Part shown: piece by piece, positions 1-64,000 of the stretch | How positions within the stretch are numbered: position 1 is the first letter of the stretch | Layout of the letters: each line of letters opens with the position of its first letter | Assembly (NCBI GenBank): GCA_937139415.1 | Contig: CAKZPS010000023.1 | Coordinates: 1 to 64,000 of the forward strand | Direction: 5' to 3' | Length of the DNA stretch: 64,000 nucleotides | Source: an uncultured bacterium | Lineage (GTDB): Bacteria > Atribacterota > Atribacteria > Atribacterales > Caldatribacteriaceae | Notes under the pieces: model-generated | What the model saw: only the letters and a program-made list of their open reading frames with translations | Database searches by the model: none | Told to the model about the DNA's origin: nothing | Position numbers and translations under genes: made by a program

Positions 1-201
1 GCAAATGGGCAATCTATTGCTGAGCAATACAAGCTTCAACGACAAAAACAGAGTCTGCCTGTTATTACTATCGAATCACAAACACTGGAAAAGCAACGTC
101 AAAAACTACAAAGTACCCGTGAAGTACTTAATAATATTCCGATATTACAAGGACCAAAAAGTTATCTTTGGGAAGCTTTGAAGGCGTTGGCTTTGGCTTA
201 A
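1..201 (+). CDS. C-terminal fragment of an unrecognised protein
   Basis: An open frame runs from the window edge to a TAA at 199-201 (66 residues seen; the start lies outside). The visible part is polar and rich in Gln and Lys and ends in a short Leu/Ala-rich segment. I do not recognise a family. It looks richer in A/T and in CAA, AAA and ATT codons than the genes that follow, which would fit a transferred or mobile-element gene, but no terminal repeat is visible. A transposase tail is one possibility and cannot be supported further. Confidence 0.45.
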   Translation, partial: ANGQSIAEQYKLQRQKQSLPVITIESQTLEKQRQKLQSTREVLNNIPILQGPKSYLWEALKALALA

Positions 202-304
202 TCCCATAGTTTCATAGGGAATTACTTGTTCTTGTCTAAGACGGAGATCTTCTTTTTCTCGAAACTCCAACAGTGTCTTGACACTATCGGCCAAAAGCCT
301 TATG

Positions 305-333
305 TTGACACACTCAGGGCTTATTTATATAAT
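305..333 (+). promoter_or_regulatory. Consensus sigma-70 promoter for the S1-domain gene
   Basis: TTGACA at 305-310 and TATAAT at 328-333 are separated by exactly 17 bp, a full match to the housekeeping promoter consensus. Transcription would begin near 340, about 33 bases before the ATG at 373. This decides the start of the next gene, because any longer reading would begin upstream of the transcript. Confidence 0.88.
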
Positions 334-372
334 AAACTCAATTTTTTCGAGAGGGAGGATCGCGAGAAGTTC

Positions 373-735
373 ATGGTTGAAGTGGATAGTATCGTGGAAG
401 GAAAGGTCGTTGGTATCACTAAGTTCGGTGCTTTTATCGAACTTGACGACGGAAGCAAGGGATTGGTGCATATTTCGGAAATTGCCAATCATTTTGTCAA
501 GGACGTCAATGACCACTTGAAACTGAATGACCGGGTGAAGGTGAAAGTCATTCGTATTTCTCCAGATGGGAAAATCGACTTTTCCATTAAGCGGGTGAAC
601 GAAGACAAAGAGTATGAAGCCAAACTGGAGAAGAGTCGAGCGAACTTCGAACAGAAAATGAGTCGTTTCTTAAAGCAGAGTCAGGAAAAACTCTCCGATC
701 TCAAGCGGTGTCAGGAGGCGAAGAGGAAACGATAA
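373..735 (+). CDS. Small S1-domain RNA-binding protein
   Basis: A 120-residue protein with one S1 RNA-binding domain at about residues 4-73. It carries the usual S1 pattern: G-KV-GI-FGAFIELDDG, then GLVHISEI, then a VKVKVI strand. A charged, probably helical Lys/Glu-rich tail follows. Size and layout match the YabR / general stress protein 13 group of single-S1 proteins, which bind RNA or ribosomes. The frame is open back to 226, but the perfect promoter at 305-333 and a GGAGG at 354-358 favour ATG 373. A sirtuin gene follows after 13 bp, probably on the same transcript. The specific RNA target is unknown. Confidence 0.85.
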   Translation: MVEVDSIVEGKVVGITKFGAFIELDDGSKGLVHISEIANHFVKDVNDHLKLNDRVKVKVIRISPDGKIDFSIKRVNEDKEYEAKLEKSRANFEQKMSRFLKQSQEKLSDLKRCQEAKRKR

Positions 736-748
736 GATTCCCCCGTTC

Positions 749-1486
749 ATGAAGAGAGAAGACATTCACGGCGCGGCGCGATTCCTTTTTTCTTGTAAGC
801 CCTGGTTGGTGTTAACCGGGGCAGGTATTTCTACCGAGAGTGGTATCCCCGATTTTCGTACCCCCCAAACCGGCCTTTGGGAACACTATGATCCTATGGA
901 AATTCTCTCCCGGGGAGTACTCTTGCATCGGCCGGAAATTTTCTATGGCGTAGGTTTGCAGGTACTTCTCTCCTTTGAGAAAGCCCAACCGAACCGCGCT
1001 CACTACATTTTGGCAGAGTGGGAAAAGAGAGGCTGGGTGGAGGGGGTAGTCACGCAGAATATCGATAGTCTCCATCACCGTGCCGGGTCGCAAAGAGTAA
1101 TGGAGATTCACGGACATCTCCGCTCGGGGTACTGTCTCCGCTGTGCGAAGCAGTTTCCCATGGAGGAACTCGAGAAACAGGTGATGCAGGGGCAAATTCC
1201 CCCTCGGTGTCCATGTGGAGGGGTGATCCGTCCGGAGGTAGTGCTCTTTGGTGATTTACTCCCTCCCTGTTTTGAAGAGGCAGTACAATTAGCTCACCGA
1301 TATCCCCTTTTGGTGATTGGTTCCAGTTTACAGGTTTCTCCGGCAAATTTTCTTCCCTCCTATGCTCCTTCTCTCGTCATTGTCAATTTGACCGAGACTC
1401 CCTTTGATCACCGAGCCTCATGGGTGTTGCGGGGAAAAGCGAGTACCGTTCTTCAACTCTTACACGAAGAACTGGAATCTCTGTGA
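749..1486 (+). CDS. Sir2-family NAD-dependent protein deacylase
   Basis: A 245-residue sirtuin, normal length for bacterial CobB-type enzymes. Sirtuins remove acyl groups from lysines while consuming NAD. The Rossmann signature GAGIST is at residues 24-29, followed by GIPDFR. The TQNID motif is at 102-106, the catalytic His at 121 (EIHGHL), and the four zinc cysteines at 129, 132, 154 and 156. The IGSSLQVSPA segment closes the NAD pocket. All catalytic and zinc residues are present, so it should be active. It follows the S1 gene by 13 bp and has no clear ribosome site of its own, suggesting co-transcription. Acyl preference cannot be told from sequence. Confidence 0.93.
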   Translation: MKREDIHGAARFLFSCKPWLVLTGAGISTESGIPDFRTPQTGLWEHYDPMEILSRGVLLHRPEIFYGVGLQVLLSFEKAQPNRAHYILAEWEKRGWVEGVVTQNIDSLHHRAGSQRVMEIHGHLRSGYCLRCAKQFPMEELEKQVMQGQIPPRCPCGGVIRPEVVLFGDLLPPCFEEAVQLAHRYPLLVIGSSLQVSPANFLPSYAPSLVIVNLTETPFDHRASWVLRGKASTVLQLLHEELESL

Positions 1487-1538
1487 GAAATGCGGCCGAT
1501 TTCACCTTTCCTTCTTGGGGATCACCTGCCGAAAGAAC

Positions 1539-3320
1539 TTAAGAGGATACGCAGGCGAGTTTCTCCTCTTGGATACAAATTAGAGAGCGAATGCCTTCGG
1601 TTTTCGCTCGTTTCTTGAGGCGGGCCACTACTTCACTCAGGGTGTCGATGGTGAGAGAAGAGACTTGGGGAGGACGGTACACCATAACTGCCGTCGCGCT
1701 GAGGAGGGGCATTTTTCGAGTTTTACCGAAACGATCCTTTTCTATGAGATATCCTCGTTCCAGGTCTTCGGGAGCATAGAAGCTCGCTGCGTGGTGGGAA
1801 AATGACAAAAGCACCTCCTGCACGTGGTGCCACAGTGTCCCCAAGGAGAAAGCAGGCGGTTCTAAGCGAACTCCTAAAAAGAAATCGTCGCCCCCAACGT
1901 GTCCCAAGAAGAAGCACTGACCGAGGAAGGTTTTTTTCAAGAGGTCCGCGAGGAGGAGGATGATCCGATCTCCTTGACGGAAACCGTAGCGATCGTTAAA
2001 AGATTTGAAATAATCGATGTCGAAATAAACGTAGGCAAACGGGGTATCCTCTTCCCGAAGAGATTGATGAAGGTATTCGTAAATGCTCTGGTTCCCGGGG
2101 AGTTGGGTCAGGGGGTTGGCGTCACGGAAACCCCGGATTCTCTGTTCGTAGATCACTTTGAGTAATCCCTGAGGGTCGAGGAGTCCCAGGTACTTTCCTT
2201 CATGGGTGAAGAGAACGCAAGGCACTTCATCGAGGAGGGAGAAGGCGGAGAGAAGCATATCGATGGGGGTTTCAATGTCGAAAATAGGACAACGGAGGAG
2301 GAATTTTTCTGTGTTGTGGAGAGAGGGGTTGGACAAGAGATCCCGCCCATACGGGGCGTAGAGGATGTTACGCAAGTGATACTCCCAGATTACTCCTAAG
2401 GGTTCTTGGTGTACCCCAACGACCGGAATGAAGGTGCGTTGTGGGCTTTGACGAAAAACTCGACATACTGTTTCGAGAGGCTCGTGAACGGAAACCGGAG
2501 GAATGGCTTCTAAGTGGTTCTCGATGAGCTTTTGCGTCTTGGGGTTCTTGCGACGATTCTTCTCGTGAAGGACCTCGACAATTGGGTAAAGGGAGACGAT
2601 GTGGTGGACGGTAACGTCGGGTTTTCCAAGGAGGAAACCTTGTACTCCGTCACAGCCGATTTCCGCACAGGCGTAGAACTCCTCTTCGGTTTCCACTCCT
2701 TCCCCAATGACGAGAATCCCCAAAGTATGGGACATGGCGGTGACGTTGGAGAGGAAGAGTCTCTTACGGTGATCATGGACGATGCCTTCGATGAAGAAAC
2801 GAGGAATTTTAATATACTGGGGCTCACAGAGGTAGAGCGCTTGGAGTCCGGCAAAGCCGGTACCGTAGTCATCGATCGCTACTTGAAATCCTTGGGAACG
2901 GTATTGTTCCAAAATTTTACGTACCGTGTCTAAGGAAATAAGACGGTGCATTTCTGAAATCTCAAAGACTATCCGTTCGGGAGGGAGTCCGTACCGTTCG
3001 AGGATTTTTACGGTGTTGCCGGGACGGTAATTGGGCATTTCCAGAACGCGGGTGTCGACGTTGAAAAAGAGCTTGAGAGTGTGAAAAGAAGGAAGGATAG
3101 CGAATTTGCGGATAGCTTTTTCCCGTAAGTGGAGTTCCAAGGTATGGAGGTAGCCATCCTCATAGGCAGCATCGAAGAGCTCTCCTATGGAAGAAAAGCC
3201 AGCACGATCCACGTTCCGGAGGAGACTTTCTACTCCTATACATACCCCGGAATGGAGATTCACAATGGGTTGGAAGGCATAATCAAGGGTAACGATGATC
3301 TCTTCCCATGGAATGGCCAT
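1539..3320 (-). CDS. EAL-CBS-GGDEF cyclic-di-GMP protein
   Basis: A 593-residue soluble protein with an N-terminal EAL phosphodiesterase domain (about 5-245), a paired CBS nucleotide-sensing module (about 270-400) and a C-terminal GGDEF domain (about 410-570). The EAL signature reads E31-S-L-L-R, and the FEISE, IDDYGTGF and GEGVET metal and catalytic motifs are present, so hydrolysis of c-di-GMP is plausible. The GGDEF signature is GGDDF at 476-480, with Asp where Glu is expected, so cyclase activity is uncertain and the domain may only bind GTP. The CBS pair suggests control by adenine nucleotides. It lies near a long flagellar operon, which fits a motility role, though that is inferred. The ATG is preceded by a good AAGGAGG. 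Confidence 0.92.
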   Translation of the reverse strand: MAIPWEEIIVTLDYAFQPIVNLHSGVCIGVESLLRNVDRAGFSSIGELFDAAYEDGYLHTLELHLREKAIRKFAILPSFHTLKLFFNVDTRVLEMPNYRPGNTVKILERYGLPPERIVFEISEMHRLISLDTVRKILEQYRSQGFQVAIDDYGTGFAGLQALYLCEPQYIKIPRFFIEGIVHDHRKRLFLSNVTAMSHTLGILVIGEGVETEEEFYACAEIGCDGVQGFLLGKPDVTVHHIVSLYPIVEVLHEKNRRKNPKTQKLIENHLEAIPPVSVHEPLETVCRVFRQSPQRTFIPVVGVHQEPLGVIWEYHLRNILYAPYGRDLLSNPSLHNTEKFLLRCPIFDIETPIDMLLSAFSLLDEVPCVLFTHEGKYLGLLDPQGLLKVIYEQRIRGFRDANPLTQLPGNQSIYEYLHQSLREEDTPFAYVYFDIDYFKSFNDRYGFRQGDRIILLLADLLKKTFLGQCFFLGHVGGDDFFLGVRLEPPAFSLGTLWHHVQEVLLSFSHHAASFYAPEDLERGYLIEKDRFGKTRKMPLLSATAVMVYRPPQVSSLTIDTLSEVVARLKKRAKTEGIRSLICIQEEKLACVSS

Positions 3321-3401
3321 GGAGTCGCCTCCTTACTCTTTACCTCGATGAAAAACTATATTCATCTTTGTCCTTTTTTGTTGCGCGATTATGAGGTAAA
3401 G
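3321..3401 (-). promoter_or_regulatory. Structured leader of the EAL-CBS-GGDEF gene
   Basis: Upstream of the start are nested inverted repeats: CTTTACCTC (3338-3346) with GAGGTAAAG (3393-3401), and inside them GATGAA (3347-3352) with TTCATC (3361-3366). Next to the ATG, the ribosome site lies in a small GGAG-GCGA-CTCC hairpin (3321-3332). This could be a translational control element. It does not match the known c-di-GMP-I riboswitch core as I know it. Confidence 0.4.
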
Positions 3402-3419
3402 ATGAAAAAATTTTTACAT

Positions 3420-4160
3420 TTACTTACGGAGACGCAAGAAGAGGAGTCCTCCCCATTCGTGAACGTTCCAGGAAAAAGCGAGGAAGGCTTGGGGAGAAGG
3501 GAGAAAATCGGTGCTCCGCAGTGCGCGACGGTAAGAGAAAGGCGGCGCAGCAACGGGAACTACCACTGCTTGGGGATAGAAATGGGAGAGAGCGAAGAGA
3601 GCTCGGGGGAGATGGAAGGCCGAAGAGACGAGATAAAACGCAGTGATATTCCGCTCTTTGAGGAGCGAAGCAGTGAAACGGGCGTTTTCCCAAGTATTAC
3701 GTGCTCTCTCTTCCAGAATAGTGCATTCATGGGGAATACCGAGGGTGGCAAGGAGTTCCCTCATGAGGGAGGCCTCGCTCGTTGCTTCATGGGGCCATAC
3801 TTTTCCACCGCTTAAAAAGATCGGGAGAGGGTGTTCTTGGAAGAGGCGGTATCCCTCAAGGACACGACTCATCGAAAGGGAACTCAAGGTGAATGCTTGT
3901 CTTGCAGGGTCAAAATCGGTGCCTCCACCGAAAATGACGATCGCTTGGGGAGGGAGGTGAGAGGGAGGAGGGGTAGGGAGAGGGAGATGGGTAAGCCTTG
4001 CCCCGATACCAGAAGAGACAAAGTAGATGACGATCGCCAGAGCAAGGAAAATGTATCGTTCCTTCCTCCGAATCACCACGAAAAAGAGCGAGAGTAAGGT
4101 TACGAAAAGTCCGGGAGGTTCAAGGAAAGCGAGGAAGACTTTTCCGAACAGGAAAAGCAT
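3420..4160 (-). CDS. YdcF/SanA-like DUF218 membrane protein
   Basis: A 246-residue protein. Two N-terminal hydrophobic segments (about 1-25 and 35-55) are followed by a DUF218 domain. That domain shows IVIFGGGTD near residue 75, a central Ser/Arg-rich SSLSMSRV, FLSGGKVWP, the RARNTWENA segment typical of the family, and a late SSAFHLPRA. Relatives include ElyC, SanA and YdcF, which act at the cell envelope and influence peptidoglycan or barrier function; the biochemical activity is unsettled. It begins 11 bp after the DUF190 gene, so it probably ends the fluoride-resistance transcript. Confidence 0.85.
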   Translation of the reverse strand: MLFLFGKVFLAFLEPPGLFVTLLSLFFVVIRRKERYIFLALAIVIYFVSSGIGARLTHLPLPTPPPSHLPPQAIVIFGGGTDFDPARQAFTLSSLSMSRVLEGYRLFQEHPLPIFLSGGKVWPHEATSEASLMRELLATLGIPHECTILEERARNTWENARFTASLLKERNITAFYLVSSAFHLPRALFALSHFYPQAVVVPVAAPPFSYRRALRSTDFLPSPQAFLAFSWNVHEWGGLLFLRLRK

Positions 4161-4171
4161 TGCTCCTCACC

Positions 4172-4513
4172 CTAAGGATAAGCATTTCCCTGGTAGAGGA
4201 GAATTTTCACCTTCTCTTCGGTAACCAGACCCTCTTTGACTGCTTCATCGATGAGAGGCTTAATTTTCTCGATTTTTTCCGGTTTGTCCACGACCTCGAT
4301 GACGATGGGGAGATCGGTAGAGAGACAGAGAATGGCGGTTGATTGGAGAATGCTCTTCTTTCCAAAACCAAGAATACCCCGAAAAACCGTTGCCCCACTC
4401 AAGCCTTCTTGACGAAACACTTCAATGAGGTACTGGTACAGGGGTTTCCCCTGGTATCGGTCGTGTTCACCGATGAAAATACGGAGGAGAATCGCCTCTT
4501 CTTCTCGTTTCAT
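4172..4513 (-). CDS. DUF190 protein, partner of CrcB
   Basis: A 113-residue soluble protein of the DUF190 family, a PII-like small fold repeatedly found next to crcB. LLRIFIGEHDRYQGKPLYQ near the N terminus and FRGILGFGKK in the middle are characteristic. The ATG at 4513 is chosen because GGAG lies 9 bases before it; in-frame starts at 4528 and 4519 are less well placed. It directly follows crcB and is co-transcribed with it. The function is not established. A regulatory or accessory role in fluoride handling is inferred from the association. Confidence 0.87.
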   Translation of the reverse strand: MKREEEAILLRIFIGEHDRYQGKPLYQYLIEVFRQEGLSGATVFRGILGFGKKSILQSTAILCLSTDLPIVIEVVDKPEKIEKIKPLIDEAVKEGLVTEEKVKILLYQGNAYP

Positions 4514-4518
4514 GGGCA

Positions 4519-4896
4519 TTATCTCCACAAAAGATTTGCCATTATTTTACCAGATATTACTGCTCCGAATCCCAAAACGATGTTCCCACCGAGATAGGCT
4601 ATGAAAAAACTCCATTTTCCTTGCTCAAGGAGGTGAAAGGCCTCGTACTCTAAGGTAGAAAAAGTGGTGAAAGCTCCTAAGACCCCGATGGTAAAAAAGA
4701 CCCGGAAATCGCGGCTCACGAAGCCTCCGTATTCGGCTGAGTACATGATGAGACTTAAAAGAAAACTGCCCACCACGTTGATGACCAAGGTATTCACGGG
4801 GAAGGTGAGAACATGACGTTGGATCCAACCACCGATGGAGAAACGGAGGAAAGCTCCAATTGCTCCTCCGATACTTACGAGTAGCGCGTCCTTCAT
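4519..4896 (-). CDS. crcB: Fluoride exporter CrcB (Fluc channel)
   Basis: A 125-residue protein with four transmembrane helices. Fluc channels assemble as antiparallel dimers and let toxic fluoride leave the cytoplasm. Conserved elements are the N-terminal GGAIGAFLRF (Gly-Arg motif), VNVVGSF in helix 2 (the polar Asn of the pore), and GAFTTFSTLEYE in helix 3, with the Na-site turn and pore-lining Phe and Thr residues. Length is normal. It overlaps the preceding DUF6062-like gene by 4 bp (ATGA) and leads into DUF190. No fluoride riboswitch is apparent in the upstream DNA. Confidence 0.95.
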   Translation of the reverse strand: MKDALLVSIGGAIGAFLRFSIGGWIQRHVLTFPVNTLVINVVGSFLLSLIMYSAEYGGFVSRDFRVFFTIGVLGAFTTFSTLEYEAFHLLEQGKWSFFIAYLGGNIVLGFGAVISGKIMANLLWR

Positions 4897-5501
4897 CGTT
4901 TATGACGTTCCCGGATAAGGGTCCGGGAAGCAAAAAATTCCAAAGCTTCTTGCCAAGACCATTCTATCCCTGGGGAGAGGGGGAGATACGCGTGACGGTA
5001 ATCGAATTTTTCAATGAGTTCCGTAAGTTGAGTGCGGATTTCCTGCAAGGCTTGCCGGGTGTATTGGGTAATCTCCTCCTTCAGTCTCTCATTGGTGATG
5101 GTACGGAGATGGAGTTGACAAAAGAACGTTTGTTTCCCCCAGTGTTCGTGAAGAGAACCCCACTGTTTTTCGAGCAAGCGGAAGAGATGAGATTCTTTTT
5201 CTCTCCAGTGAGCGCACAGGGGGCAGTGAGTTTCAGAAGTTGGCGAGGTTAGAGTGTGCCCCAAAAGGTCGTGGTAAATGATGGCGATACCGAGAACCGA
5301 ATGACGTTCTTGAAAAATGAAGGCGGTATGCTCGGGACAGAAGCCTCCACTGTGAATCACTTTTTGGCGGGTTTCGTAATCGTTGACTAATTCATAGAAG
5401 AGAGTATCGAAATACCGCCGTTCGGTATCATAGCGGAGAAAACAGAGAGGACAACCGGGTTGTGCGAGTACCTCCTGTAACTCGTAAAACATTCTCTCCA
5501 T
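4893..5501 (-). CDS. Cysteine-motif protein, DUF6062-like
   Basis: A 202-residue soluble protein with paired cysteine motifs: CPLC near residue 18, GFCPEH near 53, CPLC near 95 and an FCQLH segment near 125. The CPLC and FCPEH pairing suggests a metal-binding or redox module and resembles proteins annotated DUF6062; I am fairly but not fully sure of that name. It is the first gene of the transcript leading into crcB, DUF190 and ydcF, with a 4 bp overlap to crcB. No function is known. The link to fluoride may be only positional. Confidence 0.7.
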   Translation of the reverse strand: MERMFYELQEVLAQPGCPLCFLRYDTERRYFDTLFYELVNDYETRQKVIHSGGFCPEHTAFIFQERHSVLGIAIIYHDLLGHTLTSPTSETHCPLCAHWREKESHLFRLLEKQWGSLHEHWGKQTFFCQLHLRTITNERLKEEITQYTRQALQEIRTQLTELIEKFDYRHAYLPLSPGIEWSWQEALEFFASRTLIRERHKR

Positions 5502-5581
5502 GGTTCACTCCGTAACTTTCGCCGTTCCTCTTGTGCGTCGATGGGAACAGATGTTCCAAAATTCTTCTCACTTGAGGGTCT

Positions 5582-5611
5582 ATTATATACCATGGTATGG
5601 TTTTTTGTCAG
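5582..5611 (-). promoter_or_regulatory. Promoter for the crcB operon
   Basis: Read on the minus strand, CTGACA (5606-5611) and TATAAT (5582-5587) are 18 bp apart, a good sigma-70 match. The spacer contains the 12 bp perfect palindrome ATACCATGGTAT (5587-5598), which overlaps the -10 box and is well placed for a repressor. Confidence 0.75.
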
Positions 5612-5620
5612 GAGAGGGAA

Positions 5621-5634
5621 GAAAAAATTTTTTC
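5621..5634. promoter_or_regulatory. A6T6 palindrome in the crcB/flg divergent region
   Basis: GAAAAAATTTTTTC is a perfect 14 bp palindrome with an A6T6 core that should bend DNA. It lies between the crcB-operon promoter and flgF. I see no convincing promoter for flgF in 5612-5703, so this may be part of an unrecognised control site. Confidence 0.35.
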
Positions 5635-5703
5635 CCAGGGAGAGGAAGATTTGGCAATTAATTTTATCATTCAAAGATGGAAAACGAGTGAGGAGGTGAG
5701 ACC

Positions 5704-6462
5704 TTGATTCGGGGAATATACACCGGAGCAGCGGCACTCAACCTGTATGAACTCAAACAGAGCGTTTTAGCCAATAACTTGGCGAACATTGATACGCCCG
5801 GATTTAAACAAGATGTTTTTTGGATCGAGGGTGGAGAGGAAGCTCCCATTTTCCGTTTCTTGGGGGGCAATACTCCCCAGTTCTTAGGGTATATGAATCC
5901 TGCTCCTCAACCGGGAGTCATGGCCACTACTGACTTTTCTCCCGGACGGATAGAGTGGACCGGCAATCCTTTGGATCTCGCCATCGAAGGTGAAGGGTTT
6001 TTTGTGGTTAATGTGCAAGGACAAGAATTATACACCCGAGCAGGAAATTTTACCCTGGATAGCGAAGGACGGTTAGTCACTCTATCGGGTGACCCGGTGC
6101 AGGGGAAAAACGGGGATATTATCCTTCCCCAAGGTAGAGAAGTGGTGATCGAGGAAGACGGAAGAATCGCGGTGGACGGACAATTCGTCGACGAGTTACG
6201 GGTGATGCAGTTTTCCGATCTTTCTTCCTTGGAGAAGCGGGGAGGAAACCTCTTTGCTCTGCGGGAAGGGGCCCTCGGTGGAGAGGAAAAAGAGGACGTG
6301 GTCCTCAAGCAGGGGTTTCTCGAGCGGTCGAATGTGGATGCCATTGAGACCATGGTGAGTATGATTGCTGCCCTGCGGGAGTATGAAATAACCCAGCGGA
6401 CCGTCGTGAGTCATGATGAGGCATTGAGCCGAGCAACCACAGAAATTGCTCGTTTGGGTTAG
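5704..6462 (+). CDS. flgF: Flagellar basal-body rod protein FlgF
   Basis: A 252-residue member of the FlgE/F/G rod-hook family. The N-terminal Flg_bb_rod motif reads LANNLANIDTPGFKQD (about residues 22-37), and the C-terminal helix has SNVDAIETMVSMI and REYEITQR. FlgF forms the proximal rod in the periplasm. It differs from FlgG in having an NID rather than NVN motif and a longer C-terminal tail. It starts with TTG behind a strong GAGGAGGTGAG site; no ATG is as well placed. It is the first gene of a nearly continuous flagellar block and lies 16 bp before flgG. Confidence 0.92.
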   Translation: MIRGIYTGAAALNLYELKQSVLANNLANIDTPGFKQDVFWIEGGEEAPIFRFLGGNTPQFLGYMNPAPQPGVMATTDFSPGRIEWTGNPLDLAIEGEGFFVVNVQGQELYTRAGNFTLDSEGRLVTLSGDPVQGKNGDIILPQGREVVIEEDGRIAVDGQFVDELRVMQFSDLSSLEKRGGNLFALREGALGGEEKEDVVLKQGFLERSNVDAIETMVSMIAALREYEITQRTVVSHDEALSRATTEIARLG

Positions 6463-6478
6463 GAAGGAGGTTTTTTCT

Positions 6479-7267
6479 ATGATTCGCGCGCTATGGACGG
6501 CGGCGACCGGAATGCAAGCGAAACAGATGGACTTGGACGTGATTGCCAATAACTTAGCGAATGTCAATACCACCGGATTTAAGAAGAGTCGAGTCGATTT
6601 CCAAGACCTCATGTATCAAGTCATTCGGGTGAAAGGGACACCCACCTCTCCTGAGACCCAGGTACCCTCCGGAATCGAGGTGGGATTAGGTGTTCGACCA
6701 GCAGCGGTGCAAAAAATGTTCACCCAAGGTGACATTTATCAGACCGGAAACGCCTTGGATGTGGTGATTGAGGGCGATGGTTTCTTTCAGGTGCTCATGC
6801 CCGATGGAACCGTCGGCTATACTCGAGATGGCTCCTTTAAGCTTGACGCTCAAGGGAGAATGGTTACAAGCGACGGTTTCCCTTTAGAACCCCCGATCAC
6901 CATTCCTCAGGAGGCGGAAGCGATCACCATTGCCCAAGATGGCACGGTTACCGTCACCCTTCCGGGAGAAACTGAACCCCAGGAAGTAGGGGTGATTGAG
7001 TTAGCTCGTTTCATTAACCCGGCCGGACTTTTGAGTATCGGTCGGAATCTGTACCTGGCCACTGCCTCTTCTGGTGAGCCCCAAGTGGGAACTCCAGGAG
7101 TAGGTGGATTGGGAACCTTGGCGCAAGGGTTTTTGGAAACCTCGAACGTCCAGATTGTGGAAGAGATGGTACGCATGATCAGCGCCCAGCGCGCTTATGA
7201 AATCAATGCCAAAGCGGTGACTACCGCCGACGAGATGATGAGTATTGCCAATAATATGAAGAGGTGA
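6479..7267 (+). CDS. flgG: Flagellar distal rod protein FlgG
   Basis: A 262-residue distal-rod subunit of normal length. It begins MIRALWTAATGMQAKQ, carries IANNLANVNTTGFKKS, and ends with the conserved SNVQIVEEMVRMI and QRAYEINAKAV coiled-coil segment. FlgG polymerises through the periplasm inside the P and L rings encoded just downstream. ATG 6479 is preceded by AGGAAGGAGG and is preferred to an in-frame upstream start inside flgF. It overlaps flgA by 4 bp, implying coupled translation. Confidence 0.96.
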   Translation: MIRALWTAATGMQAKQMDLDVIANNLANVNTTGFKKSRVDFQDLMYQVIRVKGTPTSPETQVPSGIEVGLGVRPAAVQKMFTQGDIYQTGNALDVVIEGDGFFQVLMPDGTVGYTRDGSFKLDAQGRMVTSDGFPLEPPITIPQEAEAITIAQDGTVTVTLPGETEPQEVGVIELARFINPAGLLSIGRNLYLATASSGEPQVGTPGVGGLGTLAQGFLETSNVQIVEEMVRMISAQRAYEINAKAVTTADEMMSIANNMKR

Positions 7268-8220
7268 GGAAATTGAAGGGTATCGTTTGGGGGGTATTGG
7301 CTCTTTTCTCCTTCCTTGGGAGTAGTGGGAACATAGCTTGGGCTCTCACCTTAGAGGTGCATCTCAAGCCCACGGTAGAGATTCAAGGAGAGCGAATTAC
7401 GCTGGGAGGAATTGCCACTATCTCTTATCCCGATACTCGGTGGGAAGAACGGATACGCCAAATCGATCTCGGGTATTTGCCGCCTTACGGAGAGACGCGC
7501 ACCATTCATCCTCGGGAAATATACACTCGAGTGGTAGCGCAAAATATTCCCGATTTAGATTATATTTATTTCCAAGGAGCTCCAGTTTGTCAGGTGATGG
7601 TGGGCGGCAAAAAAGTCGATTTGGCTACTCTAAGGACGCTTCTTGTTACCGCTTTGGAGGAAAAATTTCCCCAGGCAGAGAAGATAGAAGTAGATATTGT
7701 ACGTCCCCAAAAGGAACTCATTGTTCCTGAAGAAATGCCCCTTGCGGTGACTTTCCCTACCTCCCTCAAGCCTTGGGGAACCGGCAACGCTACTTTGGGG
7801 AAAGAAATTTCGGTCACTTTTACGCTACGAGTGTATCGGGGAGTTGTGCGTGCTACCCGGGATCTTTTTCCTGGAGAGACGATCGTCCCTCAAGATGTCC
7901 TCCTCCAGGTAGAGGTACTTTCCGGAGAGAATGAAAAGAGCTCCAGCACTCTGGAAGAGGTGGTGGGAAAGAAAGTTCAGAAACGAGTGAGGGCTGGAGA
8001 GGTAGTGGGGAGTTCGGCTTTGGGTAAGGAGAAACTCATCGAAAGAGGAGACCTGGTCACTATTGTCGCCCAAAAAGGTGGCATTGTGGTAGCGGCGATG
8101 GGAAAAGCGAGGGGGAGTGGTTCATTGGGTGACACCATTGTGGTGGAGAATGTAGCCTCCCGCAAGAGAATGGAGGCGGAAATTATCGATGAACGCATGG
8201 TGCAGGTGAAGGTCGAATGA
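7264..8220 (+). CDS. flgA: Flagellar P-ring assembly chaperone FlgA
   Basis: A 318-residue secreted protein. An N-terminal Sec signal (about 1-27, ending IAWA) is followed by SAF-type domains. The C-terminal half has the family hallmarks: RDLFPGETIVPQDV, VVGKKVQKRVRAGE and GDTIVVENVASRKRMEAEI. FlgA assists FlgI folding and P-ring formation in the periplasm. It starts with GTG overlapping the flgG stop and ends in a 4 bp ATGA overlap with flgH. Its presence shows that the cell builds true P and L rings. Confidence 0.9.
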   Translation: MRKLKGIVWGVLALFSFLGSSGNIAWALTLEVHLKPTVEIQGERITLGGIATISYPDTRWEERIRQIDLGYLPPYGETRTIHPREIYTRVVAQNIPDLDYIYFQGAPVCQVMVGGKKVDLATLRTLLVTALEEKFPQAEKIEVDIVRPQKELIVPEEMPLAVTFPTSLKPWGTGNATLGKEISVTFTLRVYRGVVRATRDLFPGETIVPQDVLLQVEVLSGENEKSSSTLEEVVGKKVQKRVRAGEVVGSSALGKEKLIERGDLVTIVAQKGGIVVAAMGKARGSGSLGDTIVVENVASRKRMEAEIIDERMVQVKVE

Positions 8221-8816
8221 AGTGGTGGAGCATAGGGGTTATTATTGTTGGAGTGTGGTTTTGGGCTTGTACCTTGGTGGGGGCTGAGTCCTTGTGGAGT
8301 GATGATGGATGGTTTGCCGATCCCTACTCCGATCGAAAGGCGAAGAAGGTAGGTGATATCGTCACCGTGGTACTTGAAGAAAGAACCAAGGGCAACAATA
8401 CTGCTTCTTCTTCGGGGAGTAATACCACCGGGGTGAGTATCGGGGCGGGGCAAGGAATCTTTGATTTTATCCCCCCGGCGGAATTGAAAAGCTCGAGTTC
8501 CCAGCAGAGCCAACGTTCTTACCAACGTGGCATCTCTCTCCAAGGGGTCATTACTTGTCAGGTGATCGAAGTTTTAGAGAGCGGAAATCTCCGTATCGCT
8601 GGAAAAAAGGAAGTGTTCCTCAATAAGGAACGCGAGACTTTGTATCTTGAAGGAACCATTGACCCCCACTCTTTGTCAAGTAGTAATACTGTTTCTTCTA
8701 CCCAGGTAGTGGATGCGGTCATTCGCTTGGAGGGAACCTTGAAGCCGAAGAAACGGGGAGGTCTGGTGGGGATTTTGGAAGGACTCTTTGGCTCGATTAT
8801 GGACATTCTCTTTTGA
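8217..8816 (+). CDS. flgH: Flagellar L-ring protein FlgH
   Basis: A 199-residue FlgH, the outer-membrane ring through which the rod passes. Motifs are SLWSD after the signal region, DRKAKKVGDIVTVVLEE, RGISLQGVITCQVIEV, GNLRIAGKKEVFLNKE, and the late IRLEGTLKPKK. FlgH is normally a lipoprotein. Here Cys18 follows FWA, not a canonical lipobox, so lipidation is uncertain. It lies between flgA (4 bp overlap) and flgI (10 bp gap). It implies an outer membrane. Confidence 0.92.
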   Translation: MKWWSIGVIIVGVWFWACTLVGAESLWSDDGWFADPYSDRKAKKVGDIVTVVLEERTKGNNTASSSGSNTTGVSIGAGQGIFDFIPPAELKSSSSQQSQRSYQRGISLQGVITCQVIEVLESGNLRIAGKKEVFLNKERETLYLEGTIDPHSLSSSNTVSSTQVVDAVIRLEGTLKPKKRGGLVGILEGLFGSIMDILF

Positions 8817-8826
8817 GGGTGGAACG

Positions 8827-9936
8827 ATGATGCAGAGAATGGTTCTCGTGTGGATGATCATCATTTTTGTTTTGCCTTCCTATGCCTTGGGAGAAGTTGT
8901 ACGGGTGAAGGATATCACCGAGGTAGAGGGGGTACGTGGGAATCAACTTTTAGGATACGGATTGGTGATTGGTCTTTCGGGGACCGGTGATAGCCAAAAT
9001 AGCCTCTTTACCAATCAAGCGTTGTCGAACATGCTCGAGAAGATGGGTATTACCGTAAATTCTCAGGCGGTGAGAGCGCGAAATGTCGCCTCGGTGATCG
9101 TTACCGCAGAATTTCCTCCTTTTGCTGCGCAGGGTGAGACGATCGATGTTTTAGTCTCTTCGTTGGGTGATGCCAAGAGTTTGCAGGGAGGAGTATTATT
9201 ACTTACCCCTTTGAAGGGCGTCGATGGGAAAGTGTATGCAGTGGCACAGGGTCCGGTATCCATCGGTGGATTCGCCGCCGGTGGGGGCGGAAATCAGGTA
9301 CAGCGGAATCATCCTACGGTGGGGAGAATACCCAATGGTGCAATTATCGAGAGAACGGTGGAAACGACCTTTTTTGATTCTACTCAGGGAACGGTTACCT
9401 TTTTATTGCGTGAGTCTGACTTCGTGACCGCTTCTCGCATTGCGGCAGTGATGAACGAACAATTGGGGGGCGATAAAGCTCGAGTGATTGACGCCAACCG
9501 TATTGTGGTTACCATTCCGGAGCACTACCGAGGCCGGGTTGCACAACTCGTGAGTGTATTAGGAGAGCTTCCGGTCGAACCAGATGTGCCGGCTCGAGTG
9601 GTGGTCAACGAGCGGACCGGTACGATAGTCATTGGAGGGAATGTTCGTATTCTGCCCGTGGCCCTTTCCCATGGCAATCTCACCGTAACGATTCGCACCG
9701 AGTACCAAGTTTCTCAACCTCCTCCTTTCTCCGAAGGAGAGACGGTAGTCGTACCGCAGGAAGAGGTGCAGGTGCAAGAAGAAGAAGCGCGGCTTTTCCC
9801 GGTCCGTTCCGGGAATACCATTGAGGACTTAGTGAGTGTTTTAAATAGCTTGGGCGTGAGTCCTCGGGATCTTATCGCCATCTTGCAAGCGCTCAAAAAA
9901 GCAGGAGCCTTGCAAGGTGAACTCGTTGTGGAGTGA
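8827..9936 (+). CDS. flgI: Flagellar P-ring protein FlgI
   Basis: A 369-residue P-ring subunit with an N-terminal signal peptide ending near YALG. Conserved blocks are VRVKDITEVEGVRGNQLLGYGLVIG (split by family gaps), GTGDSQNSLFTNQALSNML, NVASVIVTAEFP, the VYAVAQGPVS and GGFAAGG loop, and a C-terminal VSVLNSLGVSPRDLIAILQ. It forms a 26-mer ring in the peptidoglycan layer. ATG 8827 is favoured over an upstream in-frame start because the signal peptide then begins the protein. The flgJ frame overlaps its end. Confidence 0.95.
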   Translation: MMQRMVLVWMIIIFVLPSYALGEVVRVKDITEVEGVRGNQLLGYGLVIGLSGTGDSQNSLFTNQALSNMLEKMGITVNSQAVRARNVASVIVTAEFPPFAAQGETIDVLVSSLGDAKSLQGGVLLLTPLKGVDGKVYAVAQGPVSIGGFAAGGGGNQVQRNHPTVGRIPNGAIIERTVETTFFDSTQGTVTFLLRESDFVTASRIAAVMNEQLGGDKARVIDANRIVVTIPEHYRGRVAQLVSVLGELPVEPDVPARVVVNERTGTIVIGGNVRILPVALSHGNLTVTIRTEYQVSQPPPFSEGETVVVPQEEVQVQEEEARLFPVRSGNTIEDLVSVLNSLGVSPRDLIAILQALKKAGALQGELVVE

Positions 9937-9941
9937 AGGGT

Positions 9942-10244
9942 ATGAGAATTGATGAAACTTATGGACAGGGTCGAGATACTCGAAAAACGGTGAGCGAGAA
10001 CGAGAAACGTTTGCGGGAGACGTGTCAGGAATTTGAAGCCTTACTCCTTGGCTTTGTTTTTAAGAGGGCTTTTCAGCCGGTTTTTGGCTCACCCCTTTTT
10101 GGGAGTCGAGAAGAGACCTGGTTCCGCGAGATGTGGATTGATGAAGTTGCTAAGGGGCTTGCCCGGCAGGGAGGGGTGGGTATTGCCGAAATGCTTTGGA
10201 AGCAAGTGAGAGAAAAAGAGAGCGACCATGTCGAGGAAGGATGA
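9942..10244 (+). CDS. flgJ: FlgJ-type rod-binding protein
   Basis: A 100-residue single-domain protein equal to the N-terminal rod-binding half of FlgJ. It shows CQEFEALLLGFVFKRAF followed by WFREMWIDEVAKGLARQGGVG and IAEMLWKQ. It lacks the muramidase domain of proteobacterial FlgJ, as is common in other phyla, so a separate hydrolase must open the wall. The domain caps the growing rod. ATG 9942 has GGAG 8 bases upstream; GTG 9933 is the alternative. Confidence 0.85.
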   Translation: MRIDETYGQGRDTRKTVSENEKRLRETCQEFEALLLGFVFKRAFQPVFGSPLFGSREETWFREMWIDEVAKGLARQGGVGIAEMLWKQVREKESDHVEEG

Positions 10245-10250
10245 TGAGCG

Positions 10251-10667
10251 ATGGTTTTAGTTCGATGTCGTCGGTGTGGAAAGATTTTTCAAAAGGTTAT
10301 CGACAAGGATATTTGTTCCTCTTGTATGGAGGCAGAAGAAGCTGATTTTCAGAAGGTCAAGGAATTTTTCCGCAACCATCTCCGAGCACGACTTGAAGAA
10401 GCGAGTCGTGCTACCGGCGTAGAGAGAAAAGCTATTATTGCCTTTATAAAGGAGGGGAGGTTACAAGTAACCCTTCCCCAAGAAGAAGCCTTACAGGAGG
10501 GACTTGTTTGTGAGCGGTGCGGAAAACCGATTGTACAGGGGAAAATATGTGAAGAGTGCAAGAAGAAGCTGAGTTTACTCGTTGCTCAAGGGAAAGGAGA
10601 AGAGCGTAAAACCCACCCTGGTTTTTACTTTAAAGATGTTCTGGAGAAAAAATCGAGAAAACCCTAA
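10251..10667 (+). CDS. YvyF-like flagellar operon zinc-ribbon protein
   Basis: A 138-residue protein with two zinc-ribbon units: CRRCGKIF with CSSC near the N terminus, and CERCGKPI with CEEC near residues 90-105. A central helical MerR-like or helix-turn-helix-like segment contains ATGVERKAIIAFIKEGRL. This matches the flagellar operon family TIGR03826 (YvyF in Bacillus), always found beside flgM. Its role is thought to be regulatory but is not well defined. It starts 6 bp after flgJ. The sigma-28 promoter begins just past its end. Confidence 0.85.
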   Translation: MVLVRCRRCGKIFQKVIDKDICSSCMEAEEADFQKVKEFFRNHLRARLEEASRATGVERKAIIAFIKEGRLQVTLPQEEALQEGLVCERCGKPIVQGKICEECKKKLSLLVAQGKGEERKTHPGFYFKDVLEKKSRKP

Positions 10668-10675
10668 AGGACCCC

Positions 10676-10702
10676 TAAAGAATAAATGAGGGAAGCCGAT
10701 AT
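10676..10702 (+). promoter_or_regulatory. Sigma-28 (FliA) promoter for flgM onward
   Basis: TAAA (10676-10679), a 15 bp spacer, and GCCGATAT (10695-10702) match the FliA consensus TAAA-N15-GCCGATAA at all but the final base. It starts 9 bp after the YvyF-like gene and reads into flgM, flgN, flgK, flgL, fliW and csrA. It separates the hook-basal-body class of genes from the late class. Confidence 0.9.
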
Positions 10703-10753
10703 ATAATATAGAAAAACACAGAGTAAGGGAAGATCTCGAAAGAAGGGGTGGGT

Positions 10754-11068
10754 GTGAAAATCTCCAATAACCAGGTTGAGAGTATTCTCAAGCTGTATGT
10801 CCAAGGAGTGCTAAGTGAGAAGAAGAGAGAAAAAGCGGGTTTGAAGCGCAAAGAAGGAGATACCGTCACCTTTTCTTCTCAGGTTGACGAGGTGAAAGAT
10901 TTATACGCTCGGTATCGCAACCTTCCCGAGGTGAGAGAAAACCTCGTCAAGGAAATCCAAGAACGTTTGCGTCAAGGGGAGTATCGAGTAAGTGGTGAAG
11001 AAGTGGCCAGGAAAATGTTGCAGAGAGAGGCGGTAGACTTCTTGATGAATCGAGAGGAAGGACTTTGA
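10754..11068 (+). CDS. flgM: Anti-sigma-28 factor FlgM
   Basis: A 104-residue FlgM. The N terminus reads MKISNNQVESILKLY, a hallmark start, and the C-terminal half (VDEVKDLYARYRNLPEVREN and so on) is the sigma-28-binding helix region. FlgM holds FliA inactive until the hook is complete and is then exported. GTG 10754 is chosen because AAGGGG lies at a good distance and the family motif begins there; GTG 10748 is also possible. It lies behind a sigma-28 promoter, giving the usual negative feedback. It overlaps flgN by 4 bp. Confidence 0.92.
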   Translation: MKISNNQVESILKLYVQGVLSEKKREKAGLKRKEGDTVTFSSQVDEVKDLYARYRNLPEVRENLVKEIQERLRQGEYRVSGEEVARKMLQREAVDFLMNREEGL

Positions 11069-11577
11069 AAAGTATGGAAGAGTTCCTCAATTTTTTCTTG
11101 AGCCTTTTGGAAAAGGAGCTCCGGTTACAGAAAGAGCTTTTGGAGTTGGCTCGACAGAAGAAGAAATTTCTTTTGCAAAACCGTATGGAAGAATTGGTAG
11201 GTATTTTGGAAAAGGAAGGAGAACTGGTCTGTCAAGCACGTGAAGTGGAAACCAAGATGAAGCGGGTTTGGAAGGAAGCAGTGCATCAGTTGGGCTTGGA
11301 GCCAGAAGAGTTCAGTATTTCTCGTTTAGTAAAGTTGTCGGACCAAGGGAGGGGAAAAAAATTTTTAGACCTCCAGAGCGATTTGCAAAAAACTTTGTGG
11401 GAACTTCGGGAACTCAACGAGCAGAATGCTTTAATCATTCGGGACACCTTAAATTATATTGAAATCATGTTTTCTATTCTCTTTCGTCACTTTGATACCC
11501 AAGGGAAGAGTTATGGGCCGTTTGGACAGGTGTCAAATGGTGGTTCGTGTGGTATCATTATTAATGGAGTTGTGTAA
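11065..11577 (+). CDS. flgN: FlgN-family flagellar export chaperone
   Basis: A 170-residue, mostly helical protein with the FlgN pattern: LLEKELRLQKELLELARQKK, ILEKEGELVCQAREVE, and a late ELNEQNALIIRDTLNYIE. FlgN escorts the hook-filament junction proteins FlgK and FlgL to the export gate, and both are encoded directly downstream. It starts with TTG (or ATG 11074) overlapping the flgM stop. Sequence conservation in this family is low, so the call leans on gene order plus the helical pattern. Confidence 0.82.
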   Translation: MKSMEEFLNFFLSLLEKELRLQKELLELARQKKKFLLQNRMEELVGILEKEGELVCQAREVETKMKRVWKEAVHQLGLEPEEFSISRLVKLSDQGRGKKFLDLQSDLQKTLWELRELNEQNALIIRDTLNYIEIMFSILFRHFDTQGKSYGPFGQVSNGGSCGIIINGVV

Positions 11578-11588
11578 GGAGGTCGATC

Positions 11589-12989
11589 ATGCGGAATTCC
11601 TTTTATGGACTGGAAATTGCTAAGAAAGCTCTGCAGTCTCAGCAAGTAGCCATGCACATCACCGGCCATAATATTGCCAATGCGAACACCGTAGGATACA
11701 CACGCCAGGTTCCTCAATTTACCCAGCAGACTACGTCTACGATAGGCCTTTTTCTTCCCCTGCATCTTAAGAATTTGGGGAGTGGAGTATTAGTCGAAGA
11801 AGTGAAGCGGATTCGAGATCAATACCTTGATTTACAAATTCGCCAAGAATCTCGGGCGGGGGCGTATTGGCGGGCGGTAGACCAAGGTTTAGAGCAAATC
11901 GAGATCATTTTCGGTGAGCCAGGGGAAAGTGCCTTATCGAGTATTTTTGATACTTTTTGGAATACGTGGCAGGAATTGGCAACTTCTCCAGAATCTTCTG
12001 CGGCTCGGGCCTTAGTAGTGGAAAATGGAGATCTCTTAGCCAAGGCCTTGAATGATACCTACGCTCGTTTAGAGCGACAGCAGGGTCAACTCAATGAAGA
12101 AATTTCGATCAAAGTGCAAGAAGTGAATAACATGCTCCAGCAAATTTACGATCTCAATCACCAGATTGCCCGCTTGGGAATAGGCGGTGGCAATGTGAGT
12201 GACTATAAGGATCAGCTCGACGTATTGGTTGACGATCTCTCGAAAATTCTCAGCCTTCAGGTGAAAGAAAACGATAACGGGAGTTATACCTTGGTTTTGC
12301 AGGGGCAGGTTTTAGTGAGCGATAACGAGAAAAACTCTCTCTTCGTCCAACCCGATCCGAGCACCGGATTCTTCACCGTGCACCTTTCGACCTCGGGGGA
12401 AGCGTTGAAATTATCTTATCAGAATGGAGAGCTAAAGGCTCTTTTTGATTTACGGGATCATTCTATCGAGGAGTATAAAGGGTATTTGGACCAACTGGCG
12501 AATGATCTTGCGGATGCCGTCAATACTCTCCATCGGACCGGTTATACTTTGGAAGAGCCGCCGCAGAGGGGTACTGACTTTTTTGTAGGGAGTGGTGCCG
12601 CGAGTATTGCCGTTAATTCAGTGATTGAGGCGAATATCAACCTTTTGGCTGCTTCTTCTACCGGTGCACCGGGTGATGGAGGAGTAGCTCTGGCGATTGC
12701 CCAGTTACGGGAAGAGAAGATTATCAGTGGAGGATCGGCAACACCCGATGACTATTACCGTGGATTTATATCTCGTTTGGGAGCACAGAGGGAAGAGGTA
12801 AGTCGTCTCGTTTCCAATCAGGAGGTCTTGGTGGAGCAGCTTGAAATGCGGAAAGAATCCATTTCTGGAGTTTCTTTGGATGAGGAAATGACTAACCTCA
12901 TTAAGTATCAGTATGCCTATCAGGCAGCGTCTTTTTTGGTGAACACTATTAATAATATGTTAGAAGCTTTACTGAATATCGCGCAGTAG
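11589..12989 (+). CDS. flgK: Flagellar hook-associated protein FlgK
   Basis: A 466-residue hook-filament junction protein (HAP1). The N terminus reads GLEIAKKALQSQQVAMHITGHNIANANTVGYTRQ, spanning the rod-hook family motif, and the C terminus has EEMTNLIKYQYAYQAAS and INNMLEALLNI, the paired D0 coiled coils. The middle is variable, as expected. It is secreted by the flagellar type III system and sits between hook and filament. It starts 11 bp after flgN with GGAGG upstream and leads directly into flgL. Confidence 0.95.
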   Translation: MRNSFYGLEIAKKALQSQQVAMHITGHNIANANTVGYTRQVPQFTQQTTSTIGLFLPLHLKNLGSGVLVEEVKRIRDQYLDLQIRQESRAGAYWRAVDQGLEQIEIIFGEPGESALSSIFDTFWNTWQELATSPESSAARALVVENGDLLAKALNDTYARLERQQGQLNEEISIKVQEVNNMLQQIYDLNHQIARLGIGGGNVSDYKDQLDVLVDDLSKILSLQVKENDNGSYTLVLQGQVLVSDNEKNSLFVQPDPSTGFFTVHLSTSGEALKLSYQNGELKALFDLRDHSIEEYKGYLDQLANDLADAVNTLHRTGYTLEEPPQRGTDFFVGSGAASIAVNSVIEANINLLAASSTGAPGDGGVALAIAQLREEKIISGGSATPDDYYRGFISRLGAQREEVSRLVSNQEVLVEQLEMRKESISGVSLDEEMTNLIKYQYAYQAASFLVNTINNMLEALLNIAQ

Positions 12990-12998
12990 GTGTTTCTC

Positions 12999-14198
12999 AT
13001 GAGAGTGACGCAACGCATCCTTACCGATCGGGTCATGGGGAATCTCAATAATATCACCACCCGGCTTTTACGTATTCAGGATATGCTCTCCTCGGGAAAA
13101 ACTTTGCGTCGACCTTCGGATGATCCGGTGCGACTCAACCGAGTTTTAGATTTACGGGCTTCTCTCGATAAACTCGCTCGCTACCAAGCGAATATCGAGG
13201 ATGGCGTCAACTGGCTGAGTTTGGTTGACGAGAGCCTCAGTCAGGTGACTTGCGTGTTGCAAGAAATACGTACCCTCGCGATTCAAGGGGCCAATGGTAC
13301 CATGACCGCTACCGATCGGGAGATCCTTGCGGCTCAAGTAGAAAAACTCTTTGAAGAATTGGTCGGAGTAGCAAACGTTTCCTACTCGGGGAAGTATTTA
13401 TTTGCGGGCACGCAAACTCTGACTCCTCCTTTTGAATTCGTGGGAGGGCAAATTGTTTACCGAGGGGACGGAGCATCCTTGGTGCGGGCGATTGAAGGGA
13501 AAACCACGGTAGATATCGGTTTTCCTGGAGACCAGGTTTTTTTCCGTGGTTTTGAAGTGTGGAGTAATCCTATTACCGATAGTAATATTGTTGCGCATCA
13601 AGGCGAGAGTTTTACCATTAATGGGGTTACCATTGACATTGATGCATCTATTGAAACGGTGGCAGACTTAGTGAATAGGATCAATAATGATCCTATCCTG
13701 AAAGATTCGGCATATGCCTTTTTCGATGGGTCACGTCTCTTTTTACGTTCTCGAACCGAAGATGCGCTCTCCCTTGCCGATGTAAGTGGTGGAACGGCCT
13801 TGCAAGACTGGGGTATCTTAGACGGAGGAGGAAACATTGTTCCGGGAAATTCGCAAGCAGCGGGCGGGCTTTTCAAAGTTGTGCAGGAATTGATTGCCGA
13901 TTTACGGGCGAATAACGCCGGTGATATTTCCGGAGAGGATTTAGCACACCTTGATCAGGTTCTCGAGGGTATCTTAAAGATTCGTTCTCAGGTGGGAGCT
14001 CGGACCACGCGCTTAGAGAACACCTTGAGCCGCTTTGAAGACTTTGCGGTCAGCTTTAAAGAGCTCCTTTCCAAGAATGAAGATATCGACCTTGCCGAAG
14101 TGATCATGCAGCTCAAGGAACAAGAGAGTGTTTATCAAACCGCCTTGGCTGCCGCAGCTCAGGTGATTCAGCCCACTCTTTTGGACTTTCTTCGTTGA
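12999..14198 (+). CDS. flgL: Flagellar hook-associated protein FlgL
   Basis: A 399-residue HAP3 related to flagellin. The N-terminal D0/D1 region shows MRVTQRILTDRVMGNLNN and SSGKTLRRPSDDPV, followed by SYSGKYLFAGTQT. The C terminus ends in the coiled coil IMQLKEQESVYQTALAAA. It links FlgK to the filament. ATG 12999 is preferred over GTG 12990. No flagellin gene follows the csrA gene, unlike in many Firmicutes, so filament subunits are encoded elsewhere. Confidence 0.94.
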   Translation: MRVTQRILTDRVMGNLNNITTRLLRIQDMLSSGKTLRRPSDDPVRLNRVLDLRASLDKLARYQANIEDGVNWLSLVDESLSQVTCVLQEIRTLAIQGANGTMTATDREILAAQVEKLFEELVGVANVSYSGKYLFAGTQTLTPPFEFVGGQIVYRGDGASLVRAIEGKTTVDIGFPGDQVFFRGFEVWSNPITDSNIVAHQGESFTINGVTIDIDASIETVADLVNRINNDPILKDSAYAFFDGSRLFLRSRTEDALSLADVSGGTALQDWGILDGGGNIVPGNSQAAGGLFKVVQELIADLRANNAGDISGEDLAHLDQVLEGILKIRSQVGARTTRLENTLSRFEDFAVSFKELLSKNEDIDLAEVIMQLKEQESVYQTALAAAAQVIQPTLLDFLR

Positions 14199-14211
14199 GG
14201 AGCGATTCTCC

Positions 14212-14640
14212 TTGCGGTTCAAAACCCGATATTTTGGAGAGCTCGAAGTAGGAGACGAAAAGGTTATTCTTTTCCCTTGGGGTATTCCTGGCTTTGAGCA
14301 CTTGAAACGGTTTGTGCTCCTTGAAGAGAAAGCCTTTTTCTGGCTGCAAAGCGTGGACGAAGAGGAAGTGGTTTTCGCGGTCTGCGATCCCTTTTTGTAT
14401 TTTCCGGGGTATGAAGTGGAAATTCCCTCCCACGAGTGTGAGATTCTTGGGCTCTCCGGAACGGGTGATGTCGTGGTTTTGGCGATCATGAGTTTTCGAT
14501 CTTCCCAAGAGATCAGTGTTAACCTTTTAGCTCCCTTAGTGATAAACTGTAAATTGCGTTTAGGGAAGCAGATTATTCTCGAGAATACTCCCTATGGTCT
14601 CAGTCATATGCTCACTACCGGTGAGGCAACGGCGCAGTGA
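14212..14640 (+). CDS. fliW: Flagellar assembly factor FliW
   Basis: A 142-residue FliW with the typical FPWGIPGFEHLKRFVLLEE, FFWLQSVDEEEVVF and NLLAPLVINCKLRLGKQ segments. FliW binds CsrA and releases it when flagellin accumulates, thereby tuning flagellin translation. It starts with TTG 13 bp after flgL and lies 10 bp before csrA, so both partners of the switch are made together. Its presence predicts that flagellin mRNA carries a CsrA site, although no flagellin gene is in this window. Confidence 0.95.
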   Translation: MRFKTRYFGELEVGDEKVILFPWGIPGFEHLKRFVLLEEKAFFWLQSVDEEEVVFAVCDPFLYFPGYEVEIPSHECEILGLSGTGDVVVLAIMSFRSSQEISVNLLAPLVINCKLRLGKQIILENTPYGLSHMLTTGEATAQ

Positions 14641-14650
14641 GGGGCGGGAA

Positions 14651-14896
14651 ATGTTAGTCATTACGAGGAGAATCAATCAGAGTATTCGCATTGGCGATAA
14701 GATCGAAATAAAAGTGGTCGGCGTTGAAAAGGGGAAAGTGAAAATCGGCGTTTCTGCCCCCTTAGATGTTCCCGTGTACCGGGAAGAACTTTACCAGTCT
14801 CTGGTTCAGGGTAACCGTGGGTCGCTCTTTGCTTCTCAAGACATGGTCTTTTCTCTCCGTAAGGTTTTATCGTCCGATACCCCCCCTCAGGAATAA
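14651..14896 (+). CDS. csrA: RNA-binding translational regulator CsrA
   Basis: An 81-residue CsrA. It begins MLVITRRINQSIRIGDKIEI, has VEKGKVKIGVSAP, then VPVYREELYQS, with a short extra tail. CsrA dimers bind GGA-bearing hairpins over ribosome sites. The start at ATG 14651, after GGGGCGGGAA, gives the canonical N terminus. It closes the sigma-28-driven late flagellar block; a 51 bp gap separates it from the next gene. Confidence 0.96.
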   Translation: MLVITRRINQSIRIGDKIEIKVVGVEKGKVKIGVSAPLDVPVYREELYQSLVQGNRGSLFASQDMVFSLRKVLSSDTPPQE

Positions 14897-14947
14897 ACGG
14901 AATGACAGAGTGTTTTACATTCACAAAAAAGAGGTAGGAGGAAGCCT

Positions 14948-15709
14948 ATGAAGAAAGCCAAAATAATGTTCGTACTCATGGTTGGAATTACTATGGGGAG
15001 TTTGGTGTGGTTTGCGGAGGCTAAGGAAGCCCCGTCGTTTGTTTTGAGAGGGATTGATGGGCAGGAGTACCGTCTCGAAACTTTCCAAGGGCAACCGGTT
15101 GTGATCAACTTCTTCTCAGTGAATTGTCCTCATTGTCAAACCGAGCTCAAGGTCCTCGAGAAATTGTACCGGGAATACAAGGACAAAGCTCTCCTTACCG
15201 TTTTGGCTATCAACATGGGCGATTCCGAGGGAGCGGTGAAGCGCTTTGCCCAACGTTTAGGGCTCAGTTTGCCCGTTCTCCTTGATTCTGAGGTTACCGT
15301 GGCGAGGCAATACAACGTTTTATACGTACCCACAGTTTTTTTCATTAATCCCCGGGGAGAGGTAGTAGATGGCTTCATTGGTGCGCAAAGGGAAGACGTG
15401 ACCCGTCGGAAATTAGAGGGTATCCTCTGGTTTCGAGGCTTACGCGAACCGGAAGTTCGCAATTTGGTTGCCTTAACCTCTCGGGTGGTGATATTGGATA
15501 TCCGCAAAGAGGGCGTCAATCCCTTTGATGGCGAGGAGCATGTAGTGTATAGAAAGGTCCAGGAATTGGACCAAGAGATCGATCGCTTGAACCGAGAGGA
15601 TGTACACCTCTTACTCGTTTCTTCCTCTGAGGAAGGAATTGCCTTAGGAAGGAAGCTCACCCAGGCCGGTTTTACCCGCGTTTACTATCAGATGGTTGAT
15701 GCGTCATAA
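14948..15709 (+). CDS. Secreted TlpA-like thioredoxin fused to a dead rhodanese
   Basis: A 253-residue protein: Sec signal or anchor (about 1-25), a TlpA/AhpC-type redoxin domain (about 28-155) with active site C60-P-H-C63 and the cis-Pro segment VPTVFFIN, then a C-terminal rhodanese-like domain (about 160-253). In the latter, VVILDIRKEG marks the first strand, but the active-site loop reads VSSSEEG, with no cysteine, so it cannot transfer sulfur. The redoxin should act outside the cytoplasmic membrane on protein thiols. It lies between csrA and the lpt genes, and lptC overlaps its 3' end. A link to disulfide formation in LptD-type proteins is speculation. Confidence 0.85.
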   Translation: MKKAKIMFVLMVGITMGSLVWFAEAKEAPSFVLRGIDGQEYRLETFQGQPVVINFFSVNCPHCQTELKVLEKLYREYKDKALLTVLAINMGDSEGAVKRFAQRLGLSLPVLLDSEVTVARQYNVLYVPTVFFINPRGEVVDGFIGAQREDVTRRKLEGILWFRGLREPEVRNLVALTSRVVILDIRKEGVNPFDGEEHVVYRKVQELDQEIDRLNREDVHLLLVSSSEEGIALGRKLTQAGFTRVYYQMVDAS

Positions 15710-16262
15710 CTTTGATCTCCCCCTTTTCCTTTTCGTGTCTTTGCCCATCGTTTTTTTGTCCGGGGTGGTTGTTCACTTTTGGATAGCTCCTCCGGAGCTC
15801 TCTTTCGTGGAAGAGGTGTTCCTCCCACGAGTTTCTCCTTCCTTTCAAATCCAACTCGAAAAAGCCAAGGTGAGTCGTATTGGAAAGAACGGAAGAGAAT
15901 GGGAAGTTTGGGCAGATTCTATCGAACAGCGCGGTGAGGAAGTGCATTTGTATCTTCTCGCGGGCACGATTTTCCAAAGTGCGGAACCTCGGTATCGTTT
16001 CTCTGCAGAGCGCGGGACCTTCTTTCCCGGTGATGGAACGATGAAAATGTGGAAGGTGAAGTTGCGCGAAGAGGGAAAAGGGGAAAGAGCCATACACGGA
16101 GAGGCACTCTCGTGGCTGGGGAAGGCAGAAGAGTTAACCATTTATGGAGTACGTATTTTTACTCCCGGTGTAACTGCAGGCTGTCAAAAGTTGGTTTATA
16201 ATGTAACGCAGGGAAAGATGCTTTGGAAAGGAAATGTGGAGATTACGGTTAAAACACCATGA
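15699..16262 (+). CDS. lptC: LptC-family lipopolysaccharide export protein
   Basis: A 187-residue protein with one N-terminal membrane anchor (about 8-30) and a periplasmic beta-jellyroll-like region consistent with LptC: an ISRIGKNGREWEVWADSIE-like opening (here VSRIGKNGREW), then repeated short strands. LptC passes lipopolysaccharide from the LptBFG transporter to LptA. Sequence similarity in this family is weak; the call rests on size, topology and its place before lptA and lptB. It overlaps the previous gene and, by 4 bp, lptA. Confidence 0.8.
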   Translation: MRHNFDLPLFLFVSLPIVFLSGVVVHFWIAPPELSFVEEVFLPRVSPSFQIQLEKAKVSRIGKNGREWEVWADSIEQRGEEVHLYLLAGTIFQSAEPRYRFSAERGTFFPGDGTMKMWKVKLREEGKGERAIHGEALSWLGKAEELTIYGVRIFTPGVTAGCQKLVYNVTQGKMLWKGNVEITVKTP

Positions 16263-16960
16263 AGAGAAAATGGATTTTTGTGCTCGTTATCATGAGCGTG
16301 TTTTGGGGATGTCAAGGGTGGGGGTTTGGTGAAGAAAAAACCGATGAAGCCTCGAAAGTGGTGATTCGCACTTCCTCGGCTGAATACGACGAAAAAACGG
16401 GAAAGATTGTCGCAGAGGTCTCCACCTTAGAGTGGCAAGGCATACGAATTGTTTGCCCCTTCCTCGAGGTGGATACGAAAACTCAAGAAGTGAAGAGTGA
16501 GGGAGAAATTCGCATTACTTGGGATGATTTCACCGCTCAGGCCAAATCTCTTTGGTACCGGCGTTCGGAAAATATTCTCACCTTGAGTGCCATTACCGGG
16601 GGAAACACTTCGAGTCGTTTTACCTCGCAAACGATGGACTTTGATTTCACGAGCAATGTTATTCGTTTGCACGGATCGCCCTCTTTGCAACTGAAAGACT
16701 TGACCCTTCGAGCCGATGAGGTGCAGTATCTCCTCGCGCAAAAATTGTGGCAGGCACAAGGGGTAGAGGTCACTCGAGGAGAATGGCAGGGCAAAGCCCG
16801 CCAGGCCCGCTATTCAGAAAAAGACCGCTCCGTGGTTCTCGAGGAAGAAGCACGAGTGTGGAAGGGAGAAAATGTCTTACGAGGGCAGCGTATTCTCTTA
16901 GGAGTTGATACAGGACAAGTGAAAGTAGAAGGAGATGTGGAAATTAACCTCATTCCGTAG
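16259..16960 (+). CDS. lptA: LptA/OstA-like periplasmic bridge protein
   Basis: A 233-residue secreted protein. An N-terminal signal ends near Cys18 (VFWGC), followed by an OstA-like repeated beta structure: SSAEYDEKTGKIVAEVS, FLEVDTKTQEVKSEGEI, DFDFTSNVIRLHGSPSL, TLRADEVQYLLAQK. Each unit has the polar-aromatic strand pattern of LptA jellyrolls that carry lipopolysaccharide across the periplasm. The Cys may make it a lipoprotein, which would be unusual for LptA. It is flanked by lptC (overlap) and lptB (5 bp gap). Confidence 0.83.
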   Translation: MKRKWIFVLVIMSVFWGCQGWGFGEEKTDEASKVVIRTSSAEYDEKTGKIVAEVSTLEWQGIRIVCPFLEVDTKTQEVKSEGEIRITWDDFTAQAKSLWYRRSENILTLSAITGGNTSSRFTSQTMDFDFTSNVIRLHGSPSLQLKDLTLRADEVQYLLAQKLWQAQGVEVTRGEWQGKARQARYSEKDRSVVLEEEARVWKGENVLRGQRILLGVDTGQVKVEGDVEINLIP

Positions 16961-16965
16961 AGAGG

Positions 16966-17712
16966 GTGCATAGGGTGGAGAGGAAAGCGTGGCAAGAGCT
17001 GCGGGGTGAAGCTCTCACTAAGGAATACGATAAAAGAAGAGTTGTGAATGAGGTCAGTATTACGGTACGTCGGGGAGAAATTGTGGGATTGCTCGGTCCG
17101 AATGGTGCAGGGAAAACCACCACCTTCTATATGATGGTGGGTCTTGTGAGGCCAAACGGAGGAAAAGTGTTTCTCGATAATCAGGAATTAACCCATTTTC
17201 CCATGTATCGCCGAGCCCGGATGGGTTTGGGCTACCTTCCCCAAGAACCGTCGGTATTTCGCCGCCTCTCGGTGCAGGAGAATGTGGATCTCATTCTCGA
17301 AATGCAAGGTTTGGGAAAGAGAGAAGTGGTGCAAAGACGCAAGGAACTTTTGGAAGAATTCGGTATTGCCCACTTGGCACGTTCCATAGCTACTTCGCTC
17401 TCGGGAGGGGAGAGGAGACGTCTTGAAATTGCTCGAGCCTTGGCCTCTTCGCCCACCTTTCTTTTACTCGATGAGCCCTTTACCGGAATTGACCCCATTG
17501 CGGTAGAGGATATTCAAGGGATTGTCAAGTATTTGGCCCACAAGGGAATTGGGGTGTTGATCACCGATCACGCGGTACGGGAAACCTTGGCGATTACCGA
17601 TAGAGCCCACATTATCTTTGAAGGAAAGATCTTAGTTTCGGGAACACCCCAAGAGATCGTGCAATCAGAATTGAGTCGTAAATACTATTTAGGAGAGCGT
17701 TTCAATCTTTGA
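16966..17712 (+). CDS. lptB: Lipopolysaccharide export ATPase LptB
   Basis: A 248-residue ABC ATPase. Walker A is GPNGAGKTT (44-52), the Q-loop is YLPQEPSVF, the signature SLSGGERRR, Walker B FLLLDEPF, with TGIDP and ITDHAVRETL (switch His). YLPQEPSVFRRLSVQEN and the ITDHAVRETLAI segment are specific for LptB. It powers extraction of lipopolysaccharide from the inner membrane. Starts at GTG 16966 and 16975 are both possible. The start of lptF overlaps its stop. Confidence 0.95.
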   Translation: MHRVERKAWQELRGEALTKEYDKRRVVNEVSITVRRGEIVGLLGPNGAGKTTTFYMMVGLVRPNGGKVFLDNQELTHFPMYRRARMGLGYLPQEPSVFRRLSVQENVDLILEMQGLGKREVVQRRKELLEEFGIAHLARSIATSLSGGERRRLEIARALASSPTFLLLDEPFTGIDPIAVEDIQGIVKYLAHKGIGVLITDHAVRETLAITDRAHIIFEGKILVSGTPQEIVQSELSRKYYLGERFNL

Positions 17713-18800
17713 TGATCCAGATTTTAGACCGCTACGTTCTCAGGCAGATGAGCGTTCACTTTCTTTCCGGGAACGCTCTTTTCATCGCCCTTTTGAGTGC
17801 TGGAGATCTCCTCTTTCGTTTAGCACGGATGTGGTTACAACAAGGACTCTCCGGGTGGAAGGCGATTACCATCTTCATCTATAGCCTTCCTTCCTTTTTC
17901 GTGTACGTGTTTCCCATGGCCGTTCTCTTGGCGGTGTTACTCACCGTGGGACGGATGTCGGGTGACAGTGAAATCGTGGCCTTACGAGCCGGGGGAGTGA
18001 GTTTACGGAGGCTTACCCTGCCTTTCCTCGTCTTTGCTCTATGGGCTTGTGGGGGGACGATTGTGATTCAAGAATGGCTTTTACCTTATACTGCTTCGCA
18101 GCTCAAAGGGATATGGAAGGAGAGTTCAGTGGCGAATTGGCTTTTAGAAGAGAACGCCTTTTTTCGTGATACTACGGAGGAAGGAATAGAACGAATTTTT
18201 TATGTACGGAGTATCAACACTCAGCAATCGCTTCTTGAAGGGGTAGTGGTTCAAGAGTACGATGAGCGAGGGTTACGGCGGATTATCAATGCCGAGCGAG
18301 CCTTGAGCCAGGAAGGGAAATGGGTTTTTGAAGAAGGAGTGAGTTACGAGGTCAACGTGCGAGGGGAAGTTGAACGAGTCATCCACTTTGCCCGAGAAGA
18401 AGTGAGAACCGAGGAGGACATTGAGAATGTGGTGAAGATACAGAAGAAACCGCAAGAGATGAGTTTCATTGAGCTCAAAAATTACATCCTGCGCGAGAGA
18501 GCACGAGGGCAAAGGACGGAGAAACTGGAAATCATCCTCTGGCAAAAGACGGCCATTCCCTTTGCTTGTCTTGTGTTTGTCCTCTTAGGGGTTTCGTTGG
18601 GGATTGTTTCTCCACGAACCGGAAAGGCTCTGGGAATCGGCTTGAGTGTTTTAGTAGTGTTCGGTTACTATGTCTTCTTCTCCATCGCGAGCACCTTAGC
18701 TGAAGGTGGAGTGTTTTCACCCCTTTTGGGGACCTGGTTGAGTAACCTGATTGGTACAGGAGTGGGAGGAGCGATTCTTTGGTGGAGAGAGAGAAAGTGA
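17712..18800 (+). CDS. lptF: LptF/LptG-family permease
   Basis: A 362-residue permease with three N-terminal and three C-terminal transmembrane helices around a periplasmic beta domain. Motifs are ILDRYVLRQM at the start, VFPMAVLLAVLLTVGRMSGDSEIVALRAGGVS (the coupling region, given here in part), and PFACLVFVLLGVSLGI near the C terminus. It pairs with LptB. Only one permease is present here; LptF and LptG are normally distinct, so either this forms a homodimer or the partner is elsewhere. The exact F or G assignment is uncertain. Confidence 0.88.
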   Translation: MIQILDRYVLRQMSVHFLSGNALFIALLSAGDLLFRLARMWLQQGLSGWKAITIFIYSLPSFFVYVFPMAVLLAVLLTVGRMSGDSEIVALRAGGVSLRRLTLPFLVFALWACGGTIVIQEWLLPYTASQLKGIWKESSVANWLLEENAFFRDTTEEGIERIFYVRSINTQQSLLEGVVVQEYDERGLRRIINAERALSQEGKWVFEEGVSYEVNVRGEVERVIHFAREEVRTEEDIENVVKIQKKPQEMSFIELKNYILRERARGQRTEKLEIILWQKTAIPFACLVFVLLGVSLGIVSPRTGKALGIGLSVLVVFGYYVFFSIASTLAEGGVFSPLLGTWLSNLIGTGVGGAILWWRERK

Positions 18801-18803
18801 GGA

Positions 18804-19910
18804 ATGAACATGGAGAGAAGCGGTTGGTTGCTCATACTTTCGGTTATGTTGTTGAGCGGCGTGATTGCCTATCTCGGGGATCTTTTGGGGCGGAGGATTG
18901 GGAAGCGGAAGCTATCGCTCCTCCGTTTACGTCCTCGTTATACCGCCATTGTGGTGAGTATCGTTACCGGTATCTTGATTGCTGGGATCACCTTGGCGAT
19001 TCTGAGCGGTGCCTCTCAGGACGTACGTACGGCTCTCTTTGGAATGCGGGAACTCAAGGAAAAGTTAGAAGACTTGAATCGCCAGGTCATGGAACGGAAT
19101 GTCGAGTTAGAGAATACCAAAAGGTTGGTGGCCGATTTGGAGGCGCGGGAGAGGGAACTCCAAGCTTCCCGCATTGCGCTGCAGGAACAGGCCAAGGTCT
19201 TAGAGCAGAGCGTCAAGGAGTTAGAAGCCCAACGGCAGAGTTTACAGGAAGAAGTAACCGCATTACAGACGGAATTGACCCGACTGCGCGCCAATATCAT
19301 GGCCATACGACAGGGAGAGATCGTTTTTCAGGATGAAGAAGAAATCTTACGAGTGGTGGTCTCTCCCGGGATGGAAGAGGAGGAGGCGAGAAACTACCTC
19401 TTATCTCTCATTGCACGTGCTAGTATCGTAGCCCAAAGTCGTGGTGCGGGGATGGATCGCGAGGGGCGAGGGCGGGTATTTGTGCTGGAAGAAAACTTTG
19501 CCGATACGGTAAAAAAAATCACCGACACTGCCTCACCCTTAGTGGTGCGATTGCTGTCTTCGCTCAATACTCTGCGGGGAGAACCGGTGATCGCCCGTTT
19601 TATCACGGTGGAAAATCGGAAAGTATTTTCTGCCGGTGAGGTTATCTTACGTAAAGAGGCCCAGTTGGAGTCGAGTCAAACCCGGGCCGAGGTAATTTTA
19701 GCAGAAATGTTGCGGGAATTGAATGTTTTGGGAATCGAACGAGGTGTCCTTCCCCAGGAAGGGAAAGTGGGTTCTATCTCTGCGCTCAATCTGAGCGAGG
19801 TATCGCAGGTTTTGGAAGAGAAGATGGGGACAGTGACTATCGAGGCGGTAGCGGAAACTGATATTTTCACCGTAGGTCCAATGCGGGTAACGTTACGATT
19901 GAAGGAATAA
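18804..19910 (+). CDS. DUF3084 membrane coiled-coil protein
   Basis: A 368-residue protein. Two N-terminal transmembrane helices (about 8-30 and 48-70), with a basic GRRIGKRKLSLLRLRPR loop between them, precede a long coiled coil (about 78-175, heptads rich in Glu, Leu and Gln) and a globular C-terminal domain. This is the DUF3084 layout, known mostly from cyanobacteria and other diderms; the function is unknown. It follows lptF by 3 bp and ends the Lpt transcript, hinting at an envelope role. Its last 18 bp overlap the convergent transporter gene. Confidence 0.8.
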   Translation: MNMERSGWLLILSVMLLSGVIAYLGDLLGRRIGKRKLSLLRLRPRYTAIVVSIVTGILIAGITLAILSGASQDVRTALFGMRELKEKLEDLNRQVMERNVELENTKRLVADLEARERELQASRIALQEQAKVLEQSVKELEAQRQSLQEEVTALQTELTRLRANIMAIRQGEIVFQDEEEILRVVVSPGMEEEEARNYLLSLIARASIVAQSRGAGMDREGRGRVFVLEENFADTVKKITDTASPLVVRLLSSLNTLRGEPVIARFITVENRKVFSAGEVILRKEAQLESSQTRAEVILAEMLRELNVLGIERGVLPQEGKVGSISALNLSEVSQVLEEKMGTVTIEAVAETDIFTVGPMRVTLRLKE

Positions 19911-20795
19911 ACCCCACAAGGGTAGACTCAAAAGGGATACGAGGGTAGTGAAGAGAATGACGCTGGCTGAAAATTCAGTGTCTAACTCATAGAGGGAAGC
20001 AAGAACGTAGGAACTCATAAGGGCAGGAGTTGCCGATTGGAGAATCATGATTTGACGGTAGAGGGTGGGCAAGGAAACAATACGTAAGAAAAGGAGAGTG
20101 GAAACTGGAAGGATGAAGAGCTTGAAAAACGAAGCCCATAAGAGGGGTTTCACGTTGTGGGAGAGGTGCTTTCCAGAGAGGGAAGCACCGATGGCAATCA
20201 TGGTGAGAGGGACGGTGGCATCAGCCAAACGGCGGAGCGCCTCTTCGATAAAAGGAGGAAGCGATATTCCATTCATGGCAATGGCCAAAAAAAAGGCCAG
20301 AAAAGGCGGGAGTTTAGCCATTTCGCTCACATTCCTAAGCGAAAATCGTCCGGTTTTCCCGTAGGTACAGAAGAGAATCCCCACGGTGTACACGGCGAGG
20401 AAATTCCCCATTTGGTCAAAGAAGATGGCCGGAGGGAGCCCTCTTTCTCCGGCAAAGGCGAGAACAAAAGGATACCCTAAAAAGGCGGTATTACCAAAGG
20501 CGGCTCCCATGGCAAAGCTCACACTGGTTTTAACGGGAGACTTTAACAAGTGAGAAGCGAAAAAGTAAGAGAAGAGGAAAATACTTCCAATGCAGACATA
20601 GGCGAGCGGTGGAATGCTCCACAGCTTGACATCGAGGGGAGCGCCCTGCAAGGAACGAAAAACGAGGCAAGGAAAGGTGACGTAGAATACGAGACGATTG
20701 AGAAGAGTGGCCGAATCCCGAGAGAAGAATCTGATGAGACGTAAGAAAAACCCCAAAGCGATGAGGAGGAACATGACGATTAGGATTTGGTACAT
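19893..20795 (-). CDS. AEC-family (auxin efflux carrier-like) transporter
   Basis: A 300-residue membrane protein with about ten hydrophobic helices, including GAAFGNTAFLGYPFVLAFAG (the conserved N-terminal half signature) and VPLTMIAIGASLSGK. AEC proteins are secondary carriers of malate, malonate and other organic acids. It overlaps the upstream FAH-family gene by 16 bp and is the last gene of a five-gene minus-strand operon. Its substrate could be related to the acid handled by the FAH enzyme or isocitrate dehydrogenase; that is inference. Confidence 0.87.
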   Translation of the reverse strand: MYQILIVMFLLIALGFFLRLIRFFSRDSATLLNRLVFYVTFPCLVFRSLQGAPLDVKLWSIPPLAYVCIGSIFLFSYFFASHLLKSPVKTSVSFAMGAAFGNTAFLGYPFVLAFAGERGLPPAIFFDQMGNFLAVYTVGILFCTYGKTGRFSLRNVSEMAKLPPFLAFFLAIAMNGISLPPFIEEALRRLADATVPLTMIAIGASLSGKHLSHNVKPLLWASFFKLFILPVSTLLFLRIVSLPTLYRQIMILQSATPALMSSYVLASLYELDTEFSASVILFTTLVSLLSLPLWGLFLQS

Positions 20796-21562
20796 GATGT
20801 CTCTCTCTGGACGGAGTTTTGGAGAAGGCCGATACCGGTTATTTCCACGGTGACAGAGTCACCCGGATGGAGAGGACCGATGCCCGAAGGGGTTCCGGTG
20901 GCAATAACGTCTCCAGGAAGAAGGGTCATGATGGAAGAAATGAAGACGAGAAGCTCTTCAACCGAGAAGAGTAAATGGCAAGTATTCGAGTGTTGTCGCA
21001 AGGTTCCGTTGAGATAGCATTTGATTTCGGCATGGTGGGGATCAAGATCGGTTTCAATCCAGGGACCTAAGGGAGAAAAGGTATCGAATGACTTCGCTCG
21101 GGTCCACTGCCCGTCTTGAGTCTGGAGATCTCGGGCAGTCACGTCGTTGAAACAGGTATATCCCAGAATGTACTCCCGGACTTCCTCTCTCTTCAGGTGC
21201 CGTGCTCGCTTTTTCACTACCACCGCTAATTCCGCTTCGTAATCCACCCGGGCAGAGAGATCGGGAAGGAGAATGGTTTCTCCTGGACCAATAACCGAGG
21301 TCGATGGTTTCATAAAGATAATAGGATTGGGGGGGAGAGTATGCCCTAATTCGGCAATATGGTCCTGGTAGTTCAATCCTACGGCAACGATTTTGCTCGG
21401 TTTTGTGGGAGGAAGGAGTTGCACCGCCGAGAGGGGGAGAGTAATTCCGCTTTTTTCCGGGGAATCGCGAAAGGGGTTACGAATTTCGGTTACCGTGTCA
21501 CCATCTAATACACCCCAAACCGGGGTTTGCTTCTCAGGGTGTCGAAAGCGAAGAATTTTCAT
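20780..21562 (-). CDS. Fumarylacetoacetate hydrolase-family protein
   Basis: A 260-residue FAH-superfamily enzyme. The C-terminal catalytic fold has VGLNYQDHIAE, DYEAELAVVV (metal-binding Glu residues), GYTCFNDVTARDLQ, KSFDTFSPLGPWI and TGTPSGIG, all standard. An N-terminal domain of about 50 residues precedes it. Relatives hydrolyse acylpyruvates, decarboxylate oxaloacetate or isomerise hydroxymuconate-type diacids; sequence alone does not choose. It sits between the B12-type radical SAM gene (29 bp overlap) and the AEC carrier (16 bp overlap). Confidence 0.9.
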   Translation of the reverse strand: MKILRFRHPEKQTPVWGVLDGDTVTEIRNPFRDSPEKSGITLPLSAVQLLPPTKPSKIVAVGLNYQDHIAELGHTLPPNPIIFMKPSTSVIGPGETILLPDLSARVDYEAELAVVVKKRARHLKREEVREYILGYTCFNDVTARDLQTQDGQWTRAKSFDTFSPLGPWIETDLDPHHAEIKCYLNGTLRQHSNTCHLLFSVEELLVFISSIMTLLPGDVIATGTPSGIGPLHPGDSVTVEITGIGLLQNSVQRETSCTKS

Positions 21563-22940
21563 GTTGTATCCGTCTCCTCAAGTAATATTGCTCTTTTCGA
21601 TTTCTCCACCAGGGAATGCGGAGAATCAGATATTTTTTCAGGAATGACGCAACCGTAGGGAGGTATTTTTTCTGCTGATACACGGCAAGATAGGATTTCA
21701 TCAACCACCGTTGGAGTTCTTGTGGTTTGATGTTTTCCAACCGGATGACCGGATGGGCCCCGTCAAAGTGGAACCAACTCTTGGGGAGAATGCGACTTTC
21801 TTCGCGGAGATCCTCGTATAGAGGGGTTCCGGGGAAGGGGGTGAGGAGAGAAAATTGGACGAAATCGAGGTTGATTTTTTGGGCGAATTCGATGGTCTTT
21901 TTGATGGTTTCTTGGGTTTCCTTGAGTCCTCCCAGGATGAAAGAACCCCAGACGCGCACACCGTATTTACGCAAGATACTTATCGCCCTGTGGGTGATTT
22001 CGGTGGTGAGGTTTTTTCGGTATTCATCAAGGAGGGTTTTTTCGGCGCTTTCTAACCCCAAGTACACCATGCGCAGACCCGCCTTGGCCATTTTTTGGAT
22101 GGTAGACTCGTGACGGGCAATGGTATCAGCTCGAGAGAAGCACCACCACTTAATCTTGAGTCGGCGTTGCTCAATTTTCTCACACAAACGTTCTACACGA
22201 GGAGGAGAAAGGGTAAAATTGTCGTCGAGGAATGCTACTCCCCTATACCCCCAGTCGAAGTAAATCCGCTCTAATTCTTGGATGATGTTTTCGGGGGAGC
22301 GAGCTCGCCATTGTGATCCGGCGAAACGGGAAGAAGCGCAGAAAGTGCACTGAAAGGGACAACCTCTACTGGTAACGAGGGTCATGAGCGGTTCGCCCTC
22401 CACTTGCGTCATCCAATATTGAGAGAGAGGCAAAAGATCCCAGGTAGGAAAGGGGAGGAGGTCCAGGTTTTGGGGGGGAATACGTGAGGGAGTGCGGATA
22501 ATTTGGTTCTCGCGCTGGAAAGTAATTCCCTGCACGGTATCGAGCGGCCTTTGCTCCTCTAAGGCGTCGAGGAGTTCTTTTAAGGTTTCTTCTCCCTCTC
22601 CGCGTACCACTACATCGACCCAGCTACTGAGCAGAGTCTCCTCGTCTTGGAAGGTAGGATGGTATCCACCCATAACCACCGTGCGTTTTTTCTCTTTTGC
22701 CTCCCGGGCGAGGTGGAGTGCCGCCGGAAAGGTGTTGGTGAGCGCGGTAATGGCCACGACATCGACATTTTCCAATCGTTGGGAAAACTCTCGGTGAGAC
22801 ATTACCTGGAGATCGACGATCTCGATTTCGTGGTGTTTTCGAGTTGCCGAAGCAAGGTAAGCCGAGCCCAAAGGAGGGAGAATAAGGCCGATGGCGTTGT
22901 AAATCCCCTGGGGAGAGGGATGGACAAGAAGAACCCTCAT
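21534..22940 (-). CDS. B12-binding-domain radical SAM protein
   Basis: A 468-residue protein with an N-terminal Rossmann-like cobalamin-binding domain (about 1-130) and a radical SAM domain with C-x3-C-x2-C in SRGCPFQCTFCASS near residue 200. The usual DxHxxG cobalamin ligand motif is absent, as in many members that bind B12 base-off without a His. FLDDNF and VYLGLESA are typical of the MiaB/BchE-like branch. The substrate is unknown; such enzymes make methylations and ring rearrangements, often on lipids or cofactors. ATG 22940 is preferred to GTG 22949. It overlaps its downstream neighbour. Confidence 0.88.
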   Translation of the reverse strand: MRVLLVHPSPQGIYNAIGLILPPLGSAYLASATRKHHEIEIVDLQVMSHREFSQRLENVDVVAITALTNTFPAALHLAREAKEKKRTVVMGGYHPTFQDEETLLSSWVDVVVRGEGEETLKELLDALEEQRPLDTVQGITFQRENQIIRTPSRIPPQNLDLLPFPTWDLLPLSQYWMTQVEGEPLMTLVTSRGCPFQCTFCASSRFAGSQWRARSPENIIQELERIYFDWGYRGVAFLDDNFTLSPPRVERLCEKIEQRRLKIKWWCFSRADTIARHESTIQKMAKAGLRMVYLGLESAEKTLLDEYRKNLTTEITHRAISILRKYGVRVWGSFILGGLKETQETIKKTIEFAQKINLDFVQFSLLTPFPGTPLYEDLREESRILPKSWFHFDGAHPVIRLENIKPQELQRWLMKSYLAVYQQKKYLPTVASFLKKYLILRIPWWRNRKEQYYLRRRIQHENSSLSTP

Positions 22941-22942
22941 CC

Positions 22943-24031
22943 TCAGCACCCTTTTAAGAGTTTTTCGATAATTGCCTCCCCCACCTCTTTGGTAGACGCA
23001 GCGGTAGGATCATCGGGAGAAGGCTTCATATCATAGGTTACCCTTTTCCCCTCTTGAATGACCGCAGCCACCGCCCTTTCTAAACGATCTCCTCTTTCTC
23101 TCTCCCCCAGGTGGCGGAGCATCATCACCCCGGAGAGGATGGCAGCGATGGGGTTGACCTTGTACATCCCCCGGTATTTGGGAGCACTCCCATGGGTGGG
23201 TTCAAACACCGCATAGTGATCGCCAATGTTCCCCCCCGGCGCAACTCCTAATCCTCCCACAAGACCTGCTCCCAGATCGGAAACGATATCACCGTAGAGG
23301 TTGGGGAGCACTAAAACGTCATAGAGCTCAGGTTTTTGCACAAGCTGCATACACATGTTGTCTACAATGCGATCCTCAAAAGCAATGTCGGGATATTCTT
23401 GAGCCACGCGGCGAGCGACTTCCAAGAACAACCCATCCGAGTATTTCATGATATTCGCTTTATGGACGGCGGTGACTTTTTTCCTTCCCCATTTTCGGGC
23501 ATACTCGAAAGCGAAGCGGACGATCCGTTCCGTTCCGAATACCGAGATTGGTTTAATGCTAATGCCGGAATCGGGGCGAATGGTTCCCTTGCCCATCTTT
23601 TCTATCACGGAAATCAGTTCCAGAGTTTCCGGTTTCTCCCGTTCGAATTCGATCCCCGCGTAGAGGTCTTCGGTATTCTCCCGGATAATCACGATATCCA
23701 CCGTTTCGTATCGAGAACGGGCTCCAGGGTATATCTTGCATGGCCGTACACAGGCGTATAGGTCTAATTCTTTTCGCAAAGCAACATTCACGCTGCGAAA
23801 ACCAGTACCTACTGGGGTAGTAATCGGACCCTTCAAAGCCACGCGGTTCTTTTTGATTGAGTCGATAACCTTGGGGGGAAGTGGAGTACCGTATTTTTCA
23901 ATAACCTCTGCTCCTGCTTCTTCAACGTCCCATTCAATTGCTACCCCGGTTGCTTCGATGACCCTTTGAGTGACCTCCATGATTTCTGGTCCAGTTCCGT
24001 CTCCGGGAATGAGAGTTACCCGATGAGGCAT
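22943..24031 (-). CDS. icd: Isocitrate dehydrogenase
   Basis: A 362-residue member of the isocitrate/isopropylmalate dehydrogenase family. [20 protein letters not shown] matches the isocitrate-binding Ser-Asn-Arg segment of Icd rather than Leu[15 protein letters not shown] and [14 protein letters not shown] are the signature metal and substrate regions. [15 protein letters not shown] carries a Lys-Tyr pair like that which contacts the NADP phosphate in E. coli Icd, but cofactor use is not certain. It converts isocitrate to 2-oxoglutarate. ATG 24031, behind AAGGAGG, is the start. It is an ordinary metabolic gene in an otherwise odd operon. Confidence 0.88.
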
Positions 24032-24064
24032 GTTTTTTCCTCCTTTTATGCTACTCAATCTCTT

Positions 24065-24547
24065 TTAGAGAAAGAGAATTCTCTCGAGATAGTTCTGAAA
24101 CTTTTCCTTCGGGATTTTTCCCGCTTCTGAATACACGATTCTCCCTCGTTTATCGAAGAGAACGACATGAGGAATGAAGAATACCCCAAAGCTTTTACTC
24201 ACTTCTAAGGTGTCGTCGATCACGATGGGAAAAGAGAACCCTTCTTGTTTCACGTAATTCTCAATTTCCTGTTGGTACTTAATGCCTACCCCTACTACGG
24301 CTAAGCGGTCCTTTTGATGAGTTCGATAGAGTTCCTCGAAGTAAGGCATCTCTTCTTTACAATCGCCACAACGAGGGGAGAAGAACACCACGATAATCGG
24401 TTGTCCGGCAAACTGGTTGAGACTGAGAGGCTGGTGGTCGAGGGTAGAGAGCACAAAGGTCTTCTCTAAGAAAGGATGGAAGTGGGCAAACACGAAAGCG
24501 AAAACAACCAATCCTACCGGTAAAAGGAGAGTAAGGAATTTCTTCAT
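24065..24547 (-). CDS. Membrane-anchored TlpA-like thioredoxin
   Basis: A 160-residue protein with an N-terminal hydrophobic anchor (about 3-24) and a redoxin domain with active site C60-G-D-C63 in FFSPRCGDCKEEMPYF. IPHVVLFDKRGRIVYSE carries the cis-Pro. The C-G-D-C dipeptide differs from the usual C-P-x-C. It should face the periplasm and handle thiols or cytochrome assembly. It is the first gene after a good promoter, 33 bp before icd. It is a second TlpA-like protein in the window, unrelated in position to the rhodanese fusion. Confidence 0.85.
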   Translation of the reverse strand: MKKFLTLLLPVGLVVFAFVFAHFHPFLEKTFVLSTLDHQPLSLNQFAGQPIIVVFFSPRCGDCKEEMPYFEELYRTHQKDRLAVVGVGIKYQQEIENYVKQEGFSFPIVIDDTLEVSKSFGVFFIPHVVLFDKRGRIVYSEAGKIPKEKFQNYLERILFL

Positions 24548-24584
24548 CACTGATCCTCTCTTCTGGCTCACTTTACTGGATGAT

Positions 24585-24614
24585 AGTATAGGAACTTCGG
24601 TAACGATTTGTCAA
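24585..24614 (-). promoter_or_regulatory. Promoter of the thioredoxin-icd operon
   Basis: On the minus strand TTGACA (24609-24614) and TATACT (24585-24590) are 18 bp apart. The transcript would start near 24578 and leave a leader of about 30 bases before ATG 24547. Confidence 0.8.
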
Positions 24615-24802
24615 CGCTCTTATATAAGTTCAATACCTGTGGGACACTTGGAGAATCTCTTCTTGAGCTCCTGTGGAGTTTCTCTCCTTGTTTCACGGTG
24701 TCGCTTTCCAAGAAGAGTTCAAAATAGTTTTGGGTTGCCCCTATCCCTGGTGATGAGAGACTTGGGAAATCATTGCAAGCTCGTTTTATCGCCTGGCGAA
24801 GT

Positions 24803-24879
24803 AGTCTCGTAGTTTTCCTATGAAAGGGTAGAAAAACGAGACTGCGAGGGGATTCGGTTTGTCCGAATTCCCTCGCAGT
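24803..24879. other. Two overlapping hairpins in a 477 bp gene-free region
   Basis: AGTCTCGT (24803-24810) pairs with ACGAGACT (24836-24843). A second, longer stem pairs 24841-24857 with 24863-24879 (17 bp arms, one G-U pair, 5-base loop). The two share ACT at 24841-24843, so they compete. There is no T-run after either. The whole stretch 24615-25091 contains no credible gene and no further promoter that I can see. It could be an untranslated RNA or a bidirectional transcription barrier. Confidence 0.45.
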
Positions 24880-25091
24880 GACTCAAGAATCAAATCGTGA
24901 GACCACCACGGGCTTTCTTCGGAGACTTCGCGGTGACAAGGAGAGAGAACACCCTTCTTAGTGACTTCTTTACAGGGTCATGGAGGCAAAAGCGGGGGTT
25001 GGGAGAGGATCCTCTGAGGAAGAAGAGACAACCAAAATCCTCTTTTTGGAGAGGCTATTTATAGCGAGAAGAGGTGATGCAGTTGCTCAGT

Positions 25092-27068
25092 CTATTCTTC
25101 GATGATGGCAATCATGATTTGGGTAATGGTAGGATCGGACTGGGTTCCACTGCACCGCTTGAGTTCGTGAATAGCTTCTTGGAGAGAGAAACTCTTCCGA
25201 TACGGTCTTTCACTGATCATGGCCTCAAAGGCGTCGACCACGGCTACAATCCGTGACTCTAAGGGAATTTCTTCTCCTTTGAGTCCATCAGGATATCCAC
25301 TCCCGTCAAAGTGTTCATGGTGATGGCGGACGATTTTGGCAATCTCTTCGAGGTCCTTCACCCCCGAGAGGAGAGCTTCCCCCTTTACCGGGTGGAGTTT
25401 CACCAAGGCGTACTTTTCCAGGGTGAGCGAGGCAGGTTTGCGGAGAATTTCCTGGGGGATGAAAATTTTCCCCACATCGTGAATGAGGGCCGCCCAGTAT
25501 AACCGTCTGAGGGTTTTGGTATCTAAGTTCAATCTCCTCCCAATTTCTAAGGCGTATTGGGCAGAGGTTTCTGAATGCCCCTTGGTGTATTGGTCGTAGT
25601 AGTGGAGAGCATGTACCAGAGTGAGGAGGAGTTTTTCTAACAGGGTTCCTTCTCTCTGGGCATATTTCCGTATGGCATGAAAGGCAGCACAAATGGAGGC
25701 GAAGTGACGCATGAGTTCGCAATCTCCTTCGTCAAAATGGGTGTGATCTTGGGGAGAGATGTCGAGCATGATTTGTCCAAAGGCCTCATTTTCCCATCGT
25801 AGAGGAACGATAAGGGTCTCGGTAATGGGTTGGCACAGGTCAAGGAGAGTACGATGTTGCTCGGGAGTGGAGAAGGAAGATTTATAGTGGAGAATATCCT
25901 TAATGATAACTACGTCGTTACTTGAGAGGAGGTCTTCAGGGTGAAACACAAAACCCACCAAACTTTCGCTGTGTCCTTGGACGGCGACGATTCGTCCTCC
26001 TTCGATTCCGAGGAGAATTGCGCTTCCATAACGGGCTTTAGAAATGACCTTAAGTGCGAGGTCCAAAACATCGGGGAGGAATTCTTCCTCAGTCATCTCG
26101 GTCAAGGAGAGCTTCGCCACGGTGGAAATGGTTTGTAAAAGCTTTTGTTGCATTGCTTCAAGTGCTTGGTTCGCCAGAGAGAGACTATTGGTGGCTTCGC
26201 GGACTCGTTTTTTGAGGAAGGAGGTGAAGAGGAAGAAAATGGAGAGGAGGATAGCCATTCCCGTTCCTCCGAGAAGGAGGAGCGGGAAGAGCCAGGATGG
26301 AATTCGCTCTACCTTCACCAGGTACTGGGAAAGGAGTCCTTCAAGTTCCTGCGAGGAAAATTGTGCCAACCCCTTGTTGAGGAGTGCTAAAACCTTGGTA
26401 TTCCCTTTCCAAGTAGCGAGATGGAAGGCATTGGTGGTGGGGAGGGGTAATCTGCGAAAATGGTGTAGGAGTCCATGTTGGACCAAATAGTAGTTTGCTG
26501 GGGGATCATCCATGAGGAAAGCTTCGATTTCTTTTCTCTTCGCTGCTTCCACAATGTCGGCGTAATTTTTGTAGAGACGAAAGGAGAGGTTGGGGTTACT
26601 CGTCTTAGCGATGTCGATGAGGGCGTCCTTTTCTTTCGCTCCTATGAGATAGGGAGTGAAATTTTCTAAGGAGTTCATCGGTCCCAAGATCTCAGCGTAG
26701 TAAAGACTCGACGTAATGGAAAAAGTAGCCTGAGTATAATCAAGGTATTGAGCTCGTTCCTCGGTGTAGAAAACGGTGTCGATCACCTCGGCTTCTTTGT
26801 TGTGCATCATTTCGTGAGCTTTCGCCCATTCTACCGGAATGAGTTCTACTGCAATTCCCGTTCGCTCTTCCCAGAGCTTCCAAAAGTCAACTAAGATACC
26901 GCTCAAATTCCCTTCTTCGTCGAAGTAGGTAAAGGGAGGATAGTCGTGATCGAGCACAACGCGGAGAGGCTTTTCTTGGGCATAGAGAAGAATAAAACCA
27001 TGGAGAAAAACAAGACTCAAAAACACGCATAGAGCGAATTCTATGGTTTTTCGCGCGGTGGGCTTCAT
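25092..27068 (-). CDS. Ligand-sensing HD-GYP c-di-GMP phosphodiesterase
   Basis: A 658-residue membrane receptor: signal region (about 1-30), a periplasmic SBP_bac_3 domain (about 32-250), one transmembrane helix (about 257-280), a coiled coil, a GAF domain (about 320-460) and a C-terminal HD-GYP domain. The metal-binding HDVGK is at 530-534, HHEHFDGSGYPDG at about 581-594 holds the HxxH and GYP motifs. The SBP domain resembles polar amino-acid binders, so an amino acid or similar small molecule probably controls c-di-GMP hydrolysis. AAAGGAGG precedes ATG 27068. It has its own promoter. All key residues are present. Confidence 0.93.
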   Translation of the reverse strand: MKPTARKTIEFALCVFLSLVFLHGFILLYAQEKPLRVVLDHDYPPFTYFDEEGNLSGILVDFWKLWEERTGIAVELIPVEWAKAHEMMHNKEAEVIDTVFYTEERAQYLDYTQATFSITSSLYYAEILGPMNSLENFTPYLIGAKEKDALIDIAKTSNPNLSFRLYKNYADIVEAAKRKEIEAFLMDDPPANYYLVQHGLLHHFRRLPLPTTNAFHLATWKGNTKVLALLNKGLAQFSSQELEGLLSQYLVKVERIPSWLFPLLLLGGTGMAILLSIFFLFTSFLKKRVREATNSLSLANQALEAMQQKLLQTISTVAKLSLTEMTEEEFLPDVLDLALKVISKARYGSAILLGIEGGRIVAVQGHSESLVGFVFHPEDLLSSNDVVIIKDILHYKSSFSTPEQHRTLLDLCQPITETLIVPLRWENEAFGQIMLDISPQDHTHFDEGDCELMRHFASICAAFHAIRKYAQREGTLLEKLLLTLVHALHYYDQYTKGHSETSAQYALEIGRRLNLDTKTLRRLYWAALIHDVGKIFIPQEILRKPASLTLEKYALVKLHPVKGEALLSGVKDLEEIAKIVRHHHEHFDGSGYPDGLKGEEIPLESRIVAVVDAFEAMISERPYRKSFSLQEAIHELKRCSGTQSDPTITQIMIAIIEE

Positions 27069-27097
27069 TTTTTCCTCCTTTACTTTTGAGCATTTTT

Positions 27098-27106
27098 AGT
27101 ATAACA
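27098..27106 (-). promoter_or_regulatory. Extended -10 promoter for the HD-GYP gene
   Basis: On the minus strand TGT-TATACT forms an extended -10 element about 30 bases upstream of the start. No good -35 hexamer lies 16-18 bp further up, which extended -10 promoters tolerate. The remainder of the 480 bp gap up to 27548 holds no convincing gene. Confidence 0.5.
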
Positions 27107-27500
27107 TAATTCCCCCCACGCTTTCCGTTCATGAAAAGAGAGATCCCGTCTGTCACTTAGGGCGGAGCAGATTTTCGAAAGTTCCTCTCATGTCTTGAAA
27201 AATCATGTTTTAGGTGTTCTATTTTCATGGAGGAAGAGTTGTTTTCTTGGATAAAATCACACTTATTGCACTCTTTCCCCCTTCTTGATTTTGAAAGGGG
27301 AAGGGATGGAAGACGGGTTGAAAAGATCCAAAAATTTCCAAGACTCACATGGATGAGCTTGGATGAAGATTTCTTCTCTTCTTCGCTTGAGCGGATCCCT
27401 TTTTACGAGGTCAAGGTGTGTCTCAATGGTTTTCCGAGGAAACCCAGGTGATGCAGAAATTTCCTGGGGCGGTGACGTGCGGTTTTTTGGACAAACGGCG

Positions 27501-27548
27501 TTGACGAATGGGTGGTGAGCCGGTATAATCATTATGTGATCATATGAT
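27501..27548 (+). promoter_or_regulatory. Promoter and operator-like palindrome of the GRE operon
   Basis: TTGACG (27501-27506), a 17 bp spacer and TATAAT (27524-27529) form a strong promoter. The perfect 10 bp palindrome ATCATATGAT (27539-27548) covers the expected start of transcription and abuts the ATG at 27549, an ideal repressor position. The leader is only about 13 bases with no ribosome site. Autoregulation by the GntR protein is the simple reading. Confidence 0.7.
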
Positions 27549-28268
27549 ATGATAACCAGAGAGAGTTTGGTTAGTCAGGTTAAGAAAGAAATCTTAAACC
27601 TCGTTTTTCGTCAGCGTCTTGCAAAGGGAGAGCGATTGTTCTCGATCGACGAATTGGCACGTTTCCTTTCGGTGAGTACGACCACGGTGAGAGAAGCAAT
27701 ACGGAGCTTAGAACAGTTGCACGTCCTTGAAGTGAAGCAAGGGAAAGGTATTTATCTCGCCATCGATCCCCGTTCCTTAGGGAAGAACATTGCCCAATTG
27801 AAAAGTGCCACCGAAATGGCCCAGGAATCGGGAATTCATTTGGAAACCTTCCGTTGGCGAGTTGAGGAAATCGAAGCCGACCAGGATTTAGCAGAGAAGT
27901 TAAAAGTTCACCCCGGTACGTCACTGGTATTCCTGGCGCGGGTACGTGGTTTTGAAGGAGAAATGGCGGTGTATTTAGAGGATATTCTCACGAAAGAATT
28001 GGTAGCAGATTTTACCCCTTCTGATTGGCAGGGGTCGCTTTTTAACGCTTTAGAAAAACGGGGCATATTCATCACCCATTCCCTCGCTCAAATCATCCCT
28101 TATTTTCCCGAGGAACATTTTGCCAAGGAGATAGGATTAACTGAATTAGTTCCGCTTTTAGTGTTGGAACATCTGCACTTCGATGCCACGGGAAGGGTAG
28201 TGGCGTTTTCTAAGGATTATTACAATTCCAAGTACTTTCGTTTCGAAGTAGTACGGAAAAGAATTTGA
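27549..28268 (+). CDS. GntR-family regulator with UTRA effector domain
   Basis: A 239-residue regulator. The N-terminal winged helix (about 3-70) has LFSIDELARFLSVSTTTVREAIRSLEQ and GKGIYLA. The C-terminal UTRA domain (about 85-235) shows SLVFLARVRGFEG and VLEHLHFDATGRVVAFSKDYY, so it belongs to the HutC branch, whose members sense sugars, phosphosugars or amino-acid intermediates. It is the first gene of the GRE operon, 22 bp before the enzyme, and its start overlaps a palindrome. It probably represses the operon until the substrate or its phosphate appears. Confidence 0.88.
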   Translation: MITRESLVSQVKKEILNLVFRQRLAKGERLFSIDELARFLSVSTTTVREAIRSLEQLHVLEVKQGKGIYLAIDPRSLGKNIAQLKSATEMAQESGIHLETFRWRVEEIEADQDLAEKLKVHPGTSLVFLARVRGFEGEMAVYLEDILTKELVADFTPSDWQGSLFNALEKRGIFITHSLAQIIPYFPEEHFAKEIGLTELVPLLVLEHLHFDATGRVVAFSKDYYNSKYFRFEVVRKRI

Positions 28269-28290
28269 AGGGTGGAAAGGAGGAAGCGCG

Positions 28291-30723
28291 ATGCGTTTAA
28301 CCATGATAGAAGAAATGGAATTGTTAGATATGCCGTTTTTTCTGCCTGCGAGAATAGAGGAAATGCGAGAGGAACTTTTGCGTCTTGTGCCTCAGGTATG
28401 CACCGAACGGGCGCGGATCTATACCGAGGTATACGCCGCCCGTGAGGGAGATCCGCCCATTCTCAAACGGGCTAAGGCGTTAGCCGAGACGCTTTCTCGG
28501 ATGAGCATTTACTTATATCGTGACGAGCTCATCGTGGGAAATCAGGCTTCGAAAGTACGTGGGGCGCCAATCTTTCCCGAATATTCCTGGGATTGGATTG
28601 AAAAGGAAATTGATGAATTTGCCCGTCGTCCCGGAGATATTTTTCTTGTGAGTGATGAAGATAAGCGTATTCTCCTTGAGGAAGTTCTCCCCTACTGGAA
28701 GGGGAAAACGCTTTACGATCGTGCCATGAGCATTATCCCTGAGACGGTGAAAACCGCGCAAGATATAGGGGTGATATCGGGAAGGGGAAATATCACTTCT
28801 GGTGATGGACATATTATTGTCAATATGGAAAAGGTATTGCGCTTGGGTTTGCGGGGAGTTCGGGAAGAAGCAAGATTCTTTTTGGATCATCTTTCACCTT
28901 GTGAACCACTCTATTTAAAGAAGAAAGTCTTCTATCAATCAGTTCTCATCGTTTTAGAGGGAGTCATCCAGTTTATTCATCGATATATGCACCGGGCAAA
29001 AGTAGAAGCCGAGTTTGCCTCTCCTGTCAGGAAAAAGGAGTTACTCACCATAGCCGAGAATCTTCGGGTCATCGCCGAAAATCCTCCTCAAACTTTCTGG
29101 CAAGCCTTGCAACTGGTATGGTTTGTCCATTTAGTTTCCCAGATTGAGAGTAATGGCCACTCCTTCTCGGTGGGGAGGTTGGATCAGTATCTCTATCCTT
29201 ACTGGCAGAGAGACTTTGCTGAGCAAAGGATTGCCTTAGAAGAGACGGTAGAACTGTTGCAAAATATGTTTGTAAAGATGTTTACGATTAATAAAATTCG
29301 TCCTTGGTCGCATACCCAGTTTGGGATGGGATATACCACCTACCAGAACGTGACCATCGGTGGACAAGATTCTTCAGGTCATGATGCCACTAACGAGCTC
29401 ACCTACTTGATTCTCAAGGCGGTAGGGGGACTCCGGCTGACCACTCCTAATCTTTCCGCTCGCTTCCATAGTGCATCTCCGCGGAGCTATCTACGAGAAT
29501 GTGGTAAGGTCATTCGCTTGGGTTTTGGTATGCCGGCAATGAAAAACGACGAGATCATTATCCCTGCGCTTATGGACAAAGGGGCAACCATTGAAGATGC
29601 ACGTAACTATGCTATTGTAGGGTGTGTGGAAGCGGCGGTGCCCGGAAAGTGGGGATACCGTAATACCGGCATGACCTTTTTGAACGTGCTCAAGGTTTTA
29701 GAGCTTACTCTCCATGGGGGAAAATGTCCAAGAAGCGGTGTATGTCTTCTTGAAACGCCGGCGCCGCATGTTTGTACCACTTTTGAGGAGTTTTATCAAA
29801 CCTTTTTGAAGCAGCTGCAATTCTATACCCAATGTCAGGTTCTTATGGATGCCACCGCCGATCTGGCCTTAGAAGAATTGGTTCCTGACGCTTTTTGTTC
29901 TGCCTTGGTAGATGATTGTCTTCCTCGAGGGAAACACATTAAAGAAGGTGGGGCAGTATACGATGTGGTCAGTGGCCTCTTTTCCGGTTTAGCCAATGTT
30001 ACCAATAGTCTGGCAAACATTCGTGAACTCATTTATCGTCGCAAAGTCTTAAGTTGGGATCAACTTCTCGATGCTCTTCACAGAGATTTTGAGCATCTTT
30101 CCGGTCAGATGGTGCGCAAGATGCTCCTTGAGGAAGTCCCAAAATATGGAAACGACGTTGACGAAGTTGACGCCTTAGCCTGTCGGGTGATGAACGATTA
30201 CTTAGAGGAGATCAAGAAATACCGTAACACTCGCTATGGCCGTGGTCCAATCGGTGGTAATTACTGTGGTTCTACCTCAAACATTTCTGCGAACGTTCCT
30301 TTGGGAATGGCGGTAGATGCTACTCCTGACGGTAGAAAGGCACGAGAGCCTATTGCCGAAGGAGTATCGCCTTCCTATGGTACCGAAAAATCTGGTCCTA
30401 CTGCAGTACTGAAATCGGTTGGCAAACTGCCTACGGTTAAGATGATTGCGCAACTTTTGAACCTTAAGTTTACCCCGGCCGTCTTAGGAAGTGATGAGGG
30501 TTTAGAGCGGTTGGTTCGCCTTATAGTCACTTTTTTCCGCGACTTCAAAGGGTGGCATGTTCAATTTAACGTGGTGGATGCCCAAACTCTCCGAGAGGCA
30601 CAGAAGCATCCTGAAAAGTATCGCGATCTCATTGTGCGAGTGGCGGGGTACAGTGCACTTTTTACCGCCCTCGATCCTCGAACCCAGGAAGATATCATTC
30701 GTCGGACGGAACATACGCTCTGA
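28291..30723 (+). CDS. Glycyl radical enzyme, dehydratase/lyase type
   Basis: An 810-residue member of the pyruvate formate-lyase superfamily. The N-terminal PFL domain is followed by the active-site thiyl cysteine C445 in VGCVEAAVPGK, with Glu447 as the general base position, and the C-terminal glycyl radical loop RVAGYSA with Gly786, 24 residues from the end. True pyruvate formate-lyase has two adjacent cysteines; this has one plus Glu, the pattern of C-O or C-N cleaving members (glycerol and diol dehydratases, CutC, HypD, anhydrohexitol-phosphate lyases). GGTTPNLSARFH-like text (here LRLTTPNLSARFH) lies near 390. ATG 28291 is preceded by AAAGGAGG. A sugar kinase and importer follow, pointing to a phosphorylated sugar-like substrate. 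Its activase is at 35640. Confidence 0.93.
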   Translation: MRLTMIEEMELLDMPFFLPARIEEMREELLRLVPQVCTERARIYTEVYAAREGDPPILKRAKALAETLSRMSIYLYRDELIVGNQASKVRGAPIFPEYSWDWIEKEIDEFARRPGDIFLVSDEDKRILLEEVLPYWKGKTLYDRAMSIIPETVKTAQDIGVISGRGNITSGDGHIIVNMEKVLRLGLRGVREEARFFLDHLSPCEPLYLKKKVFYQSVLIVLEGVIQFIHRYMHRAKVEAEFASPVRKKELLTIAENLRVIAENPPQTFWQALQLVWFVHLVSQIESNGHSFSVGRLDQYLYPYWQRDFAEQRIALEETVELLQNMFVKMFTINKIRPWSHTQFGMGYTTYQNVTIGGQDSSGHDATNELTYLILKAVGGLRLTTPNLSARFHSASPRSYLRECGKVIRLGFGMPAMKNDEIIIPALMDKGATIEDARNYAIVGCVEAAVPGKWGYRNTGMTFLNVLKVLELTLHGGKCPRSGVCLLETPAPHVCTTFEEFYQTFLKQLQFYTQCQVLMDATADLALEELVPDAFCSALVDDCLPRGKHIKEGGAVYDVVSGLFSGLANVTNSLANIRELIYRRKVLSWDQLLDALHRDFEHLSGQMVRKMLLEEVPKYGNDVDEVDALACRVMNDYLEEIKKYRNTRYGRGPIGGNYCGSTSNISANVPLGMAVDATPDGRKAREPIAEGVSPSYGTEKSGPTAVLKSVGKLPTVKMIAQLLNLKFTPAVLGSDEGLERLVRLIVTFFRDFKGWHVQFNVVDAQTLREAQKHPEKYRDLIVRVAGYSALFTALDPRTQEDIIRRTEHTL

Positions 30724-30740
30724 TGGGGGAGAGCGAAAGT

Positions 30741-31733
30741 ATGTCCCACAAGGCCGTTTTTGGGGTTGACATCGGGGGTACGAAACTACGCGTCGGTTTA
30801 GTCGACGAACATTTTGAAATTGTGGATGCCCTCGTTACCCAAGATCACTGTTGGCTCAGTCCTCACGAGATGTTGGATTTTGTGGTTGCCCAGGTTACTA
30901 CCCTGAGACACCGCTATCTCCATCACCGAGTTTTGGGGTGTGGAGTTGGATATCCTGGTCCTATCAACTTTTTTAAGGGGACAACCTTTTCCTACTCTAA
31001 TTTGCGTGGGAGTGGGTGGGAGGGGGTTTCGTTGTCAAACCTCTTGAGTACCCAAATCAATCTTCCCGTGTGGATTGATAATGATGCTAATCTCGCCGGT
31101 CTCGCCGAGGTATACTTTGGTGCAGGTCAAGGCTTTTCCCACTGCGTTTACCTCACCATTAGTACCGGTCTTGGGGGGGCTATCTTTGTTGATGGAAAAC
31201 TCTATCGCGGTTTTTTGGGGTATGCGGGGGAATTCGGCCATATGGTGGTGGACTCTCATGGGGCTTACTGTAAGTGTGGCAATCGAGGGTGTCTCATGTC
31301 TTTGCTCTCCGGTCTTGGTATCGAAAAGCTTGTTCAGGAAGACCCCGCTTGCCGATTCATTTTTACCCCCGAAGAAAACCCCACGCTCTGTGTACAAAAA
31401 CTGGTAGAACTGGCTGCTCGAGGGGATCGAGTTGCCTTAGAAGTGATCCAGCCCTTGATTCAGTATCTCCAAATTGCTTTTCTCAACGTCATTGAGATCT
31501 TGAACCCAGAGGTTATCGTGGTCGGTGGGAGTTTGGGAAAAGCATTATTACGGCACTTTGTCACCCCGGTCGAAGAGTATCTTCTCGCCCATTTACCGAT
31601 AGAAGTGGTAAAACACACGGTCATTCGAGAGGCACGCTTAGGGGATTACAATGGTGTCTTGGGTGGAGCTCTTTTGGCTTTTCAGGAATTGGAGAAAGGA
31701 GGTGAAAAGGACAAAAAAGAAAAACATAAATGA
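30741..31733 (+). CDS. ROK-family sugar kinase
   Basis: A 330-residue ROK protein without a DNA-binding domain, so a kinase rather than a repressor. The phosphate loop is VDIGGTKLRVG (about 9-19), the catalytic Asp lies in WIDNDAN (about 111-117), E164 and H167 are in GEFGHM, and the zinc site has C177-x-C-G-x2-G-C184. The usual GCLE after the zinc loop is GCLM here. ROK kinases phosphorylate hexoses, N-acetylated amino sugars or allose-type sugars. ATG 30741 is preferred, behind GGGGGAG, over ATG 30723. It sits between the GRE and the importer, so its product is a likely GRE substrate. Confidence 0.9.
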   Translation: MSHKAVFGVDIGGTKLRVGLVDEHFEIVDALVTQDHCWLSPHEMLDFVVAQVTTLRHRYLHHRVLGCGVGYPGPINFFKGTTFSYSNLRGSGWEGVSLSNLLSTQINLPVWIDNDANLAGLAEVYFGAGQGFSHCVYLTISTGLGGAIFVDGKLYRGFLGYAGEFGHMVVDSHGAYCKCGNRGCLMSLLSGLGIEKLVQEDPACRFIFTPEENPTLCVQKLVELAARGDRVALEVIQPLIQYLQIAFLNVIEILNPEVIVVGGSLGKALLRHFVTPVEEYLLAHLPIEVVKHTVIREARLGDYNGVLGGALLAFQELEKGGEKDKKEKHK

Positions 31734-31773
31734 AGAGAGTAATCTTTAAATTCAAGCGAAAGGGGGAAATGGT

Positions 31774-33060
31774 GTGAGACGGTTTTTGTTTTGGGGATTG
31801 CTTATGGTATTCGTGATCGGTACGGGAATGGCCAATCTCTTTGCGCAGGAAAAAGAGGAAGAGTTCATCATTTTCCACTACTGGACTGCCGGTGGAGAGA
31901 AAGAGGCTATTGATGCTCTCTTTAAGATTTATCAAGAGAGAAATCCCGGCGTGAAAATCGTAGAGAATCCGGTGGCTGGTGGTGGAGGAGAAACCATGCT
32001 TGCAGTTTTAATGAGTAATTTAGCTGCTGGTATTCCTCCTGATTCCTTCCAAGACCATCAAGGAAATCAACAGAAAGATTACATCGATGCCGGATATCTT
32101 GATACCGTTGATGATATTTGGGCGCAGACGAATTTTGAAGCTCGTATTAACCCAATGTGGGTGAAAACCCTCAAATTTGGAGGACACGTGTATTCGGTTC
32201 CAATCAATGCCCATCGTACCAACTGGTTGTGGTATAACAAAAAACTCCTCGATGAATTGGGAATTGCTGCACCGAAGAGTTATGATGATCTGTTAGCAGC
32301 GTGCCAGAAAATTAAAGAGGCAAAACCTGACATCTCGCCTTTGGCTTTGGGTACCCGAGAGAAGGTGTGGTCTACCTATCTCTACGATATGGTACTTTTA
32401 ACCACCGGTGGAGCAGATTTCTATGAACAAGCGAACACGGGGAGAATAGATTTTCGCAATGATGCCACCTTCCGTCAGGCTATGGAGAGATACGCGGCGC
32501 TCATTCCGTACATTTATCCTTGGCATGCCACGAAGAGTTGGGATGAAGCAGGAGCCTTACTCAAGACCGGTGAGGCAGCGATGTACTGGATGGGAGACTG
32601 GATTTTGGGATACTATTTGGCGATTGGTATGGAACCGGAAGTGGATTTCAGTGTAACCGCTATTCCTGGAGACATATGGATGGGGCACGCCGACACTTTC
32701 CCGCTTCCTAAGGGGGCACCACATCCGAATAATGCTCGGGATTGGATTCTCATGTGCACTACCCCGGAGGCACAAAAGGCGTTCAATTTAATCAAGGGAT
32801 CGGTAACCATTGTGAATGATGTTCCTGCCGATGTTTATCCGGATCCGTACCGCAAAAAGAGCGCCCAGGATTTGGCCAGTTTGCGAGCGGTATGTGATGG
32901 TTTCCATGGAGGGATGATTACTCCGGCCTTCGGGAGTGAACTCATGGATATCCTCACGCGCTTTTTGGTGGATAAGGATGTAGATGCCGCTATCGAGAGT
33001 ATTGCCGAAGCGGCGGAACGTACCAAACTTGCCGAAGCGTGTAGTTGGTTCTGGGAATAA
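31774..33060 (+). CDS. Sugar ABC transporter binding protein
   Basis: A 428-residue family-1 extracellular solute-binding protein. A signal peptide ends near residue 24 (NLFAQ) with no lipobox cysteine, so it is free in the periplasm, as in diderms. IIFHYWTAGGEKEAID, NAHRTNWLWYNKKLLDELG and GEAAMYWMGDWI are typical of oligosaccharide and monosaccharide binders. Many Trp and Tyr residues fit carbohydrate stacking. Start GTG 31774. It is followed by a strong hairpin and then two permeases. The ligand is unknown; it should be the precursor of the GRE pathway substrate. Confidence 0.9.
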   Translation: MRRFLFWGLLMVFVIGTGMANLFAQEKEEEFIIFHYWTAGGEKEAIDALFKIYQERNPGVKIVENPVAGGGGETMLAVLMSNLAAGIPPDSFQDHQGNQQKDYIDAGYLDTVDDIWAQTNFEARINPMWVKTLKFGGHVYSVPINAHRTNWLWYNKKLLDELGIAAPKSYDDLLAACQKIKEAKPDISPLALGTREKVWSTYLYDMVLLTTGGADFYEQANTGRIDFRNDATFRQAMERYAALIPYIYPWHATKSWDEAGALLKTGEAAMYWMGDWILGYYLAIGMEPEVDFSVTAIPGDIWMGHADTFPLPKGAPHPNNARDWILMCTTPEAQKAFNLIKGSVTIVNDVPADVYPDPYRKKSAQDLASLRAVCDGFHGGMITPAFGSELMDILTRFLVDKDVDAAIESIAEAAERTKLAEACSWFWE

Positions 33061-33067
33061 AGGAAGA

Positions 33068-33096
33068 ACGAGGGAGGAGCGAAGCTCCTCCCTCGT
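33068..33096 (+). other. Strong hairpin at the binding-protein/permease junction
   Basis: A perfect 13 bp inverted repeat (33068-33080 with 33084-33096) around a GAA loop lies 7 bp after the binding-protein stop. There is no T-run. In many ABC operons such a hairpin protects the binding-protein mRNA from 3' decay or limits read-through, giving far more binding protein than permease. Confidence 0.7.
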
Positions 33097-33117
33097 CAAG
33101 GGTAGTGGGGGAAGATA

Positions 33118-33990
33118 ATGCGATACTATCGAACTCAAGGTTTACTCTTTTTGATTCCCATTGTGATCATTATCGGTATCTTCTATGGCATGATTGTGTG
33201 GGATTTTGTGGTTGCCTTTACCGGTTGGCAAGGATTGCAAGCGACTTGGAAATTTGTGGGGGGGTATCATTTCATACGCCTCTTCAGTTCAACGCGGTTT
33301 TGGGTGAACATTGGCAACAATCTTCGATGGTTAGTGTTTTTTATTGTGCCCACAGTTTTGGTGGGATTTATTCTCGCCTATTTTTTGCATAATTTAGGTC
33401 GAGGAGAGAAAATTCTCTGGCAGATTTTTCTCTTCCCCATGGCTCTTTCGTTTATCATTACCGGTGTTTTGTGGGCTTGGATGTATGATCCCAGTTCTGG
33501 ACTGATTAATTCGCTACTCCGGGCGATTGGTGTCAATACCTCTCAATTGGGATGGATTGCTCTGCCAAGTAGTGCAATTTACTGTATGATTATCGCCGGT
33601 TTCTGGCAGTATTTAGGCTTTGCTTTGGTGATCTATTTGGGAGCGATCAAAGGTATTCCCTATGAGATGGTGGAAGCGGCAAAGGTGGATGGTGCTTCTC
33701 ATTTCACGGTGCTTTTCCGTGTCATTTTCCCCAACGTGGGTCATGCCACTTTGATTTGTACCACCATGTTGGCGATTACCACAGTGAAAGTGTTTGACCT
33801 CGTTTGGGTAATGACCCGGGGTGGTCCGGGGGTAAGTACCGAAGTTTTGCCCTATTTGATGTATCGTCTCACTTTCGATTCTCGGGATATCGGTATGGGG
33901 GCGGCAACGAGCATCGTCATTCTTGCTCTCTCGGCCATCATGGTGATTCCTTACTCCCTATGGGCGCTTAAGAAATGGGTGAGAGTATGA
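33118..33990 (+). CDS. Sugar ABC transporter permease (MalF-like)
   Basis: A 290-residue permease with six hydrophobic segments. The EAA coupling loop reads EMVEAAKVDGASHFTVLFRVIFP (about 182-204). FFIVPTVLVGF and GAWMYDPSSGLIN-like text (here WAWMYDPSSGLIN) are typical of CUT1 sugar importers. It forms a heterodimer with the next gene, whose start overlaps its stop (ATGA). No ATPase gene belongs to this operon. Confidence 0.92.
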   Translation: MRYYRTQGLLFLIPIVIIIGIFYGMIVWDFVVAFTGWQGLQATWKFVGGYHFIRLFSSTRFWVNIGNNLRWLVFFIVPTVLVGFILAYFLHNLGRGEKILWQIFLFPMALSFIITGVLWAWMYDPSSGLINSLLRAIGVNTSQLGWIALPSSAIYCMIIAGFWQYLGFALVIYLGAIKGIPYEMVEAAKVDGASHFTVLFRVIFPNVGHATLICTTMLAITTVKVFDLVWVMTRGGPGVSTEVLPYLMYRLTFDSRDIGMGAATSIVILALSAIMVIPYSLWALKKWVRV

Positions 33991-34808
33991 AAGAGAGGAA
34001 CTTTGTCTTGATATCGGGGTTAGTGGTGGTTCTTTTGGCGGTAGTGTGGATGATTCCCATCTACGCTTTGGTAACAACCTCTTTAAAAACCCAACAGGAA
34101 GTGGCACTGCAAAAATATCTTGTTCCTCCCGAAAGACCACAGTTTTCCAATTTTATCAAGGCTTTCCAAGCTCTTAAGATCGGTTTACGGAATAGTGTGG
34201 TCATTACTCTCACCGCGACCTTCGTTTCCGTGGTCGTCGGTTCCTTGGCTGGGTACGCTCTAACCAGTTTTCAGTTTCGTTTTGCTACCCTCCTTTTCTT
34301 TTTTATCGTGGTGGTTACTTTTCTTCCCTATCACGTGGTTTTAATTCCTATCACCCACATTTTGAAATTCTTGAATTTACTCAATACCTACGCAGGGTTA
34401 GTGCTCATTTACACAATTTTGAATGCACCGATGGCTACTCTGATCACTGGTACCTTTTTTATGAAAGTTCCTCCAGAGTTAGAAGAGGCAGCAATGTTAG
34501 ATGGATGTAAACCATTTTTATTCTATCTTCGGGTGTTACTCCCCGTGTCCCTTCCAGGAATTGTTTCGGCTACTATTCTCGTGTTCGTGCAAATTTACAA
34601 TGAGTTTCTCTTAGGTATTGCTCTGACGCGTGGCCCTGATGTGAAACCGGTGATGCCCTTTTTAGCTGAACTCAAGGGTACTCAGATTGCTCAATGGCAT
34701 ATTCAAATGGCTGGTGCAGTCATCACCTCAATCATTCCAGTAATCGTTTTTGTGTTTCTGGGAAAATTTTTCATTTCCGGTTTAATGGCTGGCTATGGAA
34801 AAGGATAG
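33987..34808 (+). CDS. Sugar ABC transporter permease (MalG-like)
   Basis: A 273-residue permease with six transmembrane segments. The EAA loop reads ELEEAAMLDGCKPFLFYLRVLLP (about 163-185), and FLPYHVVLIPITHILKFLNLLNTYAGL is the conserved CUT1 region before it (quoted in parts: FLPYHVVLIP, LLNTYAGL). It partners the preceding MalF-like gene. ATG 33987 lies in the ATGA overlap. The amidotransferase-like gene follows after 17 bp. Confidence 0.92.
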   Translation: MKERNFVLISGLVVVLLAVVWMIPIYALVTTSLKTQQEVALQKYLVPPERPQFSNFIKAFQALKIGLRNSVVITLTATFVSVVVGSLAGYALTSFQFRFATLLFFFIVVVTFLPYHVVLIPITHILKFLNLLNTYAGLVLIYTILNAPMATLITGTFFMKVPPELEEAAMLDGCKPFLFYLRVLLPVSLPGIVSATILVFVQIYNEFLLGIALTRGPDVKPVMPFLAELKGTQIAQWHIQMAGAVITSIIPVIVFVFLGKFFISGLMAGYGKG

Positions 34809-34825
34809 AAAGGAGATGGACAAAA

Positions 34826-35587
34826 ATGGAGAGTAACGGGAAAATTCGGGCACTTTTGGTGGGCGAGACCTGGGTTGTTTCTAAATTTCACATTAAGGGT
34901 TTCGATGTCGTTCCTTTAGGAGGGTACGAAGATTTTTCGGTCTGGTTCAGGGAGGCTTTGAAGAACTACGCCGATGTGGAAATTGTCCATATGCCTAATC
35001 ATATTGCCTTAACCCTGTTTCCCGAGAGTTTGAGTGCGTTGCAAGAGTATCAGGTACTCATTTTGAGCGATGTGGGAAGAAATACCCTTACCTTTTATCC
35101 TGATATGTTCAGGGTTCCCATGGGACCGGGTAAATTGACCTTGATTCAGGAATTTGTCAACCGAGGTGGAGGATTGGTTATGGCCGGTGGTTGGATGTCC
35201 TTCCAAGGATTCCGTGCCATGGCCAACTACCATGGGAGCCCCATCGAAGAAGTCCTTCCGGTAATGATCTGCGATGGCGATGACCGAGTAGAAACGACCG
35301 AGGGGATAAAACCGGAGATTGTTCGTAGTGGCCATCCCATCTTAGAGGGAATTCCGCAAGATTGGCCGTCTTTTTTGGGTTATAATCGTTTGAGAGCAAA
35401 GCCCCATGCCGAGCTTCTGGCCAAAGTCGGTGAAGACGCTTTTCTGGCCGTGGGTGAATATGGTCGGGGGAGAACTATGGCTTTTGCTTCTGACCTTGCT
35501 CCTCATTGGGGGTGCGACTTTGTCCGCTGGGCGGGTTACCCTCTCTTTTGGCACCAGAGTATTCAGTGGGTGGCTCGACGTCGCTAA
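34826..35587 (+). CDS. Amidotransferase-like protein without a nucleophile
   Basis: A 253-residue class-I-amidotransferase-like fold (GATase1_like / DUF1355 group). EYQVLILSDVGRNTL, then FVNRGGGLVMAGGWMSFQG: the position where true amidotransferases have the Cys of the nucleophile elbow is Trp-Met-Ser, so no amide hydrolysis is expected. The late GEYGRGRTMAFASDLAPHWG is also characteristic. Members are often found in carbohydrate catabolic operons near ThuA-type proteins; activity is unknown. AAGGAG lies ahead of ATG 34826. Confidence 0.82.
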   Translation: MESNGKIRALLVGETWVVSKFHIKGFDVVPLGGYEDFSVWFREALKNYADVEIVHMPNHIALTLFPESLSALQEYQVLILSDVGRNTLTFYPDMFRVPMGPGKLTLIQEFVNRGGGLVMAGGWMSFQGFRAMANYHGSPIEEVLPVMICDGDDRVETTEGIKPEIVRSGHPILEGIPQDWPSFLGYNRLRAKPHAELLAKVGEDAFLAVGEYGRGRTMAFASDLAPHWGCDFVRWAGYPLFWHQSIQWVARRR

Positions 35588-35639
35588 AAAATGAGAGGAG
35601 AGGAGAACTTTGCATAGGAGCGCCAAAGGACGGTATAAA

Positions 35640-36557
35640 ATGACGACCAAAGGTATTATCTTCGACATTCAGCGCTTTTCGCTCCATGATGGCCCGGGAA
35701 TTCGGACCACCATATTTCTGAAGGGATGTCCTTTGCGATGTTTCTGGTGCCATAATCCGGAGTCGCAGGAAATTCATGGCGAAATTGCTTTCTACGCCAC
35801 AAAGTGTGTTCGATGTGGAGAGTGTGAGAGGATATGTCCGGAACACGCCATTATCCTCGGTTCCCCGTTCCATGTGGATCGGGAGCGATGCACCGTGTGT
35901 GGATTATGCATACCTTTTTGTCCCGTGGGTGCTCTGGAAATCGTTGGTCGGGAGATAACCGTAGAAGAGGTGATTCGAGAAGTTGAAAAGGACGCTCTTT
36001 TTTATGAGGAATCGGGAGGAGGGGTCACGATTTCGGGTGGAGAACCTTTGGCTCAGTTCTCCTTTACCATGGCGCTTGTCGATGCGCTCAAAAGGAAAGG
36101 TTTCCATGTCGCTATTGATACCGCAGGTTATTCGGGGGAGAATAACGATGATTATGAGAAGCTTGAGGTTTTCGCAAGCCGCGTTGACCTCATTCTCTAC
36201 GATGTGAAACTCATTGATCAAGCGAAACACAAATACTACGTCGGAGTGGATAACGTAACCATTCTCTCCAATCTATGCAGATTATGGTCATCCTTTCCTC
36301 ATCGCCTTCTCATCCGTTACCCTTTGGTTCCCGGAATTAACGATACTCCTCGGGATATTGAGCTCCTCATCGATTTTCTCCGCGATTTTCCTGGTGCCAC
36401 GATCGAGTTACTCCCTTATCATCGGTTGGGGGTGAATAAATATCTCCGTTTAGGGAAACCATACCATTTGGAGGGTGTTTTACCTACCCCTGAGGAGCGG
36501 AAGAGGAGGATAGAGCAAACGGTGAGAGAAGCCTTGCCTTCTCTCGTAGTCCGCTGA
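35640..36557 (+). CDS. Glycyl radical enzyme activase (radical SAM)
   Basis: A 305-residue activating enzyme. The radical SAM cysteines are C30, C34 and C37 in [15 protein letters not shown] two-cluster ferredoxin insert follows: C56-x2-C-x2-C-x3-C66 and C84-x2-C-x2-C-x3-C94. [13 protein letters not shown] is the SAM-binding GGE region. Activases with this extra ferredoxin domain serve dehydratase/decarboxylase-type GREs, whereas PflA lacks it, supporting the assignment at 28291. ATG 35640 gives the canonical N terminus; TTG 35610 is an alternative. It acts in the cytoplasm to place the radical on Gly786. Confidence 0.94.
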
Positions 36558-36582
36558 TCGAGAGTTTGGGGGAGATGGAGAG

Positions 36583-36999
36583 ATGCGGAGTTATCGGAAA
36601 GAGCTCTGGTTTCAAACCGAAACGCGACGGGCTTTTCTCAACATTACTCCACTCCTTGAAGTATGTGTCCGAGAGAGTGGGGTGCAAGAAGGGCTTTTAC
36701 TGTGTAATGCCATGCACATTACCGCCAGTGTGTTTGTGAATGACGATGAGGAAGGGTTACACCGGGATTTCGAACGGTGGTTGGAGAAATTGGCTCCTGA
36801 GAAGCCTTACGAGCAGTATGAGCATAACCTGGGTGAAGATAATGCCGATGCCCATCTCAAGCGGACCATTATGGGGAGAGAGGTGGTGATAGCGATTACT
36901 GCTGGGAAGTTAGACCTTGGTCCATGGGAACAAGTGTTTTATGGAGAGTTTGATGGCCAACGCAGGAAACGGGTCTTAGTGAAGATCATCGGGGAGTAG
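36583..36999 (+). CDS. YjbQ-family (UPF0047) protein
   Basis: A 138-residue UPF0047 protein. Conserved text includes [36 protein letters not shown], a central [18 protein letters not shown] with the metal-binding His residues, and the C-terminal [19 protein letters not shown]. Members form trimers and have weak thiamine-phosphate synthase activity in E. coli, but the natural role is unclear. Its place inside the GRE operon, 25 bp after the activase and 13 bp before the UroD-like gene, is notable. Confidence 0.9.
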
Positions 37000-37012
37000 A
37001 GGGGGGAGAAGC

Positions 37013-38242
37013 GTGACTTCGCGTGAACGAGTGCAAAAAGCTTTGGCTCATGAGAAACCGGATAAAATTCCCATCGATTTCGGTGGACACCATTCTTCGG
37101 GGATTATGGCTTTGGCGTACCGCGATTTACGGAAGAAATTGGGTTTAGCGGAGAAACCTATTTTAGTCTACGATTTCATCCAACAGTTAGCCCTCATTGA
37201 GATAGATGTTTTAGACTTCGTCCAAGGGGATGTGGTGGGGTTAGAACACCTCTTTGCAGAGGAGGATTGGTACTGGAAGGATTGGGAACTCCCTGACGGG
37301 ACTCCTTGTAAGATCCCTGCCTTCATCGAGGTGAAACGGAGCGAGGAAGGATGGGTGGTTTTGGGAGATGAAGGGCAGCCTATTTGTGTCCAGCGTCCGG
37401 GATGTTTGTACTTTGAACAGTGTTATTTCCCTCTCCTCGATAATCCAGATGAGGAATTTACCCGGTTAGGGTATTACCTCAACCAGATTACGTGGTTCCG
37501 TTTGGGTTCGCCTCCCTTTCCTCTCTCGGTAGAGGAACAGAAGGAATACGCTCGGAAACTCCGTGCTTCAACCGATCGAGCCATCTACGCTACCTTCGGG
37601 GGAAACTTACTCGAGACGGCGCAGTTTGCCTTTCGCATGGACCAATTTTTCACCGAGATTGCTTTGCATCCTCTCCGCATGCATCGTTTCTTGGATCGGT
37701 TGGTGGAACACCACCTGGCCAACTTAGAGGCGTTCTTGGACATCTACGGTCCTTACGTGGATATCATTGGTTTCGGTGACGACTTAGGGATGCAAACCGG
37801 CCCGCAGATTTCTCCGGCCATGTACCGTGAGTTCTTTCAGCCCCGTCACGCCCTCCTCTGGCAAACGGTGAAGAAAAAGTATCCGCATCTTAAGGTGGCC
37901 CTGCACACCTGTGGAAGTATCACACGCCTCTTGCCTCTCCTCATCGAAGCGGGGTTAGACATCGTCCAGCCGGTGCAGATTGCCGCTAAGGAAATGGAAC
38001 CCGAGGTGCTGAAAAGAGATTTCGGCAAGGATATTGTGTTTTGGGGAGGGGGCTGTGACACCCAGAATGTACTTCCTTTTGGGACTCCCCAAGAAGTGCG
38101 CGAACACACCCGACGCAACGTAGCAGTCTTTGCTCCGGGAGGGGGGTACGTATTCCAACAAGTGCATAACATTATGGCGGGAGTGCCTCCTGAAAACATC
38201 ATCGCCATGTTCGAGGAAGTGAACGCCTTTTCTTATCGTTGA
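37013..38242 (+). CDS. UroD/MtaA-like protein of the GRE operon
   Basis: A 409-residue member of the uroporphyrinogen decarboxylase superfamily with GTG start. It has the MtaA-type zinc ligands: H298 and C300 in ALHTCGS and C348 in WGGGCDTQN. The Arg-rich N-terminal motif of true porphyrin decarboxylases is absent. Zinc-bearing members move methyl groups from corrinoids to thiols, but no corrinoid protein or methyltransferase lies nearby. PHIGFGDDLG-like text (here IIGFGDDLGMQTG) is family-typical. It ends the operon. A function on a sugar-derived product is possible but unproven. Confidence 0.87.
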   Translation: MTSRERVQKALAHEKPDKIPIDFGGHHSSGIMALAYRDLRKKLGLAEKPILVYDFIQQLALIEIDVLDFVQGDVVGLEHLFAEEDWYWKDWELPDGTPCKIPAFIEVKRSEEGWVVLGDEGQPICVQRPGCLYFEQCYFPLLDNPDEEFTRLGYYLNQITWFRLGSPPFPLSVEEQKEYARKLRASTDRAIYATFGGNLLETAQFAFRMDQFFTEIALHPLRMHRFLDRLVEHHLANLEAFLDIYGPYVDIIGFGDDLGMQTGPQISPAMYREFFQPRHALLWQTVKKKYPHLKVALHTCGSITRLLPLLIEAGLDIVQPVQIAAKEMEPEVLKRDFGKDIVFWGGGCDTQNVLPFGTPQEVREHTRRNVAVFAPGGGYVFQQVHNIMAGVPPENIIAMFEEVNAFSYR

Positions 38243-38254
38243 GAAAGGGTGTGA

Positions 38255-38671
38255 CTATCGAAGAGGTAAGATTTGATACTGGAATTGGTACCCGGCTTGT
38301 TGTGCCATTTCTTCGAATCGTTTGCGAATGGTGCTATATTCGAGCTGGTACTGGTATTTTTTCCCGAAGAGCAGCGATTGCTCCTCGATGGTTCCACTCC
38401 TTTCCCCTTTTTGGATCTTGTAGGTCTCCTTTTGAAAACCAAAGCCGCTTTCGGATGGTAAGCCTTTTCCCGATTCGCGGAGCATTTCACTAAAGGAGAG
38501 GGTTTTGCGCGCTTCATCGATGCGGAAGCGGGCAACATACTCTAACTTTTGGGTGGAGAGAAAGGCCTTTCTCTCTGCGACGACTAGGGTGAGTTCGTAC
38601 ATACCTCCTTTTTCTTGTACTCGGGCCTTGAGTTCCTGGGCAAGACTCTGCAAAGCTTCGTGGAGAGACAT
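38255..38671 (-). CDS. Unrecognised 138-residue protein
   Basis: I do not recognise a family. The protein is soluble and charged with alternating beta-like strands: YELTLVVAERKAF, LEYVARFRIDEARKTLSFSEML, KETYKIQ, and a C-terminal helical part ending in YQFQYQILPLR. No Cys or membrane segment. ATG 38671 is chosen because AAAGGA lies 10 bases upstream; GTG 38680 is too close to it. The gene is convergent with the GRE operon (12 bp apart) and divergent from the MFS gene. Confidence 0.65.
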   Translation of the reverse strand: MSLHEALQSLAQELKARVQEKGGMYELTLVVAERKAFLSTQKLEYVARFRIDEARKTLSFSEMLRESGKGLPSESGFGFQKETYKIQKGERSGTIEEQSLLFGKKYQYQLEYSTIRKRFEEMAQQAGYQFQYQILPLR

Positions 38672-38769
38672 GGTTTCCACATCCTTTCGTTACCCCATTA
38701 TAGCGAAATTTTTCTTGGAAAGGAATGGCGTGGTGCTTTTTGCCCTTCGGTTTGTGATATAAAAGAGTT

Positions 38770-40191
38770 ATGATAGTCAAACTATGGGACAAACTGAGAG
38801 TGCTTTTTACTCTTGAGATGGGAGAAGAAGTAGTTTTTGGGGCAACCCTCAAGCGGAGTCTGGAACTTGTGGCATGGGCGGTCGCCTTTGGAATCATCTT
38901 CTTCAATATTACCACCGGTTTCCCCTTAGCTGGTTTAGCTCGAGAGCTCGGTTTTGGAGAGCTCCTCTACGCAGTGATGTTGGCCATGCCGGTTTTAGGG
39001 GGTACAGCACAGATAGTGGCCTCTTTAGTCCTAGAAAAAACCAGGCACAGAAAGGCCATGTTCCTGTGGAGTGGTCTCCTCAATCGTCTCCCCTGGCTTT
39101 TTATCGCTTTCCTTCCCTTCTTGATACCTTCTCGGAGTCTCCTCTTTGTCCTTTTAGTGAGTTTGTTGACCTTGGGTTCTTTGGGGGGTGCTTTCCTCAA
39201 CGTCAGTTTCATGTCCTGGGTGGGGGATTTAGTTCCCTTGGAGATTCGGGGTCGGTTCTTCGGTCATCGTACCATGATTGCCACTGCTTCCTCGCTCATA
39301 AGTGGCTTAATCGTGGGAAAACTTTTAGACGCCATCCCGGGGGTATCGGGTTTTGGGTGGGTTTTTGCCTTGGCTTCGGGAGCCGGAATCTTTGAATTAT
39401 GGTTTTTCTGGCATACCTATGACCCGCCCATGACTACCGGTGGTATCAACGGGAGTCCCTTGTTCATGTTGAAACAGGTATTATGTTGTCGCCCTTTTGT
39501 GAAATTTCTCTTCTTTATTGTTTTTTGGAATTTTTCCGTTAACGTTGCCTCCCCCTTTTTTAACCTCTATATGTTGAAACACCTCCACATGGATTTCTTC
39601 GACATTGCTCTCTATGTACAGGTGATTTCCAACATCGCTACGGTTTTCTTTGTCCGCGTTTGGGGAAAGATGACCGATCGTTTTGGCAATAAGCCCATCA
39701 CTACTTTGAGTACCTTCGTGGCGGTTTTTTTACCCGTTATCTGGTGTTTGACCACTCCGCGTAACTGGATCATGGTTATTCCCGTGATTCAAACCTTAGC
39801 AGGCATTTTTTGGCCGGGAATTGATCTCACCACCAACAACCTTCTCCTCAAACTCTCGCCCGTGGAAAATCGTTCCCTGTATGTGGCTACCTTTAATCTC
39901 TTCTTAGGTGTCTTTGGTACCGCCCTGGCCTATCTTACCGGAGGATATCTCTTAGAGAAGGTGGTGCCCGTGTTATATACCTTTTGTGGGTGGCCAGAGA
40001 TTAACTACTTTTTTGTTTTTCTTCTCTCTTCGGTTCTTCGTTTGGTGGCTTGTCTTTTCCTTTTGCCTCGCATTGAAGAGAGAGGGGCACAGAGTTTACG
40101 GGAAGTTCAGAAAATCATGTTGCAGAAGAAGGGGGATAGGCCAGCGAACGTTGAAACTCGACAATTCGGTCAAACGGACCGAGAAGAATGA
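38770..40191 (+). CDS. MFS transporter
   Basis: A 473-residue protein with about twelve hydrophobic segments. The loop between helices 2 and 3 and the central FVRVWGKMTDRFGNKP motif are typical of the major facilitator superfamily. FMSWVGDLVPLEIRGRFFGHR is common in MFS proteins of unknown substrate in anaerobes. A TATAAA at 38758-38763 lies only six bases before the ATG, so the mRNA may be leaderless. Its 3' end overlaps the convergent channel gene by 77 bp. Substrate unknown. Confidence 0.85.
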   Translation: MIVKLWDKLRVLFTLEMGEEVVFGATLKRSLELVAWAVAFGIIFFNITTGFPLAGLARELGFGELLYAVMLAMPVLGGTAQIVASLVLEKTRHRKAMFLWSGLLNRLPWLFIAFLPFLIPSRSLLFVLLVSLLTLGSLGGAFLNVSFMSWVGDLVPLEIRGRFFGHRTMIATASSLISGLIVGKLLDAIPGVSGFGWVFALASGAGIFELWFFWHTYDPPMTTGGINGSPLFMLKQVLCCRPFVKFLFFIVFWNFSVNVASPFFNLYMLKHLHMDFFDIALYVQVISNIATVFFVRVWGKMTDRFGNKPITTLSTFVAVFLPVIWCLTTPRNWIMVIPVIQTLAGIFWPGIDLTTNNLLLKLSPVENRSLYVATFNLFLGVFGTALAYLTGGYLLEKVVPVLYTFCGWPEINYFFVFLLSSVLRLVACLFLLPRIEERGAQSLREVQKIMLQKKGDRPANVETRQFGQTDREE

Positions 40192-41146
40192 GAATGTCCT
40201 CGGCATGAAGGACTTTTTGTGCTCCCGGATGGACTTCAAAGATGGGTGAGTGTTTCGGTTTTATGGCAATAACAAAAATCCCCATGTTGTCAGTGAGTTT
40301 GAGTTCTCCTAAGCTTTGACCCACCAGGGGAGAGTGGGGAGCAACTTCGACTTCCTCCATGGAGAGCCCAAATGCTTCACTGCGGAGCACGAGATCGAGA
40401 AAAGAGGAAACATGAGGTCGTAATACTGCGGCAGCTAAGCGTATTCCTCCAATCTTTTGGGGACAGATAGCGTAGTGCGCTCCTGCCTTTTTCATGATTT
40501 CAATGGATTCGGGAATCATGACCCGCGCGACAATCCGAAGATGGGGATTCAGATACCGTGCCGTGACCACGATGTACACATTATCAGGGTCGCTGCCGAC
40601 TAAAGCAAGAAGGCTTTTCGCGTTTTCGATTTGTGCTTCACGGAGAATTTCTTCGCGAGTGGCATCGCCAAGGAGGTAAAGAAAATGGGGAACACTCTGT
40701 TCCGCCTCCCGGATTTTGCCTTCCTCTTTTTCAATCACCACAAATGGTTCGCGAACTTTAGTGAAGTGTTCGATCACTTCTCTTCCTACCACTCCACATC
40801 CACAGATAATATGGTGATTTTTGAGACGACGAATCTCCATGTTCATTTCCCTCCTCCGTAAGTATTCTTGCCACTTTCCCCCCGAGAGGGCGCTTGCCAA
40901 GTACGAGACGGCGTAACTTACGATGAGGAGACTCGAACCGATTAAAAAAATGGTGAATATTCTCCCGGAAGAGGAAAGAGGCTGTACTTCTTGGAAACCC
41001 ACCGTGGTAATGGTGATGATGGTCATGTAAAGGGCGTCTAAAATTTTCCAACCCTCTAAAAAGGCGTATCCCAAGGTACCGATCGTGGCGAGAGCGATGA
41101 CCGCAAGCAGTACGGCGAGAATTCTTCTGGAAAGCATGGTTTTCAT
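40115..41146 (-). CDS. Two-helix potassium channel with TrkA/RCK domains
   Basis: A 343-residue channel subunit: helix 1 (about 8-30), pore loop, helix 2 (about 62-85), then RCK-N (TrkA-N, about 105-225, IICGCGVVGREV) and RCK-C (about 260-335). The selectivity filter is T-T-V-G-F-Q-E (47-53) instead of the usual TVGYGD. It resembles MthK/Kch-type tetrameric channels gated by ligands at the RCK ring. ATG 41146 overlaps the stop of dppF (ATGA), so it is translated as the last gene of the oligopeptide-transporter operon. Confidence 0.9.
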   Translation of the reverse strand: MKTMLSRRILAVLLAVIALATIGTLGYAFLEGWKILDALYMTIITITTVGFQEVQPLSSSGRIFTIFLIGSSLLIVSYAVSYLASALSGGKWQEYLRRREMNMEIRRLKNHHIICGCGVVGREVIEHFTKVREPFVVIEKEEGKIREAEQSVPHFLYLLGDATREEILREAQIENAKSLLALVGSDPDNVYIVVTARYLNPHLRIVARVMIPESIEIMKKAGAHYAICPQKIGGIRLAAAVLRPHVSSFLDLVLRSEAFGLSMEEVEVAPHSPLVGQSLGELKLTDNMGIFVIAIKPKHSPIFEVHPGAQKVLHAEDILILLGPFDRIVEFQRSLAYPPSSAT

Positions 41147-42105
41147 TTTTCGTAGAGATGACAAGCCACGAAGTGACCGGGACGAATCTCTTGCCATACC
41201 GGAGGGATTTCCGGGCAAGTAGCCGATTGTTGGGGGCAACGGGTGTGAAAACGGCAGCCAGAGATCGGTTTGAAGGGACTGGGGAGGTCTCCTTCTAAGA
41301 GGGTGCGTTGACGAGGAACGGTGGGATCAGGAATGGGAATGGCAGAGAGGAGTGCTTGCGTGTAAGGATGGAGGGGAGCGTGAAAGAGCTCCTCTTTTTC
41401 GGCCATTTCTACCATTTTACCCATGTACATGACCGCGATGCGGGTGGAAATGTGTCGGATGACGCTTAAGTCGTGGGAAATGAAGAGATAGGTGAGGTGC
41501 ATGGTTTCTTGAAGGTCGGCAAGGAGGTTGAGAATTTGCGCCTGAATGGAAACATCCAGTGCCGAAACCGGCTCATCACACACCACGAACTCAGGATGCA
41601 AAATAAGGGCGCGGGCGATACCAATGCGTTGTCTTTGTCCTCCGGAAAACTCGTGGGGGTAATTCTTGAGCGAATGAACATCTAATCCCACTTTTTCCGC
41701 TATGACTTTCACTCTTTCGCGCCGCAGTCTGGCGTTTTTCTCCCCGTGAATGATGAGGGGTTCTTCCAAAATGGCATAGGCGGTTTTACGTGGGTTGAGT
41801 GAGGAGAAGGGGTCTTGGAAGACGATTTGGAGCTTTCGTCGGTACGGTTTGAATGCCTTCGCCGACAAATGGAGAATATTCTCTCCGTTCATGAAGATTT
41901 CCCCTGCCGTTGGTTCCACGAGCCGCAAGATACACCGTCCCAAGGTACTCTTTCCGCAGCCGGTTTCTCCTACCAATCCCAGAGTTTCACCGCGAAAGAT
42001 GGAAAAATTCACCCCGCTCACTGCTTCTAAGGCGAGTTTCTCTCCCCATTCTTCGATGAAAAAGGTTTTACTGAGGTTACGAACTTCTATGAGTACAGAT
42101 GACAT
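41143..42105 (-). CDS. dppF: Oligopeptide ABC transporter ATPase DppF/OppF
   Basis: A 320-residue ATPase: GETGCGKSTLG (Walker A), FSGGQRQRIGIARAL (signature), FVVCDEPVSALD (Walker B), followed by the C-terminal oligopeptide_HTH region with four cysteines near CRFHTRCPQQSATC, which bind a 4Fe-4S cluster in Dpp/Opp ATPases. It overlaps dppD by 19 bp. The long in-frame N-terminal extension upstream of ATG 42105 is rejected because it lies inside dppD. Confidence 0.94.
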   Translation of the reverse strand: MSSVLIEVRNLSKTFFIEEWGEKLALEAVSGVNFSIFRGETLGLVGETGCGKSTLGRCILRLVEPTAGEIFMNGENILHLSAKAFKPYRRKLQIVFQDPFSSLNPRKTAYAILEEPLIIHGEKNARLRRERVKVIAEKVGLDVHSLKNYPHEFSGGQRQRIGIARALILHPEFVVCDEPVSALDVSIQAQILNLLADLQETMHLTYLFISHDLSVIRHISTRIAVMYMGKMVEMAEKEELFHAPLHPYTQALLSAIPIPDPTVPRQRTLLEGDLPSPFKPISGCRFHTRCPQQSATCPEIPPVWQEIRPGHFVACHLYEK

Positions 42106-43052
42106 GCTATCCAATGTTTTCCTTCTCTCATTTCGAGATTTGGCTCCACTTGGTCGCATTGCGGGAGACGAAAGAGACAGCGGGGATGGAAACGACACCC
42201 TGGAGGGGGATGGACAAGGTCGGGTACATTTCCGGGAATAGGCTCAAGGCGATTTTTCCCCTCAAGACGAGGGAGGGAAGCAAAAAGCGCCCGGGTATAC
42301 GGGTGGAGGGGTTTGAGGAAAAGGTCCTTGACCGGTGCCTTTTCGACGATTTTTCCGGCATACATCACCGCCACTTTCTGACACGTTTCTGCTACCACAC
42401 CGAGATCATGGGTGATGAAGAGTACCGCGGTTTTCATTTCTTTCTTAAGCTCCTCCATGAGATGGAGAATTTGGGCTTGGATGGTTACATCTAAAGCCGT
42501 AGTTGGTTCATCGGCGATGAGGAGGCGTGGTTTACAGGCTAAAGCTTGGGCGATCATCACCCGTTGACGCATGCCGCCCGAAAGTTGGTGGGGATAATAT
42601 TTCATCCGTCTCTCAGGTTCGGGTATTTTCACTTTTTGCAAGAGTTCCACCGCTTTCGCATACGCCTCGTGGCGGTTCATTTTTTGGTGCAAGGTCAGCA
42701 CTTCTATGATACCCTCTCCGATGGGAAAGACAGGATCGAGAGAGGTCATCGGTTCTTGAAAAACCATGGAGATTTTGCTCCCTCTTATACCGTACATTTC
42801 TTCCTCTGATTTCGGTACTAAATCTTCTCCGTGGAAATAAATGTGACCGGCTACAATTTGTCCTTGTGGTTTGGGATAGAGTTTCAGAATGGAGAGAGCA
42901 GTCATGCTCTTCCCGCATCCTGATTCTCCCACTAACCCCAAAGTTTCCCCCTCCTCTATCGCAAAATCCACCCCATCTACAGCTTTTACCACCCCGCGAG
43001 GAGTTCGCAAATAAGTTTTCAGGTGTTCCACTTGCAAAACCATTTCTCCCAT
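42087..43052 (-). CDS. dppD: Oligopeptide ABC transporter ATPase DppD/OppD
   Basis: A 321-residue ATPase with [39 protein letters not shown] and a C-terminal [14 protein letters not shown] cluster motif. It forms the nucleotide-binding heterodimer with DppF. It starts one base after dppC ends (start 43052, or ATG at 43043) and overlaps dppF. All catalytic motifs are intact. Confidence 0.95.
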
Positions 43053-43053
43053 G

Positions 43054-43923
43054 TTATACCCGCAGACGAGGATCTAAAAGATCGCGCATTCCGTCTCCCA
43101 GGAGATTCAATCCCAGTACAGCACACATAATGGCAATTCCCGGAAAAGTCGCCGCCCACCATGCCCCGGCGGTCAAAGCTTGTCTACTCCCGGAGAGCAT
43201 GGCTCCCCACTCTGGAGTGGGAGGGAGGGCACCTAACCCCAAAAATCCTAATGCCGCCGCGTCGAGGATGGCTCCTGCGGTGTTGAGCGTGGCGTAAACA
43301 ATAACTGGCGCCAAGATATTGGGGAGAACGTGGTGCGAGATAATACGAGCGTGGCTCGCTCCCAAGGCTTTTTCTGCCTCAATATATTCCATTTCCCGGA
43401 TGACTAATACCGCACTTCTTGCCACCCGGGCCATCTGGGGTGTGTAGACGATGCCGATGGCAATCATGGCCTTTTCTAATCCCGGACCTAAGGCAGCCAT
43501 AATGGTGATGGCGAGGAGGATACTGGGAAAAGCGAACATAATGTCCACGAGGCGCATGAGTAAGGTATCGAGCCAACCGCCGAAATACCCTGAGAGGACC
43601 CCTAAGAGGAGACCGAGAAGGGTGGAAATGGCCACGGCAATGAATCCCACCGAGAGAGAAGTTCTCGTTCCCCAAATGATTCGGGAGAGAATGCATCGAC
43701 CGAGATAATCGGTTCCCAGAGGGAAAGGAGCGAATTCTTTCCCCGCCCAAAAACCGGGTTGCAACCGTTGGGCAAGATTCCTCTTCACCGGGTCGTGGGG
43801 AGCAAGATAGTGGGGAAAAATGGCTACCATGATCATGATGACGAGGATGATAAAACCAATAAAAGCAGACCTATTTTTGGTAAGGGTTCTTAGGGTTTCT
43901 CGCGCTTCTTTGGGGGCGAACAC
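43054..43923 (-). CDS. dppC: Oligopeptide ABC transporter permease DppC
   Basis: A 289-residue permease. An N-terminal helix and HYLAPHDPVKRNLAQRL precede five further helices. FPLGTDYLGRCILSRIIWGTR is the DppC hallmark, and the EAA-type loop YIEAEKALGASHARIISHHVLP is complete. It pairs with DppB. It begins 6 bp after dppB and ends next to dppD. Confidence 0.95.
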   Translation of the reverse strand: MFAPKEARETLRTLTKNRSAFIGFIILVIMIMVAIFPHYLAPHDPVKRNLAQRLQPGFWAGKEFAPFPLGTDYLGRCILSRIIWGTRTSLSVGFIAVAISTLLGLLLGVLSGYFGGWLDTLLMRLVDIMFAFPSILLAITIMAALGPGLEKAMIAIGIVYTPQMARVARSAVLVIREMEYIEAEKALGASHARIISHHVLPNILAPVIVYATLNTAGAILDAAALGFLGLGALPPTPEWGAMLSGSRQALTAGAWWAATFPGIAIMCAVLGLNLLGDGMRDLLDPRLRV

Positions 43924-43929
43924 GGGAAC

Positions 43930-44934
43930 TCACCTATACCGGATACGGGGGTTAATGGCTGCATACAAAAGATCCGTCACCAAGTTCACCATCACAAATA
44001 CGAAAGCAATGAAGAGGACCGCCCCTTGGATGGCAGGATAATCACGGGCGTACACGGCATCCACCGTGTATCGTCCTAATCCTGGCCAAGCGAACACCGT
44101 CTCGGTGAGGATGGCTCCTCCTAAGAGGAGTCCGAATTCCATACCGATCACGGTAACGATGGGAATGAGTGCATTACGCAAGGCGTGTTTGTAGATCACC
44201 ATCCGTTCCGGTAAACCCTTGGCCCGCTCGGTGCGGATGAAGTCCTGGCGGATGATTTCAAGCATTGAGGAGCGGGTCATCCGAGCGATGAGGGCGGTGG
44301 GAATGGTGGCTAAGGCAATACCGGGGAGAATCAAGTGGGCGAGGGCGTCCACAAAAGCCCGACCGTTCAAGGTGAGGAGAGCATCAAGGAGGTAGAGACC
44401 GGTTACGGTTCTCAAGGTCACGTCAGGACTCAAGCGACCAGAAATGGGGAGGAGGTTAAGGTGCAACCCAAAGATGAGCATGAGCATGAGCCCCAACCAG
44501 AAGACCGGCATGGAAATACCGAAGAGTGCCCCGGTCATAGAGAGGTAATCGAAAATGGAATACTGCTTCACTGCGGAGATAATCCCTGCGGTTACCCCCA
44601 CGAGGATGGCGATCACCATAGCCACTAAGGAGAGCTCAAAAGTGGCTGGAAAGCGACCGAGGATTTCTTTGAGGACCGGATCATGGGTAGCGATGGAAGT
44701 CCCCAAATCTCCTGAGAGGGCATTACGGAGCCAGATCAAGTATTGTACATAGAGAGGGCGATCCAATCCCCATTTGGTGCGAGTAGCCTGAATGTACTCT
44801 AAGGAAGCGTGTTCCCCGGCTAAAATCTTGGCCGGATCTCCCGGTGCCAAGCGGACCAAGAAGAAGACCACCACGGAGACGCCAAAGAGAACCGGAAAAA
44901 TGAGTAAGAGCCTTTTCAAAAGGTACCTCTTCAT
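43930..44934 (-). CDS. dppB: Oligopeptide ABC transporter permease DppB
   Basis: A 334-residue permease with six transmembrane helices. It begins MKRYLLKRLLLIFPVLFGV and contains the family text FLVRLAPGDPAK, WGLDRPLYVQYL and TERAKGLPERMVIYKHALRNALIP. An in-frame extension to 45075 is rejected, since it runs through the promoter and a large inverted repeat. The ATG lies nine bases after a TATAAT with no ribosome site, so the transcript may be leaderless. It is the first gene of dppBCDF; the binding protein is 5 kb away. Confidence 0.94.
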   Translation of the reverse strand: MKRYLLKRLLLIFPVLFGVSVVVFFLVRLAPGDPAKILAGEHASLEYIQATRTKWGLDRPLYVQYLIWLRNALSGDLGTSIATHDPVLKEILGRFPATFELSLVAMVIAILVGVTAGIISAVKQYSIFDYLSMTGALFGISMPVFWLGLMLMLIFGLHLNLLPISGRLSPDVTLRTVTGLYLLDALLTLNGRAFVDALAHLILPGIALATIPTALIARMTRSSMLEIIRQDFIRTERAKGLPERMVIYKHALRNALIPIVTVIGMEFGLLLGGAILTETVFAWPGLGRYTVDAVYARDYPAIQGAVLFIAFVFVMVNLVTDLLYAAINPRIRYR

Positions 44935-44943
44935 CTTGGAGAT

Positions 44944-44972
44944 ATTATATGTTTCCGGGGGATTTTTTTCCA
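44944..44972 (-). promoter_or_regulatory. Promoter of dppBCDF
   Basis: On the minus strand TGGAAA (44967-44972), 17 bp and TATAAT (44944-44949). The -35 box is a 4 of 6 match and lies inside the inverted repeat 44957-45019. The ATG of dppB follows the -10 by nine bases. Confidence 0.6.
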
Positions 44973-45019
44973 CTCCAAGGTTCCTTGGAGGAAAGGGAGT
45001 GCTTCCCAAGAAATCCCCC
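44957..45019. repeat. Nested inverted repeat between dppB and the sugar ABC operon
   Basis: Three nested dyads share roughly one centre. The outer arms are GGGGGATTT (44957-44965) and AAATCCCCC (45011-45019). The middle arms are CACTCC (44971-44976) and GGAGTG (44996-45001). The core is CTCCAAGG-TT-CCTTGGAG (44973-44990), a perfect 8 bp dyad. It overlaps the dppB -35 region, so it is a probable operator or a structured barrier. The rest of the gap to 45292 contains only the weak promoter at 45208. Confidence 0.6.
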
Positions 45020-45207
45020 CAGACGAAAACCTTGGACTGCATGATTAATTCTCTTCCGCGGATAACTTTTCTCAAGAATCGTTGAGGGTATTCTCAGGGA
45101 TTGTGCTTCTAACATTAATTAGAGATCGTCGGAAAAGGAAGATCTCAGTTTTTGAGGAAAGTCGATGAGCCCTAACCCAGGAAGATTTTTGCACAACATT
45201 TACTCTA

Positions 45208-45236
45208 TTAAAACATTTTCACAATTATTTTATACC
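45208..45236 (+). promoter_or_regulatory. Possible promoter of the sugar ABC operon
   Basis: TTAAAA (45208-45213), 17 bp and TATACC (45231-45236) form a weak sigma-70 match in an AT-rich stretch about 57 bases upstream of the binding-protein start. The match is modest and could be one of several. Confidence 0.35.
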
Positions 45237-45292
45237 CCTTTAACTGGTGGTGGGGAAAATGGGTCTAAAAGCTCAGAAAGAGGAGGTCTAAT

Positions 45293-46585
45293 ATGGAGTA
45301 TCGGAGAAAAACGCAACTTCTCTTCGCCCTCGCGATGTTGGTGAACATTGTCCTCGGGGGATGGAGTTTACTATTCTCCCAGGAACCCGTGACGATCGAG
45401 TTTTGGCATGTACATGCGGAGACCTTTGGTGGTCCGGCCATTAATGAACTTGTCGAGCGCTTCAATGCCCAGAACCCCGATATCCGAGTAGTGGAAAAGT
45501 TCAATCCCAACATGTACTTGGGGCTCACCCAGAACTTGCAAGCCGCCATCGCCGCTAAGAACCCTCCTGCTATCACCCAGCTGGGCAATAACTGGGTAGA
45601 GTACGGTGCGACCAACTTCCCCCATGTACCCATAGAAGAGTTCTTGAAAAATGACTCGGAAGGGCAAGCAATTGTAGCTAAGATTCCCGAAGGAGTTCTC
45701 AACATTGGCCGCCGTGAGGGGAAATTGGTAGCTATGATTTGGTCGTTGAGTAATCCGGTTCTCTACTACAACGTGGACATGTTCAAAGAAGCAGGTCTCG
45801 ATCCTCAAAATCCTCCCAAAACTTGGAAAGAATTACGGGAAGTAGCCCGCCAAATTAAAGAGAAAACTGGAAACTACGGTTTGTACCTCCAGGAACCGGG
45901 AGACTTCTGGGGGCAACAAGCACTCATCGAATCGAACGGTGCCGAGCTCCTCAAGAAAGATGGTGGGAAATGGGTCACCGGTTTAGATAGTGAGGAAGCG
46001 ATCGAAGCTTTTGAACTCTATGCCGATATGGCACTCAAGGATCAGACCGCCCTCCATGCTCCTTGGGATCAGGGTATGAACGCCTTTGTGGGTGGGAAAG
46101 TAGGGATGGCTATTACCACCATTGCCCGTCGGAACTACGTGGAATCGAATGCCAACTTCACCGTGCAAGCGGCACCTTTCCCTCTCTTCGAAGGGAAACC
46201 GCGGCGGGTTCCGGGAGGAGGGAATGTGCTCATGATCACCGCCCAAAAGAAAAAAGAACAAGAAGCAGCATGGCGTTTCATCAAGTATCTCCTCTCTCCG
46301 GAAGCAATGACCATCTGGACAAAGGGAACCGGGTACGTGCCTATTCGCTTGGATGTAGCGGAAGATCCCAATTACCTCAAGCCCTTCTTAGATGCCAATC
46401 CCATGATGCGGGTAGCCTTGAAGCAACTCAACGATGTCGTTCCCTGGGTGAACTTCCCTGGAAAGAATGCGACTCAAATTGAACAAATTCTCCTTGACGT
46501 GCGGAGTGCCATCCTCACCGGGCAAAAGGCTCCTCGGGAGGCACTCAAGGAAGCCGCGGCTAAAATTAACGCTCTTCTCCCATAG
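45293..46585 (+). CDS. Sugar ABC transporter binding protein (UgpB-like)
   Basis: A 430-residue family-1 binding protein. A signal peptide ends near LLFSQ (residue about 30) with no lipobox. VTIEFWHVHAETFGGPAINELV, GNNWVEYGA and KGTGYVPIRLD are close to UgpB-type glycerol-3-phosphate/glycerophosphodiester and maltose-like binders. AGAGGAGG precedes the ATG. It heads a complete importer: two permeases and an ATPase. The ligand is unknown. Confidence 0.9.
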   Translation: MEYRRKTQLLFALAMLVNIVLGGWSLLFSQEPVTIEFWHVHAETFGGPAINELVERFNAQNPDIRVVEKFNPNMYLGLTQNLQAAIAAKNPPAITQLGNNWVEYGATNFPHVPIEEFLKNDSEGQAIVAKIPEGVLNIGRREGKLVAMIWSLSNPVLYYNVDMFKEAGLDPQNPPKTWKELREVARQIKEKTGNYGLYLQEPGDFWGQQALIESNGAELLKKDGGKWVTGLDSEEAIEAFELYADMALKDQTALHAPWDQGMNAFVGGKVGMAITTIARRNYVESNANFTVQAAPFPLFEGKPRRVPGGGNVLMITAQKKKEQEAAWRFIKYLLSPEAMTIWTKGTGYVPIRLDVAEDPNYLKPFLDANPMMRVALKQLNDVVPWVNFPGKNATQIEQILLDVRSAILTGQKAPREALKEAAAKINALLP

Positions 46586-46598
46586 AGGAGGCGAAACG

Positions 46599-47474
46599 GT
46601 GCTTCGGAAGTACGCCTTTGTCTTTTTCATCCTCCCAGCAGGTTTCCTGCTGGGAGTGTTTGCTTTCGGTGCCGTGGCCCACTCGGTGTTTCTGAGTACC
46701 CTGGATTGGAATCTCATTTCTCCGGAGATTACCAGAGTAGGATGGAAGAACTACGGAGAGGTGTTCCGGAGCGAAGAGTTTCGTCTCTCTCTGTGGAATA
46801 CCCTCCTCTACTCCCTCCTCTTTGTGGGAGCGATTTTCGTCGCCCCTTATGGGAGTGCTTTCCTGGTGACCAGGGTGGCACGACGCTGGCAAGGGGTTTA
46901 TAAATCGTTACTCTTTTTTCCCAGTATTCTCTCTTTGGCGGTGCTCTCCGTGATCTTTCTCTGGCTCTACAACCCCTTGGTAGGACCTCTGGATCGGGTG
47001 TTCACCTCTTTAGGCTTGAGGCGTCTCTTTTGGCTTACCGACCGACGCTTAGTGGTCGTAGCTTTGACCATCGTGACTGCACTCAAGCTCTTCGGTTACA
47101 ACTTTATCGTTTCTTTGGCAGGGTTTCTGTCGGTACCCGCACAAATCGAAGAGGCCGCTCTCCTTGACCGTGCTTCGGGATGGGACCTCTTCTTCTGGAT
47201 TTACTGTCCCTTGACCTCAGCCAACGCCGTGTTCGTTCTTGCTACGGCAGTGGTAGTAGGGGCGCAATACCTCTTTGTTCCTATTCACATGCTCACCGGA
47301 GGAGGGCCGAACTACGCGAGCAGTAATCTCATTTTCCTCATCTATCAGTATGGTTTTCAGTTCTTCCAAAGTGGCAAGGCAGCGGCAGTAGCAGTGTTGA
47401 CCCTCCTTTTCTTTTCCGGCTTCATCGTGGTCCAGGCTTTTTTGGTCGAGCGGAGGGTCTACTATGAGAGCTAA
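46599..47474 (+). CDS. Sugar ABC transporter permease (UgpA-like)
   Basis: A 291-residue permease with six helices. The coupling loop reads QIEEAALLDRASGWDLFFWIYCP (quoted in part as QIEEAALLDRASGW). SLLFFPSILSLAVLSVIFLWLYNP is the CUT1 helix 3-4 region (in part: FFPSILSLAVLS). It starts at GTG 46599 behind GAGGAGG; an upstream in-frame extension falls inside the binding-protein gene and is rejected. A strong hairpin lies inside its first codons. Confidence 0.92.
   Translation: MLRKYAFVFFILPAGFLLGVFAFGAVAHSVFLSTLDWNLISPEITRVGWKNYGEVFRSEEFRLSLWNTLLYSLLFVGAIFVAPYGSAFLVTRVARRWQGVYKSLLFFPSILSLAVLSVIFLWLYNPLVGPLDRVFTSLGLRRLFWLTDRRLVVVALTIVTALKLFGYNFIVSLAGFLSVPAQIEEAALLDRASGWDLFFWIYCPLTSANAVFVLATAVVVGAQYLFVPIHMLTGGGPNYASSNLIFLIYQYGFQFFQSGKAAAVAVLTLLFFSGFIVVQAFLVERRVYYES
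46632..46656 (+). other. Hairpin inside the first codons of the UgpA-like gene
   Basis: CTCCCAGCAGG (46632-46642) and CCTGCTGGGAG (46646-46656) are perfect 11 bp arms around TTT. They encode part of the first membrane helix, about codons 12-20. The position matches the junction hairpin of the other sugar operon at 33068, except that here there is no intergenic space. Confidence 0.6.
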
Positions 47475-48282
47475 ACTCTTCTTCATTCATGCGATACTTC
47501 TCTCTCTTCTTATCTTTTCCCTCCTCCCTTTGACCTGGATGGTAGGAGTTTCATTTAAGACCGCCAAGGAAATTTTTACCGGTTCGGTGAATCCTCTGCC
47601 TCACCGACCCACCGTGGAGAACTATGCTCTGGTTATGGAGCGGAGTCCCTTAATCCTCTACTTCCTCAACACCCTCAAGGCAGCCTCTTTAGTGACCGGA
47701 ATTCTCTTTGTGGTGAGTATCTTTGCCGCCTACGGGTTCAGCTTTTTTCGTTTCATGGGGAGAGATTTCCTCTTCTACCTTTTCCTCCTGAGTCTATTTG
47801 TTCCTTTCCATGTGCGGATGATTCCTAACTATCTCTTAGTGAGTGAACTCGACTGGGTCAATACCCCGTGGGGAATAGCAATTCCCCAGGCGGCCAATGC
47901 CTTAGGAGTTTTCCTCTTGCGTCAAGGAATGAAAACTATCCCCCGCTCTCTCGTTGAGGCTGCTCTCGTGGATCGGGCTGGACATTTCGAGATTCTCTTC
48001 CGAGTGATCCTCCCCCTTCTGAAACCCGCCCTGGCGGCACTGTGTATCACCTTTTTTGTAAATGCATGGAACGAATACTACTGGCCTCTCCTTGTGGTGA
48101 GCGATAAAGCCAAGTATACCCTGCCCCTTTTCCTGCGCATGTACGTGAGTGAGGAAGGGGGAACTGCCTGGGGAGCGATGATGGCTGCTTCCACATTAGT
48201 GAGTCTGCCGCTTATGGTGCTTTACCTCTTTACTCAGCGTTTCATCATTGAGACCTATCTCAAGTCGGGAATCAAGGGGTGA
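47464..48282 (+). CDS. Sugar ABC transporter permease (UgpE-like)
   Basis: A 272-residue permease with six helices. The EAA loop reads SLVEAALVDRAGHFEILFRVILP, given in part as VEAALVDRAGHFEI, and NAWNEYYWPLLV is the conserved C-terminal feature of CUT1 permeases. It overlaps the preceding permease by 11 bp and touches the ATPase gene. It partners UgpA-like protein. Confidence 0.93.
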   Translation: MRAKLFFIHAILLSLLIFSLLPLTWMVGVSFKTAKEIFTGSVNPLPHRPTVENYALVMERSPLILYFLNTLKAASLVTGILFVVSIFAAYGFSFFRFMGRDFLFYLFLLSLFVPFHVRMIPNYLLVSELDWVNTPWGIAIPQAANALGVFLLRQGMKTIPRSLVEAALVDRAGHFEILFRVILPLLKPALAALCITFFVNAWNEYYWPLLVVSDKAKYTLPLFLRMYVSEEGGTAWGAMMAASTLVSLPLMVLYLFTQRFIIETYLKSGIKG

Positions 48283-48287
48283 GGGAA

Positions 48288-49436
48288 ATGAGTGCACTGG
48301 GGATCCGTTTTGTGAAGGTAATGAAAAGGTATGCCACCTATGTTGCCCTCCAGGGGTTGGATTTAGAAATCGAACCGGGGACTCGTTTTGTGCTCCTTGG
48401 ACATTCTGGCTCAGGAAAGACCACTACCCTGCGTTTGATCGCCGGTTTGGAAGAACCGACCTCAGGAGAGATCTTCCTCGGTGAACAAAAGGTTAACCAA
48501 CTCCCTCCCGGAGAGCGAGAAATTGCCATGGTCTTTCAAGATTACGCTCTCTACCCCCACATGACGGTGGAGGAGAACCTCCGCTTCGGCCTCAAACGGA
48601 GGGGAGTCCCTCGTGAAGAAGCAGAACAGCGGATCGGAAAAGTCCTACGGATGTTAGAGATCGAGGAATTACGTCGTCGCCGTCCCCGTGAGCTCTCGGG
48701 GGGACAACGACAGAGGGTAGCTCTGGCGCGGGCTTTGGTGAAGGAAGCACCTATTCTCCTCCTTGATGAGCCCCTCTCCAACTTGGATGCCCGCTTGCGG
48801 TTGCAGGCGCGTCGTGAACTCATTGAACTCCACGAACGTTTAGGGTTTACCATGGTTTACGTCACCCATGACCAGGTGGAGGCGATGGCCATCGGAGAGA
48901 AGATGGCCATCTTAGAGCGAGGAGTTCTGGAGCAGGTTGGTACCCCGCAGGAACTCTACCATGCTCCCCGAAACCTTACGGTGGCAAAATTCTTAGGGAG
49001 CCCCCCCATGAACTGTATCACCGTACAGTGGGATGGAAGAGGAAACATTTTCTTCTCCGAGGCGCAGTTTTTGGTTGCCCTTCCCGAAGATTGGACGAGA
49101 GTCCTCGAACATTTCCCTCCCTCTCCTCTCATTTTGGGGGTGCGTCCTGAGGACTGTTTCCTCCATCACCTCCCCAGAGAGGGGAATCCTGCTCTCCCCG
49201 TCCGGGTGAAAGGAATAGAAGACTTGGGAGCAGAGTTTCTCGTGCACCTTGACCAATTCACAGCGCGGGTTAAAGATCTTCCCTATCCCTTTGGAGAAGA
49301 GCTTTTCCTCTCTTTCGCTTGGCCGAAGGTACACTTCTTTGACCCTCGCACTGAGCGTACTTTGAGGGAGGAAAAAGGTGAATCTTCTATTCATTCTCTT
49401 CTCTCTCAAGCAGGTTGGGCTTTTCCCCTTGGTTAG
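48288..49436 (+). CDS. Sugar ABC transporter ATPase (MsmX/UgpC type)
   Basis: A 382-residue CUT1 ATPase. Walker A GHSGSGKTT (38-46), signature LSGGQRQRVALARAL, Walker B LLLDEPLSNLDA, VTHDQVEAMAIGEKMAI switch region, then a C-terminal TOBE/OB regulatory domain (about 240-360). It is the only sugar-type ATPase in the window. ATPases of this type can serve several importers, so it may also power the GRE-linked transporter at 31774-34808. ATG 48288 is favoured; GTG 48279 is possible. Confidence 0.93.
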   Translation: MSALGIRFVKVMKRYATYVALQGLDLEIEPGTRFVLLGHSGSGKTTTLRLIAGLEEPTSGEIFLGEQKVNQLPPGEREIAMVFQDYALYPHMTVEENLRFGLKRRGVPREEAEQRIGKVLRMLEIEELRRRRPRELSGGQRQRVALARALVKEAPILLLDEPLSNLDARLRLQARRELIELHERLGFTMVYVTHDQVEAMAIGEKMAILERGVLEQVGTPQELYHAPRNLTVAKFLGSPPMNCITVQWDGRGNIFFSEAQFLVALPEDWTRVLEHFPPSPLILGVRPEDCFLHHLPREGNPALPVRVKGIEDLGAEFLVHLDQFTARVKDLPYPFGEELFLSFAWPKVHFFDPRTERTLREEKGESSIHSLLSQAGWAFPLG

Positions 49437-49498
49437 TCTCTTTTCCCATGGCAAGGGTGTCCTGAGAGAAGACAAGCAAAAGGAATATTCTCCTCCCT

Positions 49499-49554
49499 TT
49501 GAGTGGATGACCATGCCCTCCCCGGGTTCTCGATCGATCCCGCCATCCACTCAA
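49499..49554. other. Inverted repeat after the sugar ABC operon
   Basis: TTGAGTGGATG (49499-49509) pairs with CATCCACTCAA (49544-49554), perfect 11 bp arms around a 34-base loop containing CCCGGG and TCGATCGA palindromes. It directly abuts the next hairpin. Confidence 0.55.
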
Positions 49555-49596
49555 TGAACCGTAACCCCAAGGGGTGACCCTTGGGGTTACGGTTCA
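49555..49596. terminator. Perfect 19 bp hairpin between convergent genes
   Basis: Arms at 49555-49573 and 49578-49596 pair perfectly around a GTGA loop (a GNRA-type tetraloop in RNA). It lies between the converging sugar operon and the WrbA-like gene, whose stop overlaps its last bases. Without a T-run it is a candidate bidirectional terminator or 3' stabiliser rather than a classic intrinsic terminator. Confidence 0.6.
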
Positions 49597-50202
49597 TCCG
49601 GAGAGGAGTTTCCAGGCTAATTCGGCGATCCGCCGACCGAACGCGCGACAAATGTGAGCTTCGTGGAGATCAAGATCCCTGGTGTTATCAGTACCGGCGA
49701 GGTGTCCCGGGCCGTAAGGAGAACCCCCTCCTTGGGTAGTGAAGAGTTCTTGCACCGAATAAGGGACACCCACCACGATGCAACCCAAGTGGAAGAGTAC
49801 CGGGAGCACCGAAAAGATGGTGGCTTCCTGTCCTCCATGGAGGGTGGAGGTAGAGGTGAAGACCCCGGCTGGTTTCCCTTCCATCACCCGTTCTGTCCAG
49901 AGAGGACCGAGTTGATCGAGTACGTTTTTGAGTTGAGCTGCAACACTTCCGAAGCGGGTGGGGGTCCCGAAGATGTAACCCTGCGCCTCACGGAAGTCGT
50001 CGAGGGTAACGGTGGGGATGTGTCGCTGCAACTCCATACCTCTTTGCATGTCGGGACGAGAGTGGAGGATTGATTCAGGAATGAGTTCAGGACAACGGCG
50101 TAGAAGAGCTTCGGCGTTGACTTCTTCCACCCCCTTGCATACTTCCTGGGCCATCTTATAGGTATTCCCGAAAGTGCTGTAGTAGACGACGAGGATACGC
50201 AT
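49594..50202 (-). CDS. WrbA-like flavodoxin / quinone reductase
   Basis: A 202-residue flavodoxin-fold protein. The FMN loop VVYYSTFGNTYKMA (about 5-18) opens the protein; GTPTRFGSVAAQLKNVLDQ and TSTLHGGQEAT are characteristic of WrbA NAD(P)H:quinone oxidoreductases, and ARTSPYG-type text near the C terminus reads GGGSPYGPGHLAG. It would reduce quinones by two electrons, limiting oxidative stress. It follows dppA by 16 bp on the same strand. ATG 50202 is the start. Confidence 0.9.
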   Translation of the reverse strand: MRILVVYYSTFGNTYKMAQEVCKGVEEVNAEALLRRCPELIPESILHSRPDMQRGMELQRHIPTVTLDDFREAQGYIFGTPTRFGSVAAQLKNVLDQLGPLWTERVMEGKPAGVFTSTSTLHGGQEATIFSVLPVLFHLGCIVVGVPYSVQELFTTQGGGSPYGPGHLAGTDNTRDLDLHEAHICRAFGRRIAELAWKLLSG

Positions 50203-50218
50203 ATTCACCCTCACCTCA

Positions 50219-51808
50219 TTACTCTATCCACACCCGCTCAAAGGATTTCCGGTCCAAAGGATGGAGTGCGAACCCTTGCACGTTTTTCTTGAAAGCCATC
50301 TGTAATTTAGCATGGGCGAGAGGAACCCAAGGAGCATCACGGTGGATGATTTCTTGGGCTTGGAGGTAGAGTTTGGTCCTTTCCTCTTGATCGTAGATTT
50401 GTTGCGCTTTGATGAGAATATCGTGGAGTTCGTCATTGCGGTAGAAGGCAACATTTCCAGCGCTTCCCACGATGGCGTTGTCTTTATCCAAGAGAACGTA
50501 CAAGAAATTGTCCGGGTCACCGTTATCCCCGATCCAACCCAAAAGACACATGGGGTGTTTTCCGGCTTCGGTCTCTTGGAGGTAGGTACCCCATTCTACG
50601 GTGTAGATTTTGGCTTTAATGCCTACCGCTTCGAGGTCGGCTTGAATGGCTTCGGCGATTTTGGGGGGATCGAACATGTAGGGTCGAGATACCGGCATGA
50701 CGTAAAGGGTGGTTTCAAAGCCATTGGGATATCCTGCTTCTTTGAGGAGTTCACGAGCTTTTTCGGGATCGTATTCGTAGTCTTCAATGGCGTCGTTATG
50801 TCCCCACATACTGGGTGGAATGGGGTTTTTGGCCACCACGGCAGTCCCTTTGTACAAGTATTCTAAAATGTCCTTTTTGTTGATAGCGTAGTTGATAGCT
50901 CGCCGGACGCGAACGTCTCCGAAAGGCTTCTCGAAACCGGGAGTATCCTCACCCATGTTCATGGCCAAATACCCCACGTTAATACCGGCGGTCTCAAGGA
51001 GCACTAAGTCGGGATTGTTCTTGATGCGTTCCAGGTCGTCGGGGTTGGGGTATTCCATACAATCGATGGCTCCTTTTTCAAGCTCTAAGAGCCGTACCGA
51101 AGGGTCGGGGATGACGCGGAAGATAATACGGTCTAAGTAAGGCCTCCCTCCCCAGTAGTCGGGAAAGGCTTCCACGGTCAGATGGTCGTCTTTCACCCAT
51201 TCCACAAACCGGAAGGCCCCGGTCCCTACTGGGTTTTTGAAAAAGTCTGCTCCGTACTTTTCACATGCCGTGGGGCTCACCACCGCTACCGTGAACATGG
51301 CAAGACTGGTCAAGAAAGAAGCGTTGGGCTGGGAAAGGGTGATTTTGACCGTATAATCATCCAATTTTTCTACGTCTTTCACATAGTTGAACATCCATTT
51401 CCAGTAAGCCCATTCTCCGTATTGGTAGAAGGGGTGGTTGGGGTCGAATTGACGCTTAAAAGAATAGACGACTGCATCGGCATTCATCTCGGTTCCATCA
51501 TGGAATTTTACTCCTTTACGCAGGTGGAAAGTAAAGGTGAGGCCGTCCTCTCCCACTTTCCAGGATTCGGCAAGGCAGGGCTCGATTTCGGTGCTCCCTT
51601 GTTTGTAGCGGACCAGACCTTCAAACATAGCGTCGGTACGAGTGATGGAAATACCATCGGTGACATCGGCAGGGTCCAATCGAGATGCATCGCCGGCGCT
51701 CCCAAAGATGAGTGTTCCTCCATACTTGGAGGTTTGAGAGAAAACGGAAGGTGCAAGGAACACGATCCCTAAAACGATAACTCCGCAGAGAAAGAACGCC
51801 TTTCTCAT
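50219..51808 (-). CDS. dppA: Oligopeptide ABC transporter binding protein DppA
   Basis: A 529-residue family-5 binding protein. A signal peptide ends at PSVFSQ (about 25) without lipobox. GGTLIFGSAGDASRLDP, FEGLVRY, FHLRKGVKFHDGTEMNADAVVYSFKRQFD (quoted in parts: LRKGVKFHDGT, ADAVVYSFKR) and DVRVRRAINYAINKKDI are hallmark segments. It very likely feeds DppBCDF at 41143-44934, from which it is now separated by an opposite-strand sugar operon. GGAGG precedes its ATG. Confidence 0.93.
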   Translation of the reverse strand: MRKAFFLCGVIVLGIVFLAPSVFSQTSKYGGTLIFGSAGDASRLDPADVTDGISITRTDAMFEGLVRYKQGSTEIEPCLAESWKVGEDGLTFTFHLRKGVKFHDGTEMNADAVVYSFKRQFDPNHPFYQYGEWAYWKWMFNYVKDVEKLDDYTVKITLSQPNASFLTSLAMFTVAVVSPTACEKYGADFFKNPVGTGAFRFVEWVKDDHLTVEAFPDYWGGRPYLDRIIFRVIPDPSVRLLELEKGAIDCMEYPNPDDLERIKNNPDLVLLETAGINVGYLAMNMGEDTPGFEKPFGDVRVRRAINYAINKKDILEYLYKGTAVVAKNPIPPSMWGHNDAIEDYEYDPEKARELLKEAGYPNGFETTLYVMPVSRPYMFDPPKIAEAIQADLEAVGIKAKIYTVEWGTYLQETEAGKHPMCLLGWIGDNGDPDNFLYVLLDKDNAIVGSAGNVAFYRNDELHDILIKAQQIYDQEERTKLYLQAQEIIHRDAPWVPLAHAKLQMAFKKNVQGFALHPLDRKSFERVWIE

Positions 51809-51899
51809 CTTTTTACCCTCCTTTTCTCAGTGGGGAATTTTTGAGAAAGTAAAAACGGTGAAAAGAGAAGCATCCTCCTTTCTTTTTGAGATTACAAAC

Positions 51900-51908
51900 A
51901 TTATAGCA
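51900..51908 (-). promoter_or_regulatory. Extended -10 promoter of dppA
   Basis: On the minus strand TGC-TATAAT forms an extended -10 box about 90 bases before ATG 51808. A -35 hexamer is not obvious. The leader includes a strong AAAGGAGG-like tract away from the start. Confidence 0.5.
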
Positions 51909-51976
51909 TACAGCTTTTCAATCTCTTCCTTGCGGGAGGGAAAAGTCGTGGAGGAATGCCGTGCAAGGGTCGGGTC

Positions 51977-52834
51977 TCACCGGTTTTCCTCTTCGAGGCG
52001 ATAGAGGGAAGAAGGTTTTTTCGCTATAGCCGTGGGAGGATGAGAAGGCACAAAACAGGAAGCTTTACGCAAGAGGTCAAGATTATAGAGCGTCCAAAGG
52101 TACAAGTCGGTAGGAGTACGATTTTTGAATCTGGAAACAATCTTACTCTTCTCAATCACTTCGATCGCCGGTTGGTAGCAATGAGTATACCATTTCTCGA
52201 CCGCTTCCTGCCAGGGAAGGCAAGCGGGATTCCCGATTGCCTCTCTCTTCTTCGAGCAATCGGAGCACTGGAAACAGGAAATGAGATAGAGGAGTTCGAA
52301 GTATCCCCCCAGGATGGTCACTTGAATATCCTTGAGTCTGGTTTTTTCCCGGAATATTTGTTCCTCGAGGTGGTGAAAGAACTCCTCCGGAGAACGAAAA
52401 TTGCCTGACATTGAGGGAAGCGGAATTTCCACCACTTCGGCATCGATGTACTCCACTTTTTCTGCTTTGGCCACCGAGATACGGTGGTGTCCATCACGGA
52501 CGAAATAGAAATCACCGATTTTAATGAGCGATACCGGAGGCAGAGATTGGTCGCGATACAAATTGTGGATACGCGCCCAGCGGTAACGGTCTTGGCGACG
52601 TAAGGGAAGGAACTCACGATCGAAGTCGTAGAAACGGTTTTCTGTACCCACGATTTTCGCTACCGGTACTGCTTGAATGCCCCGGTACACCTCTTCTTTG
52701 GTACTCACCAATTCTCGGAATACCCGGAGAGGCAAGAGCCGGTGACGATGGTGTTTGAGAGCACCGGTCAATCGTTTCCAAAAGGCCTTACGATATAACC
52801 GATCGAAGGTGTTGACACTTTCGTAGATGTTCAC
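51977..52834 (-). CDS. ParB-like-domain protein of unknown role
   Basis: A 285-residue protein. A segment PVAKIVGTENRFYDFDREFLPL, then PPVSLIKIGDFYFVRDGHHRISVAK (in parts), resembles the ParB/sulfiredoxin-type fold in which GHHR replaces the ParB GERR box. Such stand-alone proteins occur in several thermophilic phyla and are annotated as ParB-like or DUF4032-like; their function is unknown. The C-terminal half has cysteines in CFQCSDCSKK. It is divergent from the radical SAM/SPASM gene. Confidence 0.65.
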   Translation of the reverse strand: MNIYESVNTFDRLYRKAFWKRLTGALKHHRHRLLPLRVFRELVSTKEEVYRGIQAVPVAKIVGTENRFYDFDREFLPLRRQDRYRWARIHNLYRDQSLPPVSLIKIGDFYFVRDGHHRISVAKAEKVEYIDAEVVEIPLPSMSGNFRSPEEFFHHLEEQIFREKTRLKDIQVTILGGYFELLYLISCFQCSDCSKKREAIGNPACLPWQEAVEKWYTHCYQPAIEVIEKSKIVSRFKNRTPTDLYLWTLYNLDLLRKASCFVPSHPPTAIAKKPSSLYRLEEENR

Positions 52835-52929
52835 TCCTTTTACCCCCCTTTTATTATACCCGGTTTTTGGGATACGAGTGCTCTTTTTGCCCGCTTGCGG
52901 TGTAAAATAAAAAAGAGGGGGTGGAAGCG

Positions 52930-54375
52930 ATGCAACGCCTTTTGCTCAATCCTGAAAGGGTGAGGTGGTATTTGAATCTTTGGGTGGTTCGAGGCCTCTT
53001 GCGTTGGGTTACCGCTCCGCTTGGGGAAAGAGGAGAGGTGAGGTTAGAGTGGGTGCTTGCGTATTACGGTCGGAAGAGAGAAGGCTTATCTCTTTTTGAG
53101 CGTATGTCTTTTTTCCCTATCTTTGTCCTGATCGAGCTTTTGCGTTTAGTTTTTCGCTGGCGGAGAGAATACCTGGTCAAGGAAGTCTTTAGTTCACGGA
53201 ATATGCGCCGGGTGGTGGTCAATTTAGCAAAAAGTGTGGCCGAATTCGGTGTTACCAAACCGCAGGTTTTTTCTGCACCACTCTTAGTGGTGTGGAATTT
53301 TACCAATCTTTGCAATCTCAAATGCCGTCACTGTTACCAAGATGCCGGCAAGCTCTCGCCGCAACTCACCCTCAGAGAGCGTCTTGCGGTTATCGAAGAG
53401 CTGGAGTGGAATTTTGTGCCGGTGTTAGCCTTTGCGGGAGGAGAGCCTTTGGTCGATCCCGATTTTTTCCCCGTCGCGCAAAAAGCAGCCTCGCGGGAGA
53501 TTTACCTCTCCGTAGCTACCAATGGGGTGCTGCTGAGTCGGGATATGTGTAAGCGGCTCAAAGAGAGCGGAGTAAGTTATGTAGAGGTGAGTTTAGATAG
53601 TTCTTTTCCCGAGTATCATGACCGGTTTCGGGGGATTCCAGATTTGTGGAAAAAGACGGTACAGGGTATCGAAAACGCCATTGAGGTGGGGCTTTTGGTC
53701 GGTATCGCTCCCACCATTACTCGAGAGAATCTGCATGATTTAGCTGATCTCTATCGATTGGCTTGTGCCCTGGGAGCCCATCGTTTCTACGCTTTCAATT
53801 TCATTCCTACCGGAAGGGGAAAGGATATAGGAGAAAGCGATCTTTCCCCCGAGGAACGGGAAGTCATGCTCGAAGTACTCTACCAGTGTCTTTTGGAGAA
53901 GAGGATAACCGTCTTCAGCACCAGTCCCCAGTTCGGCCGAAAATGTATGGAGAAAAACCCCCAAAGTGTGGTGATCACCGGGCACTATTCTCTTGCAGAA
54001 GGAACCTTGGCAGGGGTTGCCGCTCAGTACATAGGGGGATGTGGTGCGGGACGAGCGTATTGTGCTCTGCAGCCAGATGGAACGGTAACTCCTTGCGTCT
54101 TTCTCCCCATTCCGGTGGGGCACATTCTCAGGGACGGCTTAGGATCGATTTGGCACAACTCGGTGGTCATGCAAGAGTTACGGAAGCGAGAGAAGTATAA
54201 GCCTCACTGTGGGATATGTGCATATCGTGAGGTTTGTGGGGGTTGTCGAGCCAGAGCCTATGCTTATAGCGGGGATTACTTAGCTGCCGATCCAGGGTGT
54301 CGATGGAATCGTGATGTTTGGGAAGGTTATCGGAAGGGAGCTCATTCCCCTTCTCCGAAAGAAATTGCTGTGTAA
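52930..54375 (+). CDS. Radical SAM/SPASM protein
   Basis: A 481-residue enzyme. An N-terminal region of about 120 residues, partly amphipathic, precedes the radical SAM core with C128-x3-C-x2-C135 in CNLKCRHCYQ, then FAGGEPLVDPDF. The C-terminal SPASM domain supplies extra cluster cysteines: GGCGAGRAYCALQPDGTVTPC (in parts) and CGICAYREVCGGCRA. Relatives modify peptides or porphyrin-type substrates (for example AhbD/NirJ-type and peptide maturases). No precursor peptide gene is visible next to it. GTG 52921 is an alternative start. Confidence 0.88.
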   Translation: MQRLLLNPERVRWYLNLWVVRGLLRWVTAPLGERGEVRLEWVLAYYGRKREGLSLFERMSFFPIFVLIELLRLVFRWRREYLVKEVFSSRNMRRVVVNLAKSVAEFGVTKPQVFSAPLLVVWNFTNLCNLKCRHCYQDAGKLSPQLTLRERLAVIEELEWNFVPVLAFAGGEPLVDPDFFPVAQKAASREIYLSVATNGVLLSRDMCKRLKESGVSYVEVSLDSSFPEYHDRFRGIPDLWKKTVQGIENAIEVGLLVGIAPTITRENLHDLADLYRLACALGAHRFYAFNFIPTGRGKDIGESDLSPEEREVMLEVLYQCLLEKRITVFSTSPQFGRKCMEKNPQSVVITGHYSLAEGTLAGVAAQYIGGCGAGRAYCALQPDGTVTPCVFLPIPVGHILRDGLGSIWHNSVVMQELRKREKYKPHCGICAYREVCGGCRARAYAYSGDYLAADPGCRWNRDVWEGYRKGAHSPSPKEIAV

Positions 54376-54377
54376 TG

Positions 54378-54407
54378 TTTCCGCGCGAAACGATTTTATG
54401 TGATAAT
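54378..54407 (+). promoter_or_regulatory. Weak hairpin and extended -10 upstream of metG
   Basis: GTTTC-CGCGC-GAAAC (54378-54392) is followed by TTTT, a possible weak terminator for the SPASM gene. Then TGT-GATAAT (54399-54407) is an extended -10 candidate for metG, about 20 bases before its start. Confidence 0.4.
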
Positions 54408-54427
54408 GAAAAATGAGGAGGTAAATT

Positions 54428-55948
54428 ATGGCAAAGAGCTTTTATATTACTACACCAATTTATTACGTGAATGATGTGCCCCACATTGGTCATGCATACA
54501 CCACTTGTGCTGCCGATATCTTAGCCCGTTTCCATCGTCTCCAGGGGGAAAAGGTTCTCTTTTCTACCGGGACCGATGAACATGGGCAGAAAATCGAAAA
54601 AGCGGCTTCAGAGGCTGGACTCTCTCCGCAAGAATTGGTCGATCGGGTAGTGGTACGTTTTCAAGAGCTTTGGAAAGTGATGGACATCGCCTACGATGTA
54701 TTCATCCGCACCACCGACCCCGTCCATGTTCAAGTGGTACAAGATTTCTATCGCCTCCTCAAAGAGAAGGGATATATCTACAAAGGGGAATACGAGGGGT
54801 GGTATTGTATTCCCTGTGAAACTTTTTGGCCCGAAAGCCAACTCGACCAAAGACTCGTGTGTCCTGATTGTGGTCGACCCTTAGAGTGGCTCAAGGAGGA
54901 GAGTTACTTCTTTGCCCTCTCGCGTTTTGCCGAACCCCTCCTCCAGTATCTCCGCGAGAATCCTGAGTGCGTCATGCCGGAGAGCCGCTATAACGAGATT
55001 TATAGTTTTATCCAAGGTGGTCTTCGCGACCAGAGTATTTCGCGCACCGATTTGCGTTGGGGCATTCCCCTTCCCGATGATCCCCACCATACTTTTTACG
55101 TGTGGTTTGATGCTTTAGTCAATTACCTTACCGTGGCAGGTTTTGGTAGGGACGAAGAAAAGTTCGAGATCTTTTGGCCTCATGCTTACCACTTGGTAGG
55201 AAAGGATATCCTGCGTTTCCATGCCGTACTCTGGCCGGGAATGCTCCTTGGAGCAGGGTTACCTCTCCCACAGAGGGTTTTTGCCCATGGATGGTGGACC
55301 GTGGAGGGAGAGAAGATGTCCAAGTCGCGGGGCAATGTGGTTGATCCTTATGAGATGATTCGCCGTTACGGTGTGGATCGGTTCCGCTACTTCTTGATGC
55401 GAGAGGTGAGTTTCGGCTTAGACGGTGACTTTTCGGAGCGAGCCTTGCGAGAGCGTTCTAATGCCGATTTATCGGATAACTTTGGCAACATGATTCACCG
55501 TACCCTCAACATGGTTTGGAAATACTGCCATGGGGTGATTGAGAAGCCGGGGGATTACCGCGATCCGGAATGGGAGAGTTTGCTCGAGGATGTGAAGGAG
55601 AAATTTTTCTTGGCTATGGAGCAGTTTGCCTTTGCCCAAGCCTTAGAGAGCGTGTGGCGTTTGGTGCATTTTGGCAATCGCTACATCGATCGCCAAGCCC
55701 CTTGGAGGATGGCAAAGGAGGGGCGAGAGAGAGAATTAAAGCAAGTCTTATATCGCTTGGTTGATTGTAGTCGGATGGTGGGTCTTTTCCTCTATCCCTT
55801 TATGCCCTCTACGGTTGTGAAGCTGTGGAAACTTTTAGGTATGGAGGATGGGTGTAAGCCGGTGCAAGAAAAAGACTGGAGATGGGGTGGAGGGCCAGAA
55901 TGTTACCGGGTTCGTGAGCCTGAGCCCCTCTTTCCACGCTTAGAGTAG
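54428..55948 (+). CDS. metG: Methionyl-tRNA synthetase
   Basis: A 506-residue class I synthetase. The HIGH box is PHIGHAY (about 18-24), KMSKS is in GEKMSKSRGN near 298, and a zinc knuckle has CIPC with CPDC around residues 126-148. It attaches methionine to tRNA. The C-terminal tRNA-binding domain found in longer MetRS proteins is absent but is encoded by the next gene. GGAGG precedes the ATG. It heads a housekeeping cluster ending at ksgA. Confidence 0.95.
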   Translation: MAKSFYITTPIYYVNDVPHIGHAYTTCAADILARFHRLQGEKVLFSTGTDEHGQKIEKAASEAGLSPQELVDRVVVRFQELWKVMDIAYDVFIRTTDPVHVQVVQDFYRLLKEKGYIYKGEYEGWYCIPCETFWPESQLDQRLVCPDCGRPLEWLKEESYFFALSRFAEPLLQYLRENPECVMPESRYNEIYSFIQGGLRDQSISRTDLRWGIPLPDDPHHTFYVWFDALVNYLTVAGFGRDEEKFEIFWPHAYHLVGKDILRFHAVLWPGMLLGAGLPLPQRVFAHGWWTVEGEKMSKSRGNVVDPYEMIRRYGVDRFRYFLMREVSFGLDGDFSERALRERSNADLSDNFGNMIHRTLNMVWKYCHGVIEKPGDYRDPEWESLLEDVKEKFFLAMEQFAFAQALESVWRLVHFGNRYIDRQAPWRMAKEGRERELKQVLYRLVDCSRMVGLFLYPFMPSTVVKLWKLLGMEDGCKPVQEKDWRWGGGPECYRVREPEPLFPRLE

Positions 55949-55963
55949 AGAGGAGTGAGACGA

Positions 55964-56299
55964 TTGAGTTCCTCAGAAATTAACTTGGCCGAATTTCAGA
56001 AAATTGAGTTACGAGTCGGGGAAATCATGCAGGTAGAAAGATTAGAGGGGACCAAGGCTCTTTTGGTTCTCCGCGTGAATTTAGGAGAGGAAGAGCGAAC
56101 CTTGGTCGCCGGTTTGGCTCCTTACTATCGCCCGGAGGAAATGCTGGGGAAAAAGGTGGTCGTTCTCACCAATCTGGAACCGGCGGTGATTCGAGGAGTC
56201 AAATCCGAAGGAATGCTTCTTGCCGCAGACGACGGGCAGGGAAAGGTCAGCTTACTCACGGTGGATCGAGATATTGCGCCGGGAAGCAAGGTGAGATGA
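55964..56299 (+). CDS. Stand-alone tRNA-binding (Trbp111/MetG-C) domain
   Basis: A 111-residue OB-fold protein: NLAEFQKIELRVGEIMQVER, then KKVVVLTNLEPAVIRGVKSEGMLLAAD, standard for the tRNA-binding domain of MetRS C termini, Trbp111 and CsaA. It dimerises and binds the tRNA elbow. It starts 15 bp after metG (TTG 55964 behind AGGAG; GTG 55955 is possible), so it replaces the fused domain in trans. Its end overlaps tatD by 4 bp. Confidence 0.92.
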   Translation: MSSSEINLAEFQKIELRVGEIMQVERLEGTKALLVLRVNLGEEERTLVAGLAPYYRPEEMLGKKVVVLTNLEPAVIRGVKSEGMLLAADDGQGKVSLLTVDRDIAPGSKVR

Positions 56300-57093
56300 G
56301 CTTTTGGATTGATATTCACGCTCATCTCGATGATCTGGCTTTTCAAAACGATCTCTCTCTCGTTTTAGAACGGGCTTCTTGCGCCGGTGTGAGCTGGATT
56401 CTCAGCGCCGGCGTTTCTTATCAGTCTTCCTTAAAGACCCTGGAGATTGCCAAAAATTACGCTTCGGTGTATGCGGCTTTGGGGATCCATCCGCAAGAGG
56501 TAAGAGGGAGGATCAAGGATCTCGCCCCCTTAGAGCTCTTACTGAAGGAGGAAAAGGTGGTGGCGATCGGAGAAGTGGGTCTTGATTACTATTGGGACAG
56601 GACTTATGTGGTTGAGCAGAGGGAGGTTTTTCGTGCGCAGATAGCACTCGCCGAGCGCTACGGTCTTCCTCTTCTTGTACATTCGCGTCAGGCAGAGAGT
56701 GAGGTATTGCGTATCTTAGATGAGGAAGCAGTGCAGACCCCGGTAATCTGGCACTGTTTTTCCGGGGATCATCTCCTCCTCCAAAAATTGGTGAGGCGGG
56801 GTTTTTATCTCTCGGTCAACGGTATTTTGACCTACCCTAAGGCTCAGCTCTTGCGGGAGGTGATCGCTTGTGCACCTCGGGAGCAGGTGTTCATTGAAAC
56901 CGATGCTCCCTATTTATCTCCTCAGGAAAGAAGAGGCAAAAGAAACGAGCCGGCTTTCCTCCTGGGAGTTGCCCGATTGTTGGCCGAACTGTGGGGGGTG
57001 GGAATTGCTACCGTGCAGGAACAAATCATTCTGAATTGGGAGAGAGTGTTTGGAAGAGAACCGAGTAAAATTGACGGCCAGGAATTGCGATAG
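56296..57093 (+). CDS. tatD: TatD-family metal-dependent hydrolase
   Basis: A 265-residue TIM-barrel hydrolase. Metal ligands are seen in DIHAHLDD (about 4-11), GEVGLDYYWD (Glu near 92), LPLLVHSRQAESE (His near 128), WHCFSG (His near 153), and IETDAPYLSP (Asp near 203). TatD enzymes act as 3'-5' DNA exonucleases or D-aminoacyl-type hydrolases in quality control. It is placed after metG, as in many bacteria. All metal ligands are present. Confidence 0.93.
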   Translation: MSFWIDIHAHLDDLAFQNDLSLVLERASCAGVSWILSAGVSYQSSLKTLEIAKNYASVYAALGIHPQEVRGRIKDLAPLELLLKEEKVVAIGEVGLDYYWDRTYVVEQREVFRAQIALAERYGLPLLVHSRQAESEVLRILDEEAVQTPVIWHCFSGDHLLLQKLVRRGFYLSVNGILTYPKAQLLREVIACAPREQVFIETDAPYLSPQERRGKRNEPAFLLGVARLLAELWGVGIATVQEQIILNWERVFGREPSKIDGQELR

Positions 57094-57162
57094 GACTCTT
57101 GGGGTTATACAATATAAGTGGGTACAGGCGGTTTTGCCGGAAAAGAGGGATTGAGAAAATCC

Positions 57163-57654
57163 ATGACGAAAATGAAGGTTCAAGGATTAATGTTCGATCA
57201 GAAGAACGCCATGGCAGTGGTAGTTCTGGTCGACGAAGAAGAGAAGAGGAGTCTCCCCATTTGGATTGGTATCTTTGAAGCTCAGTCAATCCTCTTGGGT
57301 TTACAGGGAGTGCAGACACCTCGTCCCTTGACTCATGATCTCATGGCTTCGGTTATTCGGAACATGGGGGGGGAGCTGGAGAGGGTGGTTATTACCAAAA
57401 TTGTTGACAATACCTTCTATGCGCTCCTTCACCTCAAGATGGGCGAAAAACAAGTGACTGTTGATGCTCGTCCCAGCGATGGAATTGCCCTTTCTTTGCG
57501 CATGGGCGCACCCATATATATTTCGGAAGAAATCCGCAGTTCTACTACGGTGGCGATGGGAGAAATCGATGATAAAGAAATTGAAGAATTTGGGCAGTTC
57601 CTGGAAAAATTGAAACCAGAAGATTTGAAGAAGTACTTAGGTTATGAAAAGTAA
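57163..57654 (+). CDS. Bifunctional nuclease-family protein (DUF151)
   Basis: A 163-residue BFN/DUF151 protein. VVLVDEEEKRSLPIWIG, EAQSILLGLQG, RPLTHDLMASVI and VDARPSDGIALSLRMGAPIY are the family hallmarks. The DUF151 domain is followed by a short C-terminal helical segment (UVR-like in some members). Relatives have RNase/DNase activity. Several starts are possible (TTG 57151, ATG 57163, ATG 57172); the middle one is given. It overlaps the next gene by 11 bp. Confidence 0.88.
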   Translation: MTKMKVQGLMFDQKNAMAVVVLVDEEEKRSLPIWIGIFEAQSILLGLQGVQTPRPLTHDLMASVIRNMGGELERVVITKIVDNTFYALLHLKMGEKQVTVDARPSDGIALSLRMGAPIYISEEIRSSTTVAMGEIDDKEIEEFGQFLEKLKPEDLKKYLGYEK

Positions 57655-58135
57655 GTGCTATATCGGTGTTATCGGACAGAGTAGCTGTGACGAAAAGCTC
57701 TACCAAATGGCCTACGAAGTGGGAAAGGAGATCGCCCGACGGGGTGCGGTTCTCGTCTGTGGAGGCTTGGGAGGGGTGATGGAAGCGGCTTGTCGGGGAG
57801 CAAAGGATGCAAATGGGGTAACGGTGGGGATTCTCCCCGGTTTTTCCGTGGTTGATGCCAATCCCTTTGTAGATATCGCCGTTGCTACTGGCCTCGGAGA
57901 GGCCAGGAACCTGATTATCGTTCATACTGCCTCTGCTTTAGTAGCTTGTGGAGGGCAAGCAGGCACTCTCAGTGAAATTGCCTTTGCCCTGCGGGCAGGC
58001 AAAATTCTTGCTGGATTAGCGACTTGGCGCATTCAAGACAACTCTGGTCGCGAAGATTTTTTCCCTCATTTTGAAAATCCGCGCGAGGCGGTTCACTTTG
58101 TCTTTCAAAACCTCCGAGGATGTGGCGATGAGTGA
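57644..58135 (+). CDS. TIGR00725-family Rossmann protein (LOG-like)
   Basis: A 163-residue protein. IGVIGQSSC, GAVLVCGGLGGVMEAACRGAKDANG (in parts: CGGLGGVMEAA) and GEARNLIIVHTASALVACGGQAGTLSEIAFAL (in part GGQAGTLSEIAFAL) match TIGR00725, a distant relative of cytokinin-activating LOG phosphoribohydrolases and SLOG nucleotide binders. It probably binds a nucleotide; the function is not established. It overlaps both neighbours. Confidence 0.87.
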   Translation: MKSKCYIGVIGQSSCDEKLYQMAYEVGKEIARRGAVLVCGGLGGVMEAACRGAKDANGVTVGILPGFSVVDANPFVDIAVATGLGEARNLIIVHTASALVACGGQAGTLSEIAFALRAGKILAGLATWRIQDNSGREDFFPHFENPREAVHFVFQNLRGCGDE

Positions 58136-58469
58136 TATCCAGGCAGGGCAAATCCGGGTCAATGTTTCCACTCTCACCGAGATCGCCGGTAAAGCCGCTT
58201 CGCAGGTGACGGGAGTAGAAAGTAGCTTTGAGGCGCTCCTCCGTCAGGCAAGGGTTATGGTGGGAGGAGAGCTCAAGCAGGCTCAGGATCGGATTGCCTT
58301 GGAGGAAAAAGGCGTCATCCTCTTTTTGACTTTGAAGCTTGCCGGCGACTCTTGCTTTGTAGAGGTAGCTCGTGAAGTACAAAGGAGAGTTCGAAAAGCG
58401 ATACAAGAAGAGTTAGGGCTTCTTTTGCACCGGATCAACGTGGAGATTCATGAAATTGAGTGGTTATAA
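58128..58469 (+). CDS. Asp23/Gls24-family envelope-associated protein
   Basis: A 113-residue protein of the Asp23 (DUF322) family: VNVSTLTEIAGKAASQVTGVESSF, then a beta-alpha fold ending in VEIHEIEWL. These proteins associate with the cell membrane in Gram-positives, often as anchors of alkaline-shock or growth proteins. Here it lies between the TIGR00725 gene (8 bp overlap) and a small cysteine protein. Its appearance in a diderm is unremarkable outside Firmicutes but worth noting. Confidence 0.85.
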   Translation: MSDIQAGQIRVNVSTLTEIAGKAASQVTGVESSFEALLRQARVMVGGELKQAQDRIALEEKGVILFLTLKLAGDSCFVEVAREVQRRVRKAIQEELGLLLHRINVEIHEIEWL

Positions 58470-58483
58470 AAGGGGGAATTCGT

Positions 58484-58666
58484 TTGTACAATCCTGAGGG
58501 GTTGTGTCAGGTTTGTCGTCACTGCGATCCTGAATTGAAGAAGCAGGGTATTTACCGTTGTCTTTTAGGGGAGAAGAAAGAACGGACTCAACCGGTAGAT
58601 CGCTGTGACTATTTCTTTCCGGATCACCTTCACTCCGCAGAGAACGTTTCCGATCCTACAAAGTAG
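58484..58666 (+). CDS. Small cysteine-rich protein
   Basis: A 60-residue protein with C-x2-C-x2-C early (LCQVCRHCDPE), a Cys near residue 26 (YRCLLG) and one near 41 (DRCDYFFP). This resembles a small metal-binding or cluster-binding protein; I do not know a family. It starts with TTG 58484 behind AAGGGGG and overlaps the ksgA start by one base, so the two are coupled. Confidence 0.6.
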   Translation: MYNPEGLCQVCRHCDPELKKQGIYRCLLGEKKERTQPVDRCDYFFPDHLHSAENVSDPTK

Positions 58667-59697
58667 TGCGCAGGAAATTCGGCCAGCATTTTTTGCACGA
58701 TGCCAACCTCGTCGAACGCATTGTCCAGAGTGCGTTCCTCTCCGAGGAAGACTTAGTTATTGAAGTCGGTGTGGGAAGGGGAGCGTTGACTCGGTGTTTG
58801 GCGCTGAGGGCAGGTCAGGTCATAGGCTTCGAGATTGACCCATTTCTCTACAAGGAAGCACGAAAGAAATTGGCAGATTATGCCAATGTTTCTCTGGTGT
58901 GCGAAGATTTTCTCCGCGTGAAGCTCGAAGAATTCCTTCGTCCTTATCGCTCCATGCGGGTGAAATGTGTTTCCAGCATTCCCTATGCTATCTCTACCCC
59001 TCTCCTCTTCCATCTCGTGGGAAGCAATGTCCCGTGGCAGACGCTCGTTCTCTTAGTACAAAGGGAATTCGGGGAGAAAATGTACCGTTTCCCTCCCCAA
59101 GGACGGGGGAGTTTACTCGCCTTAGCGGTTCATCTCCTCTTTCGGGTGGAAAAGCTCTTTGTAATTCCCTCCTGGTCTTTTACTCCTCCACCACGGGTTG
59201 TGTCTCTTCTCGTCCGTCTCATACCTCGAGAGGACCGCATCGGGCAAGAGCAGTATGTGACGCTCATGCAGTGGGGGCGCTTTTTCTTTTCCACCCCGCG
59301 GAAATCAATGGGAACCCTCTTGGCTCGAAAACTCGCTTCGAGGAGCGAAGCCGAGGAATTACTCACCGGTTTAGGTATCTCTCCTTTACTCCGGCCAGAA
59401 GAACTCGATCGCAACGAATGGTTAACTCTCGGTGCTGCTCTTTCTCTATATCCACCGCAGGCGAGGTCGAGGGAGGATGCGACCTTTCCAAGTAGAACGT
59501 CCGGTGATGGTGAAAATGAGGGATCGAAAAGCCACGTAAGAGAAGACGCTCAAGTTGAGAGGGTAGAGAATGGCGAAGTACCAGGGAAAACGGAGGCGTG
59601 CCATTCCCAAAAACCAGAGGAGGAGCATCTCTCCCACCGCCCAAAGGGCGAGCCGATCCGAGGGAAAGAGGGAAAAGGAAGTGATCCGTGTCACTAA
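58666..59697 (+). CDS. ksgA: KsgA-like rRNA dimethyladenosine transferase
   Basis: A 343-residue protein. KFGQHFL (4-10) and the SAM loop IEVGVGRGALT (32-42) are standard for KsgA/RsmA, which dimethylates two adenosines near the 3' end of 16S rRNA. The catalytic motif, normally NLPY or NIPY, reads S104-I-P-Y, so the key Asn is Ser. FTPPPRVVSLLVRL and the C-terminal helical region are normal up to about residue 266. The last 75 or so residues are hydrophilic and lie entirely antisense to the downstream glycosyltransferase gene. GTG start. Family membership is clear; activity is not. Confidence 0.85.
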   Translation: MRRKFGQHFLHDANLVERIVQSAFLSEEDLVIEVGVGRGALTRCLALRAGQVIGFEIDPFLYKEARKKLADYANVSLVCEDFLRVKLEEFLRPYRSMRVKCVSSIPYAISTPLLFHLVGSNVPWQTLVLLVQREFGEKMYRFPPQGRGSLLALAVHLLFRVEKLFVIPSWSFTPPPRVVSLLVRLIPREDRIGQEQYVTLMQWGRFFFSTPRKSMGTLLARKLASRSEAEELLTGLGISPLLRPEELDRNEWLTLGAALSLYPPQARSREDATFPSRTSGDGENEGSKSHVREDAQVERVENGEVPGKTEACHSQKPEEEHLSHRPKGEPIRGKEGKGSDPCH

Positions 59698-60603
59698 AAT
59701 AACAATTGGTTCCCCGACCAAAAATCCCATCCATACCCATACGAGGAAGTAGGGGAGGAGACGGTAGTCGAACACCGCGAAGAGATTTTTGGTGAATTCT
59801 TCCATTGCCTCTCGGAAGTTCAGGTACATCCGACAGGACACATAGGCTCCTGCGTCTACGATCCCCAAGCGCAAACGAGCTCTCTTTGCTCGCCTGGCGA
59901 TGGCTATATCGTCCACCGGTTCGCTGGCAATCGCCCTGTGTCCTCCAATTTTCTCGTAGGCACTGCGACGTAAAAGGAGGAACTGACCGTGAGCAAGAGC
60001 AAAGAAAGGAACACGGGGACTCTGCGCTAAAGGAATGGAGAAGAAAGAGAAAAGGCACCAAAAGGCCGAAGTGACAATAATACCTTCTCGCCAGCTGGAA
60101 ATTTCTTCCTTTACGAAAGCGGTGAGGAGGTCGAGTTTTCTTGTGAGGAGTTCTGCTACTGCTACCCGCAGAGCAGAAGGTTGGTGAAGAGTGTCAGCAT
60201 CGGTAAAGAGGAAAAGCTCGCCTTGAGCTTGCTGTGCCAATTGATGGCACGCCCAGTGTTTTCCTATCCATCCCCCAGGGAGGGGTTTTCCTCGCAGGAG
60301 GCGTAGGTGGGGATAAGAAGCGGCCAGGGCTTTGAGTTTTTCTCTGCTTCCATCGGTCGAATGGTCGTCGAGCACGAGAATTTCGAAATGTGGGTAGTCC
60401 TGATTGAGGAGAGAATGGACTACTGAAACAATATTTCTTGCTTCGTTCCGCATCGGGAGGAGGATAGATACCAAGGGAATCTCGGGGAGCGGAGTCTGAT
60501 CCCGTAATCGCCGTAAGGAGAGGGAATTGGTGATGGCGATGAGGAGGAGAATTCCCAGGAATACGTTGAGACTCACTTGATGGGCGAGGAAAAACTCTTT
60601 CAT
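59446..60603 (-). CDS. Membrane family-2 glycosyltransferase
   Basis: A 385-residue protein: an N-terminal hydrophobic helix (about 12-30), a GT-A catalytic domain (about 45-250) with PMRNEARNI, VLDDHSTDGS, FTDADT and a later DDIAIARRAKRA segment (QxxRW-equivalent region), then two or three C-terminal transmembrane helices. The layout matches carotenoid/hopanoid-lipid type transferases (CrtQ, HpnI groups) that glycosylate a membrane lipid. Its start overlaps the PlsY-fusion stop by 4 bp, so the two are made together. Its 3' end runs antisense to the ksgA tail. Confidence 0.88.
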   Translation of the reverse strand: MKEFFLAHQVSLNVFLGILLLIAITNSLSLRRLRDQTPLPEIPLVSILLPMRNEARNIVSVVHSLLNQDYPHFEILVLDDHSTDGSREKLKALAASYPHLRLLRGKPLPGGWIGKHWACHQLAQQAQGELFLFTDADTLHQPSALRVAVAELLTRKLDLLTAFVKEEISSWREGIIVTSAFWCLFSFFSIPLAQSPRVPFFALAHGQFLLLRRSAYEKIGGHRAIASEPVDDIAIARRAKRARLRLGIVDAGAYVSCRMYLNFREAMEEFTKNLFAVFDYRLLPYFLVWVWMGFLVGEPIVILVTRITSFSLFPSDRLALWAVGEMLLLWFLGMARLRFPWYFAILYPLNLSVFSYVAFRSLIFTITGRSTWKGRILPRPRLRWI

Positions 60604-61823
60604 CGGGAGCTCCCTCCTTTGCGAGAGTAGAAAGGACGGAGACGCGGAGGGGTACGGAGTTCCTGGTAGTGTTTAGCAAGGATAAGGGTAACATTTCCTC
60701 CCCACACGAGGAAGAGAGGCAAAGGAGCACCAGAATGAAGGAGGGCCAAGAAGAGAATCGCAAAACCCAAAATTGCCGACCAGGCATCGGTAGTATTCAC
60801 GAGGAGAGCGATGCTCAATGAACTCCCGAGGATCACCGGGCCGAACCACAGAGTAAGGGCGGTCCAAATTCCGAAACTCGAGGCAATACCTTTGCCGCCC
60901 CGCCAGCGGAGGAGTGGGGAAAAAACATGACCTATCACCGGCGCCAAAGCCGCCGGAATTATCCCCCACTCGCTCGTCTCGATGCTTCGAGAGGCGAGGT
61001 AGGCCGGTATAGCTGCTTTCAGATAATCAGAAAGGAGGGAGGGAAAACCCACTCGCCATCCCCCTGCACGCCAAGCATTGGCTGCACCGGGATTACCGTC
61101 ACCGTAACGGCGAATGTCTATCCGGGCCAAGAGACGTCCCAGCCATACCGCGAAGGGACAAGAACCAGAGAAGAAACCAACGAGTGACCAGAAGAGAATC
61201 ACCTGCAAATTGGGTGAGGAAGTCTCGGGTGGAGTGAAGAAGCGCTTAATTTTGGAGCAAAACTGCGGGTCTCCTCCGGGGATTTCCCGCTCTCCATAGG
61301 CAAGGAGGTAACGCCCCACTCGTCCTTGAGGATGCCAGATTACTAAGCGGTAGGTCCCCGAAGTAGGAAGGGTAACGCGGATCCTTTGACGCCGCCAATA
61401 AGAAGTTCGGCTCCAAGACTCGTAAAAGGGGGAAGGGGTCTCTTCCGGAGGAGTAAAGAGGAGTATCCCTTCTCCCTCTACAAGGGGGAGGTAAGGAGGT
61501 AAATCTCTTCTCTTTGCAGGGAGTCCCGGCCCAAGGAGCACCATGAGAGGAGTAAAATCCTCGTGTCCCTGAATCTGGGGGATGAGGATGGAGAAGAGCA
61601 CTTCTCCCTGTGCGGGGAAAGAGAAAACGAATGCATCGACATCTCCCGGGAATTCCAACGTCCCATAGAAAGCAGTAGCGATATGGGGGTTTTCTATGAG
61701 CCATGGTGCTTTTGGGGAGATATCTTGTTCTTCGAAGAAAGGTTGATGGGCGAGGAGGGAAGGAACAGAGAAACCCAAGGAAAATATCGCAACCCCTATG
61801 ACTATCAACTGCTTACCTTTCAT
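60600..61823 (-). CDS. plsY: PlsY acyltransferase with an N-terminal secreted domain
   Basis: A 407-residue protein. Residues 1-25 are a signal peptide (PSLLAHQ); about 28-190 form an all-beta extracytoplasmic domain with FPGDVDAFVFSFPAQGEV and a late TSGTYRLVIWHPQG, reminiscent of PPC-type folds. After a membrane segment, residues about 210-395 are PlsY: GSCPFAVWLGRLL (motif 1), YGDGNPGAANAWRAGG (motif 2), GHVFSPLLRWRGGKGIA (motif 3). PlsY transfers an acyl group from acyl phosphate to glycerol-3-phosphate and is normally about 200 residues with five helices. All its motifs are kept. It is coupled to the glycosyltransferase. Confidence 0.88.
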   Translation of the reverse strand: MKGKQLIVIGVAIFSLGFSVPSLLAHQPFFEEQDISPKAPWLIENPHIATAFYGTLEFPGDVDAFVFSFPAQGEVLFSILIPQIQGHEDFTPLMVLLGPGLPAKRRDLPPYLPLVEGEGILLFTPPEETPSPFYESWSRTSYWRRQRIRVTLPTSGTYRLVIWHPQGRVGRYLLAYGEREIPGGDPQFCSKIKRFFTPPETSSPNLQVILFWSLVGFFSGSCPFAVWLGRLLARIDIRRYGDGNPGAANAWRAGGWRVGFPSLLSDYLKAAIPAYLASRSIETSEWGIIPAALAPVIGHVFSPLLRWRGGKGIASSFGIWTALTLWFGPVILGSSLSIALLVNTTDAWSAILGFAILFLALLHSGAPLPLFLVWGGNVTLILAKHYQELRTPPRLRPFYSRKGGSSR

Positions 61824-62047
61824 AGGGAAAACCTACCTTGATACTCCCCAGGAAGGATCCTGGAGCAGGACCGATACGAGTTCATACTCATCCACCACCT
61901 CGTTTTCTCTCAAACCCAAAAAGACCTCTCTTTCTTTCCTTCTCCTCTCCAGAGCGAGAAAAAACTTCTTCTTTCCTTTGGGAAAAGGTTATGGCTCATC
62001 TTTTTGGGGTACAATAGTGGAGAAGACGAGAAACGAGGTGGCTCTCC

Positions 62048-62863
62048 ATGAAATTTCTTCTCCTTGTGGATTTAGAAGGTGTTTCGGGAGTGGTGAGTAA
62101 TAGTGAACAGGCAAAACCTGGTAGTACCCTTTACCGGGAGGTACGAGAGTATCTTGCCGAGGAAGTAGAGAGTGTTCTTGCGGGAGCACGGGAAGCGGGG
62201 GCAGAACTCGTGTACATTTTCGACATGCACTACTATGGACTGAATCTCTTTTTGGACCGTTTACCCAACTTTGCCCGGCCGATCATGGGAAAACCTCGCA
62301 AAATCTACCCCTTTTTCCGTGCTGTCTACCAGGAAGTGGAAGGACTCATGATGGTAGGGTTCCACTCTATGATGGAAACCCTGGGAGGGCTTCTCACCCA
62401 TACCTACGATCACTCGATCAAGAAGCTTTTCCTCAATGATCTCCTCGTGGGTGAGATTGGGATGGAAGCAGCAATCGCTGGCTTTTACGGTGTACCGATC
62501 ATTTTCTTAAGCGGTGACTCCAAAGGAGTAGAGGAAACCAAAAATCTCTTAGGAGAGGTAACGACCGTGGTGGTGAAGGAAGCGATTAATGAACACAGCG
62601 CTCTGTGTTTCCCTCTTGCCTTAGTCAAAGACGAGTTGCGTCGGAAAGCTTTCGAAGCGGTCGCACATCGTTCTATGCGTAGACCTTTCACTCTCCAACC
62701 TCCCTATCGTATTCGCGTAGAGTTTTTCGCTCATGAGAAGGCGGAGAAAATGACCGCTTTAGCGGGGATACGCCGACTGGATGATAAAACGGTAGAAACC
62801 GAGGGGGAAGATTTACCCCTCCTGTGGGAAAATTTCATCGGTTTCTGTCAAGATTATGATTAA
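62048..62863 (+). CDS. M55-family D-aminopeptidase (DppA-type)
   Basis: A 271-residue zinc peptidase of the M55 family. D8-x-E10 in VDLEGVSG, H61 in FDMHYYG, H106 in VGFHSMM, H118 in THTYDHS and E136 in VGEIGMEAA are the expected metal and catalytic sites. FLSGDSKGVEE follows. Bacillus DppA is a D-aminopeptidase expressed under nutrient limitation. The protein should be cytoplasmic. A TACAAT at 62010-62015 could be its -10. The upstream gap 61824-62047 holds a small CCAGGA/TCCTGG dyad and no gene. A similar abbreviation to the peptide transporter DppA is coincidental. Confidence 0.92.
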   Translation: MKFLLLVDLEGVSGVVSNSEQAKPGSTLYREVREYLAEEVESVLAGAREAGAELVYIFDMHYYGLNLFLDRLPNFARPIMGKPRKIYPFFRAVYQEVEGLMMVGFHSMMETLGGLLTHTYDHSIKKLFLNDLLVGEIGMEAAIAGFYGVPIIFLSGDSKGVEETKNLLGEVTTVVVKEAINEHSALCFPLALVKDELRRKAFEAVAHRSMRRPFTLQPPYRIRVEFFAHEKAEKMTALAGIRRLDDKTVETEGEDLPLLWENFIGFCQDYD

Positions 62864-62871
62864 GGTATCCC

Positions 62872-63909
62872 ATGAAAGCCTTAGTAAAGGTAACACCACA
62901 AGAAGGATTGGCACTTATGGACCTCCCTCTCCCTGCTCCTCAGAGAGGAGAACTTTTGGTCCGGATCCGAGCGGCAGCTATCTGTGGTTCGGACCTCAAA
63001 ATCTATAAGTGGGATGCTTTCGCACGGTCGATCATCCCGCGGTTGCCTTTCGTCCCCGGACACGAGTGTTGTGGAGAAGTGGTAGAAGTGGGAGAAGGAG
63101 TGGAAAATTTCGCGATCGGGGATAAGGTCGCTTCCGAAACCCACATTCCCTGTGGTTCTTGCTTCCAGTGTCGCCATGAGAGGGCGCACACTTGTGAGCG
63201 TATGGGGCTCTTCGGACACACGCAAGATGGTTGCTTTGCTGAATATGCGATCATTCCCGCCGTTTCGGCGCGGAAACTTCCTCAAGAGCTCTCTTTTGAA
63301 GAAGGATGTATGTTAGAACCCATGGGTATTCCCTATCGGGCCATAGAGCGGGGAGAAGTGGCGGGGGACTTGGTAGTCGTTTTAGGATGTGGTCCCATAG
63401 GTCAGTTCGCAATTGCCTTTGCTCGTCTTTTTGAGGCGTGTTGGATTATCGCCGTTGATCCCAACGAGAAACGTCTCGCCCTTGCTTCGATCATGGGAGC
63501 GCATCGGGTGGTCAACCCCGAGCGGGAGAACCTGGTCGAGGTGGTGCGTAGAGAGGCACAACCCTTTGGTGGTGGTGCAGGTGTCATCGTTGAAGCCTCA
63601 GGGCAGGCTTCCGTCTTGCAAGAGGCCTTTCAATATCTCCGGGTGGGTGGGAAGGTTATGGTGTTGGGCCAAACTTCTGCGCCTCTTGAATTACCTGTTT
63701 CGCAAAACATTGTGTTGAAGGAGGCGGAAATTTACGGTTTCTTCGGAAGAAGAATTTGGGATACTTGGGAAAAGACGGAGACAATTTTGCTCCATCGGGA
63801 GATTGATATTCGCCCGGTCATTACCCATCGTTTTTCTCTCGAGCAGTACGAAGAAGCCTTTCACGTCGCCCTGAGAGGAGAGGGGTGTAAGGTGATGTTT
63901 ACGGTGTGA
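62872..63909 (+). CDS. Zinc alcohol dehydrogenase, threonine/polyol type
   Basis: A 345-residue medium-chain dehydrogenase. Catalytic zinc ligands C38, H64 and E65 (GHECCGE) and structural-zinc cysteines C94, C97, C100 and C108 are all present. The NAD motif is VVLGCGPIGQFAI near 165-180. GLFGHTQDGCFAEYAIIPA resembles L-threonine 3-dehydrogenase and sorbitol dehydrogenase relatives. It follows the M55 gene by 8 bp. Substrate could be an amino-alcohol, threonine or a sugar alcohol; it is not resolved. Confidence 0.9.
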   Translation: MKALVKVTPQEGLALMDLPLPAPQRGELLVRIRAAAICGSDLKIYKWDAFARSIIPRLPFVPGHECCGEVVEVGEGVENFAIGDKVASETHIPCGSCFQCRHERAHTCERMGLFGHTQDGCFAEYAIIPAVSARKLPQELSFEEGCMLEPMGIPYRAIERGEVAGDLVVVLGCGPIGQFAIAFARLFEACWIIAVDPNEKRLALASIMGAHRVVNPERENLVEVVRREAQPFGGGAGVIVEASGQASVLQEAFQYLRVGGKVMVLGQTSAPLELPVSQNIVLKEAEIYGFFGRRIWDTWEKTETILLHREIDIRPVITHRFSLEQYEEAFHVALRGEGCKVMFTV

Positions 63910-63972
63910 CCAACTTCTCATGGGGAAGATATCTCTGTACCGGTTCAATCGCGGGTAATACTTCGAATTGCA

Positions 63973-64000
63973 TGGTGCCGGGTGCGAGATTTGAACTCGC
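63973..64000 (-). tRNA. 3' end of a tRNA gene (partial)
   Basis: On the minus strand the window edge shows a T-arm GCGAG-TTCAAAT-CTCGC, then the 3' acceptor strand ACCCGGC, discriminator A and an encoded CCA (63973-63975). The rest of the tRNA, including the anticodon, lies outside. The 5' acceptor should be GCCGGGT. A leucine tRNA is possible from the acceptor and discriminator but is not assigned. Confidence 0.9.

Follow-up and report, generated by a model that had tools for sequence, protein, structure and literature searches.

A glycyl-radical enzyme operon of an uncultured Atribacterota bacterium with a probable role in the PTS-independent breakdown of 1,5-anhydrohexitols

Which compound is broken down by an oxygen-sensitive glycyl-radical enzyme (GRE) that is encoded together with a sugar importer and a sugar kinase is the question raised by an operon of an uncultured bacterium of the Caldatribacteriaceae (Atribacterota). 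The window, i.e. the whole stretch of 64,000 nucleotides analysed, lies on contig 23 (CAKZPS010000023.1, positions 1-64,000) of a 2.32-Mb assembly, 96% complete. A preliminary description had proposed that a sugar-like substrate, possibly an anhydrohexitol, is imported, phosphorylated and split by a radical enzyme, and this general scheme of import, phosphorylation and radical cleavage appears well supported by the sequence. In PMC12441222, which cites Ma et al., the GREs YbiW and PflD are described as converting 1,5-anhydroglucitol 6-phosphate and 1,5-anhydromannitol 6-phosphate, respectively, to 1-deoxyfructose 6-phosphate, a step preceded by phosphorylation through the PTS.

Open reading frames and profile searches of the window gave a run of ten genes on the forward strand (27549-38242), in the order GntR/UTRA regulator, GRE, ROK kinase, binding protein, two permeases, PF07090 protein, activase, YjbQ and UroD-like protein (Table 1). 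All the parts previously named are present where they had been placed, and the eight-gene set described behind one promoter corresponds to these ten genes once each of the three importer genes is counted by itself. The start of the ROK gene overlaps the GRE stop codon by one base and the permease genes also overlap, so tight co-expression is likely. Boxes resembling -35 and -10 elements precede the GntR gene in the relatives too. Moreover, GTGATCATATGAT stands before this gene in the window and in two related genomes (G016 and G017), and a TCATCATATGA-like stretch occupies the same place in G024 and G003; the palindrome is a probable candidate site for GntR autoregulation. A hairpin in the gap between the binding-protein and permease genes is kept in all seven genomes examined (the window and six relatives), its sequences being unrelated.

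Table 1. Features of the operon, with positions in the window
Feature	Position	Strand	Remarks
Sigma-70-like promoter, TTGACG-17-TATAAT	27501..27529	+	11/12 consensus matches, best in region
Operator-like GTGATCATATGAT stretch, palindrome ATCATATGAT	27535..27548	+	directly 5' of GntR start codon
GntR/UTRA transcription regulator	27549..28268	+	UTRA 82 bits, GntR 48 bits
GRE, YbiW clade (C445, E447, G786)	28291..30723	+	profiles, tree, alignment
ROK sugar kinase	30723..31733	+	DND and ExGH catalytic motifs kept; CxCGxxGCLM, not CxCGxxGCLE
Met192 codon of ROK kinase, in place of conserved sugar-binding Glu	31296..31298	+	
ABC solute-binding protein (SBP_bac_1)	31774..33060	+	nearest solved relatives glucose-binding proteins
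Strong hairpin between binding-protein and permease genes	33067..33097	+	
ABC permease A	33118..33990	+	GlcT-like, 155.6 bits, below cut-off
ABC permease B	33975..34808	+	GlcU-like, 189.2 bits, below cut-off
PF07090 GATase1_like protein	34826..35587	+	no nucleophile-elbow Cys
Radical-SAM GRE activase	35640..36557	+	radical-SAM cluster and two extra ferredoxin-type clusters
YjbQ/UPF0047 protein	36583..36999	+	Thermotoga TM0723, 259.8 bits, whole length
UroD/MtaA-superfamily protein	37013..38242	+	H298-x-C300 and C348

The GRE, the sole Gly_radical match of the whole assembly, carries the marks of the pyruvate formate-lyase (PFL)-like glycyl-radical enzymes: the PFL-like domain, a thiyl Cys (C445-V-E447, a single Cys and no Cys-Cys pair) and the C-terminal RVxGY Gly (G786 in RVAGYSA). 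Among solved structures YbiW, to which it is ~48% identical, comes nearest (808 bits), ahead of glycerol dehydratase (584) and PflD (535), and profile scores fall in the same order (921, 707 and 625). It stays under the NCBIfam equivalog cut-offs for CutC (534.9/1050), HypD (535.6/1100), sulfopropanediol dehydratase (578.7/1000) and PFL (133.5/994.2). In a maximum-likelihood (ML) tree of 38 GRE rows, those of the window, Atribacterota, Chloroflexota, E. coli and Klebsiella YbiW and Enterococcus form one clade (98/95), to which a plasmid GRE and one Atribacterota paralog are sister (100/99), while PflD, the diol dehydratases, HypD and CutC all fall outside. The clustering with CutC or HypD that the preliminary description had named as an argument against its sugar pathway thus did not occur in this tree.

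The alignment points the same way. The YbiW-type stretches TSGDxH, H341, KWGYRxTGM and RYGRGPxGG are kept in the GRE and differ in the diol dehydratases, where TEGWHD stands near the radical Cys instead of KWGYRxTGM and RYGRGPxGG corresponds to a gap; the Asp of the EGWHD stretch after C-x-E, a mark of glycerol and propanediol dehydratases, is absent from the GRE. Among the references, Asn387 is common only to this GRE, YbiW and PflD, the rows of glycerol/diol dehydratases, HypD and CutC-like enzymes having Ser at this place. The 27 clade-specific columns were picked after the fact and are descriptive only. An AlphaFold model of the GRE, built with ten orthologs, was too poor (mean pLDDT 59) and was set aside.

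The kinase offers a second line of evidence. In ROK and E. coli glucokinase structures a Glu reaches the C1 hydroxyl of the sugar. In human GNE the residue is E588; it counts among five conserved residues that bind the sugar (PMC2742894, PMC5458393) and belongs to the ROK motif CxCGxxGCx(E/D) (PMC5458393); in the structurally related MurK, the C1 hydroxyl is recognised by an Asp (PMC10465942). The window kinase has the marks of ROK hexose kinases, namely DxGxT, the catalytic Asp, ExGH and CxCGxxGC, and the acid that should end the last motif is replaced by Met192. A kinase for a sugar lacking a 1-OH would be expected to do without such an acid, so Met192 is a hint at the substrate that is independent of the GRE. 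A DNA-pattern search of 50 Atribacterota genomes returned nine matches to the Met form, all nine in GRE-linked ROK genes, against 143 to the Glu form and none to a reversed control pattern. Apart from these nine, a Met-pattern match in G295 was discarded, the gene not being a ROK. Furthermore, six Chloroflexota GRE-linked ROKs carry Met (L058, L059, L060, L062, L065 and CP069395.1), and an acid, Asp or Glu, is retained by other ROKs nearby in L058, L059 and CP069395.1. A ROK of a separate lineage, next to the paralogous GRE of G008, has Gln. A quick tree groups all Met-type ROKs in a single clade and places the Gln form apart from it, so that the change to Met was probably one event, carried along with the GRE, and the acid has probably been lost at least twice beside such GREs. 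One Met-type ROK is found without a GRE (G053, L165:7721-8758), with genes for a Zn alcohol dehydrogenase and an epimerase-like protein at its side; it possibly phosphorylates a different sugar that lacks a free 1-OH. A literature search for anhydroglucitol kinases gave nothing useful.

Related GREs occur in 11 of the 50 Atribacterota genomes at 65-100% identity, followed by a gap down to 49%. The genes from GntR to the activase are contiguous, in the same order, in G022, G024 and G003, and a contig of G023 carries the segment between GRE and PF07090, both included. The full set, with YjbQ and the UroD-like gene, is present in G016 and G017, followed in G017 by the downstream MFS gene; each set is divided between two contigs, with the break at the ROK gene, and is presumed to be contiguous. 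Smaller versions are GntR-GRE-ROK-activase in G007, without importer and PF07090, GRE-ROK in G009 and activase-GRE-ROK in G010. The recurrence of the same order shows that the operon is not a chance assembly, and by its pattern ROK, GRE and activase form the core, PF07090 accompanies uptake, and YjbQ and the UroD-like gene are additions of one family. The expectation that the neighbours would be conserved together is thus borne out in several genomes from GntR to the activase, and fails for the last two genes, which keep this company in the window's family only.

In Chloroflexota genomes, GREs 56-62% identical to that of the window are accompanied by an activase and, in five of six cases, by a ROK gene, with other gene orders and other importers. 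On the plasmid CP069395.1, PF07090, an RPE-like gene, ROK, GRE and activase adjoin a D-allose operon. At L060:7417-12376, a PflD-like and a YbiW-like GRE lie side by side with one activase, one Met-type ROK and importer genes, possibly a combined anhydroglucitol/anhydromannitol route; such a pair would be expected if both anhydrohexitol epimers were used. Upstream of the ABC-ROK-activase-GRE genes of Leptolinea, a Gfo/Idh/MocA oxidoreductase gene (L058:468-1610) is a candidate 1,5-anhydrofructose reductase. The GH31 family includes alpha-glucan lyases, which make 1,5-anhydrofructose; a GH31 gene and an MFS transporter gene are found near a chromosome-like ybiW region on a Klebsiella plasmid (L171, NZ_CP079601.1). 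No gene for a 1,5-anhydrofructose reductase or a glucan lyase was found within the operon of the window, and the one GH31 gene of the genome lies on another contig.

As regards uptake, the best permease scores are those of GlcT and GlcU. No ATPase gene was found within the operon; a second sugar ABC system lies ~7 kb downstream (45293-49436), and its MalK-like ATPase (48279-49436) may also serve the operon's importer. PF07090 orthologs are present in all seven genomes whose operon includes the importer and in no others, and G022 has one paralog besides; PF07090 tracks uptake.

The last two genes are of another kind. YjbQ is far better conserved than its operon neighbours, and this, with its closeness to TM0723, suggests transfer or strong constraint. 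The UroD-like protein, whose last Cys is not kept in all relatives, was modelled (pLDDT 81) as a barrel of the uroporphyrinogen-decarboxylase type (TM ~0.55); cobalamin-independent methionine synthase gave a lower match than the uroporphyrinogen decarboxylases, and no function follows from the model. Both genes join the cluster in three genomes (the window's, G016 and G017) and are not in that of G022, G024, G003 or G007; in G022, G024 and G019, UroD-like orthologs lie at other loci, and G019 lacks an orthologous GRE. Proteins of this type (~380-430 aa) are greatly expanded in the window's order, several of them beside sugar ABC permease genes, with 7 to 22 matches per genome (7 in the genome of the window, 22 in G008). 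A literature search for YjbQ or UroD proteins paired with GREs gave nothing useful, and neither gene helps to name the substrate. Of the three partners put forward earlier as signs of a new GRE pathway, the amidotransferase-like PF07090 protein holds its place (7/7 importer genomes and the Chloroflexota plasmid); the argument for novelty drawn from YjbQ and the UroD-like protein is weak, both lying outside the cluster in other Atribacterota families.

The place of the GRE in the YbiW clade, the Glu-to-Met change of the kinase and the glucose-type binding protein strengthen the earlier idea of an anhydrohexitol 6-phosphate, and together they suggest that the operon probably serves a PTS-independent 'radical glycolysis' whose substrate is a 1,5-anhydrohexitol, 1,5-anhydroglucitol being the likeliest. 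In such a pathway the importer would bring in the sugar and the ROK kinase, whose pocket lacks the conserved Glu that helps to bind the sugar near its C1 side, would phosphorylate O6. The activase would install the radical on Gly786, Cys445 with Glu447 would abstract a hydrogen from the 6-phosphorylated sugar, and opening of the C-O bond in the ring, as in YbiW, would give 1-deoxyfructose 6-phosphate, the GntR/UTRA regulator probably sensing the sugar phosphate. In E. coli, 1-deoxyfructose 6-phosphate is cleaved by the aldolase FSA, and residues 59 and 131 separate FSA (Gln/Tyr) from transaldolase (Glu/Phe). No FsaA-type aldolase with Gln59/Tyr131 was found in Atribacterota: of 17 homologues of FsaA, 16 span both positions (short TAL/FSA homologues of the window's genome and 15 others) and have Glu59/Phe131, and the partial 17th has Phe131. 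The Gln59/Tyr131 pair is found at the Vibrio PflD locus, in one gene on an Enterococcus plasmid and in one from Chloroflexota. Without FSA-type residues, either a transaldolase-type enzyme or another aldolase would act on the product, or the product of the GRE differs.

The same logic could apply to a different substrate, such as 1,5-anhydromannitol, another epimer, a deoxy- or keto-sugar or a polyol, a reading that is rather unlikely though far from negligible. YbiW and PflD already differ in the epimer they use (PMC12441222), and ~48% identity to YbiW leaves room for another substrate or epimer; the Met-type ROK of G053 with its Zn dehydrogenase and epimerase-like neighbours, and the D-allose operon and RPE-like gene beside the GRE set of CP069395.1, also favour it, whereas the tree and the pocket stretches side with YbiW over PflD and the binding protein is of the glucose type. 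It is considerably less likely that YjbQ and the UroD-like protein are real pathway steps, for instance by processing methyl or one-carbon groups of the compound taken up. Their tight spacing in the window, their position after the activase in G016 and G017 and a UroD-like gene ~4 kb from the GRE in L060 agree with such a role, against which stand their absence from the cluster of four relatives, the UroD-like orthologs located elsewhere, one of them in a genome without an orthologous GRE, and the abundance of UroD-like proteins throughout the order. Hardly probable at all is a diol or glycerol dehydratase, a C-N lyase or a pyruvate formate-lyase lying by chance among sugar genes: these enzymes share the superfamily, and the operon closes with genes of unassigned role, but the GRE reaches none of the equivalog cut-offs given above (HypD, CutC, sulfopropanediol dehydratase, PFL), branches outside those clades and is linked to a sugar kinase in two phyla.

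With 1,5-anhydrohexitol 'radical glycolysis' as the preferred reading, a recently described pathway of gut bacteria most likely appears, to judge from gene content and motifs, in an uncultured anaerobe with another uptake and kinase module. The YbiW/PflD reaction has been described for PTS-using gut bacteria; if the reading is true, the same radical chemistry, supplied with substrate by an importer and a kinase, is at work in uncultured anaerobes belonging to other phyla, and 1,5-anhydro-sugars would be a more general anaerobic carbon source. The Met192 type would provide a one-residue sequence marker for such kinases, and PF07090 proteins with solved structures and no function would gain a functional context. 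More tentatively, Met-type ROKs could be dedicated 1,5-anhydrohexitol 6-kinases that mark anhydro-sugar use, the radical glycolysis of Atribacterota and Chloroflexota being independent of both PTS and FSA, with a new cleavage step and an uptake-tied PF07090 accessory.

Compared with known systems, the operon is closest to YbiW-YbiY-FsaA of E. coli, with which it shares the GRE clade, the active-site stretches, an activase of its own and the predicted anaerobic ring opening. Entry is through the PTS in E. coli and through an ABC importer and a ROK kinase in the window, where alone GntR/UTRA control and a PF07090 partner are found; the E. coli system includes an FSA-type aldolase, whereas none was found in the window's phylum. 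PflD of E. coli and Vibrio, acting on 1,5-anhydromannitol 6-phosphate, resembles the GRE in the predicted kind of reaction and in the Asn387 equivalent, but belongs to a different part of the ML tree, and its Vibrio locus contains PTS genes and a transaldolase-family gene with Gln59/Tyr131. The kinase shares DxGxT, the catalytic Asp, ExGH and the Cys3 zinc motif with ROK glucokinases and N-acetylmannosamine kinases, which have the conserved sugar-binding Glu after GC(L/I) where the window has Met. Finally, the PF07090 proteins 2gk3 and 3soz (STM1381) are similar to that of the window over their whole length and likewise lack the elbow nucleophile Cys; they have no assigned function, whereas the PF07090 protein of the window is tied to a GRE operon.

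Follow-up and report, generated by a model that had tools for sequence, protein, structure and literature searches.

Proteins that match the Pfam family PF02660 are routinely annotated as PlsY, a glycerol-3-phosphate (G3P) acyltransferase. PlsY (aaPlsY, structures 5xj5-5xj9) is a protein of seven helices with its active site in the cytoplasmic half of the membrane; Ser35, Arg45, Lys104, and Asn180 form the clamp for the G3P phosphate (PMC5700162). The S35A variant has 4.8% of its activity left (PMC5700162, Table 2), as does T41A, for which the Km for G3P is not raised; N180D has 3.3% activity with a 22-fold higher Km for G3P, which its authors explain by charge repulsion from the phosphate of G3P (PMC5700162). 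The same study found Asp at position 35 in 2.7% of 7,288 homologues. A second group of described systems comes from carotenoid biosynthesis. Carotenoid glucoside esters have been reported from Chloroflexus (PMC4155588), and acylation of carotenoid glycosides has been proposed for Thermomicrobium roseum trd_1162, which joins a carotenoid hydroxylase to a C-terminal acyltransferase domain (PMC2615216). In predicted role, the enzyme discussed here comes closest to the carotenoid glycoside acyltransferase CruD and to the trd_1162 acyltransferase domain: it would acylate a sugar that a carotenoid glycosyltransferase has attached.

The window that we analyzed, 64,000 nucleotides of contig CAKZPS010000023.1 from an uncultured member of the Caldatribacteriaceae (assembly GCA_937139415.1), contains a minus-strand open frame of 407 codons with zero internal stops (60600-61823) in which a PlsY-type protein follows an exported domain. 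The protein begins with a signal peptide (residues 1-25, 61749-61823) that has a predicted cleavage site ahead of His26 (LLA|HQPFF). A hydropathy segment at residues 2-27 and an AlphaFold2 helix at residues 3-23, followed by a low-confidence stretch at 20-31, mark the same region, and the AHQPF motif is common to all 26 aligned rows at an identical position. Next come a secreted beta-sandwich domain resembling PPC domains, the HQPFF domain or N-domain (residues 26-198, 61230-61748), a short linker (residues 199-207, 61203-61229), and a domain that we call PlsY2 (residues 208-398, 60630-61202), which Pfam, fold, and tree place in a clade of the PlsY/PF02660 family with Asp at position 35. The AlphaFold2 model, built from an alignment of locus sequences (mean pLDDT 85.9, pTM 0.72), has the N-terminal helix, strands between residues 41 and 176, and a helical C-terminal half with the seven-helix PlsY fold; Foldseek superimposed this predicted half on PlsY 5xj7 over 185 columns, with an rmsd of 2.4 and a TM-score by target of 0.82. 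An earlier note on this DNA had read the frame as a fusion of two domains, with a signal peptide and an all-beta domain ahead of a PlsY-type domain. Both readings stand, and structure prediction and Foldseek gave the corresponding PPC-like beta domain and PlsY fold.

The fusion is conserved as well as real. A search of 48 genomes recovered the two-domain architecture end to end in six others, all from one Chloroflexota order, at 53-56% identity over nearly all 407 residues, and the linkers of these genes and of the window align without a stop, open and in register in 7/7 fused genomes. In comparisons among the six Chloroflexota fusions, dN is 0.06-0.19 for the two domains, much lower than dS. 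A frameshift or assembly error that joined neighboring genes would find some encouragement in the Caldilineaceae, where the two domains occur as separate, near-adjacent genes, and the earlier note had proposed that such separate genes would speak against the fusion. Such an unfused pair does exist, but it is no refutation, as the fused form is present in six other genomes. With an in-frame fusion and an open linker in six other assemblies, the artefact has already been refuted and is scarcely credible. The contig is also native to its host, since the M55 gene adjacent to the fused gene has 56-63% identical orthologues within the window's own family and order; contamination of the contig was rejected on the same grounds. 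No other fusion was found among 50 genomes of the window's phylum. In two genomes of the window's family (G001 and G002), PlsY2 is a bare gene followed by a glycosyltransferase gene of the same type as that in the window, and the window copy sits apart from them in the PlsY tree, inside the Chloroflexota fused clade (100/99; the clade includes one bare copy, L119). This position suggests that the fused gene was acquired by lateral transfer, with an exact place in the tree that is unsure because the branch is long (0.78). Literature searches found no description of a PlsY fusion of this kind, but the surprise at this locus is likely to be a switch of acceptor more than the fusion itself.

That switch is suggested by the PlsY2 domain. 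PF02660 matches residues 215-389 (7.5e-35, 120.9 bits, gathering cut-off 24.1), which makes the protein a member of the superfamily. Against the PlsY equivalog TIGR00023, the fused copy scores 90.5 bits with a cut-off of 137.2, and other PlsY2 proteins also fall below (95.8 and 103.4 for two Anaerolineae fused copies, 109.3 for a Caldilineaceae PlsY2). The earlier note had wondered about a second, ordinary PlsY, and the genome has one: a protein of 206 residues (contig C16 of the window's genome) in the gene order fabZ-fabH-fabF-plsY that passes the equivalog cut-off at 171.8 bits. In the tree, PlsY2 and ordinary PlsY separate with 100/100 support. The presence of this ordinary copy elsewhere in the genome, together with an equivalog model that it passes and PlsY2 fails, counts in favor of an acceptor switch.

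Alignment to aaPlsY with the published numbering (PMC5700162) places the changes at individual residues. In motif 1 (residues 238-252, 61068-61112), Asp242 stands for Ser35 and Ala248 for Thr41, and Arg252 retains Arg45. Motif 2 with its acyl-phosphate hole (residues 298-314, 60882-60932) keeps His92 as His299 and Lys104 as Lys311. Motif 3 (residues 384-396, 60636-60674) keeps His177 as His385, replaces Asn180 with Glu388, and has lost its RL...GxE tail. The earlier description of a PlsY that keeps all three catalytic motifs therefore holds for motif 2 but fails for motifs 1 and 3, and the G3P phosphate clamp reads Asp/Arg/Lys/Glu. Relative to PlsY, the window protein shares the seven-helix fold, His92, GGK104, Arg45, and His177, but it differs at sites 35 and 180 and in motif 3 and adds an exported N-terminal domain and a glycosyltransferase partner. 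The acidic clamp runs through nearly the whole clade. Every PlsY2 row of the alignment has Asp in place of Ser35, and all readable rows but one (Gly in L127) carry Asp or Glu at the Asn180 site; in a wider comparison of loci, a few distant Asp35 copies have other residues at site 180. Ser142 and the RL...GxE tail are also lost from PlsY2. The ordinary PlsY copies of the window's phylum keep both Ser35 and Asn180, whereas Ala at position 41 is found in the window, in some other PlsY2 proteins, and in some ordinary copies of that phylum as well. Full-length PlsY2 rows retain His92, Lys104, Arg45, and Ala107, and His92, GGK104, Ala107, and Arg45 are kept across nearly the whole clade. His177 is kept in most PlsY2 proteins and is Tyr in three (G032, G033, and L147). 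A third kind of PF02660 protein was seen in two Chloroflexota loci (L061 and L065), with Glu, Phe, and His in place of Lys104, His177, and Asn180, respectively; judged by the published clamp residues, these are unlikely to be working PlsY enzymes.

Two readings of PlsY2 that depart from an acceptor switch can be weighed with these residues. The earlier note took the protein as PlsY with an added outer domain that might sense the envelope, which would make it a second G3P acyltransferase for a conditional or special phospholipid pool. PF02660 membership, the PlsY fold, and the retention of Arg45, Lys104, and His177 agree with that proposal. Yet two clamp residues are acidic in nearly the whole clade, the equivalog cut-off is missed, the genome already has an ordinary PlsY, and the N-domain is a standalone protein elsewhere, so that PlsY proper with a sensor is not supported and a second G3P acyltransferase is improbable. 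Alternatively, PlsY2 could be catalytically dead, a membrane anchor or scaffold that holds the glycosyltransferase and the exported domain. The altered motifs 1 and 3 and the Ala at position 41 would fit, but an anchor has no need for the His92, GGK104, Ala107, and Arg45 that nearly the whole clade maintains, and comparisons between fused copies give a low dN/dS for the PlsY2 part; we consider a dead enzyme very unlikely. With the clamp turned acidic and charge repulsion already invoked for aaPlsY N180D, the PlsY2 acceptor would be one that lacks the phosphate of G3P.

A candidate for the enzyme that supplies such an acceptor is encoded directly downstream. The start codon of a GT2 glycosyltransferase gene (59446-60603, minus strand; PF00535, 6.6e-25) overlaps the PlsY2 stop codon by 4 bp (ATGA) in the window. 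This GT2 resembles both HpnB and CruG, with 163.7 bits to the former (cut-off 379) and 117.5 bits to the latter (cut-off 600), and neither name applies because both scores are far below the curated cut-offs. Among fetched loci with a PF02660 relative, which were not picked for the presence of a GT2, a GT2 of the CruG/HpnB type lies within 700 bp of 38 of 48 Asp35 copies and 0 of 38 Ser35 copies; the Fisher p of ~4e-15, computed on 37/47, overstates the evidence for this association because related genomes are not independent. The ten exceptions include five in which the site-180 column is cut off by the end of the stretch, one at a contig end, and one broken gene, and copies L140, L148, and L149 have no GT2 within 700 bp. 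On the opposite strand, an rsmA/ksgA-like open frame (58666-59697, plus strand) overlaps the 3′ end of the GT2 gene by 252 bp in antisense orientation, which adds a polar C-terminal tail of ~85 residues to its product.

In the Chloroflexota, PlsY2 and GT2 are found among genes for carotenoid biosynthesis. The order in Caldilineaceae is a CarH-like MerR/B12 regulator, lycopene cyclase (PF18916), N-domain, CruF (PF04240), PlsY2, GT2, and phosphopantetheinyl transferase, with the N-domain and PlsY2 as separate genes and phytoene synthase (PF00494) nearby in some loci. Genome G057 has consecutive open frames for lycopene-cyclase-like, CruF-like, PlsY2, and GT2 proteins, and a single contig of G262 carries phytoene synthase, lycopene cyclase, DUF6992, a tocopherol-cyclase-like protein, a CrtI-like member of the amine oxidase family, PlsY2, and GT2. 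In G291, CruF (PF04240) and PlsY2 (PF02660) share one open frame of 477 codons (L128:14-1444, minus strand), a layout that matches the hydroxylase and C-terminal acyltransferase described for T. roseum trd_1162; a search of 400 Chloroflexota genomes returned no further end-to-end match to this CruF::PlsY2 protein. In L110, L111, and L112 the fused gene has a CarH-like gene close by, which a family search confirms for L110. The frequent GT2 partner and the carotenoid context are further points against a second G3P acyltransferase. A locus in G032 (L035:485-4684), a genome without phytoene synthase, has PlsY2 and GT2 beside a CrtI-like gene of the amine oxidase family and a secreted DUF2141 protein.

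The sequences themselves show a conserved fusion, altered residues, a GT2 partner, and a setting in carotenoid clusters, and from them we infer a chemistry, an acceptor, and a role for the outer domain. PlsY2 is probably an acyl-phosphate-dependent acyltransferase that acts on the sugar added by its partner GT2 to a membrane lipid. The enzyme would still use acyl-phosphate because the site for that donor is kept, and it would no longer acylate G3P because the clamp for G3P has turned acidic. In the proposed sequence of events, GT2 would glycosylate a membrane-embedded alcohol first, and PlsY2 would then transfer an acyl group from acyl-phosphate at the inner face to a neutral hydroxyl, most likely on that sugar. 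For carotenoid-making Chloroflexota, the alcohol would be a hydroxycarotenoid made with CruF, and the products would be carotenoid glycoside esters. An alternative in which PlsY2 acylates a lipid alcohol or other non-sugar hydroxyl before or instead of glycosylation, so that GT2 and PlsY2 modify different positions of one lipid, would agree equally with genes that travel together, since such linkage says nothing about which reaction comes first or where on the lipid each takes place. Against it, the products reported or proposed in Chloroflexota are sugar esters (glucoside esters, PMC4155588; acylated glycosides, PMC2615216), and we regard acylation away from the sugar as unlikely.

Acylation of the glycoside itself also meets opposing evidence. 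PF00494 (phytoene/squalene synthase) is absent from the window's genome, from all 50 genomes of its phylum, and from the six other fusion carriers. The fused form was found only in genomes without this synthase, whereas relatives with separate genes, such as G262 and L049, have it. The window's host differs from the CruD and trd_1162 systems in its lack of a phytoene synthase; without PF00494 the carotenoid parallel offers no acceptor to the fusion carriers, and a standard carotenoid or hopanoid product in this host was rejected. The acceptor lipid in fusion carriers is thus not a standard carotenoid or hopanoid, and the alcohol in the window's host would be some other lipid. The Ala at position 41, the Asp35 copies without GT2, and the Tyr at position 177 in some PlsY2 proteins count against glycoside acylation as well. 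A broader proposal, which we put forward tentatively, is that PlsY2 constitutes an unrecognized class of acyl-phosphate-dependent glycolipid acyltransferases, derived from PlsY through acidification of its phosphate clamp, that arose with the synthesis of carotenoid glycoside esters and moved in fused form into non-carotenoid bacteria. These hosts would then make an acylated glycolipid, and the fused exported domain would bind lipid or envelope.

Glycoside acylation by the Asp35 clade would mean that a few percent of PlsY annotations are wrong, given the 2.7% of 7,288 homologues with Asp at this position (PMC5700162). Such an activity would supply an acyltransferase for the carotenoid glycoside esters of Chloroflexota and point to a further acylated glycolipid in carotenoid-free lineages. 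A residue swap offers a direct test of acceptor choice in PlsY, and through the fusion the outer-face domain can be assigned to the same pathway.

The exported domain has its own distribution. Foldseek matched the predicted model of the N-domain to the collagenase collagen-binding/PPC domains 2o8o, 1nqd, and 5sv5 (TM-score by target ~0.70, E ~1e-4, and 16-17% identity for 2o8o and 1nqd). The likeness lies in the predicted beta-sandwich fold; the window's domain is a separate sequence family with a mature N-terminus of HQPFF, and it is attached to no peptidase. Residues 1-205 matched zero Pfam families at E values up to 10, the PPC model thus included, and when the N-domain sequence was compared with solved structures, no match rose above chance level, potassium channel proteins being the best. 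Motif 3 follows the last helix on the cytoplasmic side, which would put the N-terminus of the fused protein outside and therefore suits an exported domain. The outward-facing orientation proposed earlier is in this way probably correct, although the sensor attached to PlsY proper is not supported. For the outer domain, our guess is a role in retaining the acylated glycolipid or passing it on, or else in attaching the enzyme to the envelope. We rejected copper binding by His26 at the mature N-terminus, since His26 is invariant but no second His occurs among the 18 invariant residues.

The N-domain sequence by itself recovered no relative from the genome contigs, and an alignment of two rows was needed to find a standalone secreted N-domain protein at 18 Chloroflexota loci, 38-48% identical to the window. 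Most of these genes lie within carotenoid clusters, close to PlsY2 and GT2. In G001, of the window's family, a standalone N-domain gene elsewhere in the genome is directly followed by a gene for a DUF6992 (PF22503) membrane protein (L033:5595-5972), and another DUF6992 gene belongs to the G262 carotenoid cluster (L127:4316-4786), which suggests that these membrane proteins share a pathway with the N-domain. A search of phages found no match, and among plasmids the N-domain recovered only distant Halobaculum proteins (L041:2986-4005 and L042:1947-2969), in which the exported domain is joined to a different C-terminal membrane region of several apparent helices.
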